From Clostridia bacterium (lineage in GTDB: Bacteria > Bacillota > Clostridia > Oscillospirales > SIG627), in contig JAFQMA010000004.1 of assembly GCA_017414535.1 (NCBI GenBank), positions 1-49,729 on the forward strand: a stretch of 49,729 nt of DNA. The letters are read 5' to 3'. Positions 1 through 49,729 of the stretch are shown here, piece after piece (positions within the stretch are counted from its first letter, which is position 1; the number at the start of each line of letters is the position of its first letter). The translations under genes were made by a program, and so were the position numbers. The notes below the pieces were generated by a model. The model saw only the letters and a program-made list of their open reading frames with translations, had not been told where the DNA came from and did no database searches.

Positions 1-242
1 GGGAAGGGCACGCGGCGGGGGGTGAGGGTGCGCCGCAAGCGAATGGATGGGTGCGAGCTTGTTCTCCATCGTACCGCAGGGCGGGCGAACGCAGTTCGCC
101 CCTACGACGGTGGACGGTTTCGGTATGTAATAGGAAGAAGCAAAGGAAGATTTGTTACGTGACGGACCGTCGAGGACGCCGGTCCCTACAACGGTGGATT
201 GTAACGGCATGCAATAGGAGGGACGAAGGAATAAATTTGTTG

Positions 243-377
243 CTAACGCCTCATCCACCGCAAGCGGTCTTCTACGGGGCATTGCCCCTTCGCATAAGTT
301 CCACCGAGCCGCTCAGGCGGCGCTACGCTTGCCCTTGCGGGGTGTCACTTACCCCAAACCCCCTCCGGGAAAGGCGA
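243..377 (+). repeat. Type D repeat, copy 1
   Basis: A segment of about 130 bp that recurs almost unchanged at 10,573-10,703 and 10,981-11,115. It is a string of short hairpins (CCGCAAGCGG, GGGGCATTGCCCC, GCCGCTCAGGCGGC) and ends in an ACCCC-rich flank. No coding or transposase signal was seen. Confidence 0.85.
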
Positions 378-592
378 TGGTGCATTGCCTTTTGCAGGTG
401 GATAGGAGGAAAGAAAGCAAGCTTTGCTACGTTACGGACCGTCGAGGACGCCGGTCCCTACGACGGGGGACGGTTTCGGTACAGGATAGAGAGGGAGAAA
501 AGGGAAAAGCGCAGAGAGAAAAGTGAAGAGAAAGGAAGCCTTCCTGCATTTCTGCCGAAAGGCCTCTTTTTTCATATAAATATAAAAACTAA

Positions 593-656
593 AGGATTTT
601 GGGGAGGGGGTTCGGGGGAGAGACCTTTTTGCAAAAGGTCCTCCCCCGTAAAAAAT
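593..656 (-). repeat. Type A hairpin repeat, copy 1
   Basis: On the minus strand it reads as a GGGGGAGGACC...GGTCTCTCCCCC hairpin followed by a CCCCCTCCCCAAAA flank. It starts about 24 bp downstream of the stop codon of the gene at 680-1345, in the orientation seen at other gene 3' ends. Confidence 0.85.
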
Positions 657-679
657 CTCCTCCCCACAAAAAAGCATCC

Positions 680-1345
680 TTACGGAGCGGCGAAGCTGCG
701 CTCCTCCACGGTGGCACCGTATTCCATGAGACGGGCGAGGGCGTGCAGAGCAAAGCCCCAGAAAATAAGGAAGAGATGGGACTCCACGGTCGTTGCGGCG
801 CCCGTGATCATTTCCACCAGAGAGGAGGTCACGAGGGGCGCCCCGCAAAGGATCCACAGCGAGATGCCCGCCAGCTTCAGATCTGCGGCGGCCTCACGGT
901 CAAAGAGCAGGATCCCCTCCGCCTCCTTCTTAAAGGCGCGGGCAAGGAAGTGGAAAAATACCGCCGTAGCGGCCAGCTCCACCAGCGTGGGCAGGATCGC
1001 AATGGCCACGGTGCGGTTCTCCAGCTCCGCCACCGTGGGATCGGCCTTGAAGAGAAAACCGCCCTCGGTCTTTTCCACCGTCAGATCCTCGTGCTCCGCT
1101 TCCCCCACCAAAAGGGCAAAGGCTTCCTCATCGGCGGCGTAGCGCAGAAGGGACTCTGCCAGAAAAACGCGGGTGCCCGTGGTCAATTCCACCTTCATGG
1201 AGCCGGCAGGCAAAAAGGAAAGGAGCAAAATGCTTACCACCAGCGCCACCGCACCGATGATACAGCCGATCTTGGCGATGATCCCGATAATACTGCCCAC
1301 CTTGCAAACGGAGCGAACGTAACGCTTGTTCTTTTCATGATCCAT
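680..1345 (-). CDS. Four-helix membrane protein, DUF2975-like
   Basis: Predicted integral membrane protein of 221 residues. The start is the ATG at 1343-1345, preceded by an AGGAGGAA ribosome binding site; an upstream in-frame ATG at 1411 lies inside the preceding gene and has no such site. Four hydrophobic segments are visible, near residues 17-45, 110-135, 150-180 and 185-205, with a soluble stretch of about 60 residues between the first two. This layout resembles DUF2975 proteins, often small-operon membrane proteins of unknown role. The gene lies 17 bp after the YdcF-like gene and is probably cotranscribed with it. The function is unknown and the family call is tentative. Confidence 0.7.
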   Translation of the reverse strand: MDHEKNKRYVRSVCKVGSIIGIIAKIGCIIGAVALVVSILLLSFLPAGSMKVELTTGTRVFLAESLLRYAADEEAFALLVGEAEHEDLTVEKTEGGFLFKADPTVAELENRTVAIAILPTLVELAATAVFFHFLARAFKKEAEGILLFDREAAADLKLAGISLWILCGAPLVTSSLVEMITGAATTVESHLFLIFWGFALHALARLMEYGATVEERSFAAP

Positions 1346-1362
1346 AGTGATTCCTCCTAAAA

Positions 1363-2076
1363 TTAAAGCACGCGGAGCCGACCCCGCAAAAGGTCCACGG
1401 TAAAGGTGCAAAGCTCCCTGAGATATAAATGGGGCAGAAAGAGCCCGCCGCCCCGCGGGCAGGCAAAGGAAATATCGCCTTGGGGCAAAAGGCGCCCCGC
1501 CAAACAGGCCGCCCGATAGGCGTGGTAGCGACTTGTCACTACCAATATACGCTTCCCGGAAAGCCGGGAGAGATTATTCGAAAAATTTTCATGGGTGGTG
1601 CGGCTTTCCTCCTCCAAAAGGAGCCGCTCGGGGGAGATGCCCCGTCGGGTCAGCGCCCGTGCCATGGCCGCCGCCTCCGTTTCCCGCTCGCCGAAGACCT
1701 TTCCGCCCGTCGGTAGGACGGTGGCCTTGGGAAAGAGTCGGGCCTGTCGCGCTCCCTCCGCCGCCCGCTCCCGAAAAAGGGCACGGGGCTGGGTACCGTC
1801 CTGCCGCACGCCGAGGATCAGAATAAGCTCGGGCGCGTCGGCCTTATTCGGTCGGAACAGGGCACAGCGCAAAAGAAAGGCGGCGTAATAGACCAGGGCG
1901 ATCAGCAGCGGAAGCCACAAAAGGGGAACGGTATCCGCAAAGGGCGCGCACAGCGCGCAGTACAGCGCGGCAATGAGCCACAGATATAAAACGGAGGAGC
2001 GCCATCCGTAGGCCAGGGTGCACAGAAGCCAGTATAGCCCAAGCAAAGCCGCCCCGATCCAAAAGATCAGCTGCAA
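1363..2076 (-). CDS. YdcF/ElyC/SanA family membrane protein (DUF218)
   Basis: A 237-residue protein with three N-terminal hydrophobic segments (about residues 2-20, 28-46 and 52-72) followed by a DUF218 domain. The domain is recognisable from the LILILGVRQDG start, an RERAAEGARQARLFP helix, the PTGGKVFGERETEAAAM motif and the TRTTHENFSNN-like segment seen here as EEESRTTHENFSNN. DUF218 proteins such as SanA and ElyC act in envelope integrity, but the exact reaction is not settled. The start is a TTG at 2076 with a GAGAGGGGG site upstream; no better ATG exists. A strong promoter (2115-2143) drives this gene and the DUF2975-like gene after it. Confidence 0.85.
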   Translation of the reverse strand: MQLIFWIGAALLGLYWLLCTLAYGWRSSVLYLWLIAALYCALCAPFADTVPLLWLPLLIALVYYAAFLLRCALFRPNKADAPELILILGVRQDGTQPRALFRERAAEGARQARLFPKATVLPTGGKVFGERETEAAAMARALTRRGISPERLLLEEESRTTHENFSNNLSRLSGKRILVVTSRYHAYRAACLAGRLLPQGDISFACPRGGGLFLPHLYLRELCTFTVDLLRGRLRVL

Positions 2077-2114
2077 GGACTCGCCCCCTCTCGTTTCAGA
2101 TACTATGATACCAT

Positions 2115-2143
2115 ATTATACCACGCCACCCTCGCAAGGTCAA
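2115..2143 (-). promoter_or_regulatory. Sigma-A promoter of the DUF218 gene
   Basis: On the minus strand TTGACC (2138-2143), a 17-nt spacer and TATAAT (2115-2120), about 40 bp upstream of the TTG start. Confidence 0.85.
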
Positions 2144-2249
2144 TTTTTCATAAAAAACTTTTTTACGGAAGGAGCTTTTTGTTTTTTCTTGGGAGTGGCT
2201 TCTCACGGGAAAGCTTTTCGGGGGAGGATCTTTTTCAGGAAGCTTTTTG

Positions 2250-2310
2250 CGGGGGAGGACCTTTTGCAAAAGGTCTCTCCCCCGTACCCCCTCCCCAAAA
2301 TCCTTTGATT
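2250..2310 (+). repeat. Type A hairpin repeat, copy 2
   Basis: GACCTTTTGCAAAAGGTC core inside GGGGGAG/CTCTCCCCC arms, followed by the CCCCCTCCCCAAAA flank. It faces copy 3 as an inverted partner. Confidence 0.9.
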
Positions 2311-2499
2311 TTTATATTTATATTAAAAAAAGCCTTTCTGCGTTAGCGGAAAGGCTTCCTTTTCTTTTCACTGTTCATTTTGCCTCCCTCTGTCTGCTTA
2401 CATAACGTCTCACTGTCGTAGGGGCGAACTGTGTTCGCCCGCCACAAAACAAAGCTTGCTTTCCTCCCTCCTATCCGCCTACAAAAAGGCAAGCGACAG

Positions 2500-2637
2500 A
2501 GCCTCCCTCCGAGAGGGAGGGGGACCACGGATGTGGTGGAAGGAGCCTGCGCGTGTAGCAATATAGCACTACGCCCCTTCGTGCGTGTGCTCCTTCAGTC
2601 ACCTGCGGTGTCGACTCCCGACCAATGGGAGGCTATG
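2500..2637 (+). repeat. Type E repeat, copy 1
   Basis: A repeat of about 130 bp containing GGGGGACCACGGATGTGGTG, a GTAGCAATATAGCACTACG segment and a CTCCTTCAGTCACC end. It recurs at about 19,964-20,097 and 42,505-42,643, with divergence mainly at its right end. Confidence 0.85.
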
Positions 2638-2802
2638 CTTTTGCCTTGTGCTCCCAATCGGGCGAACGCAGTTCGCCCCTACAACGGAATGTTGTAACGG
2701 CATGATACAGGACGAGGCAAAGCAAGCTTTGTTTTGTGGCGGCGGGAGCAAGCCCCCGCCCTACAGCGGCATTCGTTTTGTAACAATTGTCTTCAATGAT
2801 AA

Positions 2803-2870
2803 AACCAAAGGTTTTTGGGGAGGGGGTTCGGGGGAGAGACCTTTTGCAAAAGGTCCTCCCCCGAAAAGGG
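2803..2870 (-). repeat. Type A hairpin repeat, copy 3
   Basis: Minus-oriented copy lying about 50 bp past the stop codon of the gene at 2922-3980. It is the inverted partner of copy 2. Confidence 0.9.
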
Positions 2871-2921
2871 TTTCCCGTAAAAAGAAAAAAGGAGACCCGA
2901 AGGTCTCCTTTTTATAAGGTC

Positions 2922-3980
2922 TTATTTCGTGCCAAGGTTAACGACAACGCAAACGCGTGCGCCAACGGTGGTGCTGTTGCGGATGGTGTCCTCGTAGAAG
3001 GCGCCGTCCTGACCGATGCTGGAAGCTCTCTGCTGGTTGTCTACCACGTTACCGGAGTTTCTCAGGAAGTAGCCTGCCCAACGGTCTGCACCGCGAGCGG
3101 TAACGCCGTTCTTCTTGGCGTTTGCGGTAGCGCTGGCCTTGACGTACTGAGCCAGATCGCCGGTCATGTATTTGTCCAGATCCTCCTTGGAGGGAGCAAA
3201 GCCGTATGCCTTCACGTCGGCACCGGAGCTGCTTCCGTCGGAGCTGGCGGCGGTGGTAATGGTGGTCTGAACGAACTTGCCTCTCATGCTCTGATCAGCC
3301 TGGATCAGCTTCTCAACGAAGCTCTCGCAGTAAGCGTGAAGACCGCTCTTTGCATAGCTGGTATCGTTGCCGCCGGTTACGGGTGCGTAGCCGTTGGTCA
3401 GCTCGCCGACCACGTTCTTGGTCATGAGCAGAGCCTGCATCTTACCGTCGACCTCAACAACGTCCAGAACGATCCACTCCAGGGGCTCGTTCAGGGTGGT
3501 CAGGTCACCGTCCTGCTCGAGGGTACCGAAGGTCACGATGGAGCCCTTCTTGCACATACCGAGCTCGCTGTTCTGAGCGTAGATGGTCTTCTTTTTGGCT
3601 TCGCTCATGTCGGCGTCCTCAAGAAGATCTGCGGCCTCAAAATATCTGCCGCTCTTGCAGAGCACTTCAAGGATGTACTGCTCGAGAATGGTATTCTTGT
3701 TATCCTTGCCCATAAAGAGAGCCCAGCGGCTCTTTGCATAAGCTTCTTCAAAAAGCTCCTCGTAGCCTGCCTGCTCCTGCTTCTTCAGGTCAACGCCTTC
3801 TTTGTAAGCGGCAACGGCGCCACTGTCGGAAACGATTGCAACGATGACAAGTGCGATGATGGCAACAACGACAACGGCTGCGGCAATGATGATGCCGAGC
3901 AGACCGCCCTTGCCCTTTTTCTTTTCGGTCTTTTCCACCTTAGCTTCTTCAGCTTCGGGGATGATCTTTTCTTCTGCCAT
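2922..3980 (-). CDS. Membrane-anchored protein with DUF6273-type domain
   Basis: A 352-residue protein. The N-terminus is highly charged and Lys/Glu-rich (residues 1-26) and is followed by one membrane segment (about residues 27-50, GLLGIIIAAAVVVVAIIALV), so the rest is probably extracellular. Residues of about 55-140 form a helical region. From about residue 145 the pattern FGTLEQDGDLTTLNEPLEWIV...LLMTKNVV and the end YFLRNSGNVVD...VGARVCVVVNL match the DUF6273 layout, a domain frequent in surface proteins of gut Clostridia. No catalytic residues are assigned. The ATG has an AAGGAGG site upstream and a near-consensus promoter at 4028-4056. It appears monocistronic. Confidence 0.8.
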   Translation of the reverse strand: MAEEKIIPEAEEAKVEKTEKKKGKGGLLGIIIAAAVVVVAIIALVIVAIVSDSGAVAAYKEGVDLKKQEQAGYEELFEEAYAKSRWALFMGKDNKNTILEQYILEVLCKSGRYFEAADLLEDADMSEAKKKTIYAQNSELGMCKKGSIVTFGTLEQDGDLTTLNEPLEWIVLDVVEVDGKMQALLMTKNVVGELTNGYAPVTGGNDTSYAKSGLHAYCESFVEKLIQADQSMRGKFVQTTITTAASSDGSSSGADVKAYGFAPSKEDLDKYMTGDLAQYVKASATANAKKNGVTARGADRWAGYFLRNSGNVVDNQQRASSIGQDGAFYEDTIRNSTTVGARVCVVVNLGTK

Positions 3981-4027
3981 ATTTTCCTCCTTAAATTGGG
4001 TAAAAGCACAGATAGTACTTTAATTTT

Positions 4028-4056
4028 ATTATAAGAGAAGCAAGTGTTTTTTGCAA
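4028..4056 (-). promoter_or_regulatory. Sigma-A promoter of the DUF6273 gene
   Basis: On the minus strand TTGCAA (4051-4056), 17-nt spacer, TATAAT (4028-4033). Confidence 0.85.
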
Positions 4057-4123
4057 CCTTGCTATTTTTACAAAAAATTCATTCAAATTTTGTGTTTTTT
4101 GCCTAAGTTTCAAGGCTTTTTCG

Positions 4124-4726
4124 TTATTTTTCAATGAGATCCTTGTCTTTTTTCTCCTCGTAGGGAACCTCCATGACGGCGGGGGTGCCGCGGCGCACGT
4201 GGGCGCTGACGTGGAACAGGGTCACCAGATCGAAAATACCGTTGGCCAGAAGGAGAATGCCCGTAAAGCGCGCCATGGCCGTTGCCACACCGAATGGCTC
4301 CACGATGAGCAGAGCGGCAAAGATCAGCGCAATGAGGGACCAGATGAGATTGACCCACCAGTTTTTGTTCTGCGCGGCCTTCAGTTCAAAGGCGTACTGC
4401 AGCTTATAAACGCCGTCGATGAGCACGGCAATGCCCACCAGCGTCCACAGCAGGGAAACGAAGGTATCAAATTTAAAGAGAAACACAAGTCCCACCGCCA
4501 GTGCCAGGATACCGGGGATCATTCTGCCCACGGACAAAAGGCCGTTGGGACGGGCGAATACGCTGACGATCTCCAGCACGCCGAACAGGGCAAGACCCCC
4601 GCCCAGAATGAAGCGCAGCGCACCCTCCACCACGCCGGGCACCGCCAGAAGCACCACACCCAGCACCAGAGACACAAGGCCCGTAAAGAGCATGCCGGGC
4701 TTTAAGCTTTTGAGAAATTTTTTCAT
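4124..4726 (-). CDS. HdeD-like membrane protein (DUF308)
   Basis: A 200-residue integral membrane protein with six evenly spaced hydrophobic segments in three pairs, beginning near residues 12, 38, 68, 92, 123 and 146, and a charged C-terminal tail ending KKDKDLIEK. The repeated pairs and motifs such as GLVSLVLGVVLL and IPGILALAVGL fit DUF308, the family of the acid-resistance membrane protein HdeD. The role in this organism is unknown. It is the last gene of the five-gene minus-strand operon, 13 bp after the glycosyltransferase gene. Confidence 0.85.
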   Translation of the reverse strand: MKKFLKSLKPGMLFTGLVSLVLGVVLLAVPGVVEGALRFILGGGLALFGVLEIVSVFARPNGLLSVGRMIPGILALAVGLVFLFKFDTFVSLLWTLVGIAVLIDGVYKLQYAFELKAAQNKNWWVNLIWSLIALIFAALLIVEPFGVATAMARFTGILLLANGIFDLVTLFHVSAHVRRGTPAVMEVPYEEKKDKDLIEK

Positions 4727-4739
4727 CGTTTTTTTCTCC

Positions 4740-5768
4740 TTATTTCGTTCTATGTTTTCCGTGTGCCGCCCTGCAGAAAACGGCGGGCAGACGCGCGCGG
4801 AGCAAATGGGAAAGATGCCCCAGGATCAGCAGGGGCAGGGGACTTTTCCGCTCAAAGACCCATTCCAAAAGGCGGTGGGTCCCGTCGGCGGCGGGGGCAG
4901 AGGGTACAAGACGCGCCGTTTCCAAAAGACGCCGTCCCTCCTCCCTTCGCCTGCGGCGGGGCAGGGGCGGGTGAGAATACAGGCTGGCCCCGTGGGAAAG
5001 AAGCCCCTTCAAAAAGACCTTGCGGCAGAGCCCCCGCGCCTCCTCTTCCTTTCCGAAGCGGGCAAACAGCGCGGTGAGGGAGCGGTGGAGCGCCACGCAA
5101 AGAGGGGGCTTTTCCTCAAGATAGCGGCGGCAGAGCCCGCCCTCGCGGGGGGCGTAGCGGTATAAAAGAAGGGATGAGGCGGCGATCCGCCGTGCCGAGG
5201 CCAGCGCGCGGTGAAGAAAGAGACGGTCCTCTCCCCAGGGCTCGGCGGGGAAGCGCAGACCGTTTTCCGTGACGAGGCGGCGGGCAAAGAGCTTGCCCCA
5301 GACCTGCCCCAGCTGATCCGCCTCGGCAAAGGCGGAAAGGTGCGCGGCAAATTCCTCGGGGGAAAAAACGCCCTCCTCGGGGGGAAGATAAGGGGCGGTG
5401 CGGCTTCCTTGCACGTAGCCGTAGCCGAAAAGGACCACGTCCGCCTCCGTTTTCTCGGCAAAGGCCAGCGCGCGGGGGAGGGAGTCGGGATACAGGGTGT
5501 CGTCCCCGTCCAGAAAGAGGATCCGATCGCCCCGTGCTGCCTCCAGTGCCGCCTGCCGTGCGGCGCCCACCCCACCGTGAGGCAGGGTCAGCAGGCGCAG
5601 GGAGGGAAACTCCTCCCGCAGGCGGGAAAGGGCCTGTGCCTCAGCGGGCTCGCTCCCGTCGTCCGCCAAAAGGATCTCGTGCTCAAAGGGGAGCTTTCCC
5701 ACGCTCATCAGGGCGCGGCGGGCCCCTGCGGCATCGTTGTAAACGGGTAGGATCAGGCTCAGCCTCAC
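4740..5768 (-). CDS. Family 2 glycosyltransferase
   Basis: A 342-residue GT-A fold glycosyltransferase. The nucleotide-sugar binding fold begins LSLILPVYND (residues 3-12), with DDGS at 36-39 and a metal-binding DGDD at 87-90. The later YGYVQGSR region and W/E-containing WGEDRLFLHRAL segment match the acceptor half of family 2 enzymes. No membrane segment is obvious, so it is probably cytosolic or peripheral and may transfer a sugar to a cell-surface lipid or glycan; donor and acceptor cannot be read from sequence. It starts with GTG at 5768, and its start overlaps the stop of the preceding gene (GTGA). Confidence 0.88.
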   Translation of the reverse strand: MRLSLILPVYNDAAGARRALMSVGKLPFEHEILLADDGSEPAEAQALSRLREEFPSLRLLTLPHGGVGAARQAALEAARGDRILFLDGDDTLYPDSLPRALAFAEKTEADVVLFGYGYVQGSRTAPYLPPEEGVFSPEEFAAHLSAFAEADQLGQVWGKLFARRLVTENGLRFPAEPWGEDRLFLHRALASARRIAASSLLLYRYAPREGGLCRRYLEEKPPLCVALHRSLTALFARFGKEEEARGLCRKVFLKGLLSHGASLYSHPPLPRRRRREEGRRLLETARLVPSAPAADGTHRLLEWVFERKSPLPLLILGHLSHLLRARLPAVFCRAAHGKHRTK

Positions 5769-7027
5769 TGTGCTTCGCCCTCCGCCGCGGGGGCGGAAAA
5801 ATCGGCGTCCTTATCGGGCAGGGTCAGTGCCTCCTCTTCATCCGTCAGGGTGAACTGCAGAGGGAGGGGCAGAATGTTTTCCTTGTCCTTTTCAATGCGG
5901 GACAGGGTGAAGATCACGCGGCTCTTCTTGTTTTCATCCAGGGTGCCGCGGAAATAGTATTCCGTATCCGTCAGGGTCAGGCGCAGGGCCAGATCGTTCT
6001 TGCTTTTGCCCCAGGAGAAGCGGATGCGAGTCTCCCGCGCTTCGCCGTTCTCCGTCAGGGTAATACCGATCTCGCGGAGATAGGATCTGTCGTCCTCGGT
6101 GACGGAGTCCGTCAGGGCAAGGCTCGAGACCGCCTCCCCGTGGGTGGCGGTGATCACCATACCGCTTGCCGTGCCGTCCAGCGTCAGGGACAGCGCCAGG
6201 GCGGCGTCCTTCCCCTTCAGGGTCATATCCGCACGGCGCAAAAGGCCGTCAAAGACCGTCAGCTCGGCGGTGAGGGAGGGATCCTTCGCCACAGCCTCGT
6301 AAAAATCGCCCTCCCCCGCAAAAAAGGAGGCAATGGCCTCGCGGCGGGCTCCGTTTTCCTCTGCGAGAGAGGCAAGCAGCTGCAGCAGGGCGGCATCGGA
6401 GCGAAGCTCCTTCAAGAGAGCCACGGCCCCCGCCGCGGTCTCGCCCTCGGCGCTGAGAAGGTACAGCTCCGCGGAGCCCTCCTCCTCCCCGTGGGAGAAG
6501 TCCGTCTTTTCCTTGGTCAGGGTGGGTTCGGCCGCTTCAAAAAGCGCTTCGCACTCCGCAAGCAGAGCGTCGTTTGTCAGGCGGGGATCCGTCCAGGTGA
6601 CAAAGGCGCCCAAAAGCAGGCGCAGCTCGGGATCGGTCAGCGTGGCAAGCCAAGGGAAAAAGGCATCGGCCTTGCCGCCCGTTACCTCGCCCTCCTCGGG
6701 CTTCAGGATCAGTTCGTCGCCGCTGCGGTACAGGGAGAGCCTCGTTTCTCCCCGCAGGGTCAGACAGCGGGTCTCGCCGTCACCGGTGACGGTGAGCACC
6801 TCCTTGCCCTTTTCCGTGGCTACGAGCCGTCCCGTCCGCAGAAGGGACACAAGGCGCAGAAGGGTCTCGTCCCGCTCCTCCAGCTCCTCCAGGCTTTCCC
6901 CTGCCGCATCCAACAGAGCGGCCTCGGGGCGCAGGACGGAGAAGAGCCCCACCATGGCAAGCAGTGCCAAAAGCAGAGCGATCAGCGGGAAAAGCCCGCC
7001 CTTCAGAGGGTATTGTTTCGGTTCCAT
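5765..7027 (-). CDS. Membrane-anchored extracytoplasmic protein of unknown function
   Basis: A 420-residue protein with a short basic N-terminus, one hydrophobic segment (about residues 10-31) and a long hydrophilic region rich in Leu, Glu, Ala and Thr. The second half has alternating short strands (for example MTLKGKDAALALSLTLDG and DLALRLTLTDTEYYFRGTL), suggesting beta-sheet domains outside the membrane. I recognise no family. It lies between a lipoprotein of similar composition (22-bp gap) and a glycosyltransferase (4-bp overlap), so the three may act together at the cell surface. The ATG at 7027 has an AAAGGAG site. Confidence 0.75.
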   Translation of the reverse strand: MEPKQYPLKGGLFPLIALLLALLAMVGLFSVLRPEAALLDAAGESLEELEERDETLLRLVSLLRTGRLVATEKGKEVLTVTGDGETRCLTLRGETRLSLYRSGDELILKPEEGEVTGGKADAFFPWLATLTDPELRLLLGAFVTWTDPRLTNDALLAECEALFEAAEPTLTKEKTDFSHGEEEGSAELYLLSAEGETAAGAVALLKELRSDAALLQLLASLAEENGARREAIASFFAGEGDFYEAVAKDPSLTAELTVFDGLLRRADMTLKGKDAALALSLTLDGTASGMVITATHGEAVSSLALTDSVTEDDRSYLREIGITLTENGEARETRIRFSWGKSKNDLALRLTLTDTEYYFRGTLDENKKSRVIFTLSRIEKDKENILPLPLQFTLTDEEEALTLPDKDADFSAPAAEGEAQ

Positions 7028-7049
7028 AAAAGCTCCTTTCGGGAGGGGA

Positions 7050-8462
7050 TCAGCATTCGGGGCCGTGCTCCCCCTCCTCCGTGCCCGTGGTGGGTGTGGG
7101 GGTCTGCAGGGCGGGAACGGTGAAGTCCTCGGTCTCGGGGGTCAGGGTGAAGCTGCCCGACAGGGCACCCGCCTGATAGGAATAGGCCAGCGCCACCACG
7201 GCGCCCGTTTCCACGTCCAGGGTCAGGGTACCCTTCATGGCGGCGCCCGCCGTATCGACGGTGATGCCAAGGCTTGCGGCGGCCTTTTGCACCAGGGCGG
7301 CGGCCGTGGCCTCGGTGGCGGTAAATTCCACGTGGTAGGAGGAACCGTCCTTCTCCAGCTCAAGGGTGGCAAGCTCTGCCGCCTCGGGCAGCAGCGCCGC
7401 CAGCTCCTTCTGCCAGAGCAGCTCGCGGCTTTCGGCCTCGGCGCGGCTCAGCTCCTCGGCGGTGAACAGATCGTGCTCCACGGCGGTGAGGATTCCCTTT
7501 TCCAGACGGTACTGGTACAGACGGCTGATCTCCTCGGGGAGAGCGTCGCCCTCGGTCTTGGAATAGAGGGATTGGTTGGAAAGATAAGAGGAGAGGGCCT
7601 TGCGGTACAGATTGGTTTCCACGCCGAAGGAAAGGCTCAGTCCCTCGGTCTTGTAAAGCATGCTCTGCACGGCGGTCAGTGCCAGTACCTCACCCTTTAA
7701 AAGGCTCTCTCTTGCACTGTGGAGCATGGCGGGGGTGCGAATGTCCTCCACGGCAACAAAGGCCGCCCGTTCCTCCTCGGTGAGGGGGGAGACGGTATTG
7801 TCCGCACTGCGGAATTTTTCCATTTTGGTGGCGACGGTATAGGTCCTTGCCTCCTCGCCGCTCTTTCCCGCCAGCTTCATTTTTTCTTCCAGAAGCACGC
7901 CCTCCTCGTTGAGGATCAGCTCGCCCTCCAGCTTCTCCGGCACAAAAGCGCCGGTGGGATCCAGGGTGGCAAAGCGACTGAGGAGCGCTTCGTTTTTGCT
8001 TTCGTATTTCAGCGTCAGTCCCTCGCGGCTCTTCACGGTCACAAGCTCCGCCTCGGGCCCCGTAAGGGGATAGAAATTATCCTCCAGAAATTCCCGCATG
8101 ATGCGGGGTGCGGTCTCGGCGGTGAAGGAGCCCAGCCCTGTTTTCACAAAGGCCACGCCCCCTACGTAGGTGACCTCGTTTCCGTCTCCCTCTCGCTTCA
8201 GGTCAAAGGCGTCGTAGCCCGTGCGCAGACGGGTGGCGGTGAGGGTCAGGGGCTTTTCCCCGCCCGTGACGGAGGTCTTGACGGACCAGTTCAACAGCTG
8301 ATCCAGCTTCTCGCGGGCAAAGGCGTAAAGGCCCGCGGCGTCCAGCGCGGAAAGATCCTTTTTTTCCGCCGTTTGGGTGGGCAGGGGCGCCTCTCCCCTG
8401 CCGCAGGCGGCCAAAGGCAGCAGCAGGACCAGGGTCAGAAGCAAAGCAAAGATTTTTTTCAT
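7050..8462 (-). CDS. Predicted lipoprotein of unknown function
   Basis: A 470-residue secreted lipoprotein. The signal peptide runs over residues 1-19 and ends in a lipobox LAAC, with the lipidated Cys at position 20. The mature part is rich in Thr, Glu and Leu, with repeated beta-type stretches (LTLKYESKNEALL, ELILNEEGVLLEEKMKL, GTLTLDVETGAVVALAYSY) that resemble LolA/LppX-like sheet domains, but I cannot assign a family. The C-terminal tail is rich in Thr/Pro/Glu and ends HGPEC. The start overlaps the stop of the HTH-serine dehydratase gene (ATGA), indicating translational coupling. Confidence 0.8.
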   Translation of the reverse strand: MKKIFALLLTLVLLLPLAACGRGEAPLPTQTAEKKDLSALDAAGLYAFAREKLDQLLNWSVKTSVTGGEKPLTLTATRLRTGYDAFDLKREGDGNEVTYVGGVAFVKTGLGSFTAETAPRIMREFLEDNFYPLTGPEAELVTVKSREGLTLKYESKNEALLSRFATLDPTGAFVPEKLEGELILNEEGVLLEEKMKLAGKSGEEARTYTVATKMEKFRSADNTVSPLTEEERAAFVAVEDIRTPAMLHSARESLLKGEVLALTAVQSMLYKTEGLSLSFGVETNLYRKALSSYLSNQSLYSKTEGDALPEEISRLYQYRLEKGILTAVEHDLFTAEELSRAEAESRELLWQKELAALLPEAAELATLELEKDGSSYHVEFTATEATAAALVQKAAASLGITVDTAGAAMKGTLTLDVETGAVVALAYSYQAGALSGSFTLTPETEDFTVPALQTPTPTTGTEEGEHGPEC

Positions 8463-9952
8463 AATGGGATCCTTTCGTTTGAATCGTAAAGGGTAGCAAG
8501 TCCGGCCTCGCCCGTTTCGCGGTAGCGGCGGGGCATATCGCGCCCCGTTTGGTACATGGTCTCTACCACGGAGTCGAAGGGGATCTTGCGGGAGTCGGCC
8601 AAAAAGCCCGCCAGAGAGGCGGCGTGAATGGCGCGCATGGCCGCCACGGCGTTGCGCTCAATGCAGGGGATCTGCACCAGACCCCGCACGGGGTCGCAGG
8701 TGAGGCCCAGATGATGCTCCAGGGCTACCTCGGCAGCGTATTCGATCTGATCCAAGTCGTAGCCGTGCAGCTCGCCCACGGCCGCCGCCGCCATGGCGCA
8801 GGCACTGCCTACCTCGGCCTGACAGCCGCATTCCGCCCCGCTGATGGAGGCGCGGGTCTTGATGATGTTGCCCACCAGCCCCGCCGTGGCCATGGCACGG
8901 AGCAGGGCGGTGCGGGAGAGACCCTTTTCCTCGGTGACGTATTTCAGCACCGCAGGAACGATGCCGCAGGCACCGCAGGTGGGGGCGGTCACGATGGTGC
9001 CGCCTGCGGCGTTGTGCTCACTGACGGCGAAGGCGTATGCGGAGACCAAGCGATTCTCGCGGGTCTGTGCGTTTTCATCGGGATGGCGCAGGGAGCAGAG
9101 CTTCTTGGCACGGCGCTGAACGCCCAGCCCTCCGAACAGCTCGCCCTCGGCGGAAAGGCCCGCCTCAATAGCGCTTTCCGCGGCGTCCCACATGGCGGAA
9201 AGGTAATCCCAGATCTCCCGACCCTCGTAGCGCTCCGCGTATTGCCAAAGGCGCAGGCCGTGTGCCTTGCAGTAGCTTGCAATATCCCGAAAGCTGTTGT
9301 GGGGGTAGATGCGGCGGGGCTTGAACACGGGGTGCCCCGCGATGACGATACTGCCGCCGCCCACGCTGTAGATCTCCCAGCGCTCCAAAAGGCGGTGACC
9401 CTCCCAGGCCTCCAGCTGCATGGTGTTGGGATGGGGCAGGGCAAGGCGCTCTCTGTCGTAGGCTACGGTAACGGGAATGGGGTGGAAGCTCTCCTCCAGA
9501 CAGGCATCCAGCGACAGCTCCGCGCCCGTTTTAGCCAGTGATCCGAAGAGCACCGCGCGGAACAGGGTGGCCTCGGGATGCTTGCGGCGGAAGAGCTGTG
9601 CCGCCTTGGCGGGGCCCATGGTGTGGGAGCTGGAGGGGCCCTTTCCGATCTTATACAGCTCTCGCAGGGATTCCATGCCCTCCTCGATGCGCCGCTCCCG
9701 GGCGGTGGCGATCTCGTTTTTCAAAAAGTAATCCAGTGTTACGCCCAAGACCGTGGCGACGGAAAGGAGCGTATCCGTGCTGGGCAGGGACTGTCCGTTT
9801 TCCCATTTGGAGACGGCGCGGTTGGAAACGCCCACCTTGCGCCCCAATTCCTCCTGGGACAGACGGTTCTTTTTCCGCAAAAAGCGGATCTTCTCCGAAA
9901 ATTCTACGGAAAACACCTCCCCATTTTCTAATCTACACTGAAATTCTACCAT
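8459..9952 (-). CDS. sdaA: HTH-XRE / L-serine dehydratase fusion protein
   Basis: L-serine dehydratases are iron-sulfur enzymes that convert L-serine to pyruvate and ammonia. From the ATG at 9952 the product has 497 residues. Residues of about 18-77 form an XRE-type helix-turn-helix (IRFLRKKNRLSQEELGRK...NRAVSKWENGQSLPSTDTL). Residues of about 92-497 are a complete single-chain serine dehydratase: the beta part has GKGPSSSHTMGP at 104-115, and the alpha part has APTCGACG, SGAECGCQAEVGSAC and LTCDPVRGLVQIPC, which hold the probable cluster cysteines. The C-terminal Cys found in several type 2 enzymes is not seen. The start is uncertain: the ATG at 9952 has no good ribosome binding site, whereas GGGGAGG lies further in. 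It heads a five-gene operon. Confidence 0.85.
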   Translation of the reverse strand: MVEFQCRLENGEVFSVEFSEKIRFLRKKNRLSQEELGRKVGVSNRAVSKWENGQSLPSTDTLLSVATVLGVTLDYFLKNEIATARERRIEEGMESLRELYKIGKGPSSSHTMGPAKAAQLFRRKHPEATLFRAVLFGSLAKTGAELSLDACLEESFHPIPVTVAYDRERLALPHPNTMQLEAWEGHRLLERWEIYSVGGGSIVIAGHPVFKPRRIYPHNSFRDIASYCKAHGLRLWQYAERYEGREIWDYLSAMWDAAESAIEAGLSAEGELFGGLGVQRRAKKLCSLRHPDENAQTRENRLVSAYAFAVSEHNAAGGTIVTAPTCGACGIVPAVLKYVTEEKGLSRTALLRAMATAGLVGNIIKTRASISGAECGCQAEVGSACAMAAAAVGELHGYDLDQIEYAAEVALEHHLGLTCDPVRGLVQIPCIERNAVAAMRAIHAASLAGFLADSRKIPFDSVVETMYQTGRDMPRRYRETGEAGLATLYDSNERIPL

Positions 9953-10024
9953 TATTAGAGTTTTTTTGCAAGTGCTAAGGCTTCTTTTTTTCTTGGAAGG
10001 ACCTTTTTTCACGGGAAACCCTTT

Positions 10025-10090
10025 TCGGGGGAGGACCTTTTGCGAAAAGGTCTCTCCCCCGTACCCCCTCCCCAAAAACTTTTGGTTTTA
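10025..10090 (+). repeat. Type A hairpin repeat, copy 4
   Basis: GGGGGAGGACC...GGTCTCTCCCCC hairpin with the CCCCCTCCCCAAAA flank. It forms the left boundary of the 10-11.25 kb repeat block and faces copy 5. An N-terminal extension of the serine dehydratase frame into this repeat is not believable. Confidence 0.9.
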
Positions 10091-10572
10091 TCATTGAAGC
10101 ACAATTGTTACAAAACAAATGCCGCTGTAGGGCGGGGGCTTGCTCCCGCCGCGTAACGGTGTGCATTTTGCCCCTTCCTATTGTATACCAAAACAAATTT
10201 TGACTGTAGGGACCGGCGTCCCCGACGGTCCGCTTGCTGTATGAGATGAAACAAACTCACACCCACCCATGTGCCTGCGGTGCACCCCAACACCCCGTTC
10301 GGGTCTGTTTGTAGGGGAATTTATCATAATAATTCGGGCGGGCGTTGCCTTCCCGGTCGGGGGGAGGATGAGGCGTTAGCAGCAAGTCTGCACCCTGACC
10401 CCTCCTATAAAAAACAAGACAAATATCCACGGTAGGGCGGGGGCTTGCTCCCGCCGCAACGTAACGAGATGTAGCTTCATTCTTTCTGTAAATAGGCAGA
10501 ACAAATTGTTTTTTCAGAACAAAATTTATTTTATAGTCAACAGATATTTACAGATCATCAGATTTGTTACGT

Positions 10573-10703
10573 GACGCCTCCTCCACCGCAAGCGGTCTTC
10601 TACGGGGCATTGCCCCTTCGCATAAGTTCCACCGAGCCGCTCGGGCGGCGCAAAGCTTGCCCTTGCGGGGTGTCACTTACCCCAAACCCCCGACCGGGAA
10701 GGC
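10573..10703 (+). repeat. Type D repeat, copy 2
   Basis: Near-identical to 243-377 apart from scattered substitutions (CTCGGGCGGCGCAAAGC in place of CTCAGGCGGCGCTACGC). Confidence 0.85.
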
Positions 10704-10980
10704 TATGCGCGGCTGGATGGATGAGATGAAATTCTGTAGGGAAGGGCACGCGCTGTTTCGGTGGGGTGCACCGCAGGCACATGGGTGGGTGCAGACTTGT
10801 TATCAATTGACCCGCAAGCGGACCGTCGGGGACGCCGGTCCCTACGACGGTGCATGGTAACGGCATGATACAGGAAGATGCAAAGCAAGCTTTGTTTTGT
10901 GGGGCGGCGGGAGCAAGCCCCCGCCCTACAACGGAGGACGGTTACGGTATGCAATAGGAGGGAAGAAAGCATAAATTTGT

Positions 10981-11115
10981 TACGAACGCCTCATCCACCG
11001 CAAGCGGTCTTCTACGGGGCATTGCCCCTTCGCATAAGTTCCACCGAGCCGCTCAGGCGGCGCTATGCTTGCCCTTGCGGGGTGTCACTTACCCCAACCC
11101 CCCGACCGGGAAGGC
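10981..11115 (+). repeat. Type D repeat, copy 3
   Basis: Same sequence and orientation as the copies at 243 and 10,573, about 400 bp after copy 2. Confidence 0.85.
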
Positions 11116-11182
11116 AAAAACGGAAGCCTTCCTGCATTTCTGCAGAAAGGCCTCATTTTTTATAATATAAAATTAAAAATTA

Positions 11183-11242
11183 AAAGTTTTTGGGGAGGGG
11201 GCACGGGGGAGAGACCTTTTTCAAAAAATGTCCTCCCCCGTA
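11183..11242 (-). repeat. Type A hairpin repeat, copy 5
   Basis: Minus-oriented copy beginning about 16 bp after the stop codon of the CPBP-Pth gene. The hairpin arm is slightly decayed (ACATTTTTTGAAAAAGGTC). It is the inverted partner of copy 4. Confidence 0.85.
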
Positions 11243-11257
11243 AAAAATCCAAAAACC

Positions 11258-11836
11258 TTACTTCTTTCCGTTGAAGCGGGCCATGGCGGCGGGCAGATCT
11301 CCTGCGGCAAAAAGGCGGGTGGTGTCGTATACGTCCTCCATAACGGAAAGGAGGGCATCCTGCTCCTCGGCGGGGGGCTTGCCCAGCACGTGATGCATCA
11401 GCTCCATACCGGGGGCGGGCGAGCCGATACCGATCTTCACGCGGGGGAAGGCCTCACTGCCCAAGCGGGCAATGACGGATTTAATGCCGTTGTGCCCCCC
11501 TGCGGAGCCGTCGGCACGGATGCGCATGAGACCGGGACGGAAATTGATATCGTCAAAGATCACCAGCACCCGTTCGGGGGGGATCCGATAGAAGGCGGCG
11601 GCCTCCCGCACGGCATCGCCCGACAGATTCATAAAGGTGGTGGGCTTCATGAGCAGACCCTTCCTGCCACCGAGGGTGATCTCCCCTACCAGTGCGTGGA
11701 AGCGGGCGTTTTTGATGGTGACGTTTTCCCGCAGGGCAATGTAATCGACGGCCATAAAGCCGCAGTTGTGGCGGGTGGCGGCGTACTTGTCGCCGGGGTT
11801 GCCAAGTCCCACAATGATAAATTCAGGTGCTGCCAT
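11258..11836 (-). CDS. pth: Peptidyl-tRNA hydrolase (internal start)
   Basis: Pth releases tRNA from peptidyl-tRNA that drops off the ribosome. The 192-residue product starts at an ATG at 11,834-11,836 preceded by AAGGAGAGGCT, inside the longer CPBP frame. Conserved residues are in place: GLGNPG with N13, the catalytic H23 in TRHNCGF, N70 in FMNLSG, D95 in FDDIN and N116 in GGHNG. The length matches ordinary bacterial Pth, so the domain is complete. Whether the cell makes it free, fused to the protease or both cannot be told from sequence; the strong internal site argues that the free form dominates. Confidence 0.85.
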   Translation of the reverse strand: MAAPEFIIVGLGNPGDKYAATRHNCGFMAVDYIALRENVTIKNARFHALVGEITLGGRKGLLMKPTTFMNLSGDAVREAAAFYRIPPERVLVIFDDINFRPGLMRIRADGSAGGHNGIKSVIARLGSEAFPRVKIGIGSPAPGMELMHHVLGKPPAEEQDALLSVMEDVYDTTRLFAAGDLPAAMARFNGKK

Positions 11837-12739
11837 AGCCTCTCCTTGATAGAATTGAGTTGCGGTTTCGCTCGGGAAAACGGGTGCCGCCGCGGGCTTT
11901 TCGGGCAGAGATCGGCGCAGAAGCACGATCCCCGCGATCAGACACAGCAGGCAGAAGCCCCAAAGGAGCAGCTGCATCACACCTGCCTCGGCGCTCTCCA
12001 TGGAAAGGCCGAACTGCTCCGCGATCCGCAAAGGGTAATTGGTGAAATTAAAGGCCGCATGGAACAGAATGGACGCCCAGATCGAGCGGAAGCGATAGAC
12101 CAGAAAGCCCAGAAAGATGCCCATGGGCAGGGTAAAGGCCAGCTGATAGAGATTGCCGTGCACCAAGGCGAAGGCCGCACCGCTAAGACCGATGGCCACC
12201 GAGGCGGGCATCACGCGGCAGAGCTTATGAAGGATCAGCCCGCGGAAGAGAAGCTCCTCCACAATGGGGCAGAGCACGGCCACGTACAGCATTTCGATCC
12301 AAAGATTTCCGCCGGAGGTCTGAAGCGCCTCCTCCATTTCCAGATAATCCTCCTGACTTTGCACGAAGGCGGGGAACATGGCGGAAAGATTGATGAGAAA
12401 AATCGCCAGCAGATAGCCGCCGAAGCCCATCAGCAGGGACGAGACGATCCCGCCTCCCGAAAGCTTCCGGAAGCCCGTGGCCTCACCCCAGCTTTTGCGG
12501 TAGATGAGAAGCACCAGCCCCACGAACAGCAGGGCAAAAAGAAGCATGATCTCGTAATTGAGCTGAAGGATGGTTTTCTCCAGAGCCTCCTTCAGCTCCT
12601 CCGCGGGTACCCCCTTGGCACCCAAACAAAAAGCAATGACCTGCTGTCCCAGAAAGAGCGCAAGATACATGACGGCGTAAAAGAGCAGGATCAGCCCCGC
12701 GCTTTTCAAAAGGGCGGAAAAAACGGATTCTTTTTTCAT
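11258..12739 (-). CDS. CPBP intramembrane protease fused in frame to peptidyl-tRNA hydrolase
   Basis: One uninterrupted frame of 493 codons holds two unrelated proteins. Residues 1 to about 285 are a multi-span CPBP (Abi/CAAX-type) membrane protease with all three signature motifs: EELLFR (161-166), FALVH (190-194) and HAAFN (227-231). Residues 302-493 are a full-length peptidyl-tRNA hydrolase. There is no stop between them; a Pro/Ala-rich linker (about 280-301) joins them. The ATG of codon 302 has its own excellent ribosome binding site, so a free hydrolase is probably also made. The gene follows thiI by 9 bp, with AAGGAG before the ATG at 12,739. It is the last gene of the topB operon. Confidence 0.85.
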   Translation of the reverse strand: MKKESVFSALLKSAGLILLFYAVMYLALFLGQQVIAFCLGAKGVPAEELKEALEKTILQLNYEIMLLFALLFVGLVLLIYRKSWGEATGFRKLSGGGIVSSLLMGFGGYLLAIFLINLSAMFPAFVQSQEDYLEMEEALQTSGGNLWIEMLYVAVLCPIVEELLFRGLILHKLCRVMPASVAIGLSGAAFALVHGNLYQLAFTLPMGIFLGFLVYRFRSIWASILFHAAFNFTNYPLRIAEQFGLSMESAEAGVMQLLLWGFCLLCLIAGIVLLRRSLPEKPAAAPVFPSETATQFYQGEAMAAPEFIIVGLGNPGDKYAATRHNCGFMAVDYIALRENVTIKNARFHALVGEITLGGRKGLLMKPTTFMNLSGDAVREAAAFYRIPPERVLVIFDDINFRPGLMRIRADGSAGGHNGIKSVIARLGSEAFPRVKIGIGSPAPGMELMHHVLGKPPAEEQDALLSVMEDVYDTTRLFAAGDLPAAMARFNGKK

Positions 12740-12748
12740 AATGACTCC

Positions 12749-13930
12749 TTATTTATCGATGCGCACGAATTCAATGGCGCGGAAGGCCTCGTCCTCCAAT
12801 TCCGCCATGGGAAGCTTTGCCTCCTCCTCCAGAACCTCCTCCATGGTGGGATTCAGCTTGGGATGGCGGGGAGTAAAGACGGTACAGCAATCCTCGAAGG
12901 GGAGGATGGAGGTCTCGAAGCAGTCGATGGCACGGCTGGTGGCAACGATCTCCTCCTTATCCATGCCGATGAGAGGACGGAATACGGGCAGATCCGCCAC
13001 CGCGTCGGTGGTGGCCAGCGCCGCCATGGTCTGGCTGGCGACCTGTCCCAGACTCTCGCCCGTCACAATGGCCCCGCAGGCCTGACGGCGCGCCACGCGG
13101 CAGGCCAGTCGCATCATACTGCGGCGCAGGAGAATGGTGAAAAGCTCCTCGCGGCAGACCTCCTGCATGCGGAGCTGAATATCCGTCATGCGGATGGAGG
13201 CGAAATTCATGGTCTCCGTATAGGCGCAGAGCTTTCTGGCAAGATCCATGACCTTTTCCTTGGCTCGCTCGGAGGTATAGGGGAAGGATTCGAAGTGCAG
13301 GGCATCCACAAAGGCGCCTCTTTTTGCCATGCGCCAGCCCGCCACGGGGGAATCGATGCCGCCCGACAGCATCAAAAGGCATCTTCCGCCCGTGCCGTAG
13401 GGCATACCGCCCGCACCGGGGAGCTTCTTGGCGTGCACGTAGGCAAAATCCTCGCGGATCTCCACCCAACAGGTCTCCTGCGGGTGATGCACGTCCACCT
13501 TGGGAGCCCGTCCCCCCAGCGTGGAAAGCACGCGGGCACCCACCTCGCGGGCGATCTCGGGGGATTTTAAGGGGAATTTCTTGTCACTGCGGCGGGCATC
13601 GGCCTTGAAGGAGCGGGCACCCACCAGCTGGGGAGCGATCTTCTTTTCCACCGCCTCCAAAATGGCGTCCATGTTCTTTTCCACACGCCAGGCAATGCTC
13701 AGGCTCACGATGCCGAATACCCTCTGCAAAACGGGCAGGGCCGCCTCCAGCGCACCGTCGTCCTCGGACTCCACGAACACCGTGGACTGGGAGGTAAATA
13801 CCCGAAATTCGCCCAAGGGCTTGAGCTTTTTGCGGATCTGACGGAGGAGCTGCGCGTCGAAATAGCTCTTGTTATCGCCCTTCAGGATCAATTCTCCGTA
13901 TTTGAGCAGGATGGATCTTTTTTCTGTCAT
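12749..13930 (-). CDS. thiI: tRNA 4-thiouridine synthetase ThiI
   Basis: ThiI activates U8 of tRNA with ATP and inserts sulfur from a cysteine desulfurase; it can also supply sulfur for the thiamine thiazole. The 393-residue protein has the N-terminal ferredoxin-like/THUMP region (about residues 1-165), then the PP-loop SGGIDSP at 189-195 and the ATP-pyrophosphatase domain with GESLGQVASQT and RPLIGMDKEEI. The C-terminal rhodanese domain of the E. coli enzyme is absent, as in Bacillus. Its start overlaps the stop of the cysteine desulfurase gene upstream (ATGA), so the sulfur donor is encoded in the same transcript. Confidence 0.95.
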   Translation of the reverse strand: MTEKRSILLKYGELILKGDNKSYFDAQLLRQIRKKLKPLGEFRVFTSQSTVFVESEDDGALEAALPVLQRVFGIVSLSIAWRVEKNMDAILEAVEKKIAPQLVGARSFKADARRSDKKFPLKSPEIAREVGARVLSTLGGRAPKVDVHHPQETCWVEIREDFAYVHAKKLPGAGGMPYGTGGRCLLMLSGGIDSPVAGWRMAKRGAFVDALHFESFPYTSERAKEKVMDLARKLCAYTETMNFASIRMTDIQLRMQEVCREELFTILLRRSMMRLACRVARRQACGAIVTGESLGQVASQTMAALATTDAVADLPVFRPLIGMDKEEIVATSRAIDCFETSILPFEDCCTVFTPRHPKLNPTMEEVLEEEAKLPMAELEDEAFRAIEFVRIDK

Positions 13931-15042
13931 AGCTTTGCGATCTCCTTGAGTACTTTAACAAATTCCGCCGCCTCCGCCACGGTATTGAGGCCGGAGAAGG
14001 ACAGACGGACGGTGCGGTCGCTTTCCCGATCGGAAAGGCCGAAATTCTTTAAAACGGGGCTCTTCCCCTTGTGGGAGGAGCAGGCACTGCCCGAGGAGAC
14101 GAAAATGCCCCGTGCGGACAGGCTGTGGAGCAGGACCTCGCTGCGGAAGCCCTCCACCTGAAGGCTGAGTACGTGGCAGGATGCCTCGGCGGGAAGATTG
14201 GGGATCACGCGGGAGAAGGGGGCAAGCTCCTTGAGCAGATAGCTGCGGATCTCCTCCATGCGGGCGATATCCTCCTGCATGGCAGAAGCGCCCACGCGGC
14301 AGGCCTCTCCGAAGCCAACAATGCCCGAAAGATTCTCCGTGCCGTTGCGAAGGCCTCTCTCCTGACCGCCGCCCAGCAGGCGGGGGGACAGCTGCAGCCC
14401 CTTTTTCACCCAAAGGGCGCCCACGCCCTTGGGGCCGTGCACCTTATGGGAGGAAATGCTGAACAGATCCAGCCCCAAGCGTTCGGGGCAGAGGGGACGG
14501 TGGAAAAAGCCCTGTACGCCGTCGGAAAAGGTGAGGCAATGGGGATTTTTCTCCTTGACGGCACGGCAAACGGCGGGAATATCGAAAACCGCGCCCGTTT
14601 CGTTATTGGTGTGCATGACGGCGCAGAGCGCCGTTTTTTCATCGGTCAGCCGTGCCGCCTCCGAGGGATCGATGCGGCCGCCGCGGGTGGAGAGGGTCAC
14701 GATCTCAAAGCCCTCCTCGGAAAGCTGTTTCATGCATTCGCTGACGGCGGGATGCTCCGCATCGCTTGTGAGGATGCGATTTCCTCTGCGGCGCATCTTC
14801 TTGGCGGCGGAAAGCACCGCAAGGTTGTCCGCCTCCGTGCCGCCCGAGGTGAAAACGATCTCCTCCGCCTTGGCATTCAGCGCCTTGGCCACGTTTTCTC
14901 TGGCGGCCTTCATGCGCTTTTCCGCGGCAAAGCCCGCCTCATGCAGGGAGGAAGGGTTGGCAAAGAGCTCCAGCTCCTCCCGCAGGATCGCCTTGACCTC
15001 CTCCCGCAGGGGAGAGGACGCGGCGTTATCAAAATAGATCAT
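13927..15042 (-). CDS. Cysteine desulfurase (NifS/IscS family)
   Basis: PLP enzyme that takes sulfur from cysteine and holds it as a persulfide. The 371-residue protein has the start YFDNAASSP, the SGGTEADN motif (67-74), the EHPAV motif (96-100), the PLP lysine K200 in SSHKVHGPKG, and the persulfide cysteine C321 in SSGSACSS. Its position directly before thiI, with a 4-bp overlap, matches the dedicated desulfurase-ThiI pair (NifZ-ThiI) of Bacillus, so its main task is probably tRNA thiolation rather than general Fe-S assembly. The ATG at 15,042 has an AAAGGA site. It lies 12 bp after topB. Confidence 0.95.
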   Translation of the reverse strand: MIYFDNAASSPLREEVKAILREELELFANPSSLHEAGFAAEKRMKAARENVAKALNAKAEEIVFTSGGTEADNLAVLSAAKKMRRRGNRILTSDAEHPAVSECMKQLSEEGFEIVTLSTRGGRIDPSEAARLTDEKTALCAVMHTNNETGAVFDIPAVCRAVKEKNPHCLTFSDGVQGFFHRPLCPERLGLDLFSISSHKVHGPKGVGALWVKKGLQLSPRLLGGGQERGLRNGTENLSGIVGFGEACRVGASAMQEDIARMEEIRSYLLKELAPFSRVIPNLPAEASCHVLSLQVEGFRSEVLLHSLSARGIFVSSGSACSSHKGKSPVLKNFGLSDRESDRTVRLSFSGLNTVAEAAEFVKVLKEIAKL

Positions 15043-15054
15043 GGCCTATCCTTT

Positions 15055-17127
15055 CTAAAACTCAAATTCCACGCGGCCGTCCTTCAGGACCAGCCTTGCA
15101 TCGAAGCTCTTGCCGCTCCGCTTGGAAACAAAGCCCGTCATGGGATCGCTCCGCCCCTCGGCAAGGATCTTTCTCGCCTGGGCAATGGGCACGGTGCGCC
15201 CCAAAAGAGCCAGGGGCACGCGGAAGGCACAGCCCTCCTTGTAGCCGCGACAGCCGTAGGCGTATTTTCCCTTGACTACCTCATTTCCGCACAGGGGACA
15301 GGTGCCCACGGCTTCTCCGTAGAGGCCCGTGTTGGATTCTTCCTTTTCCAGACCGAAGACCCGCGCGATCTCGCCCTTGGCCACGGCCAGGGCGCCGTCG
15401 ATCTCCAGATCGCCGCGGTACACCGCCTTCAGGCTCTTGCCCGTTTCGGCGGTCTTGAATTTATCCATGGAAATGCCCATGAGGGATAACTGCTCAATGA
15501 GATATTTTCCGTCGGGCAGGATGGAATATACGTCCTTTTTCAGGGCGATATAGCGGCTCTTCACCGCATTGTCGATAATGCCCGTGCGGGTGGCCTCGGT
15601 GCCCAGCTCCAAGCCCTCGAACATGGCCTTGTAGTCCTCGGCATCGTCTCCCTCCTCCTCTTCGGCGCGGGCCTTTTCCTCGCGGAAGGGATTTTTCAGA
15701 TAGTTGTTTAAGGTCTCGATGGTGTAGTGCTTGGGGGGACTGGTCTCCTTCTCCACGGGGGCGAAATTCACGGGAACGGTATCGCCCACCTTCAGGTCGG
15801 GCAGGGTCTTTTCGCCGCCCTTTGGCTCGTCGAAGCGGGTCCAGCCCTTTTGCAGGATCACGTGACCCTTCAGGGTAAATTCCTCCAGCTCGCCCGAGGC
15901 CAGCACCAGCTCCGTTTTTTCGCAAAGGCAGTCCTCCGCGCAGAACACCGCCACGAAGCGGCGCAGAATGGTCTGATACACCAGCTTCTCCTCGGGGGAG
16001 AGGGCCTCCTTCTCCGGGATCTTCACCGTGGGGGTCAGAGCGGAATGGCTCTCGATCTTACTGTCGTCGAAGATGGTCTTTTTATCCTTCATCTTCACGG
16101 GGTAGCCGATGGCCTCCAGCCCCTTCAGCACCGTGGCGATCTTGCCCTTTTCGGCGGTGGCAAGATATTCGGAATTGGTACGGGGATAGGTGACGTAGCC
16201 CTTTTCGTACAGGGCCTGCACCAGCTTCAGGGACTGCTCCATGGGCATTTTATGCTTTTTGCCCAAAACGTTCTGGAGCTTGGAGAGGGAAAAGAGCTTG
16301 CCGGGATTTAAGGTGTCCTTTTTGCTCTTGCGGCTCTTCACCGTGCAGGGCACGCCGTTCAAGGCGGCGGCGTAGGCCTCGGCCTTGTGCCTTTCGTCCT
16401 TGGTGAATTTCTTTTTGGATAAAAGCTCGGGGAAGTTCTCGCTTTTGTAGGACACGGCGTAATAGATCTCGGGGGTGAAGTTTTCGATCTGCATATCCCT
16501 GTCGTAAATGGCCTTCACGATGGGAACGATCACTCTTCCCACCCGCAGGAGGGTGCCCGTTTTCAGGGTGGCAAAGCGGGTCAGATTCACACCGTACAGC
16601 CAGTCCATATAGGTGCGGGCAAAGCCCTCGTCGGCCAGACGGTCGTAGTCCTTGCCCTCCTTCAGCTCCGCCAGGGCGGCGCGGACCGTTTCCGCGGTCT
16701 GATCGGGCAGCCACAGACGGTACACGGGCTTTTTGTTGTCCGCGTGGATCAGGCACAGGCGAATGATGATCTCGCCCTCCCGATCGGCATCCCCCGCGTT
16801 GATGACGCAGTCCACGTCCCCCCGCTTTAGCAGGGCGGAAATGGTCTCAAACTGCTTTTTTACACCGCTGTCTACCTTGCCGTCCTTTTCCCTTCGCAGG
16901 GAGAAGCGGAAGGTCTCGGGGAAGCAGGGAAGGCCCTCCATGGTCCATTTCTTGCCCGCCTCGCCGCCGGTATAATCCTCAATATCACAGAGGCTGAACA
17001 GATGACCGAAGGCCCAGGTGACGATGTAGCCCTCGCCCTCCATGTATCCGTCCCGACGGGAAAGGTGTCCGATGGCCGAGGCGATATTCCGCGCAAGGCT
17101 CGGTTTTTCCGCAACGATCAGCTTCAT
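15055..17127 (-). CDS. topB: DNA topoisomerase III (type IA)
   Basis: Type IA topoisomerase that relaxes or decatenates DNA by passing single strands. The 690-residue protein has the TOPRIM start LIVAEKPSLA with E7, the acidic triad DADREGE at 113-119, and the active-site tyrosine Y314 in VTYPRTNS. The C-terminus carries one zinc-finger-like element (CPLCG...YGCRGYKEGC), followed by a repeat-type module ending VLKDGRVEFEF, as in many Firmicutes TopB proteins. Length fits chromosomal TopB. A promoter lies at 17,175-17,203, and GGGAGAGG precedes the ATG. It heads the topB-desulfurase-thiI-CPBP/pth operon. Confidence 0.93.
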   Translation of the reverse strand: MKLIVAEKPSLARNIASAIGHLSRRDGYMEGEGYIVTWAFGHLFSLCDIEDYTGGEAGKKWTMEGLPCFPETFRFSLRREKDGKVDSGVKKQFETISALLKRGDVDCVINAGDADREGEIIIRLCLIHADNKKPVYRLWLPDQTAETVRAALAELKEGKDYDRLADEGFARTYMDWLYGVNLTRFATLKTGTLLRVGRVIVPIVKAIYDRDMQIENFTPEIYYAVSYKSENFPELLSKKKFTKDERHKAEAYAAALNGVPCTVKSRKSKKDTLNPGKLFSLSKLQNVLGKKHKMPMEQSLKLVQALYEKGYVTYPRTNSEYLATAEKGKIATVLKGLEAIGYPVKMKDKKTIFDDSKIESHSALTPTVKIPEKEALSPEEKLVYQTILRRFVAVFCAEDCLCEKTELVLASGELEEFTLKGHVILQKGWTRFDEPKGGEKTLPDLKVGDTVPVNFAPVEKETSPPKHYTIETLNNYLKNPFREEKARAEEEEGDDAEDYKAMFEGLELGTEATRTGIIDNAVKSRYIALKKDVYSILPDGKYLIEQLSLMGISMDKFKTAETGKSLKAVYRGDLEIDGALAVAKGEIARVFGLEKEESNTGLYGEAVGTCPLCGNEVVKGKYAYGCRGYKEGCAFRVPLALLGRTVPIAQARKILAEGRSDPMTGFVSKRSGKSFDARLVLKDGRVEFEF

Positions 17128-17174
17128 GGCCCTCTCCCTACCTCCGTTTTCTGAAAATTTTAGGTATTCATACT

Positions 17175-17203
17175 ATTCTATCACAAGTTTTTCTATTTTT
17201 CAA
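17175..17203 (-). promoter_or_regulatory. Sigma-A promoter of the topB operon
   Basis: On the minus strand TTGAAA (17,198-17,203), 17-nt spacer, TAGAAT (17,175-17,180). It lies 9 bp from the divergent promoter of the DUF1934-nadE unit. Confidence 0.85.
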
Positions 17204-17211
17204 CCGCTTCC

Positions 17212-17240
17212 TTGACGGGGCGGGGAAAATATGGTATCAT
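17212..17240 (+). promoter_or_regulatory. Sigma-A promoter of DUF1934-nadE
   Basis: TTGACG (17,212-17,217), 17-nt spacer, TATCAT (17,235-17,240). Confidence 0.85.
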
Positions 17241-17267
17241 GCAAAGAACGAAAAGGGAGGAGAAGCC

Positions 17268-17786
17268 ATGAAAAAGACCTGTCGAATCGACGTGACCAGC
17301 ACCCGTTATTTTCACGTGGCGGATAAACTTCCCTCTTTCTGCTTCGAAGAGGAGGAATGGGAGGACGGCGAGGCGGACGACTACGGGGTGAACGAGGATT
17401 TCCCCGTGAAGAGCTCCTCCACCAGCACCCTCACCGCCTACGGCCTCTTCACCCGTGAGAAGGATGGCTCCTGGCGCGTCTCCTACGAGGATTCGGAGAT
17501 CACGGGGATGAAGGGGTGCATGACCACCTTTTGCCTTGCTCCCACGGGGATGCTCATTCTTCTGCGCCGCGGTGAGCTGCGCACCTGCATGGCCTTCGAA
17601 CGAGGCGCCCGTCATCTGTGCGATTACGGCACGGAGAACGGTTTTCCTCCCGTGGTCGTGCATACCCACCGCCTGGAGAGCGATCTGAACGAGGCGGGGG
17701 GAAGGCTTTTTGTGGAGTACTCCTTGGAGATCCGCGGTACGCGGGCGGAGCATAACGAATTACTGATTGAAATTACGGCGAGGTAG
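17268..17786 (+). CDS. DUF1934 (YwiB-like) beta-barrel protein
   Basis: A 172-residue soluble protein. The second half has the DUF1934 pattern: a YEDSEITGMKGCMTTF stretch, LRRGELRTCMAFERGARHLCDYGTENG, and a C-terminal strand pair GGRLFVEYSLEI...HNELLIEIT. Bacillus YwiB belongs to this lipocalin-like family, whose role is unknown. The N-terminal 60 residues are unusually acidic (EEEEWEDGEADD) and rich in Ser/Thr. A GGGAGGAG site lies upstream of the ATG. The gene is followed 2 bp later by nadE, so the two are cotranscribed. Confidence 0.82.
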   Translation: MKKTCRIDVTSTRYFHVADKLPSFCFEEEEWEDGEADDYGVNEDFPVKSSSTSTLTAYGLFTREKDGSWRVSYEDSEITGMKGCMTTFCLAPTGMLILLRRGELRTCMAFERGARHLCDYGTENGFPPVVVHTHRLESDLNEAGGRLFVEYSLEIRGTRAEHNELLIEITAR

Positions 17787-17788
17787 CG

Positions 17789-18535
17789 ATGAGAGATTAT
17801 AAAAAAGAAACGGAAATGAGAGTGGCCTTTATTCGCGCCCAGCTGGAGCAGAGCGGTGCCCGCGGCATCGTATTCGGAAATTCCGGCGGTAAGGACTGCG
17901 CTCTGGTGGGGATCCTTTGCAAAATGGCCTGTGAGAATACGGTCAGCGTGATGCTGCCCTGTAGCTCTTCGGTCAATTTCGGCAAGGATCTGGCCGATGC
18001 CCGCGCCTTGTGCGAGTCCTTTGGAATTGAAAACCGCATGGTGGATCTGACCCGCGTCAAGGAGGCGCTTCTTGCAGCACTGGAGGAGGCCGCGACCCTG
18101 AACGATGCCGCCCTGACCAATATCGCGCCCCGTCTGCGCATGACCACCCTTTATGCCATCGGTGCCGCTGAGGGACGTCTGGTAGCGGGCACGGGCAACC
18201 GCAGTGAGCGTTATATGGGCTACTTTACCAAGTGGGGCGACGGGGGACACGATTTCAACCCCATTTCCGATCTGACCGTCACGGAGGTCTATGAATTTCT
18301 CCGCCATTTGGGCGCGCCTTCTTCCATCATTGAAAAGGCTCCCTCTGCAGGGCTTTACGAGGGGCAGACCGACGAGCAGGATATGGGCGTGACCTACCGT
18401 GCCGTGGATGAATACATCCTCTGCGGCACCGCGACTGACGCCGACCGCGCCGTCATCGACCGTTATCACGCCCGCTCCCTGCACAAGCTCCGTCCCATTC
18501 CCACCTTCGAGGCTTGGCAGAAGGCGCAGGAATAG
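17789..18535 (+). CDS. nadE: NH3-dependent NAD+ synthetase
   Basis: Last step of NAD synthesis: nicotinate adenine dinucleotide plus ammonia and ATP gives NAD+. The 248-residue protein has the PP-loop SGGKDC at 32-37 (the usual last residue is Ser; here it is Cys), then GTGNRSE, TKWGDGG and the PSAGLYEGQTDEQDMG substrate motif. It lacks the N-terminal glutaminase domain, so it uses free ammonia. It starts 2 bp after the DUF1934 stop and probably depends on that gene's promoter. A type A repeat begins about 20 bp after its stop codon. Confidence 0.92.
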   Translation: MRDYKKETEMRVAFIRAQLEQSGARGIVFGNSGGKDCALVGILCKMACENTVSVMLPCSSSVNFGKDLADARALCESFGIENRMVDLTRVKEALLAALEEAATLNDAALTNIAPRLRMTTLYAIGAAEGRLVAGTGNRSERYMGYFTKWGDGGHDFNPISDLTVTEVYEFLRHLGAPSSIIEKAPSAGLYEGQTDEQDMGVTYRAVDEYILCGTATDADRAVIDRYHARSLHKLRPIPTFEAWQKAQE

Positions 18536-18558
18536 TTTTTTCTTGGGAGGAACTTTTT

Positions 18559-18620
18559 TACGGGGGAGGACCTTTTGCAAAAGGTCTCTCCCCCGTACCC
18601 CCTCCCCAAAATCCTTTAAT
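18559..18620 (+). repeat. Type A hairpin repeat, copy 6
   Basis: Intact copy just after the nadE stop, oriented with its hairpin towards the gene. It forms the left end of a 1.86-kb segment whose right end is copy 7. Confidence 0.9.
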
Positions 18621-18638
18621 TTTTATATTGTTATACAA

Positions 18639-18697
18639 AAAAGAGGCCTTTCCGAAATTCGGAAAGGCTTCCTTCACGTTTGCGAAGCAAACACTAT
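18639..18697 (-). terminator. Hairpin pair ending the lipoprotein transcript
   Basis: On the minus strand a GTTTGC/GCAAAC hairpin is followed by GCCTTTCCG/CGGAAAGGC and CCTCTTTTTT. It lies just after the lipoprotein stop at 18,712 and resembles the 3' end of the type F cassettes. Confidence 0.7.
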
Positions 18698-18711
18698 CAT
18701 TCGCTTTTTCG

Positions 18712-19617
18712 TTATTGCTTTGATCCATTCAAATAGAGAGTAACGTCCTCTTTGCTATTGACTTTGATTTCCCCTTCGGGCGCAATGAGAATATTCCAAT
18801 ATTCCATATCGGCGCTGCCTCCCCCGGGAGATATGGTGTGAATACCGATGGAAAGCGTTCCGTCGGCATTTTGTCTTACAAAATCCGTCACGTGTCGATA
18901 GCTTCCGCTTCCTTCTACCACTCTCACAAGAATCAGTGTGTGTTCCTGAAAATAGGCATCGTTATAAAGGTCAAGCTCATCCGTTGCGGTTTCGCAAAGC
19001 TGCTTTAATTCGGCCGCGGAGCGGATGACCTTGACAGCGGGAAGAAGCTGCCTGTTGCTGCTGACATAATGCGCCGTAAAGGGAATTTCCTTTGGTTTTT
19101 CCGCTTCGGTTTTGGGCGGCATGCCCGTTACCGTGAAATCACACCAAACGGTAGCGGTTGCTCTTTCTTCGGAGTCTGCTTTTTTGAAGTAGCACGTTGT
19201 GGAAAAACGGTATTTGCCGTTTTCAAAGCGGTCGAACATATCAGTTAAAACAAAAATGCGTTGCAGATCTTCATCTTGATTCCATGTGTGATCCCAGTTC
19301 TCCGGAACGTCAAATTTTATAAAATCTTCCCAGGTGCCGTTGACCGATTTTTGAACGGTATAGGCGGACATGAAATAGCCGGAGAGAGAAGGAGTGAAGA
19401 CCGGGGCAAAGATCGCTTCTTCCTTTGACCATGCGATTGTTTCCAACCGCATCATAACGCCTTCCGCCGTGGAGCCGCTTTCCCCGATCTCGATGGCGGG
19501 GGTCTCGGGCGGGGCGGTTTCAGGCGCGGTGGCGGTAGCCTGCGGCGTTTGACCGCAGGCGAAAAGGGAGGGCAGCAGTAAGATCCCCACTAAGAATAAG
19601 GTCAAAATTCGTTTCAT
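18712..19617 (-). CDS. Predicted lipoprotein, possible Ig-like N-domain
   Basis: A 301-residue secreted lipoprotein. The signal peptide ends in LFAC, with the lipidated Cys at 21, followed by a Thr/Pro/Glu linker to about residue 45. Residues of about 50-165 are beta-rich (YTVQKSVNGTWEDF, GKYRFSTTCYFKKAD) and resemble bacterial Ig-like domains of Firmicutes surface proteins; the C-terminal part (HTLILVRVVEGSGSYRHV) is a second small domain, possibly PrcB-like. Both domain calls are tentative. The coding sequence is visibly richer in A and T than its neighbours. It has its own near-perfect promoter and a long structured leader containing a terminator hairpin, and it lies between inverted type A repeats. 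Confidence 0.75.
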   Translation of the reverse strand: MKRILTLFLVGILLLPSLFACGQTPQATATAPETAPPETPAIEIGESGSTAEGVMMRLETIAWSKEEAIFAPVFTPSLSGYFMSAYTVQKSVNGTWEDFIKFDVPENWDHTWNQDEDLQRIFVLTDMFDRFENGKYRFSTTCYFKKADSEERATATVWCDFTVTGMPPKTEAEKPKEIPFTAHYVSSNRQLLPAVKVIRSAAELKQLCETATDELDLYNDAYFQEHTLILVRVVEGSGSYRHVTDFVRQNADGTLSIGIHTISPGGGSADMEYWNILIAPEGEIKVNSKEDVTLYLNGSKQ

Positions 19618-19635
19618 ACTGTGTCCTCCTTTCTA

Positions 19636-19736
19636 AAAAGAGAAAAAAGCCCGCAGCATTCCGCTACGGGCGTTCATCCTTTGATCTGCGTTCTCGACGG
19701 CAGGATGAAGAAACCCCGTTGCGAGAAGCTATCTGT
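19636..19736 (-). promoter_or_regulatory. Structured 5' leader with attenuator-like terminator
   Basis: Between the promoter and the lipoprotein start, the minus-strand RNA can form GCCCGTAGC/GCTGCGGGC followed by TTTTTT (19,643-19,671), an intrinsic terminator ahead of the ribosome binding site. Upstream, TTCTCG pairs with CGAGAA, and TTCATCC pairs with GGATGAA, in interlocked order (a possible pseudoknot). The second pair abuts the terminator. A 14-codon frame (ATGAACGCCCGT...) runs through the terminator to a TAG just before the ribosome binding site. I recognise no known riboswitch class. Confidence 0.6.
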
Positions 19737-19742
19737 ACTCTG

Positions 19743-19771
19743 ATTTTACCACAGCGATATGTGAATGTCAA
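19743..19771 (-). promoter_or_regulatory. Strong sigma-A promoter of the lipoprotein gene
   Basis: On the minus strand TTGACA (19,766-19,771), 17-nt spacer, TAAAAT (19,743-19,748). Confidence 0.88.
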
Positions 19772-19963
19772 GGATTTGTCACATTTTTTGTTCAGGGGAT
19801 GAAGTTGCCTTCAGACGTTGTAGGGGCAAGCTTCGTTCGCCCGCCCTGCGGCACAATTTGCAATAATCTCGCACCCATCCATTCGCTTGCGGCGCACCCC
19901 ATCGCGGCGGCGCGTGACCCTTTGTAGCAGAATTTGATCTTATCCATCCAGCCGCGCATAGCC

Positions 19964-20097
19964 TCCCGACCAGAGGGAGGGGGACCACGGATGTGGTGGA
20001 AGGAGCCTGCGCGTGTAGCAATATAGCACTACGCCCCTTCGTGCGCGTGCTCCTTCAGTCACCTTCGGTGACAGCTCCCTCCCGGAGGGAGCCTCCG
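19964..20097 (+). repeat. Type E repeat, copy 2
   Basis: Matches 2500-2637 over most of its length. At its end GTCACCTTCGGTGAC and CTCCCTCCCGGAGGGAG form clean hairpins that are partly lost in copy 1. Confidence 0.85.
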
Positions 20098-20296
20098 TTC
20101 TCCCAAACTGTTTTATGACAGAAAGGAGCAAGGAATAAGTTTGGTGCGTTGCGGGCGAACGCAGTTCGCCCCTACAACGGTGCATGGTAACGGCATGATA
20201 CAGGAAGATGCAAAGCAAGCCTTGTTTTGTGGCGGCGGGAGCGAGCCCCCGCCCTACAGCGGCACTCGTTTTGTAACAATTGTGCTTCAATGATAA

Positions 20297-20418
20297 AACC
20301 AAAGGTTTTTGGGGAGGGGGTTCGGGGGAGATCCATGGCGACCTCATCCGTCACGGCTTTGCCGTGCCACCTTCCCCCACCGGGGAAGGCTTCTTTTTGC
20401 AAAAGGTCCTCCCCCGTA
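20297..20418 (-). repeat. Type A repeat, copy 7, with nested insert
   Basis: The outer parts match the usual type A element, but one arm of the hairpin is replaced by about 63 bp (20,330-20,392) starting ATCCATGGCGACC and ending GGGGAAGGCTTC. The same insert occurs in copies 10 and 12. It is the inverted partner of copy 6. Confidence 0.85.
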
Positions 20419-20483
20419 AAAAATATCAATAAATCCAAAAAACAAAAAAAGAGGCCTTTCCGAAATTCGGAAAGGCTTCCTTC

Positions 20484-20573
20484 ACGTTTGCGAAGCAAAT
20501 ATTTCACTTTGCCGTAAGGCAAAATTTCATCCGCACAGCGGATTTCACCGAGCCGCAGGCTCGATTTCATTGA
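20484..20573 (-). repeat. Type F hairpin array, copy 1
   Basis: On the minus strand, straight after a terminator T tract: four hairpins (GAGCC/GGCTC, CCGC/GCGG, TTTGCC/GGCAAA, ATTTGC/GCAAAC) separated by ATGAAAT or GTGAAAT. Confidence 0.85.
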
Positions 20574-20604
20574 AAAAAGACCTTGATTTTTCAAGGTCTT
20601 TTTT
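20573..20604. terminator. Bidirectional terminator after the SGNH hydrolase-DUF1292 unit
   Basis: AAAAAA, GACCTTGA, TTTT loop, TCAAGGTC, TTTTTT. It would end the minus-strand transcript leaving the DUF1292 gene. Confidence 0.85.
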
Positions 20605-20795
20605 CTAACCCGCCCGACCGTGTGAAGGGAAATGAAAACCCCACTAGCCAAGGGGCGGTGCCCTCTCTCTAACTTCTGTGCTACCAGCTTACCCGGGGGG
20701 AGGGCGAGGTCTGCAGCCGTTTCGAGAAGTCGGACTCCAAATTCATTTTGTAGGTTCCTTGTCGCCTTCATCACGCGAGGGGCAGGCGGGGGGAC

Positions 20796-21101
20796 TTATT
20801 TTTCCTCGGCGGTCTCGTCCAGATCGTATTCTTCCATCATTTCGTTGTCGAATGCGTCTGCCACCTTGTCGAATTCATCGTCGTCATCGATGGTGATGAG
20901 TACCTCTTCGCCGTTTTCCTCAATGGCCTTCAGCACGATGTACTCGTCCTCGTCGCCCTCTACGGGTGCCAGGGCAAAATAATCGTTGCCGTCCATTTGA
21001 AGGGTACCGATAATGTCAAATTCGCGCTCCACGCCCTCCTCGTCGGTCAGGGTCACGCGATCGGGCTCCAGATCCATTTCCTGCAGTTCTTTTTCGCTCA
21101 T
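20796..21101 (-). CDS. DUF1292 family protein (YrzB-like)
   Basis: A 101-residue, very acidic soluble protein. DUF1292 proteins have a short conserved core of beta strands, visible here as RVTLTDEEGVEREFDIIGTL..YFALAPVE..DEYIVLKAIEENGEEVLITIDDDDEFDKVADAF. The family is common in Firmicutes (yrzB sits next to the YrzL-RuvX genes in Bacillus), but the function is unknown; here it is away from those genes. The start chosen is the ATG at 21,101, with GAGAGGG upstream, rather than the ATG at 21,122. It lies about 60 bp after the SGNH hydrolase gene and probably shares its transcript. Confidence 0.88.
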   Translation of the reverse strand: MSEKELQEMDLEPDRVTLTDEEGVEREFDIIGTLQMDGNDYFALAPVEGDEDEYIVLKAIEENGEEVLITIDDDDEFDKVADAFDNEMMEEYDLDETAEEK

Positions 21102-21162
21102 TGAAATTTCCCTCTCTTTCATTTTTCTCTATGGCAAACGGAAAGCTCCGCTTGGGGTCGAA

Positions 21163-22299
21163 TTACTGTTCCAAAAAGGCGCGGAAGGGTGCCTCCAGCG
21201 CTTCTGCCCAAAGGCTGCAGCCCTCCGCATTGGGATGGTCGCTGTAGCGGGCCTTCTGGGGGAAGTCGGGGCCCTTACCCAGCACGGGGGTGGTATCAAA
21301 CACACCGTCGGCCACGTTCTTCAGCTCCTCCGTAATGAAGCGCACCGTCTCCAACCATACGGCGTGGTGGGAGAAGACGTAATTAAAGGGCGGCGGGGTC
21401 TGCACGAATACCTTGATACCAAGGGCCTTTAGGGCCTGTACGGTGTGAAGAAGATTGTCCTTCAGCTCTGTGGCGGTATAGCCCTGCAGAATATCGTTCA
21501 CGCCGAAGCAGAGGGCAACGCAGTCTGCCTGCTTCGCCTTAAAGAACCAGCTGCCCTCGGCGGCGGCATCGTCCGCTCTGCCCCAGCCCAGACCCAGATT
21601 CCAGTAGGAATTTTCCTCGGGGAGCTTTTCCGTCAGGCGCGCCGTCCAATGGGCGTAGGCGTTATTGGGGGTGCCGATGCCCTGGGTGATGGAATCGCCC
21701 CAGAATACCACCCGCTTTGCCACGGGTGCGTCACAGCCGATCATGGAGGGCACGGGCATCTGCACGTCGTAGACGAAGCCCGCGTCGGTCTTATTGTAAA
21801 TAGGCATGAGGGTCTGCTGGTGACAGGGCAGATCCGTTCCCAGGTAGGTCATTTCCAGACAGAGATATTCGCCCTTTTGGAAGGAGAGCTTGACGGGATC
21901 GGTGGTGAAAAATTCACCGGGGGCCACGTCCTTTTGCTCCTTGCCGTCGAAGCGGATCTTCTGCCAGCCTTCGGTGATGATATCGCATTTCTCACCCGCG
22001 TCCCCTACGGTCATCTCCTCCACCTTGCCCTCGGGAATGCTGCGGCATAGGCCGATGCGGCAGGAAAGGATCTGCCAGGAATCGCACAGCATCCCGCGGC
22101 GGGAAAAGGCGCCGTCGGAAAAGGTGGAATCCACGGAGTTGGAGAACAGCAGGGAATATTGATGCTCGCCTGCTCTGTCGATACGGAAGAACACGCGTCC
22201 CGTGCGGGGAGTCACCCCGTCCGCCTTAAAGTGGTACTGATTGGCGGAGCCTGCAATGGAGGCGGAGCGGAAGCGTGCAAAATATTCGTTTAAGTTCAT
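21163..22299 (-). CDS. SGNH/GDSL family hydrolase
   Basis: A 378-residue probable esterase or deacylase. Residues 1 to about 185 form a beta-rich N-terminal domain, and residues of about 190-378 form the SGNH domain: block I FWGDSITQG with nucleophile S203, GLGWG near 236-240, block III GVND with N269, and block V SDHPN with D354 and H355. The two-domain layout is like carbohydrate esterases of the SGNH clan that remove acyl groups from polysaccharides. No signal peptide is visible, so the protein is probably cytosolic. It has its own promoter in the short gap after thrC, and GAGGAG precedes the ATG. Confidence 0.88.
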   Translation of the reverse strand: MNLNEYFARFRSASIAGSANQYHFKADGVTPRTGRVFFRIDRAGEHQYSLLFSNSVDSTFSDGAFSRRGMLCDSWQILSCRIGLCRSIPEGKVEEMTVGDAGEKCDIITEGWQKIRFDGKEQKDVAPGEFFTTDPVKLSFQKGEYLCLEMTYLGTDLPCHQQTLMPIYNKTDAGFVYDVQMPVPSMIGCDAPVAKRVVFWGDSITQGIGTPNNAYAHWTARLTEKLPEENSYWNLGLGWGRADDAAAEGSWFFKAKQADCVALCFGVNDILQGYTATELKDNLLHTVQALKALGIKVFVQTPPPFNYVFSHHAVWLETVRFITEELKNVADGVFDTTPVLGKGPDFPQKARYSDHPNAEGCSLWAEALEAPFRAFLEQ

Positions 22300-22362
22300 G
22301 ATAGCTCCTCTGTGCCGCGAAAAATGGGAAAAGCTGCGATGCGGCGCTGGTTTTTCGTCTTT

Positions 22363-22391
22363 ATTGTAACGGAAAGGAGTGCCTTCGTCAA
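22363..22391 (-). promoter_or_regulatory. Sigma-A promoter of the SGNH hydrolase gene
   Basis: On the minus strand TTGACG (22,386-22,391), 17-nt spacer, TACAAT (22,363-22,368). The -35 box begins 11 bp after the thrC stop. Confidence 0.85.
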
Positions 22392-22401
22392 GAGGCTTCT
22401 C

Positions 22402-23880
22402 TTATGCCTTGACCTTTTCCAGCACGAAATCGGCCATGGCGCTCTTCGCGATGACGCCGCTGTGGCGCTCGGGCAGGGAGGAAAGCTCCGCCAGGGAGGG
22501 AGGAATGGCAAGACCCGACAGGCGGGACAGCTTCTCCAGAAGGGCAAATTCCTCCTCGTCGGCACTTTCTCCGATGGAGCGGAGCACGGGTGCGGAGAAT
22601 TTAAAGGGGCTGGCGGTGGAAAGCACGACCACGGGGCAGTCTCTCTCCTCCTCCCTTTGGAACTGCTCGGCGCAGTGCCATGCCACGGCGGTATGGGGAT
22701 CCATGAGATAGCCGTTTTCCCTCCAGACGCGGCCGATGGCGTCGGCACCGCCCTCATCGTCGGTGCAGTAGCCGCTGAAGAATTCGCAAATGCCGTTTAA
22801 AAGCTTGGGCTTCACCAGGTAGACGCCCTTTTCGGACAGAGCCTTCATGTAGCGGGCTACCTCCTCGGCACCGCCCTCGGCCATCAGGAAGAGAAGGCGC
22901 TCGAGATTGCTGGAAACGAGGATGTCCATGGAGGGCGAATCGGTCTTGAAGAATTCGCGGCGCTTATCGTAGGTTCCGGTGCGGATAAAGTCGCACAGTA
23001 CGTTGTTTTTATTGGAGGCACAGACCAGCTTTCCTACGGGCAGACCCATGAGCAGGGCAAAGTAGCCCGCTAAGATATCGCCGAAGTTGCCCGTGGGAAC
23101 GACGAAATCCACCTTGTCGCCCCAAGTGATGCGACCCTGACGGAGCAGGTCGCCGTAGGCCTTGAAGTAATAGACGATCTGGGGAGCGAGGCGGCCGATG
23201 TTGATGGAATTGGCACTGGAAAGGCGGGCGCCCGTGCCCTTCATGGTGCCGTTCTTTGCAAAGTCTCCGAAAATGGCCTTGACACCCGTCTGGGCATCGT
23301 CAAAATTACCCTCAATGGCGGAAACGAAGGTGTTTTCGCCACGCTGGGTCACCATCTGTGCGCGCTGAACGCGGCTGACGCCGCCGTTGGGATAGAACAC
23401 CAGGATCTTGGTACCCTCCACGTCCTGAAAGCCCTGTAGGGCGGCCTTGCCCGTGTCACCGCTGGTGGCGGTGAGAATGACGATCTCGTCGGTCACTTGG
23501 CACTTCTCGCGGCTCTTGCCCATGAGATGGGGCAGTACGGAAAGGGCCACGTCCTTGAAGGCGCAGGTGGGGCCGCGGAACAGCTCCAGCACGTATTTAT
23601 CGCCCACGGGAACGGTGGGGGTCAGATCCTCCGCATCGAATTTGCCCGTGTAGGCATCCCGCACGATCTTCTCGATCTCCTCGCGGCTGAAATCGGGGAA
23701 CAGGGCAAAAAGCACCTCGGCGGCAATGCCGAAAAAGTCCTTTTTCACCGTTTCCTCGGCACAGAAGGTGGGAAATTCCATCTTCTCGGGCACGTACAGG
23801 CCGCCGTCGGGGGCAATGCCTGCCAGAACGGCCTCGGCGGGCGTAGCGGTAAGGTCGGAGCGGGTTGAGCGGTAGATCAT
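22402..23880 (-). CDS. thrC: Threonine synthase
   Basis: PLP enzyme converting O-phosphohomoserine to threonine. From the ATG at 23,880 the protein has 492 residues, the size of the longer bacterial type. It begins MIYRSTR, carries the PLP lysine K109 in CAFKD, then LTATSGDTGKAALQGF, the phosphate-binding NGGVSRVQRAQM region, and SSANSINIGRLAPQIVYY. An upstream in-frame ATG at 23,916 has no ribosome binding site and is rejected. It is transcribed divergently from homoserine dehydrogenase, the enzyme two steps earlier, with 160 bp between their starts. A possible TTGAAT/TATTGT promoter at 17-nt spacing is weaker than others in the window. Confidence 0.94.
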   Translation of the reverse strand: MIYRSTRSDLTATPAEAVLAGIAPDGGLYVPEKMEFPTFCAEETVKKDFFGIAAEVLFALFPDFSREEIEKIVRDAYTGKFDAEDLTPTVPVGDKYVLELFRGPTCAFKDVALSVLPHLMGKSREKCQVTDEIVILTATSGDTGKAALQGFQDVEGTKILVFYPNGGVSRVQRAQMVTQRGENTFVSAIEGNFDDAQTGVKAIFGDFAKNGTMKGTGARLSSANSINIGRLAPQIVYYFKAYGDLLRQGRITWGDKVDFVVPTGNFGDILAGYFALLMGLPVGKLVCASNKNNVLCDFIRTGTYDKRREFFKTDSPSMDILVSSNLERLLFLMAEGGAEEVARYMKALSEKGVYLVKPKLLNGICEFFSGYCTDDEGGADAIGRVWRENGYLMDPHTAVAWHCAEQFQREEERDCPVVVLSTASPFKFSAPVLRSIGESADEEEFALLEKLSRLSGLAIPPSLAELSSLPERHSGVIAKSAMADFVLEKVKA

Positions 23881-24040
23881 GGTTTTTCTCGTCCTTTTTG
23901 ATTTTATTCTTGACATTTTCAGGATTTTATGTTACCTATTACAATATACCATTTTTTAAAAAAATTCAAGGGTATTGCTGAAAAAAGATGAAATGCAGGC
24001 GCTTTTCCTTGGGAGAAGGCCTGAAAAATAAGGAGTTAGT

Positions 24041-25192
24041 ATGAAGATCGCACTGTTCGGTTTCGGTACCGTAGGCAAGGGTGCCTACGATATTCTTATG
24101 GCAAGAGAGGATATGCACGTCAAATACGTGCTGGATAAAAGAGAGCTGCCCGAGGTCACGGAGAGCATTGTGACGAGCAACCTCGATCAGATCCTGTCCG
24201 ACCCCGAGGTGGAGACCGTCATCGAGCTGATCGGTGGTCTGCACCCCGCTTACGAATTCGTTAAGGCCGCCCTGGAGGCAGGCAAGAACGTGGTCTCCGC
24301 CAATAAGCTGCTCATCAGCCTCCATTACGAGGAGCTGGTGGGACTGGCTCGCGAGAAGGGCGTTTCCTTCCGCTTTACTGCAGCCGCAGGCGGCGGTATT
24401 CCTTGGCTGGTGAACCTGCAGAGAGCCGCAAGACTGACCCGTCTTTCCTCCGTTTCCGGTATTATGAACGGCACCACCAACTATATTCTGGATGCCATGC
24501 AGACCCTGGAGCAGGATTTTGACGTAGCTTTGGCCGAGGCGCAGAGACTTGGCTTTGCCGAGGCCGATCCCTCCTCCGATATCGACGGCTTGGATACCCG
24601 TCACAAGACCACCCTGTCCGCCAACGTGGCCTTCGGTGTGGCCCTGGACGATGAGAAGGTGGACGCCTTCGGTATCCGCTACGTAAAGAAGTGCGATATT
24701 GACGCCGCCGTGGCCAAGGGCTATTGCTTAAAGCTTATCGGCAGAGCCTGCCGCGTGGGTGAGGGTGACGCCGTGGCCGCCTTTGTGGAGCCTACCATGG
24801 TTCCTGCCGAGACGCCCGCAGGCAATATTCACGGCTGTGACAACATTATCACCTTCGAGGGCGAGTACATCGGCAAGACCCATTTCGTGGGCGCCGGCGC
24901 CGGCCGCTATCCCACGGGTTATGCCGTAGCGCAGGACGTACTGGACATTGCCGAGGGCAAGGCAGGTCTTTACAACGAGGGCATGGCTGCACAGAGCATT
25001 GCCAACGAGAGCGAGTGCCACCCCTACTACGTGCGCGGCGATCTGTCCGATCCCTTCTTTGCCGCCTTGGAAAAGACCCCCTTCGGCGACGGCTTCAAGA
25101 CCGAGCCCGCCACCGTTCGTGCCATGCACGACGCGGCCGCCCGCACCCTCGCCGCAGGCAAGGATATTTTCATCGCAGGATTTATGATGTAA
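24041..25192 (+). CDS. hom: Homoserine dehydrogenase
   Basis: NAD(P)H-dependent reduction of aspartate semialdehyde to homoserine for threonine and methionine synthesis. The 383-residue protein has the Rossmann start IALFGFGTVGKGAYD (3-17), VVSANKLL, the GIMNGTTNYIL signature and the active-site region FAEADPSSDIDGLDTRHK. It lacks the C-terminal ACT domain of many bacterial enzymes (usually 420-440 residues), so feedback inhibition through that domain is unlikely. AAGGAG precedes the ATG. A terminator follows the stop at once. Confidence 0.94.
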   Translation: MKIALFGFGTVGKGAYDILMAREDMHVKYVLDKRELPEVTESIVTSNLDQILSDPEVETVIELIGGLHPAYEFVKAALEAGKNVVSANKLLISLHYEELVGLAREKGVSFRFTAAAGGGIPWLVNLQRAARLTRLSSVSGIMNGTTNYILDAMQTLEQDFDVALAEAQRLGFAEADPSSDIDGLDTRHKTTLSANVAFGVALDDEKVDAFGIRYVKKCDIDAAVAKGYCLKLIGRACRVGEGDAVAAFVEPTMVPAETPAGNIHGCDNIITFEGEYIGKTHFVGAGAGRYPTGYAVAQDVLDIAEGKAGLYNEGMAAQSIANESECHPYYVRGDLSDPFFAALEKTPFGDGFKTEPATVRAMHDAAARTLAAGKDIFIAGFMM

Positions 25193-25219
25193 AAAAAGGA
25201 GCCGAAAGGCTCCTTTTTT
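25191..25219 (+). terminator. Terminator of hom
   Basis: AAAAAAA, GGAGCC, GAAA loop, GGCTCC, TTTTTT, starting inside the hom stop codon. A type F-like hairpin array follows immediately. Confidence 0.9.
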
Positions 25220-25335
25220 CAGTGATGCACGGGCGAATGCCCGCGTGAAGCGGCGGCTGTACCGCCGTGATGCAGAAGCCATGCGGCTTCCGTGAAGCGA
25301 AGCGTCCTTTCGGCCGCATCATTTTCGCCTGCGGC
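25220..25335 (+). repeat. Type F-like hairpin array, copy 2 (variant)
   Basis: Immediately after the hom terminator: hairpins GGGCGAATGCCC, GGCGGCTGTACCGCC and GAAGCCATGCGGCTTC, separated by GTGAAGC and GTGATGCA instead of GTGAAAT. It begins TTTTTTCAGTGATGC, as the other arrays begin TTTTTTCAGTGAAAT. Confidence 0.7.
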
Positions 25336-25339
25336 GAAC

Positions 25340-25372
25340 CCCGAACCCCCACCCCAAAAACCTTTGGTTTTA
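25340..25372 (+). repeat. Type A repeat, copy 8 (partial)
   Basis: Only the CCCCGAACCCCCACCCCAAAA flank remains; the hairpin is missing. It faces copy 9. Confidence 0.7.
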
Positions 25373-25480
25373 TCATTGAAGCACAATTGTTACAAAACGA
25401 GTGTCGCTGTAGGGCGGGGGCTTGCTCCCGCCCTACAGCGGCGCATTGTAACGGCATGAAACAGAGGAATAAAAAAATAA

Positions 25481-25538
25481 CACCAAAAGTTTTTGAAGAG
25501 GGTTTGGGAGGAACTTTTTGTCGAAAAAGTTCCTCCCA
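25481..25538 (-). repeat. Type A' repeat, copy 9
   Basis: Variant with GGGAGGAACTTTTT/AAAAAGTTCCTCCC arms. On the minus strand it begins about 17 bp after the rnfB stop. Between copies 8 and 9 lies one GGCGGG...CCCGCC palindrome (about 25,413-25,433). Confidence 0.85.
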
Positions 25539-25554
25539 AAAAATCAATATTAAA

Positions 25555-26340
25555 TCACAGCTTCACGATACAGCCGCGGGGGCAAGCCTCGGCACAGAGG
25601 CCGCAGGAAGTGCACTTGGTCTGATCGATCTCGGCCACGCCGTCGGTAACGGTCACGGCACCGTTGGGGCAGACCTTTTCGCATTTTTTACAGCCGATAC
25701 AGCCCACCTCGCAGGCGCGCATAACGTCCTTGGGCTTCTCGTGGGAGCTGCACTGCACTGCGTAAACGGCCTTTTCGGGGATCATGACGATGAGCCCTTT
25801 GGGACAGGCCTTTACACAGGCACCGCAGGAGTGGCATTTGTCCTTTTCTACCTGCGCCACGCCGTCGATCACGTGGAGCGCATGGTATTCGCAGGCGCGC
25901 TCGCAGTTGCCCAGCCCCGTACAGCCGTTGTGGCAGAGCTTGTTACCGCCCGCCAGAGAGGCGGCGATCCGGCAATCGCGAATGCCCTCGTAAAGATACT
26001 TTTCCTTGGCACGGCATCCGCCGCTACACATGACGTGGGCCACCTTCTTTTCCACCGTCATGCGGGGCAGACCCAGAAGATCGCAGATCTCGTCCCGCGC
26101 TTCGGTATCCATACTGCCGCATCCGTCGGGAGTGGCCTCCCCGCGCAGAAGCGCCTCCGCAAAGGAGGAACAGCCCGCAAAGCCGCATCCGCCGCAGTTG
26201 GCACCGGGCATGAGGGCCTTGACGCGCTCCTCCCGCTCGTCGGTCTTCACGGCGAATTTTTTAGCCAGAAAGGCAAGGCCGCTTCCGAAGAGGCCGCCCA
26301 GCACCAGAAACCAAAGGACGGCGTAGAAAATATGTTCCAT
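25555..26340 (-). CDS. rnfB: Rnf complex subunit B, iron-sulfur protein
   Basis: Soluble iron-sulfur subunit of the membrane Rnf complex, which transfers electrons between reduced ferredoxin and NAD+ while moving Na+ or H+. The 261-residue protein has an N-terminal membrane helix (about 5-27), then the CGGCGFAGC domain followed by TPDGC, a middle cysteine-rich domain (CSGGCRAKEK...CHNGCTGLGNCERAC), and three ferredoxin-type motifs: CHSCGACVKACPKG, CIGCKKCEKVCPNG and CTSCGLCAEACPRG. This many clusters is normal for clostridial RnfB. It is the last gene of rnfCDGEAB, with AAGGAGG before its ATG. Confidence 0.95.
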   Translation of the reverse strand: MEHIFYAVLWFLVLGGLFGSGLAFLAKKFAVKTDEREERVKALMPGANCGGCGFAGCSSFAEALLRGEATPDGCGSMDTEARDEICDLLGLPRMTVEKKVAHVMCSGGCRAKEKYLYEGIRDCRIAASLAGGNKLCHNGCTGLGNCERACEYHALHVIDGVAQVEKDKCHSCGACVKACPKGLIVMIPEKAVYAVQCSSHEKPKDVMRACEVGCIGCKKCEKVCPNGAVTVTDGVAEIDQTKCTSCGLCAEACPRGCIVKL

Positions 26341-26349
26341 AGACCCTCC

Positions 26350-26943
26350 TTAAAAACGCATTCCGGAGAAGCCGGAAAAGGCAATGGCTACAAGGCCCGC
26401 ACTGATCAGTGCCAGGGGAATGCCCTGGAAGGCCTTGGGGGGCAGAGCGCTCTCCAACCTTTTGCGCACGCCTGCAAACAGCACGATGGCGAAGAGAAAG
26501 CCCAGTGCGGAGCCGAAGCTGTACACCACGGCGGAGGCGAAATGCTCCAGCGTTCCCTCAAAATCGGAGATCCCCGTAAGGGCGGCGCCCAGCACGGCAC
26601 AGTTGGTGGTAATGAGGGGCAGATAGATGCCCAGCGCCCGATACAGGGAGGGGATCATCTTCTTTAAAAAGAGCTCCAGCGCCTGCACCAGGGCGGCAAT
26701 GACCAGAATAAAGGCCAGCGTGTCAAGATAGGTCAGCCCGAAGGGCACCAAAACGAAGCGATACAAAAGCCAGGTGGCCGCACCGGACACGGTCATGACG
26801 CCCGTCACCGCAAGACCCATACCCACGGCGGTGGCGGGATCCTTGGAAACGCCCAGGAAGGGACATACGCCGTAGAACTTGCTGAAAATGTAATTTTCAA
26901 TGAAAATGGCGGTAAAGAGGATCAAAAGTAATTTGGTGATCAT
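26350..26943 (-). CDS. rnfA: Rnf complex subunit A
   Basis: A 197-residue integral membrane subunit with six helices. The diagnostic segments ENYIFSKFYGVCPFLGVSK (about 16-34) and IYLPLITTNCAVLG (about 110-123) separate RnfA from its inverted-topology partner RnfE; in the known Rnf/NQR structures the conserved cysteines of these two proteins hold an iron-sulfur cluster within the membrane. The start overlaps the rnfE stop by 4 bp (ATGA), and AAAGGAG lies upstream. RnfB follows 9 bp later. Confidence 0.95.
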   Translation of the reverse strand: MITKLLLILFTAIFIENYIFSKFYGVCPFLGVSKDPATAVGMGLAVTGVMTVSGAATWLLYRFVLVPFGLTYLDTLAFILVIAALVQALELFLKKMIPSLYRALGIYLPLITTNCAVLGAALTGISDFEGTLEHFASAVVYSFGSALGFLFAIVLFAGVRKRLESALPPKAFQGIPLALISAGLVAIAFSGFSGMRF

Positions 26944-27575
26944 AGCTTTTTCTCCTTTTCAAAGCGGCGCTTTTCCGAAGCGCGGCGCAGTGCGTTCACC
27001 GCCGCGATCACGAAGCCCAGGGTCACGAAGGCGCCTGCGGGCAAAACGAAGAAAAGCATGGGCTTGGCGAAGGGGATGGCCAGCTCCAGAGGGGTGCCGC
27101 CCAGGATCGTGCCGCTGCCGAGAAATTCACGCACGAAGCCGACGAGGGCCAGCGCCACCGTAAAGCCCAGGCCCGAGCCCAGACCGTCCACGGCGGCTTC
27201 CCCGGGGGTGTGCTTGGAGGCGAAGGCCTCTGCTCTGCCCAGCACGATGCAGTTGACCACGATCAGGGGAATGAAAATGCCCAGAGCCGCATCCACTGCG
27301 GGAAGATAGGCGCGGATCACCAGCTGAACGGCGGTCACGAAGGCGGAAATAATAACGATATAGGAGGCGATGCGCACCGAATCGGGAATGAGACGGCGCA
27401 GAAGAGAAATGATGGTGCCCGAGCAGATCAGGACCACCGTCACCGCCACGCCCATGGAAAGGCCGTTTAACAGGCTGGTGGTCACCGCCAGGGTGGGACA
27501 CATACCGAGAAGCTGAACGAAGGTAGGGTTCTTGGTAATGGCGGCATCCTTTAGGATCTCAAGGTACTTTTTCAT
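26940..27575 (-). CDS. rnfE: Rnf complex subunit E
   Basis: A 211-residue integral membrane subunit related to RnfA in opposite topology. Conserved parts include NPTFVQLLGMCPTLAVTTS (about 16-34) and IFIPLIVVNCIVLGRAEAFAS, each with one cysteine of the intramembrane cluster, and a basic C-terminal tail. The start overlaps the rnfG stop (ATGA), and GAGGAGG lies upstream. Confidence 0.95.
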   Translation of the reverse strand: MKKYLEILKDAAITKNPTFVQLLGMCPTLAVTTSLLNGLSMGVAVTVVLICSGTIISLLRRLIPDSVRIASYIVIISAFVTAVQLVIRAYLPAVDAALGIFIPLIVVNCIVLGRAEAFASKHTPGEAAVDGLGSGLGFTVALALVGFVREFLGSGTILGGTPLELAIPFAKPMLFFVLPAGAFVTLGFVIAAVNALRRASEKRRFEKEKKL

Positions 27576-28105
27576 GCCTTACCCTCCTCTCGGATCAAAG
27601 AAAGCAGCTCGTCTGCCGCGGCCATGACGGCGCGGCTGGAAATGGTGGCGCCGCTGACGGAATCCACTCCGTTTTCCCCAACGGGGAGGCTTGCCCCCGT
27701 AAGGGACGCAATAAAGTCACCGCCTACGGCGCGGCTGCCCACGCCGGGGGTCTCGGAATGCTCCTGCACGCCTGCGCCGAGGATCTTGCCCTCGGGGGTC
27801 ACGGCGATCACCAGACGGATATCGCCGCCGAAGCCTGCACCGCAAACGATGCCAACGAAGCCGCAAAGCTTCCCTTCGCCGTCCAGATAAGCGGTGAGCT
27901 TTTCCACGTTCCCCTTGGCCTCCAGCTCCTTGGCCTGCAGGGAGGCGGCCTCGGGATAAACGGAGAGAACCAGCGCCTTTTCCGCCTCCGCCTCACGGGC
28001 GGTGGTCACGGGCAGGGTCACGTGGTAGACTGCGGCCACAAGGCCCGCGCAAACGCCGCAGATGAGAAGCAGGGTCAGTGCCGTGCGAAGAATGGGGTTT
28101 TTCAT
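27572..28105 (-). CDS. rnfG: Rnf complex subunit G, FMN-binding
   Basis: A 177-residue subunit with one N-terminal membrane helix (about 8-30) and an extracytoplasmic FMN-binding domain. The flavinylation motif is SGAT at 151-154, where FMN would be attached to T154 through phosphoester linkage by an ApbE-type transferase; no apbE gene is in the window. The true start is the ATG at 28,105, overlapping the rnfD stop (ATGA). A longer frame upstream lies within rnfD and is not coding. The gene order D-G-E is typical. Confidence 0.93.
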   Translation of the reverse strand: MKNPILRTALTLLLICGVCAGLVAAVYHVTLPVTTAREAEAEKALVLSVYPEAASLQAKELEAKGNVEKLTAYLDGEGKLCGFVGIVCGAGFGGDIRLVIAVTPEGKILGAGVQEHSETPGVGSRAVGGDFIASLTGASLPVGENGVDSVSGATISSRAVMAAADELLSLIREEGKA

Positions 28106-29076
28106 GCCTTGCCCTCCTTCTTCTTGAAGCGGGCGGTACCGTAGGCACGGGGACGGAAGAAGCGATCCAGATACCAAACGGGCACGTTCATCATGAGAAT
28201 GGCAAAGCTGACGCCCTCGGGATAAGAGCCGAAGCGGCGGATCAGATAGGTCAAAAGGCCGCAAAGCACGCCGTATACCAGCTTGCCGCCTCGGGTGACG
28301 GGGCTGGTCACGTAGTCGGTGGCCATGAAGACGGCACCTAAGATCAGACCGCCGGAGAACATGGAATAGGTCATGTACTCCACGCCGCTTCCCACGGCGG
28401 GGAAGATCAGGGTGATCAGTGCCACGGTGCCCAGATACGCCACGGGAATGTGCCAGGTGATGACGCGGCGCACCAAAAGGTACAGAAAGCCTGCCAGAAG
28501 CAGCAGGGAGGAGACCTCACCGATACAGCCGGGCATGGTACCGCAAAGCAGCTCGGAAAGGGTATAATCTTGGGGAAGAATCCCCTGATTCATGGCGGAA
28601 AGGGGCGTAGCGGAGCTGATGCCGTCTACCGCCGCACCCGTGAAGGGCTGAACGTAGGTGGTCATGGCGGCAGGGAAGGAAACGAACAGGATCACGCGGG
28701 CGCAGAGCACGGGGTTGACAAAATTCTTGCCCAGTCCTCCGAACAGCTGCTTGACCACCACCATGGCGAAGAAGGCGCCGATGGGGACGATCCAAAGGGG
28801 TACGGTAACGGGCAGGTTCATGGCAAGAAGCAGGCCCGATACGGCGGCGGAGCCGTCGGAAACCGTGACGGGACGGCGCATGATCCCTTGGCAGATCGCC
28901 TCAAAGCCGATACAGCACACAAGGCTGATGACGCAAATGAAAAGGGCGCGCAGACCGAAGGCATAAATGCCCCAGATCACAGAGGGGAGGAGAGCGATGC
29001 ACACGTCCAGCATGACGGTGCGGGTGGTATCCCCGTGGCGCACGTGGGGAGAGATCCCAACGCGGAATTGGTCCAT
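28102..29076 (-). CDS. rnfD: Rnf complex subunit D, FMN-binding membrane protein
   Basis: A 324-residue integral membrane subunit of the NqrB/RnfD family with about nine or ten hydrophobic segments. The probable flavinylated residue is T157 in the segment DGISSATPLS (151-160). Other family marks are GLGKNFVNPVL (about 115-125) and FMATDYVTSPVT in the C-terminal half. AAAGGAG precedes the ATG at 29,076, which is 13 bp after the rnfC stop. Confidence 0.94.
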   Translation of the reverse strand: MDQFRVGISPHVRHGDTTRTVMLDVCIALLPSVIWGIYAFGLRALFICVISLVCCIGFEAICQGIMRRPVTVSDGSAAVSGLLLAMNLPVTVPLWIVPIGAFFAMVVVKQLFGGLGKNFVNPVLCARVILFVSFPAAMTTYVQPFTGAAVDGISSATPLSAMNQGILPQDYTLSELLCGTMPGCIGEVSSLLLLAGFLYLLVRRVITWHIPVAYLGTVALITLIFPAVGSGVEYMTYSMFSGGLILGAVFMATDYVTSPVTRGGKLVYGVLCGLLTYLIRRFGSYPEGVSFAILMMNVPVWYLDRFFRPRAYGTARFKKKEGKA

Positions 29077-29089
29077 GAAAGGCTCCTTT

Positions 29090-30391
29090 CTATTTTTTCA
29101 GTCTGTTTCTCAGGTTATCTTTGCCGATGCGGATATTTTGCAGGATGGGAATGCCCGCGGGGCAAACAAAGGTGCAGCTTCCGCATTCACTGCAGGAGGT
29201 GATGTTGTAGTATTCGGCATCGTCTAAGTTTCCGCCCTGAATGGCGCGGTAAAATTCCAGAGGCATCAGGTGCATGGGGCAGGCACGGACGCATCTGCCG
29301 CAATGGATGCAGTTGCCCGTTTTCTTTTCCTCGGCGGTAATGGCCAGAATGCCGCCCACACCGCGGGTCACGGGGGTATCCGCCGTCCACTGGGCCGTGC
29401 CCATCATGGGTCCGCCGGAGATCAGCTTTTCGGGCTGGCAGGCAAGTCCGCCACAGGCCTCAAGGACCTCGCCGAAGCTCATGCCGATGGGAACCAAGAG
29501 GTTGGCGGGGGTGCGCACGCAGTCGCCGCTGACGGTCACCACGCGCTCCACGCAGGGCATGCCCTCCACGAAGGCGCGGTACACGGCCCAGCAGGTCTCC
29601 GCATTGATAATGACGGCACCCACGTCGGCAGGGAGCTTGCCCTTGGGGATCTCCTTGCCCAAAAGGGCGCGGATGAGCTGGCGCTCGTCGCCCTGAGGAT
29701 ATTTGGTCTTCAGCACCGCCACGGCAAAGTGGTCACTGCCCTGAAGGACGGTCTGTAAGGCATCCGCCGCGTCTTCTTTGTTGTCCTCTACGGCAAAAAT
29801 GCATTTTTCCGCGCCGAGGATGTAAAGAAGGATCTTCACGCCGTCCACCACCTCGCGGGTCTTTTCCAGGACCAGACGGTGGTTGGAGGTCAGATACGGC
29901 TCGCACTCGGCCACGTTGATGATGAGGCGCTCCGCCTTGCCGCGACCGGAATTGAGCTTGGCCCACAGGGGGAAGGTAGCGCCGCCAAGGCCTACGATAC
30001 CCTTTTCCTTGATGCAGGCGATCAGCTCCTCGGGGGTGGACTGTGCAATGGGCTTATGCCAGGGCACAAGGCTCGGATCGGTCTCGTCCATATGGTCGTT
30101 TTCAATGACAATGCCCACGCCCTCGCCGCGGGGGGTGGTGCCACGCTCAATGGCCAGCACCTTGCCGGATACGGAGCTGTGAATGGGACAGGAAAGCCCC
30201 TCCGCCGCCTCGGCGATCACGGCGCCGCGGAGCACTCTGTCTCCCACCTTCACCACGGGCACCGCAGGGGCACCGATGTGCTGGGAGAGGGGAATGCGCA
30301 CGAAATTCCGTGCCGCTATGGCACGGATGGGGCTGTCTTTTGTTACTTTGTTTTCCTCGGGATGGATCCCGCCGCGAAAGGTCAGAGCCAT
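29090..30391 (-). CDS. rnfC: Rnf complex subunit C, NADH-binding
   Basis: A 433-residue peripheral subunit, the site of NAD+ reduction. It starts TFRGGIHPEENK, has the GLGGATFPLWAKL and NVAECEPYLTSNHRL motifs of the NuoF-like FMN/NADH domain, and ends with two ferredoxin motifs, CIHCGRCVRACP and CSECGSCTFVCPAG. It is the first gene of the operon. The leader between the promoter and the ATG contains two small hairpins (GCAGACCGTCGTCTGC and GGATCGAAGATCC), and GAAGGAG lies 6 bp before the ATG. Confidence 0.95.
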   Translation of the reverse strand: MALTFRGGIHPEENKVTKDSPIRAIAARNFVRIPLSQHIGAPAVPVVKVGDRVLRGAVIAEAAEGLSCPIHSSVSGKVLAIERGTTPRGEGVGIVIENDHMDETDPSLVPWHKPIAQSTPEELIACIKEKGIVGLGGATFPLWAKLNSGRGKAERLIINVAECEPYLTSNHRLVLEKTREVVDGVKILLYILGAEKCIFAVEDNKEDAADALQTVLQGSDHFAVAVLKTKYPQGDERQLIRALLGKEIPKGKLPADVGAVIINAETCWAVYRAFVEGMPCVERVVTVSGDCVRTPANLLVPIGMSFGEVLEACGGLACQPEKLISGGPMMGTAQWTADTPVTRGVGGILAITAEEKKTGNCIHCGRCVRACPMHLMPLEFYRAIQGGNLDDAEYYNITSCSECGSCTFVCPAGIPILQNIRIGKDNLRNRLKK

Positions 30392-30467
30392 GCGTTCTCC
30401 TTCGGATCTTCGATCCTTTATACCGGCAGACGACGGTCTGCAAGGGTAATACGTAATAATTCATATT

Positions 30468-30496
30468 ATTATATCATAAAGCTTATGGCATTTCAA
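30468..30496 (-). promoter_or_regulatory. Sigma-A promoter of rnfCDGEAB
   Basis: On the minus strand TTGAAA (30,491-30,496), 17-nt spacer, TATAAT (30,468-30,473). Confidence 0.88.
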
Positions 30497-30678
30497 GGGA
30501 GTAGCTGTCAAAAAAGCGTAATATTCTTATCAAATTCACGAAACGAACTTAAGTTTTATTATTTTGCGCGTTTCCGGACCAAAACGGTCCCCAACCGTAG
30601 GACGGCGGGCACCGAAGGGGACTGAGGGAGAGTGCGCATAAAAATGGGCTTTTGGCGCAGCCTAAAGGATTCCATAAC
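30497..30678. other. Non-coding stretch upstream of the rnf promoter
   Basis: I see no gene, repeat family or strong structure here except a short GGACC...GGTCC inverted repeat near 30,575-30,590. It lies between the rnf promoter and the type F array at 30,679. Confidence 0.5.
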
Positions 30679-30770
30679 CTTTTCCCGCGAGGGAAAAGAT
30701 TTCATCAAAGCAAGGCTTTGATTTCATCCGCCTTAGCGGATTTCACCGAGCCGCAGGCTCCATTTCACTG
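30679..30770 (-). repeat. Type F hairpin array, copy 3
   Basis: On the minus strand, right after the terminator at 30,771-30,798: hairpins GGAGCC/GGCTC, CCGC/GCGG, CAAAGCC/GGCTTTG-type and CTTTTCCC/GGGAAAAG, separated by GTGAAAT or ATGAAAT. Confidence 0.85.
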
Positions 30771-30798
30771 AAAAAAGGAGCCCACGGGCTCCTTTTTT
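30771..30798. terminator. Terminator of the PIG-L family gene
   Basis: AAAAAA, GGAGCCC, AC, GGGCTCC, TTTTTT, 3 bp past the stop codon at 30,801 on the minus strand. Confidence 0.9.
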
Positions 30799-30800
30799 CT

Positions 30801-31688
30801 TTAGTCGATCTCTTCCAGCTTGGTGTTCAGCGACTGCAGACCGCTCATGCGGCGCAGGTGATCTCTTTCGTCGCCCTTGGCAAGCCAGCGGCGATGGTCG
30901 GAATAGGGAAGCAGGTGACCTGCCTCGGGAAATTCCATGGCAAAGGCCTCGGCGTATGCCACGCGGATGCGTTCGCCGAACTGGCCGTTCCAGGCCTCGG
31001 TGGTCTTGTGGGCGTAGCCGCGGGTGTTGTATTTCTGGCTCTTCATGGTGTTGATGGCGCGCACCTTCAGATCCACCACGTCCGTTACGTCCACCTCGTA
31101 CATGATGTGAGCGGTCTGCTTATCACCGGTGTAGGTGTAGGAGGAAACGTCGGCGGGGCAGAGCATGAAGAAGATCTGACCTACCACGCAGGCCGGATTG
31201 GAATCCTCAAAGTTTACGCTGCTGGCGGCGGTGACGGCGGACAGGGCGATCTGACCGGTGACGGCGTGGTGGTTGGAGAAGGTATCCCACTGGTGGGGCC
31301 AGTGGGTGATGACCACGTCGGGATTTACCTCGCGGATGACCTTGGCAAGACGGGAGACCACGGCGGCGTTGAGGGTAAGGAGCTCGTCGTCGTAATCCAG
31401 AAAACGGATGTCCTTGATGCCGAAGAGACCTGCGGCCTCCTTGGCCTCGGCGTACTTGACGTCCTGACGCTCCTGAACGATCCTGTCGATCTCTTCCTGC
31501 GTGTATTCGTCAATGTGGTGGCGGAAAATATCGTAAATGACCTCGTCGTGAATGCGCAGACCCTGGGTCAGGGCTACGCAGGTGACCTCGTCACCCTGCT
31601 GAATATGGTGGTAAAGAGTACCGCCGCAGTGGTCGAACATATCGGCGGGGTGGCCTGCAATGACCATGATTCTCATTTTCTCTCTCAT
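30801..31688 (-). CDS. PIG-L/LmbE family protein (HPAD variant)
   Basis: The PIG-L family contains zinc-dependent N-deacetylases acting on N-acetylglucosamine-type groups. The 295-residue protein shows the Rossmann-like start RIMVIAGHPADMFDHCGGT and a second metal motif NHHAV at 139-143. The usual AHPDD is HPAD here (13-16): the zinc ligands H13 and D16 remain, but the first Asp, the general base in MshB-type enzymes, is A15. It may therefore belong to a distinct subfamily with altered chemistry. AAAGGAG precedes the ATG at 31,688. It is transcribed divergently from an AraC regulator through overlapping promoters, so it is a likely target of that regulator. Confidence 0.85.
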   Translation of the reverse strand: MREKMRIMVIAGHPADMFDHCGGTLYHHIQQGDEVTCVALTQGLRIHDEVIYDIFRHHIDEYTQEEIDRIVQERQDVKYAEAKEAAGLFGIKDIRFLDYDDELLTLNAAVVSRLAKVIREVNPDVVITHWPHQWDTFSNHHAVTGQIALSAVTAASSVNFEDSNPACVVGQIFFMLCPADVSSYTYTGDKQTAHIMYEVDVTDVVDLKVRAINTMKSQKYNTRGYAHKTTEAWNGQFGERIRVAYAEAFAMEFPEAGHLLPYSDHRRWLAKGDERDHLRRMSGLQSLNTKLEEID

Positions 31689-31764
31689 TGAACTGGCTCC
31701 TTTTCAATTTTTTGAAACGTCGCAGGGGCATTTCCGAAACAAACAAAGGAATTTTCCCTTCCCC

Positions 31765-31793
31765 TTGACATCTCTCTGCTTGAATTATACAAT
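31765..31793 (+). promoter_or_regulatory. Sigma-A promoter of the AraC gene
   Basis: TTGACA (31,765-31,770), 17-nt spacer, TACAAT (31,788-31,793). Its -10 box overlaps that of the divergent promoter. Confidence 0.88.
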
Positions 31794-31812
31794 AGGACAA
31801 GGAGTTACGCAA
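31784..31812 (-). promoter_or_regulatory. Sigma-A promoter of the PIG-L family gene
   Basis: On the minus strand TTGCGT (31,807-31,812), 17-nt spacer, TATAAT (31,784-31,789). It is interleaved with the araC promoter. Confidence 0.85.
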
Positions 31813-31866
31813 TGCGCACCCCGATCAAATTTTATAAAAAAATGTTATGTTTGGAAAGGGTATTCC

Positions 31867-32607
31867 ATGAATAAGATCTACTATTCCGGTGAGAAAAAGC
31901 GGAAGCTGCGCTTCTTTTTGTCCGATCTGCACCGCGATACCGTGGCCTTTTCCCGTGACGAGCAGGACGCTATTTATTTAAATAAGCACAATTACGCGGA
32001 GATCCACATGATCTCCGACGGCACCATGCGCTGTACCGTTGACGGCAAGGACTATTGCCTCTCGGCGGGAGATGCCGTTCTGGTGCCCGCGGGCTCTTAC
32101 CACGCCTGCCTCCCCTCCGACCGCCGTCGCCACGAAGCCTTTCAGGCAGATATCGAATGCGATGCCGTGGCCATTCGGCATTTTCCGCCGGAGCTTTTTG
32201 AGGAGCTGTTTGCCCGCTGGCGCGAGGGAAACGAGACCGTCATCAATTATCTGACCTTTATCTGCAACGAGCTGACGGGGCGCGCGGACTTTCGCTTTGA
32301 GGAGAATCGGGACGATCGCTACCTGATCTCCTCCTATATCGAGCAGAATTATTACCGCGGCGGTACGGTCAAGGAGCTGGCCGCTCTTTTGCACCTGTCG
32401 GAAATGCATACCCAGCGACTTGTGAAAAAATATACGGGCAAGTCCTTCGGAAGGTGTATGCGGGAGCATCGCATCAATATCGCCGAGCAGCTCATGAAAA
32501 CCGGCACCATGACGCGCGAGGCCATCGCCCGCTACGTGGGCTACGCCTCCTACAACGGCTTCTGGAAGGCCTATCAAAAGGAAAAGTCCGAGCAGGATAT
32601 GGACTGA
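31867..32607 (+). CDS. AraC family transcriptional regulator
   Basis: A 246-residue regulator. The N-terminal half is a cupin-like sensor domain (YAEIHMISDGTMRCTVDG...GDAVLVPAGSYHAC, about 37-80), and the C-terminal half has the double helix-turn-helix of the AraC family (VKELAALLHLSEMHTQRLVKKYTGKSFGRCMREHRINIAEQLM, then IARYVGYASYNGFWKAYQKE). The start is the ATG at 31,867 with GGAAAGGG upstream; further upstream ATGs in frame lie in the promoter region. The ligand is unknown; the divergent PIG-L family gene suggests an amino-sugar or similar small molecule. Confidence 0.9.
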   Translation: MNKIYYSGEKKRKLRFFLSDLHRDTVAFSRDEQDAIYLNKHNYAEIHMISDGTMRCTVDGKDYCLSAGDAVLVPAGSYHACLPSDRRRHEAFQADIECDAVAIRHFPPELFEELFARWREGNETVINYLTFICNELTGRADFRFEENRDDRYLISSYIEQNYYRGGTVKELAALLHLSEMHTQRLVKKYTGKSFGRCMREHRINIAEQLMKTGTMTREAIARYVGYASYNGFWKAYQKEKSEQDMD

Positions 32608-32639
32608 TTTTTTTTGAAATGGACTTTTTTAGGAGTTTC

Positions 32640-32760
32640 ACGGGGGAGGACCTTTTGCAAAAAGAAGCCTTCCCCGGTGGGGGAAGGTGGCACGGCAACG
32701 CCGTGACGGATGAGGTCGCCATGGATCTCCCCCGAACCCCCACCCCAAAAACCTTTGATT
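32640..32760 (+). repeat. Type A repeat, copy 10, with nested insert
   Basis: About 35 bp after the AraC gene stop. The right arm of the hairpin is interrupted by a 63-bp insert (32,664-32,726), the reverse complement of that in copy 7. Confidence 0.85.
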
Positions 32761-32843
32761 TTTATATTGTTATACAAAAAAGATGCCTTTCCGCTTGCGC
32801 AGAAAGGCTTTTGTTTTCTTGGGGTGGAAAAAATAATAAAAAC

Positions 32844-32900
32844 ACGAAAAGTTTTTGAAGAGGGTTTGGGAGGAACTTTTTGTCGAAAAAGTTCCTCCCA
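32844..32900 (-). repeat. Type A' repeat, copy 11
   Basis: Variant hairpin GGGAGGAACTTTTT/AAAAAGTTCCTCCC beginning about 8 bp after the stop of the acyl-CoA synthetase-like gene. Nearly identical to copy 9. Confidence 0.85.
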
Positions 32901-32906
32901 AGAAAA

Positions 32907-34595
32907 TTACACTCTGCGGATCTTGCGGGTGGTGGTCTTTTCGAATTCCACCTCGCGGAGGGCCACGCGGCTGATCTGCTTGTACATGGGCAGAGCCTCG
33001 GTCTTGGCGTGGATATCGGCCAGGATCTGCTTTTCGGAGGGAGCCTCGCCCATTTCCTTCACCTTGTCGGCGTTGAGGAAGATCTCGGCCAGGATCTGGG
33101 TCTTACCGCCCTCGTCCTGCACGCCGCGAACCACCACCTCGGCTACGTAAGGCAGCTCGCCCACGTAGTTCTCCAGCTCCTCGGGATATACGTTCTTGCC
33201 GTTGTCCAGAATGATCAGGTTCTTGAGGCGGCCCGTAATGGAGAGGTATCCGCGCTCGTCGATGCGACCGAGGTCACCGGTGTGGAACCAGCCGTCCACC
33301 ATAACGCGACGGGTCTCTTCCTCGTTCTTGTAGTAGCCCAGCATAACGGTTCTGCCCTTGACGCAGATCTCGCCGCAGCCATCCTCGCCGGGATTGTCGA
33401 TGCGTACCTCAAGGCAGGGCAGGGGCATGCCCACGGTCTTGGGATCGGCGTACTTGTTGTTGCGGTTGACGCTGACCAGAGGGGAGCACTCGGTAATGCC
33501 GTAGCCCTGGCAAACGGTGATACCGATATTCTCAAAGAAATCGATCACGTCGGGACGGAGGGGAGCGGCCCCCACGACGATGATGCGAAGCTCACCGCCG
33601 AAGGCCTCGTGCACCTCGGCAAAGAGCTTTCTTCTTACGTCAATGCCCAGCTTCAAGAGGGCACGGGAGATCTTGACGCCCTTTTTAAAGGTGCCGAGCT
33701 TGCCCTTTTCCTCCATGTTTTGCAGGATCTTCTTGTGGAACATTTCAAGGAAGGCGGGCACAAGATAAATATAGTCGGGCTTGTAGGTCTTCAGATTCTT
33801 GAGAATGGCGGCCAGAGAATCGTTGATGCAGGTCTCTGCGTGGCGGTGCAGATACACCAGAATACCCACCACCGCCTCGTAGGTGTGGTGATAGGGCAGA
33901 ACGGACAGCCCCACGGTGAGAATATCCGCTACCTGCAGACCGTGGTACACCTCGCCCACCAGATTGTCCTCACTGAGCATAACGCCTTTGGCAATGCCCG
34001 TGGTACCGGAGGTGTAGACCAGAAGCTTCAGCGCCATGGGATCGGAGGCGGTCATGTTGGCGGTGTAGCCCTCATAGCCCTCGTCCAGAAGCTGTGCGCC
34101 GCGCTCCTTCAGTGCGGAAAAGGAAAGAAATTCACCCTCGCTCTCCTTGCGATCAATGCCGATGAAGTAGCGGACCCCGGGCAGCTCCGCACGGTTTTCC
34201 TGAAAAAATTCCTCAAAGCGCTTGGAATAGAAGATCACCTTGGCGTCGCCGTTCTTCAGAATGTAGAGCATATCCGCAGGGGGCAGCTCCTTATCCACGG
34301 GCAGGTAAACGCCGCGGGACAGAAGTGCGGTGAGGTAAATATTGATCCAGTGATAGCTGTTTTCCGCTACGCAGGCCAGGTGCTCCGTATCTACGCCCAG
34401 CTCCGACAGAGCGCTGCCCAGGGCGCGCACGTCGCGGCCGAATTGACGGTAAGTGACCTCCTGCACCTCGCGGGTGCCGTATTTGTGCTTGTAGGCGACC
34501 TTGTCGGGACAAGTCTCCTCCGCCTGGGTGAGAATGTCCACGAGGCGGGAAATGGGGGAAACCTCATTCAAGGGGGTAATTTTAAATTTAGCCAT
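32907..34595 (-). CDS. AMP-forming acyl-CoA synthetase-like enzyme
   Basis: ANL-superfamily enzyme that activates a carboxylic acid as its adenylate, usually passing it to CoA. The 562-residue protein has the AMP/phosphate loop YTSGTTGIAKGV (about 193-204), the GYGITECSP motif, GWFHTGDLG (about 437-445) and the C-terminal hinge and lysine region ending TTTRKIRRV. The overall pattern is closest to long-chain fatty acyl-CoA ligases of Firmicutes, but chain length cannot be inferred. AAAGGAG precedes the ATG at 34,595. It is monocistronic, with a strong promoter, and divergent from the DUF1836 gene. Confidence 0.88.
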   Translation of the reverse strand: MAKFKITPLNEVSPISRLVDILTQAEETCPDKVAYKHKYGTREVQEVTYRQFGRDVRALGSALSELGVDTEHLACVAENSYHWINIYLTALLSRGVYLPVDKELPPADMLYILKNGDAKVIFYSKRFEEFFQENRAELPGVRYFIGIDRKESEGEFLSFSALKERGAQLLDEGYEGYTANMTASDPMALKLLVYTSGTTGIAKGVMLSEDNLVGEVYHGLQVADILTVGLSVLPYHHTYEAVVGILVYLHRHAETCINDSLAAILKNLKTYKPDYIYLVPAFLEMFHKKILQNMEEKGKLGTFKKGVKISRALLKLGIDVRRKLFAEVHEAFGGELRIIVVGAAPLRPDVIDFFENIGITVCQGYGITECSPLVSVNRNNKYADPKTVGMPLPCLEVRIDNPGEDGCGEICVKGRTVMLGYYKNEEETRRVMVDGWFHTGDLGRIDERGYLSITGRLKNLIILDNGKNVYPEELENYVGELPYVAEVVVRGVQDEGGKTQILAEIFLNADKVKEMGEAPSEKQILADIHAKTEALPMYKQISRVALREVEFEKTTTRKIRRV

Positions 34596-34637
34596 GTGAC
34601 GCTCCTTTTAAAATGTATTCATCTGGTATCGAAAACT

Positions 34638-34666
34638 ATGTTATCAGATTTTGGTTATTGTGTCAA
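34638..34666 (-). promoter_or_regulatory. Sigma-A promoter of the acyl-CoA synthetase-like gene
   Basis: On the minus strand TTGACA (34,661-34,666), 17-nt spacer, TAACAT (34,638-34,643). Confidence 0.85.
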
Positions 34667-34701
34667 TAGTTTTTCATTCTTTTTTATTTTGTATTCGATG
34701 C

Positions 34702-34730
34702 TTGACGGAGCGGTGTAACTGTGCTATGAT
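34702..34730 (+). promoter_or_regulatory. Sigma-A promoter of the DUF1836 gene
   Basis: TTGACG (34,702-34,707), 17-nt spacer, TATGAT (34,725-34,730). Confidence 0.85.
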
Positions 34731-34767
34731 AGGAAAAAAGATGAATTTCGGAAAAGAGGGAAAAGAA

Positions 34768-35406
34768 ATGGCAAGCACTGTTCCGCACTGTCCCGCCTGG
34801 CAGGACTTCCCCGATATCGAGCTGTATATGGATCAGGTGATCTCCGTTTTGGATCGGGCGCTGTCTCCCTATTCGCAGGAGGAAAAATGCATTACCTCCA
34901 CCATGATCAATAATTACGTAAAAAGCAAGATCCTTTTGCCCCCTCAGAACAAGCGCTATCATCGCGCTCAGCTGGCACGGCTTTTCATGATCTGTCTGTT
35001 GAAGCGCTTCATGCAGCTTTCGGAGATCGGGCGCCTTTTGGAAAATCTGGCCGCCCGCCGCTCGGAGGAGGAGGTCTATTCTCTCTTTTCCTCGGAGCTG
35101 GATTTTGCCATGGATGCGGCCTACGGCCGTCGGGAGGAGGATGCCCCCGCCCCTGCAGGAAAAACCGAGGAGGCGTTGCGCTCAGCGCTTTTGGCCTTTG
35201 CCGCCATGCATCGCGCCCGCTCGGATTATCTTGCCGCAGAGCAGAGCTGGCCCCGCGTGCTGACCGAGGATGAGGTCAAGGCGCAGGAGAAAAAGGCCAA
35301 GGAGAAGGAAAAGGCCAAGGAAAAGAAGGCCAGAGAAAAAGAGAAGGAAAAGGAAAAAGAAAAAGAGAAGAAGGCCAAAGAGAAAAAGAAGGAAAAAAAG
35401 AGCTGA
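34768..35406 (+). CDS. DUF1836 family protein with Lys/Glu-rich tail
   Basis: A 212-residue protein. Residues of about 10-120 match DUF1836, a Firmicutes family with a MerR-like winged helix: the pattern DFPDIELYMDQVISVLDRAL, TSTMINNYVKSKIL and KRYHRAQLARLFMICLLKRFMQLSEIGRLL. The DNA-binding fold suggests a regulator; targets are unknown. Residues of about 168-212 are almost entirely Lys, Glu and Ala (KAKEKEK repeats), probably an extended single helix. The start chosen is the ATG at 34,768 with AGAGGG upstream, not earlier ATGs near the promoter. Its stop lies in the loop of its own terminator. Confidence 0.85.
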   Translation: MASTVPHCPAWQDFPDIELYMDQVISVLDRALSPYSQEEKCITSTMINNYVKSKILLPPQNKRYHRAQLARLFMICLLKRFMQLSEIGRLLENLAARRSEEEVYSLFSSELDFAMDAAYGRREEDAPAPAGKTEEALRSALLAFAAMHRARSDYLAAEQSWPRVLTEDEVKAQEKKAKEKEKAKEKKAREKEKEKEKEKEKKAKEKKKEKKS

Positions 35407-35421
35407 AAGGCTCTTTTTTTT
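35397..35421 (+). terminator. Terminator overlapping the DUF1836 stop codon
   Basis: GAGC (35,400-35,403), loop TGAAAG containing the stop, GCTC (35,410-35,413), then eight T; A tract on the left side extends the stem. Confidence 0.8.
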
Positions 35422-35440
35422 GTAAAAGAACCGAAAGCTC

Positions 35441-36679
35441 TTAAATATCCTTCAGCAGTCGGGCTGCCACGTCGGCGGCAGGGGGAGCGAGGGGCTCCTT
35501 GGGCGCTTCGGCGTAAAGAGAAACCAGGCGCTGTGCGGCGATCTCCGCCTCCTCGGGCAGGCCGAAGGCCGTCAGGCGGATAAAGCGCTCGCCGCCGTAG
35601 CCGAAGAGGGAGCCGGGGGTCACTACCAGTCCCGCCTCGCTCAGCAGCTGATCGAAGCACTGCCAGCCGCTCATGCCGCGGGGACACTGCGCCCAGAGAA
35701 AGGGGCTCGACTCGCCGCCCACGTGGGGGATCCCCGCGCGGGTCAGACCGTCGGACAGGATGCGCGCCACCTTTTTGATGCGATAGATCAGCTTGGCGGT
35801 GGATTCCCGCGCCTCGGGAGAGAAGAGCAGCTCCGCCGCCGTTTGCATGACGAAGCTGGGCGGCGTTGCCGTGGCGGGCTGGCGAGCGGCGAACAGATCG
35901 CGGATGCGGGTCTCACAGCGGGTGAGGGTGGAGGGGATCACCACGTACCCGATCTTCAATTCCCGCACGCCGTAGCCCTTCTCAAAGGAGAACAGCTCCA
36001 TGGCACAGTTTTTGGCACCGGGAATAGCATAGATACTGCGGGGGGCACTGCCCTCGTCGATGTATTCGGACAGGGATGCGTCGTACAGAATGACCGCGTC
36101 CGTTTCCAGCGCAAGCTTGACCCATTCCTTCAGGGTCTCCTCGCTTAGGACCGCCCCCGTGACGGGATCGGGTGAGGCAAGGTAGATCAGATCCGCCCCC
36201 GTGCCGTCGGGCAGGGGCACGAAGCCGTTTTCGGGGGTGCCGCGCAAAAAGCCCACACTGCGCCCCTTCAATTGCTGCAGCTCCAGAAGGCGCCGCTCGC
36301 AGGGGTCGGGCAGGAGCACGGAATTTTCGGCGGAAAAGAGATTGGACAGGGCGGAATGAGAGCTTTCCAGTCCCGTGGTCACGAAGATCTCGCCCTCGCG
36401 CACGTCCGCACCGATGCGGCTGTAATGATCGGAAATGGCGCCCTTCAGGCTGTCGTAGCCCGACCAGGGGCCCGAGAGCTTCACCCCGAAGGGAGAGCCC
36501 GTCTCCTCCACGGCCCGCATCATGCCGTCCAGCACGATCTGGGGCAGGGGCATGTTCATGAGGCTCTGATCCAAGCGAATGAGGGTGGCGGCGGGATGCT
36601 CGCGGGTGTATTCCGCAACGCGGCTCTTCACCGTAATACCGCTTTCGGGAACGGTCTTTATCTTTTCATTTAATCGCAA
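35441..36679 (-). CDS. DapL-like aminotransferase with altered active site
   Basis: A 412-residue fold type I aminotransferase, closest in layout to LL-diaminopimelate aminotransferase: NGFVPLPDGTGADLIYLA, SIYAIPGAKNCAMELFSFEKG and RFIRLTAFGLPEEAE. The PLP lysine K234, the pyridine-binding D200 and the carboxylate Arg in FIRLTAFG are present. Other hallmarks are lost: the PNNPTG motif reads PDPVTG (170-175), the Tyr of DAAY is L203, and the DPVYPVYVD segment is DPCERRLLE. It may have another substrate or no transaminase activity. The start is TTG at 36,679 with AAAGGAG upstream. It is the last gene of the two-component operon. Confidence 0.78.
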   Translation of the reverse strand: MRLNEKIKTVPESGITVKSRVAEYTREHPAATLIRLDQSLMNMPLPQIVLDGMMRAVEETGSPFGVKLSGPWSGYDSLKGAISDHYSRIGADVREGEIFVTTGLESSHSALSNLFSAENSVLLPDPCERRLLELQQLKGRSVGFLRGTPENGFVPLPDGTGADLIYLASPDPVTGAVLSEETLKEWVKLALETDAVILYDASLSEYIDEGSAPRSIYAIPGAKNCAMELFSFEKGYGVRELKIGYVVIPSTLTRCETRIRDLFAARQPATATPPSFVMQTAAELLFSPEARESTAKLIYRIKKVARILSDGLTRAGIPHVGGESSPFLWAQCPRGMSGWQCFDQLLSEAGLVVTPGSLFGYGGERFIRLTAFGLPEEAEIAAQRLVSLYAEAPKEPLAPPAADVAARLLKDI

Positions 36680-36698
36680 GGCTTTGTCTCCTTTCCCG

Positions 36699-37562
36699 TC
36701 AGGACATCATGCCGTTGACGATGACGAATACGTTTGCCATGGGAATGACCACGGTCATATTTTCCCAGGGGCAGTCAATGGCCTTGGTGCAGAAGCCCAC
36801 CACCTGACCCAGCTCGTTGACGGCAGGCGCACCCCAGAGGGTGGGGTTGGGATCTGCGTCCACGTAGATCACGGAAATGGTCTCTCGCTCCAGCTGCACC
36901 TGCGCGCCCGAGGCGGCGGCAAGGCCCGATACCACCGTGCCCTGGTACTCTCTCTTATGGGAGGAGCCCACCAGATACAGCGTATCGCCGCGGCTGACAA
37001 AGCCCGAGCTCATGCGGTCGGTCAGATCCAGATTATAGCCCTCCAGCTTTAAAAGCAGAAGGCCCAGGGTCTCGTTTCGGTCGATCACTCGGGTGGCCTG
37101 ATAGCTGCCGTCGCCTGTGTAGGCATAGACCTCCGTCAGGGGCGATTCCGAGGCCAGCACGTGGTCGGAGCAGACGGCGTAGCCGTCATTGGACAGGAAA
37201 AAGCCGGAGCCCTGGAGCACGCTTCCGTCTTCAAAGACGGCCTCCACCACCAGCTGGATGGAGGAAAGCTCCTTGACCATATCGGAGGTGCCCTTGGCGG
37301 CCAGCGCCAGCTCGCTTTGGCTGGGCACTCTTACCGAGCCCCCGTCCCCCGAGGAATCGGAGGAGAAGGCACCCTTGGCCAAGGCCACCACGCCCAGCAC
37401 GGAAAAGGCGGTCAGAATGAGAAACAGTGCCACCACCCCCGCGGTCTTCAAGGCACTGCGGGAGCGCTTTTTGCTTTTTTCATAGGTGAAGCGGGCGGAG
37501 TAGCCGCCGTGTCCCACGGCGCGACTGCCTTCCCGTTCCTTCTGCTTGTTGTCTTCACTCAT
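36699..37562 (-). CDS. Membrane-anchored HtrA-like pseudoprotease
   Basis: A 287-residue protein: charged N-terminus, one membrane helix (about 40-62), then a trypsin-like domain of the HtrA/DegP type outside the cell. The fold is visible from GSGFFLSNDGYAVCSDHV, the LLLLKLEG strand and the GAPAVNELGQVVGF strand. H134 is at the catalytic His position, but the Asp position is G167 and the Ser position is W243 (LWGAP in place of NSGGP), so peptidase activity is unlikely. No PDZ domain follows. It lies 11 bp after the histidine kinase gene, similar to HtrC placed after WalRK in Bacillus, so a sensing or scaffolding role is plausible. GGAGAA precedes the ATG. Confidence 0.82.
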   Translation of the reverse strand: MSEDNKQKEREGSRAVGHGGYSARFTYEKSKKRSRSALKTAGVVALFLILTAFSVLGVVALAKGAFSSDSSGDGGSVRVPSQSELALAAKGTSDMVKELSSIQLVVEAVFEDGSVLQGSGFFLSNDGYAVCSDHVLASESPLTEVYAYTGDGSYQATRVIDRNETLGLLLLKLEGYNLDLTDRMSSGFVSRGDTLYLVGSSHKREYQGTVVSGLAAASGAQVQLERETISVIYVDADPNPTLWGAPAVNELGQVVGFCTKAIDCPWENMTVVIPMANVFVIVNGMMS

Positions 37563-37573
37563 AACGGTTCTCC

Positions 37574-39058
37574 TTATACGGTGTGCTCCTCGGCGCGACG
37601 CTGAGGGGCGTCACACAGAGGCAGGCTGAAGACGAATTCCGTCTCCACGCCCACGCGGCTTTCCACCCAGATCTCCTCCCCGTGGGCGGACAGGATGGAT
37701 TTGGCAATGAACAGACCCAATCCCATGCCTTTTTTGTCAAGGCCGCGGGAGCGGTCGGATTTGTAAAAACGGTCGAACAGGTGTATGACCTCCTCGGGGG
37801 GGATGCCCTCGCCGGAATTCTTCACGGAGAAGAAGGCTTTGTTGTTCTCGGCGGAGACGGCAATGGAAAGTTTGCCCTCCTCGGGGGTGAATTTGATGGC
37901 GTTGTCGATGAGATTGTAGATGACCTGCTGAATGGCGTCCTTGTCCGCACGGACGAAGAGGGAATCCTCCACGGTGTCGAAGGAAACGTCGATATGCTTC
38001 TTTTCCAGCCGATCCTCAAAGGAGAGAAGGGTCACGCGGCCAAGCTCACACAGATCCATGGGGGCAAAGGTGAATTTGCGCTCGCCTGCGGTCATACGGC
38101 TGGTCTCAAGAAGGGTATTGACCAGGCGGGACAGCCTTTCCACCTCGCTTTGGATGATGCCGTAATAATGATCCAGCTTTTCGGGCGGAATGGTGCCCAG
38201 GCGCATATTCTGAATAAAGCCGCCGATGGTGGTCAGGGGCGTTTTCAGATCGTGAGATACGTTGGAAACGAAGGTCTGGCGGATGGTCTCGTTCTTTTCC
38301 ACTCGCTCCAGCATCTGGTTCAGGGCGCGGGAAAGGGGCGTCAGGTCTCCGCTTTTATTCTCGTCCAGACGGATGGAAAAATCACCCTTGGCAAAGCTTT
38401 CCGTGGCACGGCTGATCTCGGCCATGGGCCGCACAAGATAGCGCATCGCCGCCGCAAAGATGGCCGAAATGGCCAGCAGGATCACAACGGAGGCCACCAA
38501 AAAGCTCTGCAGAAGATGCAGGGTGTAATCGTTGAGGGCGGGCGCGGGGCTCACCAGAAAGATCAGACCCACCCGTTGAAGACGGGTCTCGTAGAGCTGT
38601 TTTTCCATGGGCAGGGCGCGGCAGGAGAGGGGAGAGGGGAAAAAGCCCTGTAGCGTGCTTTCGTAGATCTCGCCCGTTTTGCCCCTGGCAAAGGCGTCGT
38701 TCACGGCCGCCGCAGGGACGGTCTTTCCCTCCAGTGTGGGGTCGGTGCTGATGAGCACCTTGCCGTGGCTGTCGGTAACGAATACCTCCATGCCCTCCAC
38801 CCGCTTCTGGGCGGTAACGGTGGAAAGGAGCAGTGCCTCCTCTTCCTCCAGCAGATATTGAAAATCCTGACGGCTCAGCTCCATCATGGCGGACAGGGAG
38901 CTGGACAGATCCCGCGCGCCGTCCTGCAACGCATCCTCGTTCTCGTGAATAAAATATTCGAAATTATAGGTCACAAGATAGCCGCAAAGCAGGACGAAGG
39001 CCAAAAGCACCGTCGCTGCCAGCAGAAAAAAGTATTTCAATGACAGGTTGTTTTGCAT
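37574..39058 (-). CDS. Sensor histidine kinase
   Basis: A 494-residue membrane sensor kinase. There are two membrane helices (about 10-31 and 183-207) flanking an extracellular sensor region of about 150 residues, a HAMP linker (about 208-260), the phospho-acceptor H269 in SNVSHDLKTPLTTI, and an ATPase domain with N-box IYNLIDNAIKFTP, GEGIPPEEV and KGMGLGLFI. This is a complete HisKA/HATPase kinase. The start is the ATG at 39,058 with AGGAAGGG upstream. It pairs with the response regulator gene before it, but an intrinsic terminator lies in the 103-bp gap. Confidence 0.93.
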   Translation of the reverse strand: MQNNLSLKYFFLLAATVLLAFVLLCGYLVTYNFEYFIHENEDALQDGARDLSSSLSAMMELSRQDFQYLLEEEEALLLSTVTAQKRVEGMEVFVTDSHGKVLISTDPTLEGKTVPAAAVNDAFARGKTGEIYESTLQGFFPSPLSCRALPMEKQLYETRLQRVGLIFLVSPAPALNDYTLHLLQSFLVASVVILLAISAIFAAAMRYLVRPMAEISRATESFAKGDFSIRLDENKSGDLTPLSRALNQMLERVEKNETIRQTFVSNVSHDLKTPLTTIGGFIQNMRLGTIPPEKLDHYYGIIQSEVERLSRLVNTLLETSRMTAGERKFTFAPMDLCELGRVTLLSFEDRLEKKHIDVSFDTVEDSLFVRADKDAIQQVIYNLIDNAIKFTPEEGKLSIAVSAENNKAFFSVKNSGEGIPPEEVIHLFDRFYKSDRSRGLDKKGMGLGLFIAKSILSAHGEEIWVESRVGVETEFVFSLPLCDAPQRRAEEHTV

Positions 39059-39070
39059 GACACCCTTCCT

Positions 39071-39103
39071 AAAAAAACGATCCCGCACCGCGGTGCGGGA
39101 TCG
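39071..39103 (-). terminator. Intrinsic terminator between response regulator and kinase genes
   Basis: On the minus strand CGATCCCGCACC pairs with GGTGCGGGATCG, followed by TTTTTTT. It sits about 13 nt before the kinase start and 60 nt after the regulator stop. Confidence 0.85.
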
Positions 39104-39161
39104 GAAAATGGCCTGTGCCTGGGGAGATGGCCCTTCGACCCCGCGGCGATGGCTTTGGGGA

Positions 39162-39848
39162 TCAGAGAAGCTCGAATTTATAGCCTACGCCCCAAACCGT
39201 CTTTAAGATCCATTTGTCGCTGACGCCCTCCAGCTTTTCTCTCAGGCGCTTTACGTGCACGTCGACCGTGCGGCTGTCACCCAGATAATCGAAGCCCCAG
39301 ACCTTGTCCAGAAGCTGATCGCGGGTAAATACGCGGTTATAATTGGAGGACAGGAAATAAAGCAGCTCCAGCTCCTTGGGGGGAACGTCCACTACCTTGC
39401 CCTTCAGCTTTAATTCGTATTTCTGCTTGGAGATCTCAAGATTGTCGAACTTGACCACCTCGTCTCCGGAAAAGTGATCGCGGGTGTTGTAGCGACGAAG
39501 CACTGCCTTGATGCGGGCGGCTACCTCCTTCATATCGAAGGGCTTGACGATAAAGTCGTCGGCACCAAGCTCCAGACCAAGCACCTTGTCGAACACCTCA
39601 CCCTTGGCAGAGAGCATGACGATGGGCTTCGCGCTCATCTCGCGGATCTCGCGGCAGACCTGCCAGCCGTCCTTCTTGGGCATCATGATGTCAAGAAGCA
39701 CCAGATCGGGCTCAAAGATCTTAAAGGTCTCCACGGCTTCGGCACCGTCGGCGGCGGTCTTGACCTCATACCCGTCGTTTTCCAGATACAGCTTCAAAAC
39801 TTCGCAAATGTTCAGTTCGTCATCGACTACGAGAATTTTGTTTGCCAT
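39162..39848 (-). CDS. OmpR/PhoB family response regulator
   Basis: A 228-residue two-component regulator. The receiver domain has acidic D9/D10, phospho-acceptor D53 in LLDIMMP and K102 in VKPF. The C-terminal winged helix has PPKELELLYFL, FTRDQLLDKVWG and SRTVDVHVKRLREKL. It is closest in pattern to WalR/PhoP-type regulators of Firmicutes. The start chosen is the ATG at 39,848 with AAGGAG 6 bp upstream. It heads the operon regulator-kinase-pseudoprotease-aminotransferase and is divergent from queT. Confidence 0.93.
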   Translation of the reverse strand: MANKILVVDDELNICEVLKLYLENDGYEVKTAADGAEAVETFKIFEPDLVLLDIMMPKKDGWQVCREIREMSAKPIVMLSAKGEVFDKVLGLELGADDFIVKPFDMKEVAARIKAVLRRYNTRDHFSGDEVVKFDNLEISKQKYELKLKGKVVDVPPKELELLYFLSSNYNRVFTRDQLLDKVWGFDYLGDSRTVDVHVKRLREKLEGVSDKWILKTVWGVGYKFELL

Positions 39849-39898
39849 AGCGCTCTCCTTTTTTTGCATAAAACCAAAAAAATCTGATATTACACCCT

Positions 39899-39927
39899 AT
39901 TGTAACATCTTTTTCAAAAAAATGCAA
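39899..39927 (-). promoter_or_regulatory. Sigma-A promoter of the two-component operon
   Basis: On the minus strand TTGCAT (39,922-39,927), 17-nt spacer, TACAAT (39,899-39,904). Confidence 0.85.
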
Positions 39928-39974
39928 TAGATTTTTTGCATTTTGACCCGCCGTGTCTTTTGGGGAAAAGCCGC

Positions 39975-40003
39975 TTGCAATGGGGCAAAGTTTATGATAC
40001 AAT
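39975..40003 (+). promoter_or_regulatory. Sigma-A promoter of queT
   Basis: TTGCAA (39,975-39,980), 17-nt spacer, TACAAT (39,998-40,003); transcript start near 40,010. Confidence 0.85.
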
Positions 40004-40011
40004 AGCCCTGT

Positions 40012-40064
40012 CCCTCGGGACGGTGAGTTCGAGACCTTCCTCACCCAAAACAAAACTAAAGGAG
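40012..40064 (+). promoter_or_regulatory. preQ1-I-type riboswitch upstream of queT
   Basis: After a GTCCCTCGGGAC hairpin the RNA forms a GGTGAG/CTCACC stem (40,022-40,027 with 40,040-40,045). The loop UUCGAGACCUUC can pair through CCUU with the AAGG of the Shine-Dalgarno sequence (40,059-40,062), across an A-rich tail CAAAACAAAACUA. Short stem, C-containing loop, A-rich tail and pseudoknot with the ribosome binding site are the preQ1-I architecture, and QueT is a known preQ1-linked transporter family. The loop differs somewhat from the common consensus. Confidence 0.72.
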
Positions 40065-40074
40065 AAAAAAGAAT

Positions 40075-40554
40075 ATGAAGCAGATTCGGTATTGGACCGT
40101 GGCGGCCATTATTGCCGCTCTTTATGCGGCGCTGACGGCGCTGTCGAGCGTGCTGGGACTGTCCATCGGCATTTTCGAGCTGCGCTTTTCCGAGGCGCTG
40201 TGTATCCTGCCCGTCTTTACCCCTGCCGCCGTGCCGGGACTGTTCGGGGGCTGCCTGCTGTCGAGCCTGCTTTTGGGGGCAAACGTCTTCGACGTGATCC
40301 TCGGGAGCCTTGCCACCCTTTTGGGTGCGCTGGGAACCCTTGCCCTGCGGGAAAGGGGTTTTTTGGCTTTTTTGCCTCCCCTTTTCTGGAATACCCTTCT
40401 GGTACCGCCCGTTTTGTATTTTGCCTACGGCCTGACCGCCCTTCCTTACCCCCTTCTGCTACTGAGCTTTTTGGGGGGCGAGGCGCTGAGCGCGGGGGGA
40501 CTGGGATTTTTGTTAAAAAAGGGCCTTTGGCCTTATCGAGAGAAGATCAAGTGA
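40075..40554 (+). CDS. queT: QueT family queuosine precursor transporter
   Basis: A 159-residue integral membrane protein with about five helices, the size of ECF-type substrate-binding (S) components. It has the QueT pattern: ALYAALTALSSVLGLSIGIFELRFSEALCILPVF (about 16-49), GLFGGCLLSSLLLGANVFDVILGSLATLLGA, and a basic end. It would take up a queuosine precursor such as preQ1 together with the shared ECF energising module, which is not in this window. Control by the riboswitch in its leader supports the role. Two downstream genes follow within 10 bp or by overlap. Confidence 0.9.
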   Translation: MKQIRYWTVAAIIAALYAALTALSSVLGLSIGIFELRFSEALCILPVFTPAAVPGLFGGCLLSSLLLGANVFDVILGSLATLLGALGTLALRERGFLAFLPPLFWNTLLVPPVLYFAYGLTALPYPLLLLSFLGGEALSAGGLGFLLKKGLWPYREKIK

Positions 40555-40561
40555 GGTAAGT

Positions 40562-41179
40562 ATGCCTGCCACCATGATGCATCTGTACGCGGGTTGCCGC
40601 CTGTTCCCCTCGCGGAACGAGAGCTTTTTGCTGGGCTGTATCCTGCCCGACTGTGTGGATGCCGACCGCGCGCTGAAGGACCGTCTGCATTTTCGGGACG
40701 TGGAGCCCACGGAGCGCCTGCCCCATCTTGTGGGCTTCGGTAAGCTCCTGGATCTTGCGCGCCCCTTCGATCTGGGGGTACTGTTCCACTTTTATCTGGA
40801 TTATCTGTGGGATAACGGACCCCAGAGCGCTCACCGCAGAAGCTACTCCGGTGACAATTGGTTTCGGGATTACCGCAAGGAATTAAGGCGTGCGGGCAGC
40901 ATCACCGCACAGCGCTTCGAGGAAAACGACGCCCTTTGGCAACGCCTTGCCGAGGCGGTGAAGGACCCCGCCCTGCGGGAGAGCGTTTTTCTGCTTCCCG
41001 AGGAGGACGTACAGAGCTTTATGGCCTTTAACGTGCACTTTCATACCGAGGAACGCCTGCCCGAATCGGCTGTGTTCTCCGCCGCGGTGGTGGAGGAATT
41101 TACCGATCGTGCCGTGCGCGCCTTCCGTTTGTTTTTGAATCAATTTTTCCCCGAATTAAGAGGAGGAACCGTTCTGTGA
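40562..41179 (+). CDS. Zinc-dependent phospholipase C-like protein
   Basis: A 205-residue soluble protein. The start MPATMMHLYAGCRLF, the LGCILPDCVD motif, the LHFRD segment and a later FHFYLDYLWD pattern resemble zinc-dependent phospholipase C / S1-P1 nuclease-fold proteins common in Firmicutes, in which His and Asp residues bind zinc. No signal peptide is visible, unlike secreted phospholipases, so the substrate is uncertain. It starts 7 bp after queT with a GAGGTAAG site, and its stop overlaps the GTG start of ddl. Confidence 0.65.
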   Translation: MPATMMHLYAGCRLFPSRNESFLLGCILPDCVDADRALKDRLHFRDVEPTERLPHLVGFGKLLDLARPFDLGVLFHFYLDYLWDNGPQSAHRRSYSGDNWFRDYRKELRRAGSITAQRFEENDALWQRLAEAVKDPALRESVFLLPEEDVQSFMAFNVHFHTEERLPESAVFSAAVVEEFTDRAVRAFRLFLNQFFPELRGGTVL

Positions 41180-42111
41180 GACAAGAGAGAGTGATGGTAC
41201 TGATGGGCGGCGTCAGCCCCGAGCGAGAGATCAGCCTGCGCAGCGGCAAGGCGGCCGCCGCCGCTTTGCGAGAGAGGTTCGAGCACGTGACGGAGCTGGA
41301 TCTGACCCCTGAGAGTCTGCCCGTTTTGGTGGAGGAAAAGCCGGACGTGGCCTTTATTGCCCTTCACGGCGTGCTGGGCGAGGACGGTGCCCTGCAGGGG
41401 CTTTTGGAGTGGCGCGGCATTCCCTATACGGGACCCGGCGTGGCCGCCAGCGCCCTTTGCATGGACAAGATCACAACAAAAATGATCCTGCGGGAGTGCG
41501 GCGTTGCCACGGCGCCCTTTCTGGCTCTTTCTCCCGATGAGGATGCGAAGGAGGCCGCTTCCCGCGCCTTGGCGGAGCTGGGGCTTCCCCTGGTGCTGAA
41601 ATCCTGCCGTCAGGGCAGCAGCATCGGCACTGCCATCGTGAGATGCGCGGAGGAGGCCGCCCCCACCCTGCGGGAGCTGTTCGCCCTGGGCGATCCCGTT
41701 TTGGCAGAGAAATTTCTGTCGGGCACGGAGCTTTCCATTCCCGTTTTGGGGAACGATGCTCTCACCGCCCTGCCCGTTATCGAGATCGTGGCGGACGGCG
41801 AATTTTACGATTTTGAATCCAAATATACCCCCGGCAAGAGTCGCCACGTGATCCCTGCCCGCATTTCCCCCGCGGTGGAGGAAAAGGCCAAGGAGCTGGC
41901 TTTCCGATCCTTCCGTGCCACGGGCTGTCGCGGCATCGCCCGTGTGGATCTGATGCTGGACGGGACGGGGGAGCCCTTCGTCATTGAATTGAATACCATC
42001 CCCGGCATGACCGAGACCAGTCTTGTGCCCGACGCCGCCCGCCACGCGGGAATGAGCTTCGGTGAGCTGGCCGAACGGCTGGTGGACCTTGCGTTGGAAA
42101 AAAGGGCCTGA
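41176..42111 (+). CDS. ddl: D-alanine-D-alanine ligase
   Basis: ATP-dependent ligation of two D-alanines for peptidoglycan precursors. The 311-residue protein starts MVLMGGVSPEREISLRSG after a short N-terminus, has HGVLGEDGALQGLLE, GPGVAASALCMDKITTK, the ATP-grasp VLKSCRQGSSIGT, and the metal-binding end VIELNTIPGMTETSLVP, all ddl hallmarks. The start is a GTG at 41,176 overlapping the preceding stop (GTGA), with AGGAGG 9 bp upstream. Its stop codon lies inside the stem of its terminator. Confidence 0.94.
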   Translation: MRQERVMVLMGGVSPEREISLRSGKAAAAALRERFEHVTELDLTPESLPVLVEEKPDVAFIALHGVLGEDGALQGLLEWRGIPYTGPGVAASALCMDKITTKMILRECGVATAPFLALSPDEDAKEAASRALAELGLPLVLKSCRQGSSIGTAIVRCAEEAAPTLRELFALGDPVLAEKFLSGTELSIPVLGNDALTALPVIEIVADGEFYDFESKYTPGKSRHVIPARISPAVEEKAKELAFRSFRATGCRGIARVDLMLDGTGEPFVIELNTIPGMTETSLVPDAARHAGMSFGELAERLVDLALEKRA

Positions 42112-42127
42112 GATCAGGCCCTTTTTT
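42098..42127 (+). terminator. Terminator overlapping the ddl stop
   Basis: AAAAAA, GGGCCTGA, GA, TCAGGCCC, TTTTTT. It is followed directly by a type F hairpin array. Confidence 0.9.
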
Positions 42128-42213
42128 CAGTGAAATCGCACTGTGTGCGGTGAAATCCGCTGACGCGGATGAAATTTTGCCTCACGGCAAAGTGAAATAT
42201 TTGCTTCGCAAAT
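42126..42213 (+). repeat. Type F hairpin array, copy 4
   Basis: GTGAAAT, hairpin CGCACTGTGTGCG, GTGAAAT, hairpin CCGCTGACGCGG, ATGAAAT, hairpin TTTGCCTCACGGCAAA, GTGAAAT, hairpin ATTTGCTTCGCAAAT. A terminator-like hairpin (about 42,219-42,255) closes it. Confidence 0.88.
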
Positions 42214-42953
42214 GATAAGGAAGCCTTCCTGCTTACGCAGAAAGGCCTCTTTTTTATGCGCGGCTGGATGGATGGGATGAAATTCTGTAGGGAAGGGCAC
42301 GCGCTGTCTTGGTGGGGTGCGCCGCAGGCGCATGGATGGGTGCGAGCCTGTTATGCCTCGTCCCGCATGCGGACCGTCGGGGACGCCGGTCCCTACAAGA
42401 TGTTTTTCTCCCTCGGTTTTTTCGTAGGGCGGGGGCTTGCTCCCGCCGCAACGTAGCAAATTTTGCTTTGTATCTTCCTGTTTACATACAAAGGGCGATC
42501 GAGCAAGCCTCCCGACCAGAGGGAGGGGGACCACGGATGTGGTGGAAGGATCCTGCGCGTGTAGCAATATAGCACTACGCCCCTTCGTGCGCGTGCTCCT
42601 TCAGTCACCTCCGGTGCCAGCTCCCTCCGGTCGGGAGCCTCTCCGCCCAAACTGTTTTATGACAGAAAGATACAAAAAATAAATCTGTCGCTAACGCCTC
42701 ATCCTCCCCCCGACCGGGAAGGCAACGCCCGCCCGAATGATTATGATAAATTCCCCTACAAACAGACCCGAACGAGAGGTTGGGGTGCGCCGCAAGCGAA
42801 TGGATGGGTGCGAGTTTGTTTCATCATGCCCCGCAAGCGGACCGTCGGGGACGCCGGTCCCTACAGTCAAAATTTGTTTTGGTATGCAACAGGAAGGGGC
42901 AAGGTGCACACCGTTACGCGGCGGGGGGTGAGGGTACGCCCTACGACAAAAAC
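42214..42953. repeat. Intergenic repeat mosaic
   Basis: No gene is supported. In order: a GCCTTCC/GAAAGGC hairpin with T6, a GGATGGGTGCGAG segment (about 42,330), palindromes GGACCGTCGGGGACGCCGGTCC (about 42,372) and GGCGGGGGCTTGCTCCCGCC (about 42,428), a type E repeat (42,505-42,643), a CCCCCGACCGGGAAGGC segment, a second GGATGGGTGCGAG (about 42,800) and a second GGACCG...GGTCC palindrome (about 42,838). Confidence 0.8.
42505..42643 (+). repeat. Type E repeat, copy 3
   Basis: Same core as copies at 2500 and 19,964 (GGGGGACCACGGATGTGGTG through CTCCTTCAGTCACC). Confidence 0.85.
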
Positions 42954-43143
42954 AAAAACCCATCGGAGTATTTCATCCGATGGGCTATCCGCAATGATTC
43001 AGCTATGTTCAACAAACGATTCATAAGACAACGGGGTCTTAAGCCGCCGAGGGACGCAAAAATTCGCGCCGCTAAGCGAACGCCAAGAACGGTAATAAAT
43101 GTAGCTGTCATTTGGGGATCAAGATAGGGTTATTTCCTTCATT
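42954..43143 (-). ncRNA. Candidate small RNA (orphan transcription unit)
   Basis: A minus-strand unit with a clear promoter (43,150-43,178) and a clear terminator (CCCATCGGA...CCGATGGG followed by TTTTTG, 42,954-42,984), giving an RNA of about 185-190 nt. Internal pairing is extensive: CAGCTA and AATGA near the 5' side match TAGCTG and TCATT near the 3' side, and TAAGAC/GTCTTA forms an inner hairpin. A 56-codon frame runs through it (ATG near 43,114) but lacks a ribosome binding site and reads through the terminator. I do not recognise tmRNA, SRP RNA or RNase P; 6S-like RNA cannot be excluded. Confidence 0.6.
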
Positions 43144-43149
43144 ACGCTC

Positions 43150-43178
43150 AGTATACCATGTTTAAAACGATATTGCAA
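43150..43178 (-). promoter_or_regulatory. Sigma-A promoter of the candidate small RNA
   Basis: On the minus strand TTGCAA (43,173-43,178), 17-nt spacer, TATACT (43,150-43,155). Confidence 0.85.
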
Positions 43179-43250
43179 TAGTTTTTACACTTTATTGCCA
43201 ACACTATCGTCATTCTTGTAGGGTAAAATAGAACAAAGGGTGGTGATTGC

Positions 43251-43559
43251 ATGGACGAGAAAAGCTTTGCCTTGCGTTTGGCGCAGCTGCGGGAAAAGAA
43301 AAAGGTCTCCGCACGGGAAATGAGTCTTTCCATCGGCCAGAACGCAAGCTATATCAACAGCATCGAATCGGGAAAAATGCTCCCGTCCCTCAGCGGGTTT
43401 TTCTATATTTGCGAATACTTGGGGATCACCGAAAGCGAGTTCTTTGATTGGGAAAATAAAGATCCTTCCAAATTGAATGCTGTTTTGCAGGATATGAAGA
43501 AGCTGAGCGAAGGGCAGCTGGACAACGTTGCAGCGCTGATCAAGGAATTGATAAAATGA
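43251..43559 (+). CDS. XRE family HTH protein
   Basis: A 102-residue DNA-binding protein. Residues of about 6-62 form a Cro/C1-type helix-turn-helix: LRLAQLREKKKVSAREMSLSIGQNASYINSIESGKMLPSLSGFFYICEYLGI. The C-terminal 40 residues are a short helical tail (PSKLNAVLQDMKKLSEGQLDNVAALIKEL), possibly for dimerisation. Proteins of this pattern are common single-gene regulators in Firmicutes and in mobile elements. An AGGGTGG site precedes the ATG; no clear -35/-10 pair was found. A terminator follows. Confidence 0.88.
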   Translation: MDEKSFALRLAQLREKKKVSAREMSLSIGQNASYINSIESGKMLPSLSGFFYICEYLGITESEFFDWENKDPSKLNAVLQDMKKLSEGQLDNVAALIKELIK

Positions 43560-43567
43560 TGAAAACG

Positions 43568-43597
43568 AGAGGTCGAAGCAATCGGCCTCTTTTTTTG
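43568..43597 (+). terminator. Terminator of the first HTH gene
   Basis: AGAGGTCG, 7-nt loop, CGGCCTCT, TTTTTTT. Confidence 0.85.
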
Positions 43598-43690
43598 CGC
43601 CCGAATGAAAGGGTAATTTTTGTAGCAAAGGATGCCGCGATCGGGGTTGTAGGACGGTGGGATTCAAAATCCCATTCGTTTCGTCTATTT

Positions 43691-43733
43691 TACTACGATT
43701 CGATAGTAAAGTCAATACTACTTTTTGATAGTA
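43691..43733. promoter_or_regulatory. Duplicated operator upstream of the second HTH gene
   Basis: Two copies of the same inverted repeat TACTAC-N5-GATAGTA (43,691-43,708 and 43,716-43,733), 25 bp centre to centre. A TATACT box follows at 43,736-43,741 and the HTH start at 43,761, so autoregulation by the small HTH protein is likely. Confidence 0.75.
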
Positions 43734-43760
43734 GATATACTTACCTTAGAGGTGAGTGAT

Positions 43761-43964
43761 ATGTATTATCCCCGATTGAGAGACCTTCGCGAGGACCACG
43801 ATCTGGTTCAAAAGGAGGTTGCGGCCATTCTCGGCATTGATCAAAGAGTATACAGCAACTACGAATTGGGCAAAAGAGAGATCCCCACCCGCTTTGTGAT
43901 TGCTTTGGCAAAGCATTATAAAACCAGTACAGACTACATTTTGGGTCTGACGGACAAGATTTAA
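43761..43964 (+). CDS. Small XRE family HTH protein
   Basis: A 67-residue protein that is essentially one helix-turn-helix domain: LRDLREDHDLVQKEVAAILGIDQRVYSNYELGKREIPTRFVIALAKHYKTSTDYILGLTDK. Such minimal proteins act as repressors. The start chosen is the ATG at 43,761 with GAGGTGAG upstream. Duplicated inverted repeats lie immediately upstream (43,691-43,733). A hairpin terminator follows the stop. Confidence 0.88.
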   Translation: MYYPRLRDLREDHDLVQKEVAAILGIDQRVYSNYELGKREIPTRFVIALAKHYKTSTDYILGLTDKI

Positions 43965-43970
43965 TCCTGC

Positions 43971-44005
43971 AAAAGCCTTTCCGAAATTCGGAAGGGCCTC
44001 TTTTT
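43971..44005 (+). terminator. Terminator of the second HTH gene
   Basis: GCCTTTCCG, AAATT, CGGAAGGGC, CC, then T tract. Same family as the GCCTTTCCG hairpins near 18,650, 20,450 and 44,470. Confidence 0.85.
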
Positions 44006-44211
44006 TTATAATAAAATATAAAAATTAAAAGGTTTTTGGGAAGGGTACAGGATCCATGGCGACCTCATCCGTCACGGCTTTGCCGTGCCACCTTCCCCCA
44101 CCGGGGAAGGCTTCTTTTTGTTGAAAAAAGGTTTCCCGTGAAAAAATTCTATTTTCTTTTTCTGCACGGGATCTCTCCCGATATGGGGATTATATCCCCT
44201 TAATATTAAAG
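44006..44211. repeat. Interrupted type A repeat and flanking non-coding DNA
   Basis: Type A copy 12 lies at 44,028-44,140 with the 63-bp nested insert at 44,051-44,113 (minus orientation). On its right are two short palindromes, CGGGATCTCTCCCG near 44,167-44,180 and GGGGATTATATCCCC near 44,185-44,199. No gene was seen. Confidence 0.75.
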
Positions 44212-44240
44212 ATTATAACCCCCATAATAAGAAATGTCAA
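44212..44240 (-). promoter_or_regulatory. Perfect consensus promoter pointing away from the HTH gene
   Basis: On the minus strand TTGACA (44,235-44,240), 17-nt spacer, TATAAT (44,212-44,217): exact match to both hexamers. No gene lies downstream on this strand for more than 4 kb to the left. The motif TATGGGG(A/G)TTATA occurs in inverted orientation around it (about 44,183 and 44,211-44,226). Confidence 0.8.
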
Positions 44241-44252
44241 GGGGGGATAGAA

Positions 44253-44459
44253 ATGATAGTATTTGATCCGCTGTGGGAAACGTTGAAGCGCACGGGAAAG
44301 AGCACCTATTGGCTACGGGAGACCTGCGGCATCGACAGCAAAACGATACGCCGTCTGAAAGCGAACGAAAACGTGGAAACAAAAACGCTGGATAAGCTGT
44401 GTACCGCTTTGGATTGTGACCTTTCCGACGTTCTTTTCTATCGCAAGGATGAAGCCTAA
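44253..44459 (+). CDS. Small HTH protein (Cro/C1 type)
   Basis: A 68-residue protein made of one helix-turn-helix: LWETLKRTGKSTYWLRETCGIDSKTIRRLKANENVETKTLDKLCTALDCDLSDVLFY. This matches the small YozG-type / HTH_26 regulators of Firmicutes. GGGGGGATAG precedes the ATG. No plus-strand promoter is clear; the gene start is only 13 bp right of a consensus minus-strand promoter, so this gene product might control that promoter. Confidence 0.88.
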   Translation: MIVFDPLWETLKRTGKSTYWLRETCGIDSKTIRRLKANENVETKTLDKLCTALDCDLSDVLFYRKDEA

Positions 44460-44460
44460 A

Positions 44461-44496
44461 GCAAAAGCCTTTCCGAAATTCGGAAAGGCTTTTTGC
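44461..44496. terminator. Terminator after the third HTH gene
   Basis: GCAAAAGCCTTTCCG, AAATT, CGGAAAGGCTTTTTGC; symmetrical, so it may work in both directions. Confidence 0.85.
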
Positions 44497-44525
44497 TTTA
44501 TAAGGTGGGAATAAATCATAAAAAC

Positions 44526-44584
44526 ACCAAAAGTTTTTGGGGTGGGTTTGGGAGGGGCTTTTTGCCGAAAAAGCTCCTCCCAAG
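44526..44584 (-). repeat. Type A'' repeat, copy 13
   Basis: Variant hairpin GGGAG(G)AGCTTTTT/AAAAAGCCCCTCCC with a GGTGGGTTTGG flank, beginning about 20 bp past the AEC transporter stop. Confidence 0.8.
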
Positions 44585-44604
44585 AAAAATCTCCGTCAAA
44601 AAAT

Positions 44605-45564
44605 TCAGATCAGAAGGGTAAAGCCGAGGTACAGCAGGGGGATGGTGGCAATGGAAAGCAGGGTGGTGCCCATAGTAGCGGAAACGGCCTCGTCCACACT
44701 GCCGCCGTAGGTATCGGCCAGGGTGGGGGCAAGCCCCGCCGTGGGCATGGCAAAGGAAACGAAGGCGGCAAGCATGATCTCTCGGGTGAGGATGGCGGGC
44801 AAAAGCGGCCGCAGGCACAGAAGCAGTCCCAGCACCACCGCGGGGAACAGGATCAGCTTCATGAGGGAGACGGCAGGCAGATGCCCGCCCGTAAAGACCC
44901 GCTTCCAGCCTGCGGCGGCCATTTTCATACCCAAAACGGTCATGGAAAGGGGCGTGACCATGGCGGAGAAATGCCCCGCAAAGGTACCGATCTCGGGAAC
45001 GAGCTCTCCCAGCCCCGAAAGGTTAACGACAATGCCCGCCACAAAGGAAAGCAATGCGGGGCTGAGCAGGGCCTTTTTGGGGCTGATGGCCCCTTTATCT
45101 CCCGAAACGAAATAGATGCCCACGGTATAGAGGAACACCGTAGTGATGATATTGATGCTGATGAGGGGCGCCATGACGGGACTGTCCCCGCCGAACACAG
45201 CCAGCCCCAGCGGAATGCCCAGAAAGCCGTTATTGGGGATGTTTGCGCAGAAGCGCATCATACCGCGGCGCTCTTCATCGCGGATGCCGCCCGTCAGAAG
45301 CACCGCAAGCAGGGCGGACAGGCTCAGCCCGAGGAGCGCGATGACCGCGCCCGTGGCCACACTGCCGAAGGTGGCACCCGTCAATTGGATCTTGGTGACC
45401 GTGCCGTGGAAGATCATCATGGGAAAGGCGATCTTCATGAGAAACAGGGACAGGATGCCCGAATGCTCCTCCTTTAAAATTTTGCCCTTGACCAGAAAAA
45501 AGCCCGGCAGGGCCAGTGCCACGAACAGAAGCACGTTCTTGCCCATGACGAAAAACGTTTCCAT
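44605..45564 (-). CDS. AEC family transporter
   Basis: A 319-residue integral membrane protein with ten hydrophobic segments in two groups of five, as in the auxin efflux carrier (AEC) family. Bacterial members export or import small organic acids such as malate. Visible family features include ALPGFFLVKGKILKEEH near the first helix, the conserved FCANIPNNGFLGIPLG region (about 104-119) and the second-half SFAMPTAGLAPTLADTYGG (about 268-286). The substrate cannot be inferred. It has a strong promoter (45,597-45,625) and is monocistronic. Confidence 0.9.
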   Translation of the reverse strand: METFFVMGKNVLLFVALALPGFFLVKGKILKEEHSGILSLFLMKIAFPMMIFHGTVTKIQLTGATFGSVATGAVIALLGLSLSALLAVLLTGGIRDEERRGMMRFCANIPNNGFLGIPLGLAVFGGDSPVMAPLISINIITTVFLYTVGIYFVSGDKGAISPKKALLSPALLSFVAGIVVNLSGLGELVPEIGTFAGHFSAMVTPLSMTVLGMKMAAAGWKRVFTGGHLPAVSLMKLILFPAVVLGLLLCLRPLLPAILTREIMLAAFVSFAMPTAGLAPTLADTYGGSVDEAVSATMGTTLLSIATIPLLYLGFTLLI

Positions 45565-45596
45565 GCCATCTCTCCCTTTACTTTCATGCTTTCCCC

Positions 45597-45625
45597 ATTA
45601 TAGCACTCCCTCTCCCTTCGGTCAA
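45597..45625 (-). promoter_or_regulatory. Sigma-A promoter of the AEC transporter
   Basis: On the minus strand TTGACC (45,620-45,625), 17-nt spacer, TATAAT (45,597-45,602). Confidence 0.87.
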
Positions 45626-45658
45626 TGCGCTTTTTTACGGGTTTTTTACGGGTTTTTT

Positions 45659-45718
45659 ACGGGGGAGGACCTTTTGCAAAAGGTCTCTCCCCCGTACCCC
45701 CTCCCCAAAAACCTTTAA
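45659..45718 (+). repeat. Type A hairpin repeat, copy 14
   Basis: Intact copy; left member of the tightest inverted pair (gap of about 38 bp to copy 15). Preceded by three tandem ACGGGTTTTTT units (45,634-45,661). Confidence 0.9.
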
Positions 45719-45755
45719 TTATTATTTTTACTCCCCTCTGTTACAAAAATAAAAA

Positions 45756-45814
45756 CACCAAAAGTTTTTGGGGTGGGTTTGGGAGGGGCTTTTTGCCGAA
45801 AAAGCCTCTCCCAA
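45756..45814 (-). repeat. Type A'' repeat, copy 15
   Basis: Almost the same as copy 13 (GGTGGGTTTGGGAGGGGC and its matching arm). Right member of the inverted pair with copy 14, upstream of the metG promoter. Confidence 0.85.
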
Positions 45815-45855
45815 GAAAAAGGGTTTCCCGTAAAGTATATATAACTTATAAAATA

Positions 45856-45884
45856 TAGACAAAAGGGAAAAAATGGTGTATAAT
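45856..45884 (+). promoter_or_regulatory. Sigma-A promoter of metG
   Basis: TAGACA (45,856-45,861), 17-nt spacer, TATAAT (45,879-45,884). Confidence 0.85.
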
Positions 45885-45938
45885 GATTTCTGTATATTAA
45901 GGTGGGGCCCATTTGTCCCGCCGGAAAAGAGGTTCCCT

Positions 45939-47891
45939 ATGGAAAAAGAAAAGTATTATATCACCACAGCCATCGCCTACACCTCCCGCAAGCCTCACAT
46001 CGGCAACGTGTACGATCCCGTGCTGGCCGATGCCATTGCCCGCTACAAGCGCATGGCAGGCTACGACGTGTTTTACCTGACCGGCTCCGACGAGCACGGC
46101 CAGAAGATCGAGGAGCTGGCAAAGGCCGCCGACATGACCCCCAAGGCCTACGTAGACATGATCGCCGCCCAGATCAAGGAGGTCTGGGACTGCATGAACA
46201 TCTCCTACGACAGATTTATCCGCACCACCGACGCCGACCACGAGGCCGCCGTGGAAAAGATCTTCCAGCGCCTTCTGGACAAGGGCGATATTTACAAGGG
46301 CGAGTACGAGGGCAAATATTGCGTGCCCTGCGAAAGCTTCTTCACCGCCAGCCAATTGAAGGAGGGCGGCCTCTGCCCCGACTGCGGCAGACCCTGCGTG
46401 GATGCCAAGGAGGAGGCATACTTTTTGTGCCTTTCCAAGTACGCTGACCGCCTGGTGCAGTACTACGAGGAAAATCCCGACTTTTTCGCTCCCCTCTCCC
46501 GCAAGGCGGAAATGATCAACAACTTCATCAAGCCGGGTCTTGAGGATCTGTGCGTTTCCCGTACCACCTTTCAGTGGGGCGTGAAGGTTCAGAGCGATCC
46601 CCGCCACGTGATCTACGTTTGGATCGATGCCCTGTCCAACTACATTACGGGCGTAGGCTACGATCCCGACGGCAGTAAGGAGAGCTTTGACCGCTTCTGG
46701 CCCGCGGATCTCCACGTGATCGGCAAGGACATCGTCCGCTTCCACACCATTTACTGGCCCGTGCTCCTCATGGCACTGGATCTGCCCCTGCCCAAGCGCG
46801 TGCTGGGTCATCCTTGGGTACTGGTGGGCGAGGATAAGATGAGTAAATCCAAGGGCAACGTGCTGTACGCCGACGAGCTGGCAGAGATCTTCGGGGTGGA
46901 CGCCGTGCGCTATTACCTGCTCAGCGAGATCCCCTTTGCTCAGGACGGCAGTATCACCCACGAGGCCATGATCGCCAAATTCAATTCCGATCTGGCCAAT
47001 ACCCTCGGAAATCTGGTCAGCCGCAGCATTGCCATGGCAGTAAAATATTTTGACGGCAAGCTCACCCGTCCCACCGCCGAGGCGGAGGAGGTGGATCTGG
47101 ATCTGGCCCGCTGTGCGGAAAAGGCTCTGCAGGAGCTTCAGGCAGGCATTGACGATCTCCATATCGGTGACAGTGTCAACGCCGTCATGGCCTTTGCCGG
47201 CAGATGCAACAAGTATATCGACGAGACCATGCCCTGGGCGCTGGCCAAGGACGAGACCAAGAAGGATCGCCTCATGGCCGTGCTCTACAATCTCCTGGAG
47301 GCCATTCGCCGCATCGGTGTGATGCTCTATCCCTTCATGCCCGAAACGGCGGATCGCATTGCCGCCGCCGTCCGTATCCCCACCAAGCACGAGCTTTCCG
47401 AGGTCAGCTGTCCCTTCGGCACGGTGGAGGCCTTCGCGGTGGAGAACATCGCGCCTCTGTTCGCCCGCATTGACGGCGAGGCCCTCTTAAAGGAGCTGGA
47501 GGCCAAGGAAAAGGCCAAGAAGAAGGCCGAAAAGGAGGCCGCCAAGCAGGAGGAGCCCCGTGAGGTGGGCCCCTGCACCTTCGACGATTTTATGAAGATC
47601 CAGCTGGTCTGCGCCGAGGTTTTGGAATGCGAGCGTGTGCCCAAGAGCGAAAAGCTCTTGAAATTCCGCCTCAATATCGGCGATGAAGAGAGACTGGTGC
47701 TGAGCGGTATTGCCAAGTTCCATACCCCCGAGGAGCTGATGGGTAAGAAGCTGGTTCTGGTGAAGAACCTTCTGCCCCGCAAGATGATGGGCTACGAATC
47801 CCACGGCATGCTCCTTTCCACTGAGGCGGAGGGCAAGGTGCAGGTCATCATCCTGCCCGACGATACCCCTGCAGGTGCGCAGATCGGCTGA
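45939..47891 (+). CDS. metG: Methionyl-tRNA synthetase
   Basis: Charges tRNA-Met with methionine. The 650-residue protein has the class I HIGH motif as HIGN (20-23), a zinc knuckle with C128/C131 and C146/C149, KMSKS at 300-304, the helical anticodon-binding domain, a Lys/Glu/Ala-rich linker (about 520-545) and a C-terminal EMAP/Trbp111-type tRNA-binding domain (about 548-650) used for dimerisation. This is the full-length Firmicutes form. The start is the ATG at 45,939 with AGAGG upstream; an earlier in-frame ATG overlaps the promoter. tatD follows after 1 bp. Confidence 0.95.
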   Translation: MEKEKYYITTAIAYTSRKPHIGNVYDPVLADAIARYKRMAGYDVFYLTGSDEHGQKIEELAKAADMTPKAYVDMIAAQIKEVWDCMNISYDRFIRTTDADHEAAVEKIFQRLLDKGDIYKGEYEGKYCVPCESFFTASQLKEGGLCPDCGRPCVDAKEEAYFLCLSKYADRLVQYYEENPDFFAPLSRKAEMINNFIKPGLEDLCVSRTTFQWGVKVQSDPRHVIYVWIDALSNYITGVGYDPDGSKESFDRFWPADLHVIGKDIVRFHTIYWPVLLMALDLPLPKRVLGHPWVLVGEDKMSKSKGNVLYADELAEIFGVDAVRYYLLSEIPFAQDGSITHEAMIAKFNSDLANTLGNLVSRSIAMAVKYFDGKLTRPTAEAEEVDLDLARCAEKALQELQAGIDDLHIGDSVNAVMAFAGRCNKYIDETMPWALAKDETKKDRLMAVLYNLLEAIRRIGVMLYPFMPETADRIAAAVRIPTKHELSEVSCPFGTVEAFAVENIAPLFARIDGEALLKELEAKEKAKKKAEKEAAKQEEPREVGPCTFDDFMKIQLVCAEVLECERVPKSEKLLKFRLNIGDEERLVLSGIAKFHTPEELMGKKLVLVKNLLPRKMMGYESHGMLLSTEAEGKVQVIILPDDTPAGAQIG

Positions 47892-47892
47892 T

Positions 47893-48690
47893 ATGGGACT
47901 GTTCGATACCCACGCGCACTACGACGATCCCCGCTTTGCGGAGGATCTTGCCACCCTTGCGGAGGAGATGCGGCAGCCCTCCCTTCACTGCCCCATGGGC
48001 GTGGAGACGGTGGTGAATATCGGCTGTGACGTACCCACCAGCCGCCTGTGTCTGGAGCTGGCGGAGCAATATCCCTTTTTCTACGCGGCGGTGGGCATTC
48101 ATCCCCAGGACGCCCATACCTTCAATGAAGAAAGCCTGCCCGCTCTGCGGGAGATGCTTCGCCACCCCAAGGCGGTGGCCATCGGCGAGGTGGGACTGGA
48201 TTACAAATACGAAAACGCCCCCCGCGACGTGCAGAAGGCTGTCTTTCGGGAAATGATGGCCTTGGCGGAGGAGACGGGCTATCCCGTCATCATTCACGAC
48301 AGGGACGCCCACGGGGACTGCTTTGACATCATTCGGGAATTTCCCCGTGTAACGGGCATTTTCCATTCCTATTCCGCATCGGGCGAAATGGCACGCCAGC
48401 TGGTGAAGCGCGGCTGGTACATCTCCTTTTCGGGATCGGTGACCTTCAAGAACGCGCGGGGTCTGCCCGAGGCCGCAAGGCAGGTGCCCCTCGAAAGACT
48501 GCTGGTGGAGACCGATGCGCCCTATCTTTCCCCCGAGCCCTTTCGCGGGAAGCGCAACCGCAGTGATTATGCCTTCATGACCGCCGCAAAGCTTGCCGAG
48601 CTCCACGGCATCAGCCCCGAGGAAATGGTCAATATTACAAGAGAGAACGCAAGAAGGGTCTTTCGCTTTGATGAAATGTTACAAAAATAA
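47893..48690 (+). CDS. tatD: TatD family metal-dependent DNase
   Basis: A 265-residue TIM-barrel hydrolase of the TatD/YcfH family, which acts as a 3'-exonuclease on DNA and D-tyrosyl-tRNA-type or other substrates depending on member. All metal motifs are visible: DTHAHYDD at the start, the GEVGLDYKY strand with its Glu, HDRDAHGD, FHSYSASG and ETDAPYLSP. The metG-tatD order is conserved across Firmicutes, usually followed by rnmV and ksgA, which are missing here. The ATG at 47,893 is preferred to a GTG 18 bp upstream within metG, but the ribosome binding site is weak for both. Confidence 0.92.
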   Translation: MGLFDTHAHYDDPRFAEDLATLAEEMRQPSLHCPMGVETVVNIGCDVPTSRLCLELAEQYPFFYAAVGIHPQDAHTFNEESLPALREMLRHPKAVAIGEVGLDYKYENAPRDVQKAVFREMMALAEETGYPVIIHDRDAHGDCFDIIREFPRVTGIFHSYSASGEMARQLVKRGWYISFSGSVTFKNARGLPEAARQVPLERLLVETDAPYLSPEPFRGKRNRSDYAFMTAAKLAELHGISPEEMVNITRENARRVFRFDEMLQK

Positions 48691-48708
48691 AAATTTTGGT
48701 AAAATTTC

Positions 48709-48737
48709 TTGTTTTTCTCCTAAAGTTGTACTATACT
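48709..48737 (+). promoter_or_regulatory. Sigma-A promoter of the gap gene
   Basis: TTGTTT (48,709-48,714), 17-nt spacer, TATACT (48,732-48,737). Confidence 0.75.
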
Positions 48738-48780
48738 AATCTGTGGTAAAAAATAATTTTAACATAAAGGAGTACCAATA

Positions 48781-49729
48781 TGTCTGTAAAAGTTGCCATC
48801 AACGGTTTTGGTCGTATCGGCCGTCTCGCTTTCCGCCAGATGTTTGCTGCAGAAGGCTACGAAGTAGTTGCCATCAATGACCTGACCAGCCCCAAAATGC
48901 TCGCTCACCTGCTGAAGTATGACTCTGCTCAGGGTCGTTACGGCAAGTCCGTTCAGGCTACCGAGGATTCCATTATCGTAGACGGTAAGGAGATCAAGAT
49001 CTACGCTGAGAAGGACGCTGTGAACCTCCCCTGGGGTCAGATCGGCGTTGACGTAGTTCTGGAGTGCACCGGCTTCTACACCTCCAAGGAAAAGGCCAGC
49101 GCTCACATCACCGCAGGCGCTAAGAAGTGCGTTATCTCCGCTCCTGCAGGCAAGGATCTTCCCACCATCGTATTCAACACCAACCACAACGTGCTCACCA
49201 AGGAAGACACCGTTATCTCCGCTGCTTCCTGCACCACCAACTGCCTGGCTCCCATGGCTAAGGCTCTCAATGATTACGCTCCCATCCAGAGCGGTATCAT
49301 GACCACCGTTCACGCTTACACCGGCGACCAGATGATCCTCGACGGTCCCCAGAGAAAGGGCGATCTGAGAAGAAGCCGCGCAGGCGCCATCAACATCGTT
49401 CCCAACTCCACCGGTGCCGCTAAGGCAATCGGTCTGGTTATCCCCGAGCTGGACGGCAAGCTCATCGGCTCCGCTCAGAGAATCCCCACCCCCACCGGCT
49501 CTACCACCATCCTCATCGCCGTTGTGAAGGGCAAGGATATCACCAAGGAAGGCATCAACGCCGCTATGAAGGCTGCTGCCAACGAGTCCTTTGAGTACAA
49601 CGAAGACGAGATCGTTTCCTCCGATATCATCGGTGCAACCGCAGGCTCCATCTTCGATGCTACCCAGACCATGGTTTCCAAGATCGACGACGAGACCTAT
49701 CAGGTACAGGTCGTTTCCTGGTACGACAA
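48781..49729 (+). CDS. gap: Glyceraldehyde-3-phosphate dehydrogenase, 3' end outside window
   Basis: Glycolytic enzyme that oxidises glyceraldehyde 3-phosphate to 1,3-bisphosphoglycerate with NAD+. About 316 of the expected 335 or so residues are present. It starts [18 protein letters not shown], has D34-type NAD specificity (AINDL), the active-site C151 in [12 protein letters not shown], and the phosphate-binding S-loop region [23 protein letters not shown] lies 8 bp before the ATG. Codon use differs from all other genes here, strongly favouring GCT, GTT and ATC over GCC and GTG, as expected for a very highly expressed gene rather than for transfer. Confidence 0.96.

Follow-up and report, generated by a model that had tools for sequence, protein, structure and literature searches.

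Hairpin arrays behind terminators in gut Clostridia are likely dispersed copies of small S23-linked selfish elements

What are the arrays of short hairpins, joined by constant heptameric linkers, that stand directly behind gene terminators in the genome of a Clostridia bacterium? Four of them occur in the window, the whole stretch of 49,729 nucleotides analysed here. A reading of the letters alone (hereafter the sequence-only reading) had seen in them a post-terminator cassette, perhaps kept as a read-through RNA, an RNA-protein binding array or a 3'-end device. The recurring unit with its constant linkers, paired stems and fixed orientation stood, whereas a read-through RNA or 3'-end device as the reason for it found no support. 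We established the anatomy, borders and copy number of the elements, their spread between unrelated sites, the coupling of linker to S23 and the co-occurrence of the two, and we consider it likely that the arrays represent copies, dispersed and for the most part without a gene, of small S23 selfish elements that insert behind terminator hairpins.

Location and anatomy of the window arrays

Direct inspection of the sequence confirmed the four arrays at the sites and in the orientations claimed for them, and the linker positions could be read off. Three arrays have GTGAAAT or ATGAAAT linkers: the ddl array (42130, 42150, 42169 and 42192, plus strand), the PIG-L array (30762, 30740, 30721 and 30699, minus strand) and the 20.5 kb array (20564, 20542, 20524 and 20501, minus strand). 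The fourth, behind hom, has GTGATGC or GTGAAGC linkers (25222, 25245, 25267 and 25292, plus strand). All four open with TTTTTTCA right out of the terminator T-tract and run in the same direction as the upstream gene, and a second terminator-like GCCTTTC hairpin closes two of them (42128, plus, and 20572, minus), both as the sequence-only reading had it. No copy in the window carries an S23 gene. The features are listed below, read from the sequence where no score is given.

42104..42127, plus: ddl terminator hairpin and T-tract, proposed insertion target; its 5' arm overlaps the ddl stop codon
42128..42219, plus: Gut-1 type array with CA, four GTGAAAT/ATGAAAT linkers, four hairpins and the closing linker GATAAGG (49.3 bits)
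42220..42255, plus: closing hairpin and T-tract (second terminator), 3' end of the one-armed element; the module recurs in other copies
30771..30800, minus: terminator of the PIG-L gene, beginning directly 3' of the stop codon
30645..30770, minus: Gut-1 type array and closing hairpin (GTTATGG module; 48.9 bits)
20603..20791, minus: probable 6S RNA gene upstream of the 20.5 kb array (Rfam RF00013, 32 bits, cut-off 46.4)
20573..20604, minus: terminator of the probable 6S RNA
20486..20572, minus: Gut-1 array, exceeding the Rfam cut-off (62.7 bits)
20445..20485, minus: closing GTGAAGG linker, second terminator GCCTTTCCGAATTTCGGAAAGGC and T-tract
25191..25219, plus: hom terminator
25220..25335, plus: array of a second element family, linkers GTGATGC/GTGAAGC; three more copies in the genome
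about 18640..18702, minus: fifth, truncated copy, with the last hairpin and closing (second) terminator only

The ddl ORF ends at 42111. The 20.5 kb array had been assigned to the terminator of an SGNH hydrolase-DUF1292 unit, an assignment that we revise: the array probably follows a 6S RNA gene, whose match at 20603-20791 (minus strand) has 32 bits and an E value of 1.3e-4, under the family cut-off of 46.4. This probable gene separates the DUF1292-like gene from the terminator of the array.

Gut-1 identity and distribution

The three GTGAAAT arrays share linkers and hairpin architecture with the Rfam family Gut-1 (RF01706). They score 62.7, 49.3 and 48.9 bits against a curated cut-off of 50, one copy lying over it and two just under; the only match of at least 50 bits in the window is at 20496-20572 (minus strand, 62.7 bits). 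The hom array had no match to the Gut-1 covariance model in the Rfam scan of the window. It has GTGATGC/GTGAAGC linkers, and judged by these it belongs to a different linker family from the other three, a sister family of which three further copies were found elsewhere in the genome.

A genome-wide search of the window's assembly with the Rfam model returned 52 matches at E up to 10 and 44 in a stricter run, and the genome holds about 45-50 Gut-1 copies. Many matches lie at contig ends, since near-identical repeats have this effect on assemblies. Among 245 genomes of the order, compared as species representatives and mostly MAGs, 102 contain Gut-1, and the distribution is patchy, with one congener (G003) devoid of any copy. 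The named matches with the terminator form come from Oscillospiraceae, Ruminococcaceae and other Clostridia MAGs, many of them from ruminants and deer. Gut-1 was published as a probable noncoding RNA and listed as 'human gut only' (Weinberg et al. 2010, PMC2864571); the family has no known function. In contrast to this human gut metagenome ncRNA, we find a many-copy dispersed repeat behind terminators, joined to S23 genes, in hosts that are ruminant, deer and other gut Clostridia. What Rfam calls 'Gut-1 RNA' seems to be the DNA of an S23 selfish element.

Coupling of arrays to S23 genes

Full elements show a T-tract, an array, a promoter and then an S23 gene (PF05635, '23S rRNA-intervening sequence protein'). 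In several of those found in relatives, the right arm runs straight into the promoter and the gene for a protein of 115-125 aa, which matches PF05635 (1.6e-27) and also PDB 2rld, an entry of five chains. We also selected 67 S23 genes by PF05635 alone, disregarding arrays. Genes picked in this way usually have hairpin arrays or short tandem repeats upstream, each with its own heptamer (GTGAAAT, GTGAAGC, GTGATAT, GTGATGT, GCTAAAT, TGAATTG, GCGATAT, GTTATAT, GTTATGA or ATTCCAT). At least five copies of one 6-mer occur in the 230 nt upstream of 38 of the 67 S23 genes, compared with 4 of 130 control genes. A same-strand tRNA gene lies within 700 nt upstream of 26 of the 67, an opposite-strand one in 1 case, and none does so at 58 control genes.

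The linker follows the S23 tree. Proteins of more than 60% identity share the same linker in 80-100% of pairs (80% at 60-70% identity), and where the nearest partner has at most 70% identity the linkers agree in 44 of 67 cases, the shuffled mean being 17.5 and the highest shuffled value 28. Every member with an assigned linker in a clade of 32 S23 proteins has GTGAAAT. At the level of genomes, S23 is present in 88 of the 102 with Gut-1 and in 25 of the 143 without it (Fisher p 2e-28, a statistic that ignores phylogeny); the 14 of 102 Gut-1 genomes where S23 was not seen include incomplete ones. Those S23 genes that were found in the window's genome fall into different linker clades, GTGATGT and ATTCCAT, and no GTGAAAT-type S23 partner was seen in this 86%-complete assembly.

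Placement, borders and age of the copies

The terminator linkage noted in the sequence-only reading is common without being universal. A T-tract lies at most 14 nt away in 45 of 81 arrays selected with the Rfam model, whereas in the relative G012 a GCATAACGC-type hairpin, not a terminator, takes the terminator's place beside stop codons. tRNA genes stand upstream of 17 of these 81 arrays and of 42 of the 106 arrays in a named set that was chosen for having a T-tract; further arrays come after tRNA 3' fragments ending CCAGAAAAA. We rejected the idea that the elements generally insert at stop codons, terminator-linked arrays being no closer to stops than other terminators. At six loci (L005, L132, L165, L174, L201 and L224), a tRNA 3' fragment with terminal CCA is fused to a terminator and array, and element right ends (GTAGCCCATAGACA) sometimes substitute for the tRNA CCA, a pattern that suggests repeated insertion at one tRNA flank.

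For the left border we compared T-tract arrays in pairs that share 85% identity or more. Within such pairs the identity is 0.93-0.97 from the T-tract onward (0.93 at -10 to -1), 0.42-0.46 over the terminator stem (0.42 at -20 to -11) and 0.25-0.28 beyond -50. Homology begins at the T-tract while the terminators differ, so the terminators belong to the sites and the element begins behind them. At the right border, S23 copies are 0.67 identical in the last 20 nt up to the stop codon and 0.31 in the 20 nt behind it (for example L374/L402), and the homology of full elements ends at the S23 stop codon. Blocks of 200-600 nt that are 88-97% identical lie between unrelated flanks, both within and between genomes (L376/L380/L018, L001/L050/L198 and L138/L195/L193/L167). 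At L376 (1240-1680), a 97% identical two-armed element apparently sits inside a terminator hairpin loop (AAAAGGGACGGAAAA / TTCAGTCCCTTTTATTT).

Five of the six arrays of G021 are at orthologous sites in its close congener G007, with hairpin units gained or lost, indicating that a good many copies are old and have stayed in place. Comparison of ddl orthologues within the genus yielded no clean array-less site: G003 has a terminator without an array, and G001 and G002 run into another gene, these three being too distant, at about 60% protein identity, to provide one. Searches of the congeners of G007 with queries derived from it likewise failed to reveal a clean empty site.

A rival reading is that the arrays are REP/BIME-like 3'-end elements of mobile origin that the host has retained, and that now absorb supercoiling or block read-through behind strongly transcribed genes. 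Their position behind tRNA, probable 6S RNA and protein genes, in the direction of transcription, agrees with this, as do the double terminators of two window copies and the site conservation between G007 and G021. However, the arrays are patchy among congeners and missing from G003, and neither the S23 coupling nor the selfish-element borders require a host function. We regard retention by the host as an unlikely explanation of the arrays. For old copies it is compatible with the selfish-element reading, and the one-armed copies of the window could have been kept for a host function.

Pairing and loop statistics

The sequence-only reading had stated that stems differ between arrays and keep their pairing, which proved true well beyond chance: related arrays supplied 331 distinct hairpins, and 97.1% of the cells at their four outermost pairs are Watson-Crick, compared with 32.6% (highest 36.6%) when the 3' arms were dealt anew. 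Such strong pairing is what one would expect of a structured noncoding or 3'-UTR RNA, as filed by Rfam (Gut-1, sRNA), with read-through transcripts acting as RNA. The Rfam family itself rests on covariation (PMC2864571), the orientation behind genes is fixed, and in G012 the array comes after the stop codon with no T-tract and is probably transcribed there. The arrays are nevertheless positioned behind terminators, and their stems lack the signature of RNA. If a sense RNA were selected, G-U pairs should exceed A-C mismatches; this is true of stems of tRNAs from these loci (GT 98, AC 4), but not of array stems on the sense strand (GT 6 and AC 17, with 1134 Watson-Crick cells).

The loops point in the same direction. 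The GTGAAAT strand has C-TN(N)C-G loops 174 times and C-GN(N)A-G loops twice, whereas terminator loops in the same comparison have no bias (47 to 51). The complementary strand thus carries C-GNA-G and C-GNNA-G loops, and loops of the GNA and GNNA classes are reported, given two or more G-C pairs, to form DNA mini-hairpins of extraordinary stability (PMC4686876). A purine occupies position 3 in 44 tetraloops and a pyrimidine in 38, whereas the GNRA loops of RNA require the purine. Polarity is reversed in the right arm of two-armed elements, the stable loops being on the complementary strand on the left and on the sense strand on the right, so no single RNA explains both arms. Pairing and loops together speak against a sense RNA as the basis of the structure and with it the read-through RNA first proposed, and we consider an RNA function of the arrays quite unlikely. 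These statistics favour a DNA element, and we infer that the hairpins act as DNA, extruded into mini-hairpins that have GNA or GNNA loops. Since the two strands come out alike with the DNA folding parameters applied, the argument for DNA rests on the statistics of the sequences and on the published measurements cited. Some of the Watson-Crick purity could also come from palindrome correction at replication. As a caution, covariation alone can give a DNA palindrome element the appearance of a structured RNA.

Comparison with known systems

The -35/-10 promoter of S23 begins no more than about 20 nt from the right arm, and the arrays might accordingly be operators or binding sites that regulate this promoter, with the dispersed copies as decoys or relics. 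This would leave the 45-50 gene-less copies behind terminators and the T-tract left border unexplained, and it is very improbable. A phage origin was discarded, as the viral-contig linker-pattern matches listed included no array with hairpins.

Like REP/BIME sequences and their RAYT partners, the arrays are dispersed, palindromic, located at gene 3' ends and tied to a single small protein family of matching specificity; unlike them, their partner is S23 and not a Y1 transposase. Mobilisation by IS200/IS605 or RAYT was rejected because Y1_Tnp (PF01797) is absent from G000, G007, G012, G024, G032, G040, G044 and other array-rich genomes. Group IIC introns insert directly behind intrinsic terminators, as is proposed here for S23 elements, but the ribozyme and reverse transcriptase of these introns have no counterpart here: intron families gave no match in the Rfam scan of the window, and RVT_1 was not found in G000 and most array-rich relatives, for which reason mobilisation by a reverse transcriptase in cis was also rejected. 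Integron attC sites (GTTRRRY/RYYYAAC, integron integrase) were considered, the folded strand being the template strand directly behind the gene; the housekeeping hosts (ddl, hom, tRNA) speak against integron cassettes.

With the intervening sequences (IVSs) of 23S rRNA, such as that of Coxiella burnetii (PMC4990558), the elements share the S23 (PF05635) gene, present in full copies of relatives, the tandem heptamers directly upstream of its start codon, a sporadic distribution and insertion at a hairpin. In C. burnetii, GACAGAT heptamers in varying number lie just upstream of the S23 start codon, and IVSs take the place of tetraloops in rRNA helices (PMC4990558). The Coxiella heptamers were the only earlier report of S23-linked repeats found in the literature covered, which included few subscription papers or preprints. 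Unlike 23S rRNA IVSs, the elements lie behind tRNA, protein and probable 6S RNA terminators and not inside 23S rRNA, have perfect hairpins between the heptamers, and occur in many gene-less copies per genome. Because they are not located in a 23S rRNA helix they are not rRNA IVSs; they behave like IVS/S23 elements and are probably related to them. Avd of diversity-generating retroelements is homologous to S23/PF05635 (PMC10053308), but S23 elements, unlike Avd systems, come without reverse transcriptase, template or variable repeat.

Proposed mechanism

In the mechanism that we propose, a full element starts behind a terminator with CA. Perfect mini-hairpins follow in one or two arms, joined by a heptamer specific to the family, and after them come a promoter and the S23 gene, which encodes the four-helix-bundle protein of 23S rRNA intervening sequences (PF05635) and at whose stop codon the element ends. 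Insertion would take place directly behind terminator hairpins, mainly those of tRNA genes and also those of some protein genes and of the probable 6S RNA. The co-inheritance of linker and protein suggests that the S23 protein would recognise the linkers and hairpins of its own family. Copying into hairpin DNA would proceed via host replication or repair, which we invoke because the genome requires neither a Y1 transposase nor a reverse transcriptase. The gene-less window copies would be either mobilised in trans or relics.

More broadly, and tentatively, the S23 protein may spread these elements without transposase or reverse transcriptase by recognising arrays of extruded DNA mini-hairpins joined by family-specific heptamers, new copies arising behind terminator hairpins and the rRNA IVSs being one branch. 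If true, this would give a likely function to two orphans at once, the Gut-1 Rfam family and the protein family S23/IVP, a puzzle ever since IVSs were discovered. S23 would gain a candidate ligand, linker-hairpin DNA, and the proposed target rule would be DNA hairpins, whether terminators or rRNA tetraloops. As Avd is an S23 homologue, the result may also bear on the origin of Avd.

Other repeats at array and S23 loci

Several further repeats were observed. Other dispersed repeats of the window, such as GGAGGACCTTTTGCAAAAAGAAGCCTTCCCC..., GGGGTGGGGGTTCGGGGGAG and ACACCAAAAGTTTTTGAAGAG, often lie directly 3' of arrays (18500-18640, 20350-20450, 25480-25560, 32600-32800 and about 599-667). At the G007/G021 loci L370, L379, L385, L388, L392 and L393, tandem hairpin units with ATGATG linkers adjoin the arrays in varying number, and a separate 35-nt tandem repeat (TAGGGCTATATATAGACCTAATCTAAAAAACAGTT), also of varying number, adjoins arrays at the same loci. 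Finally, a deeper S23 clade has short direct repeats (GAATGCGGAATGC, TTCATTATTCATT, AGAGAGAAG) in place of hairpin arrays (L397, L401, L404, L408, L419, L422, L425-L427, L434, L436 and L437), some of these loci lying behind tRNA terminators.
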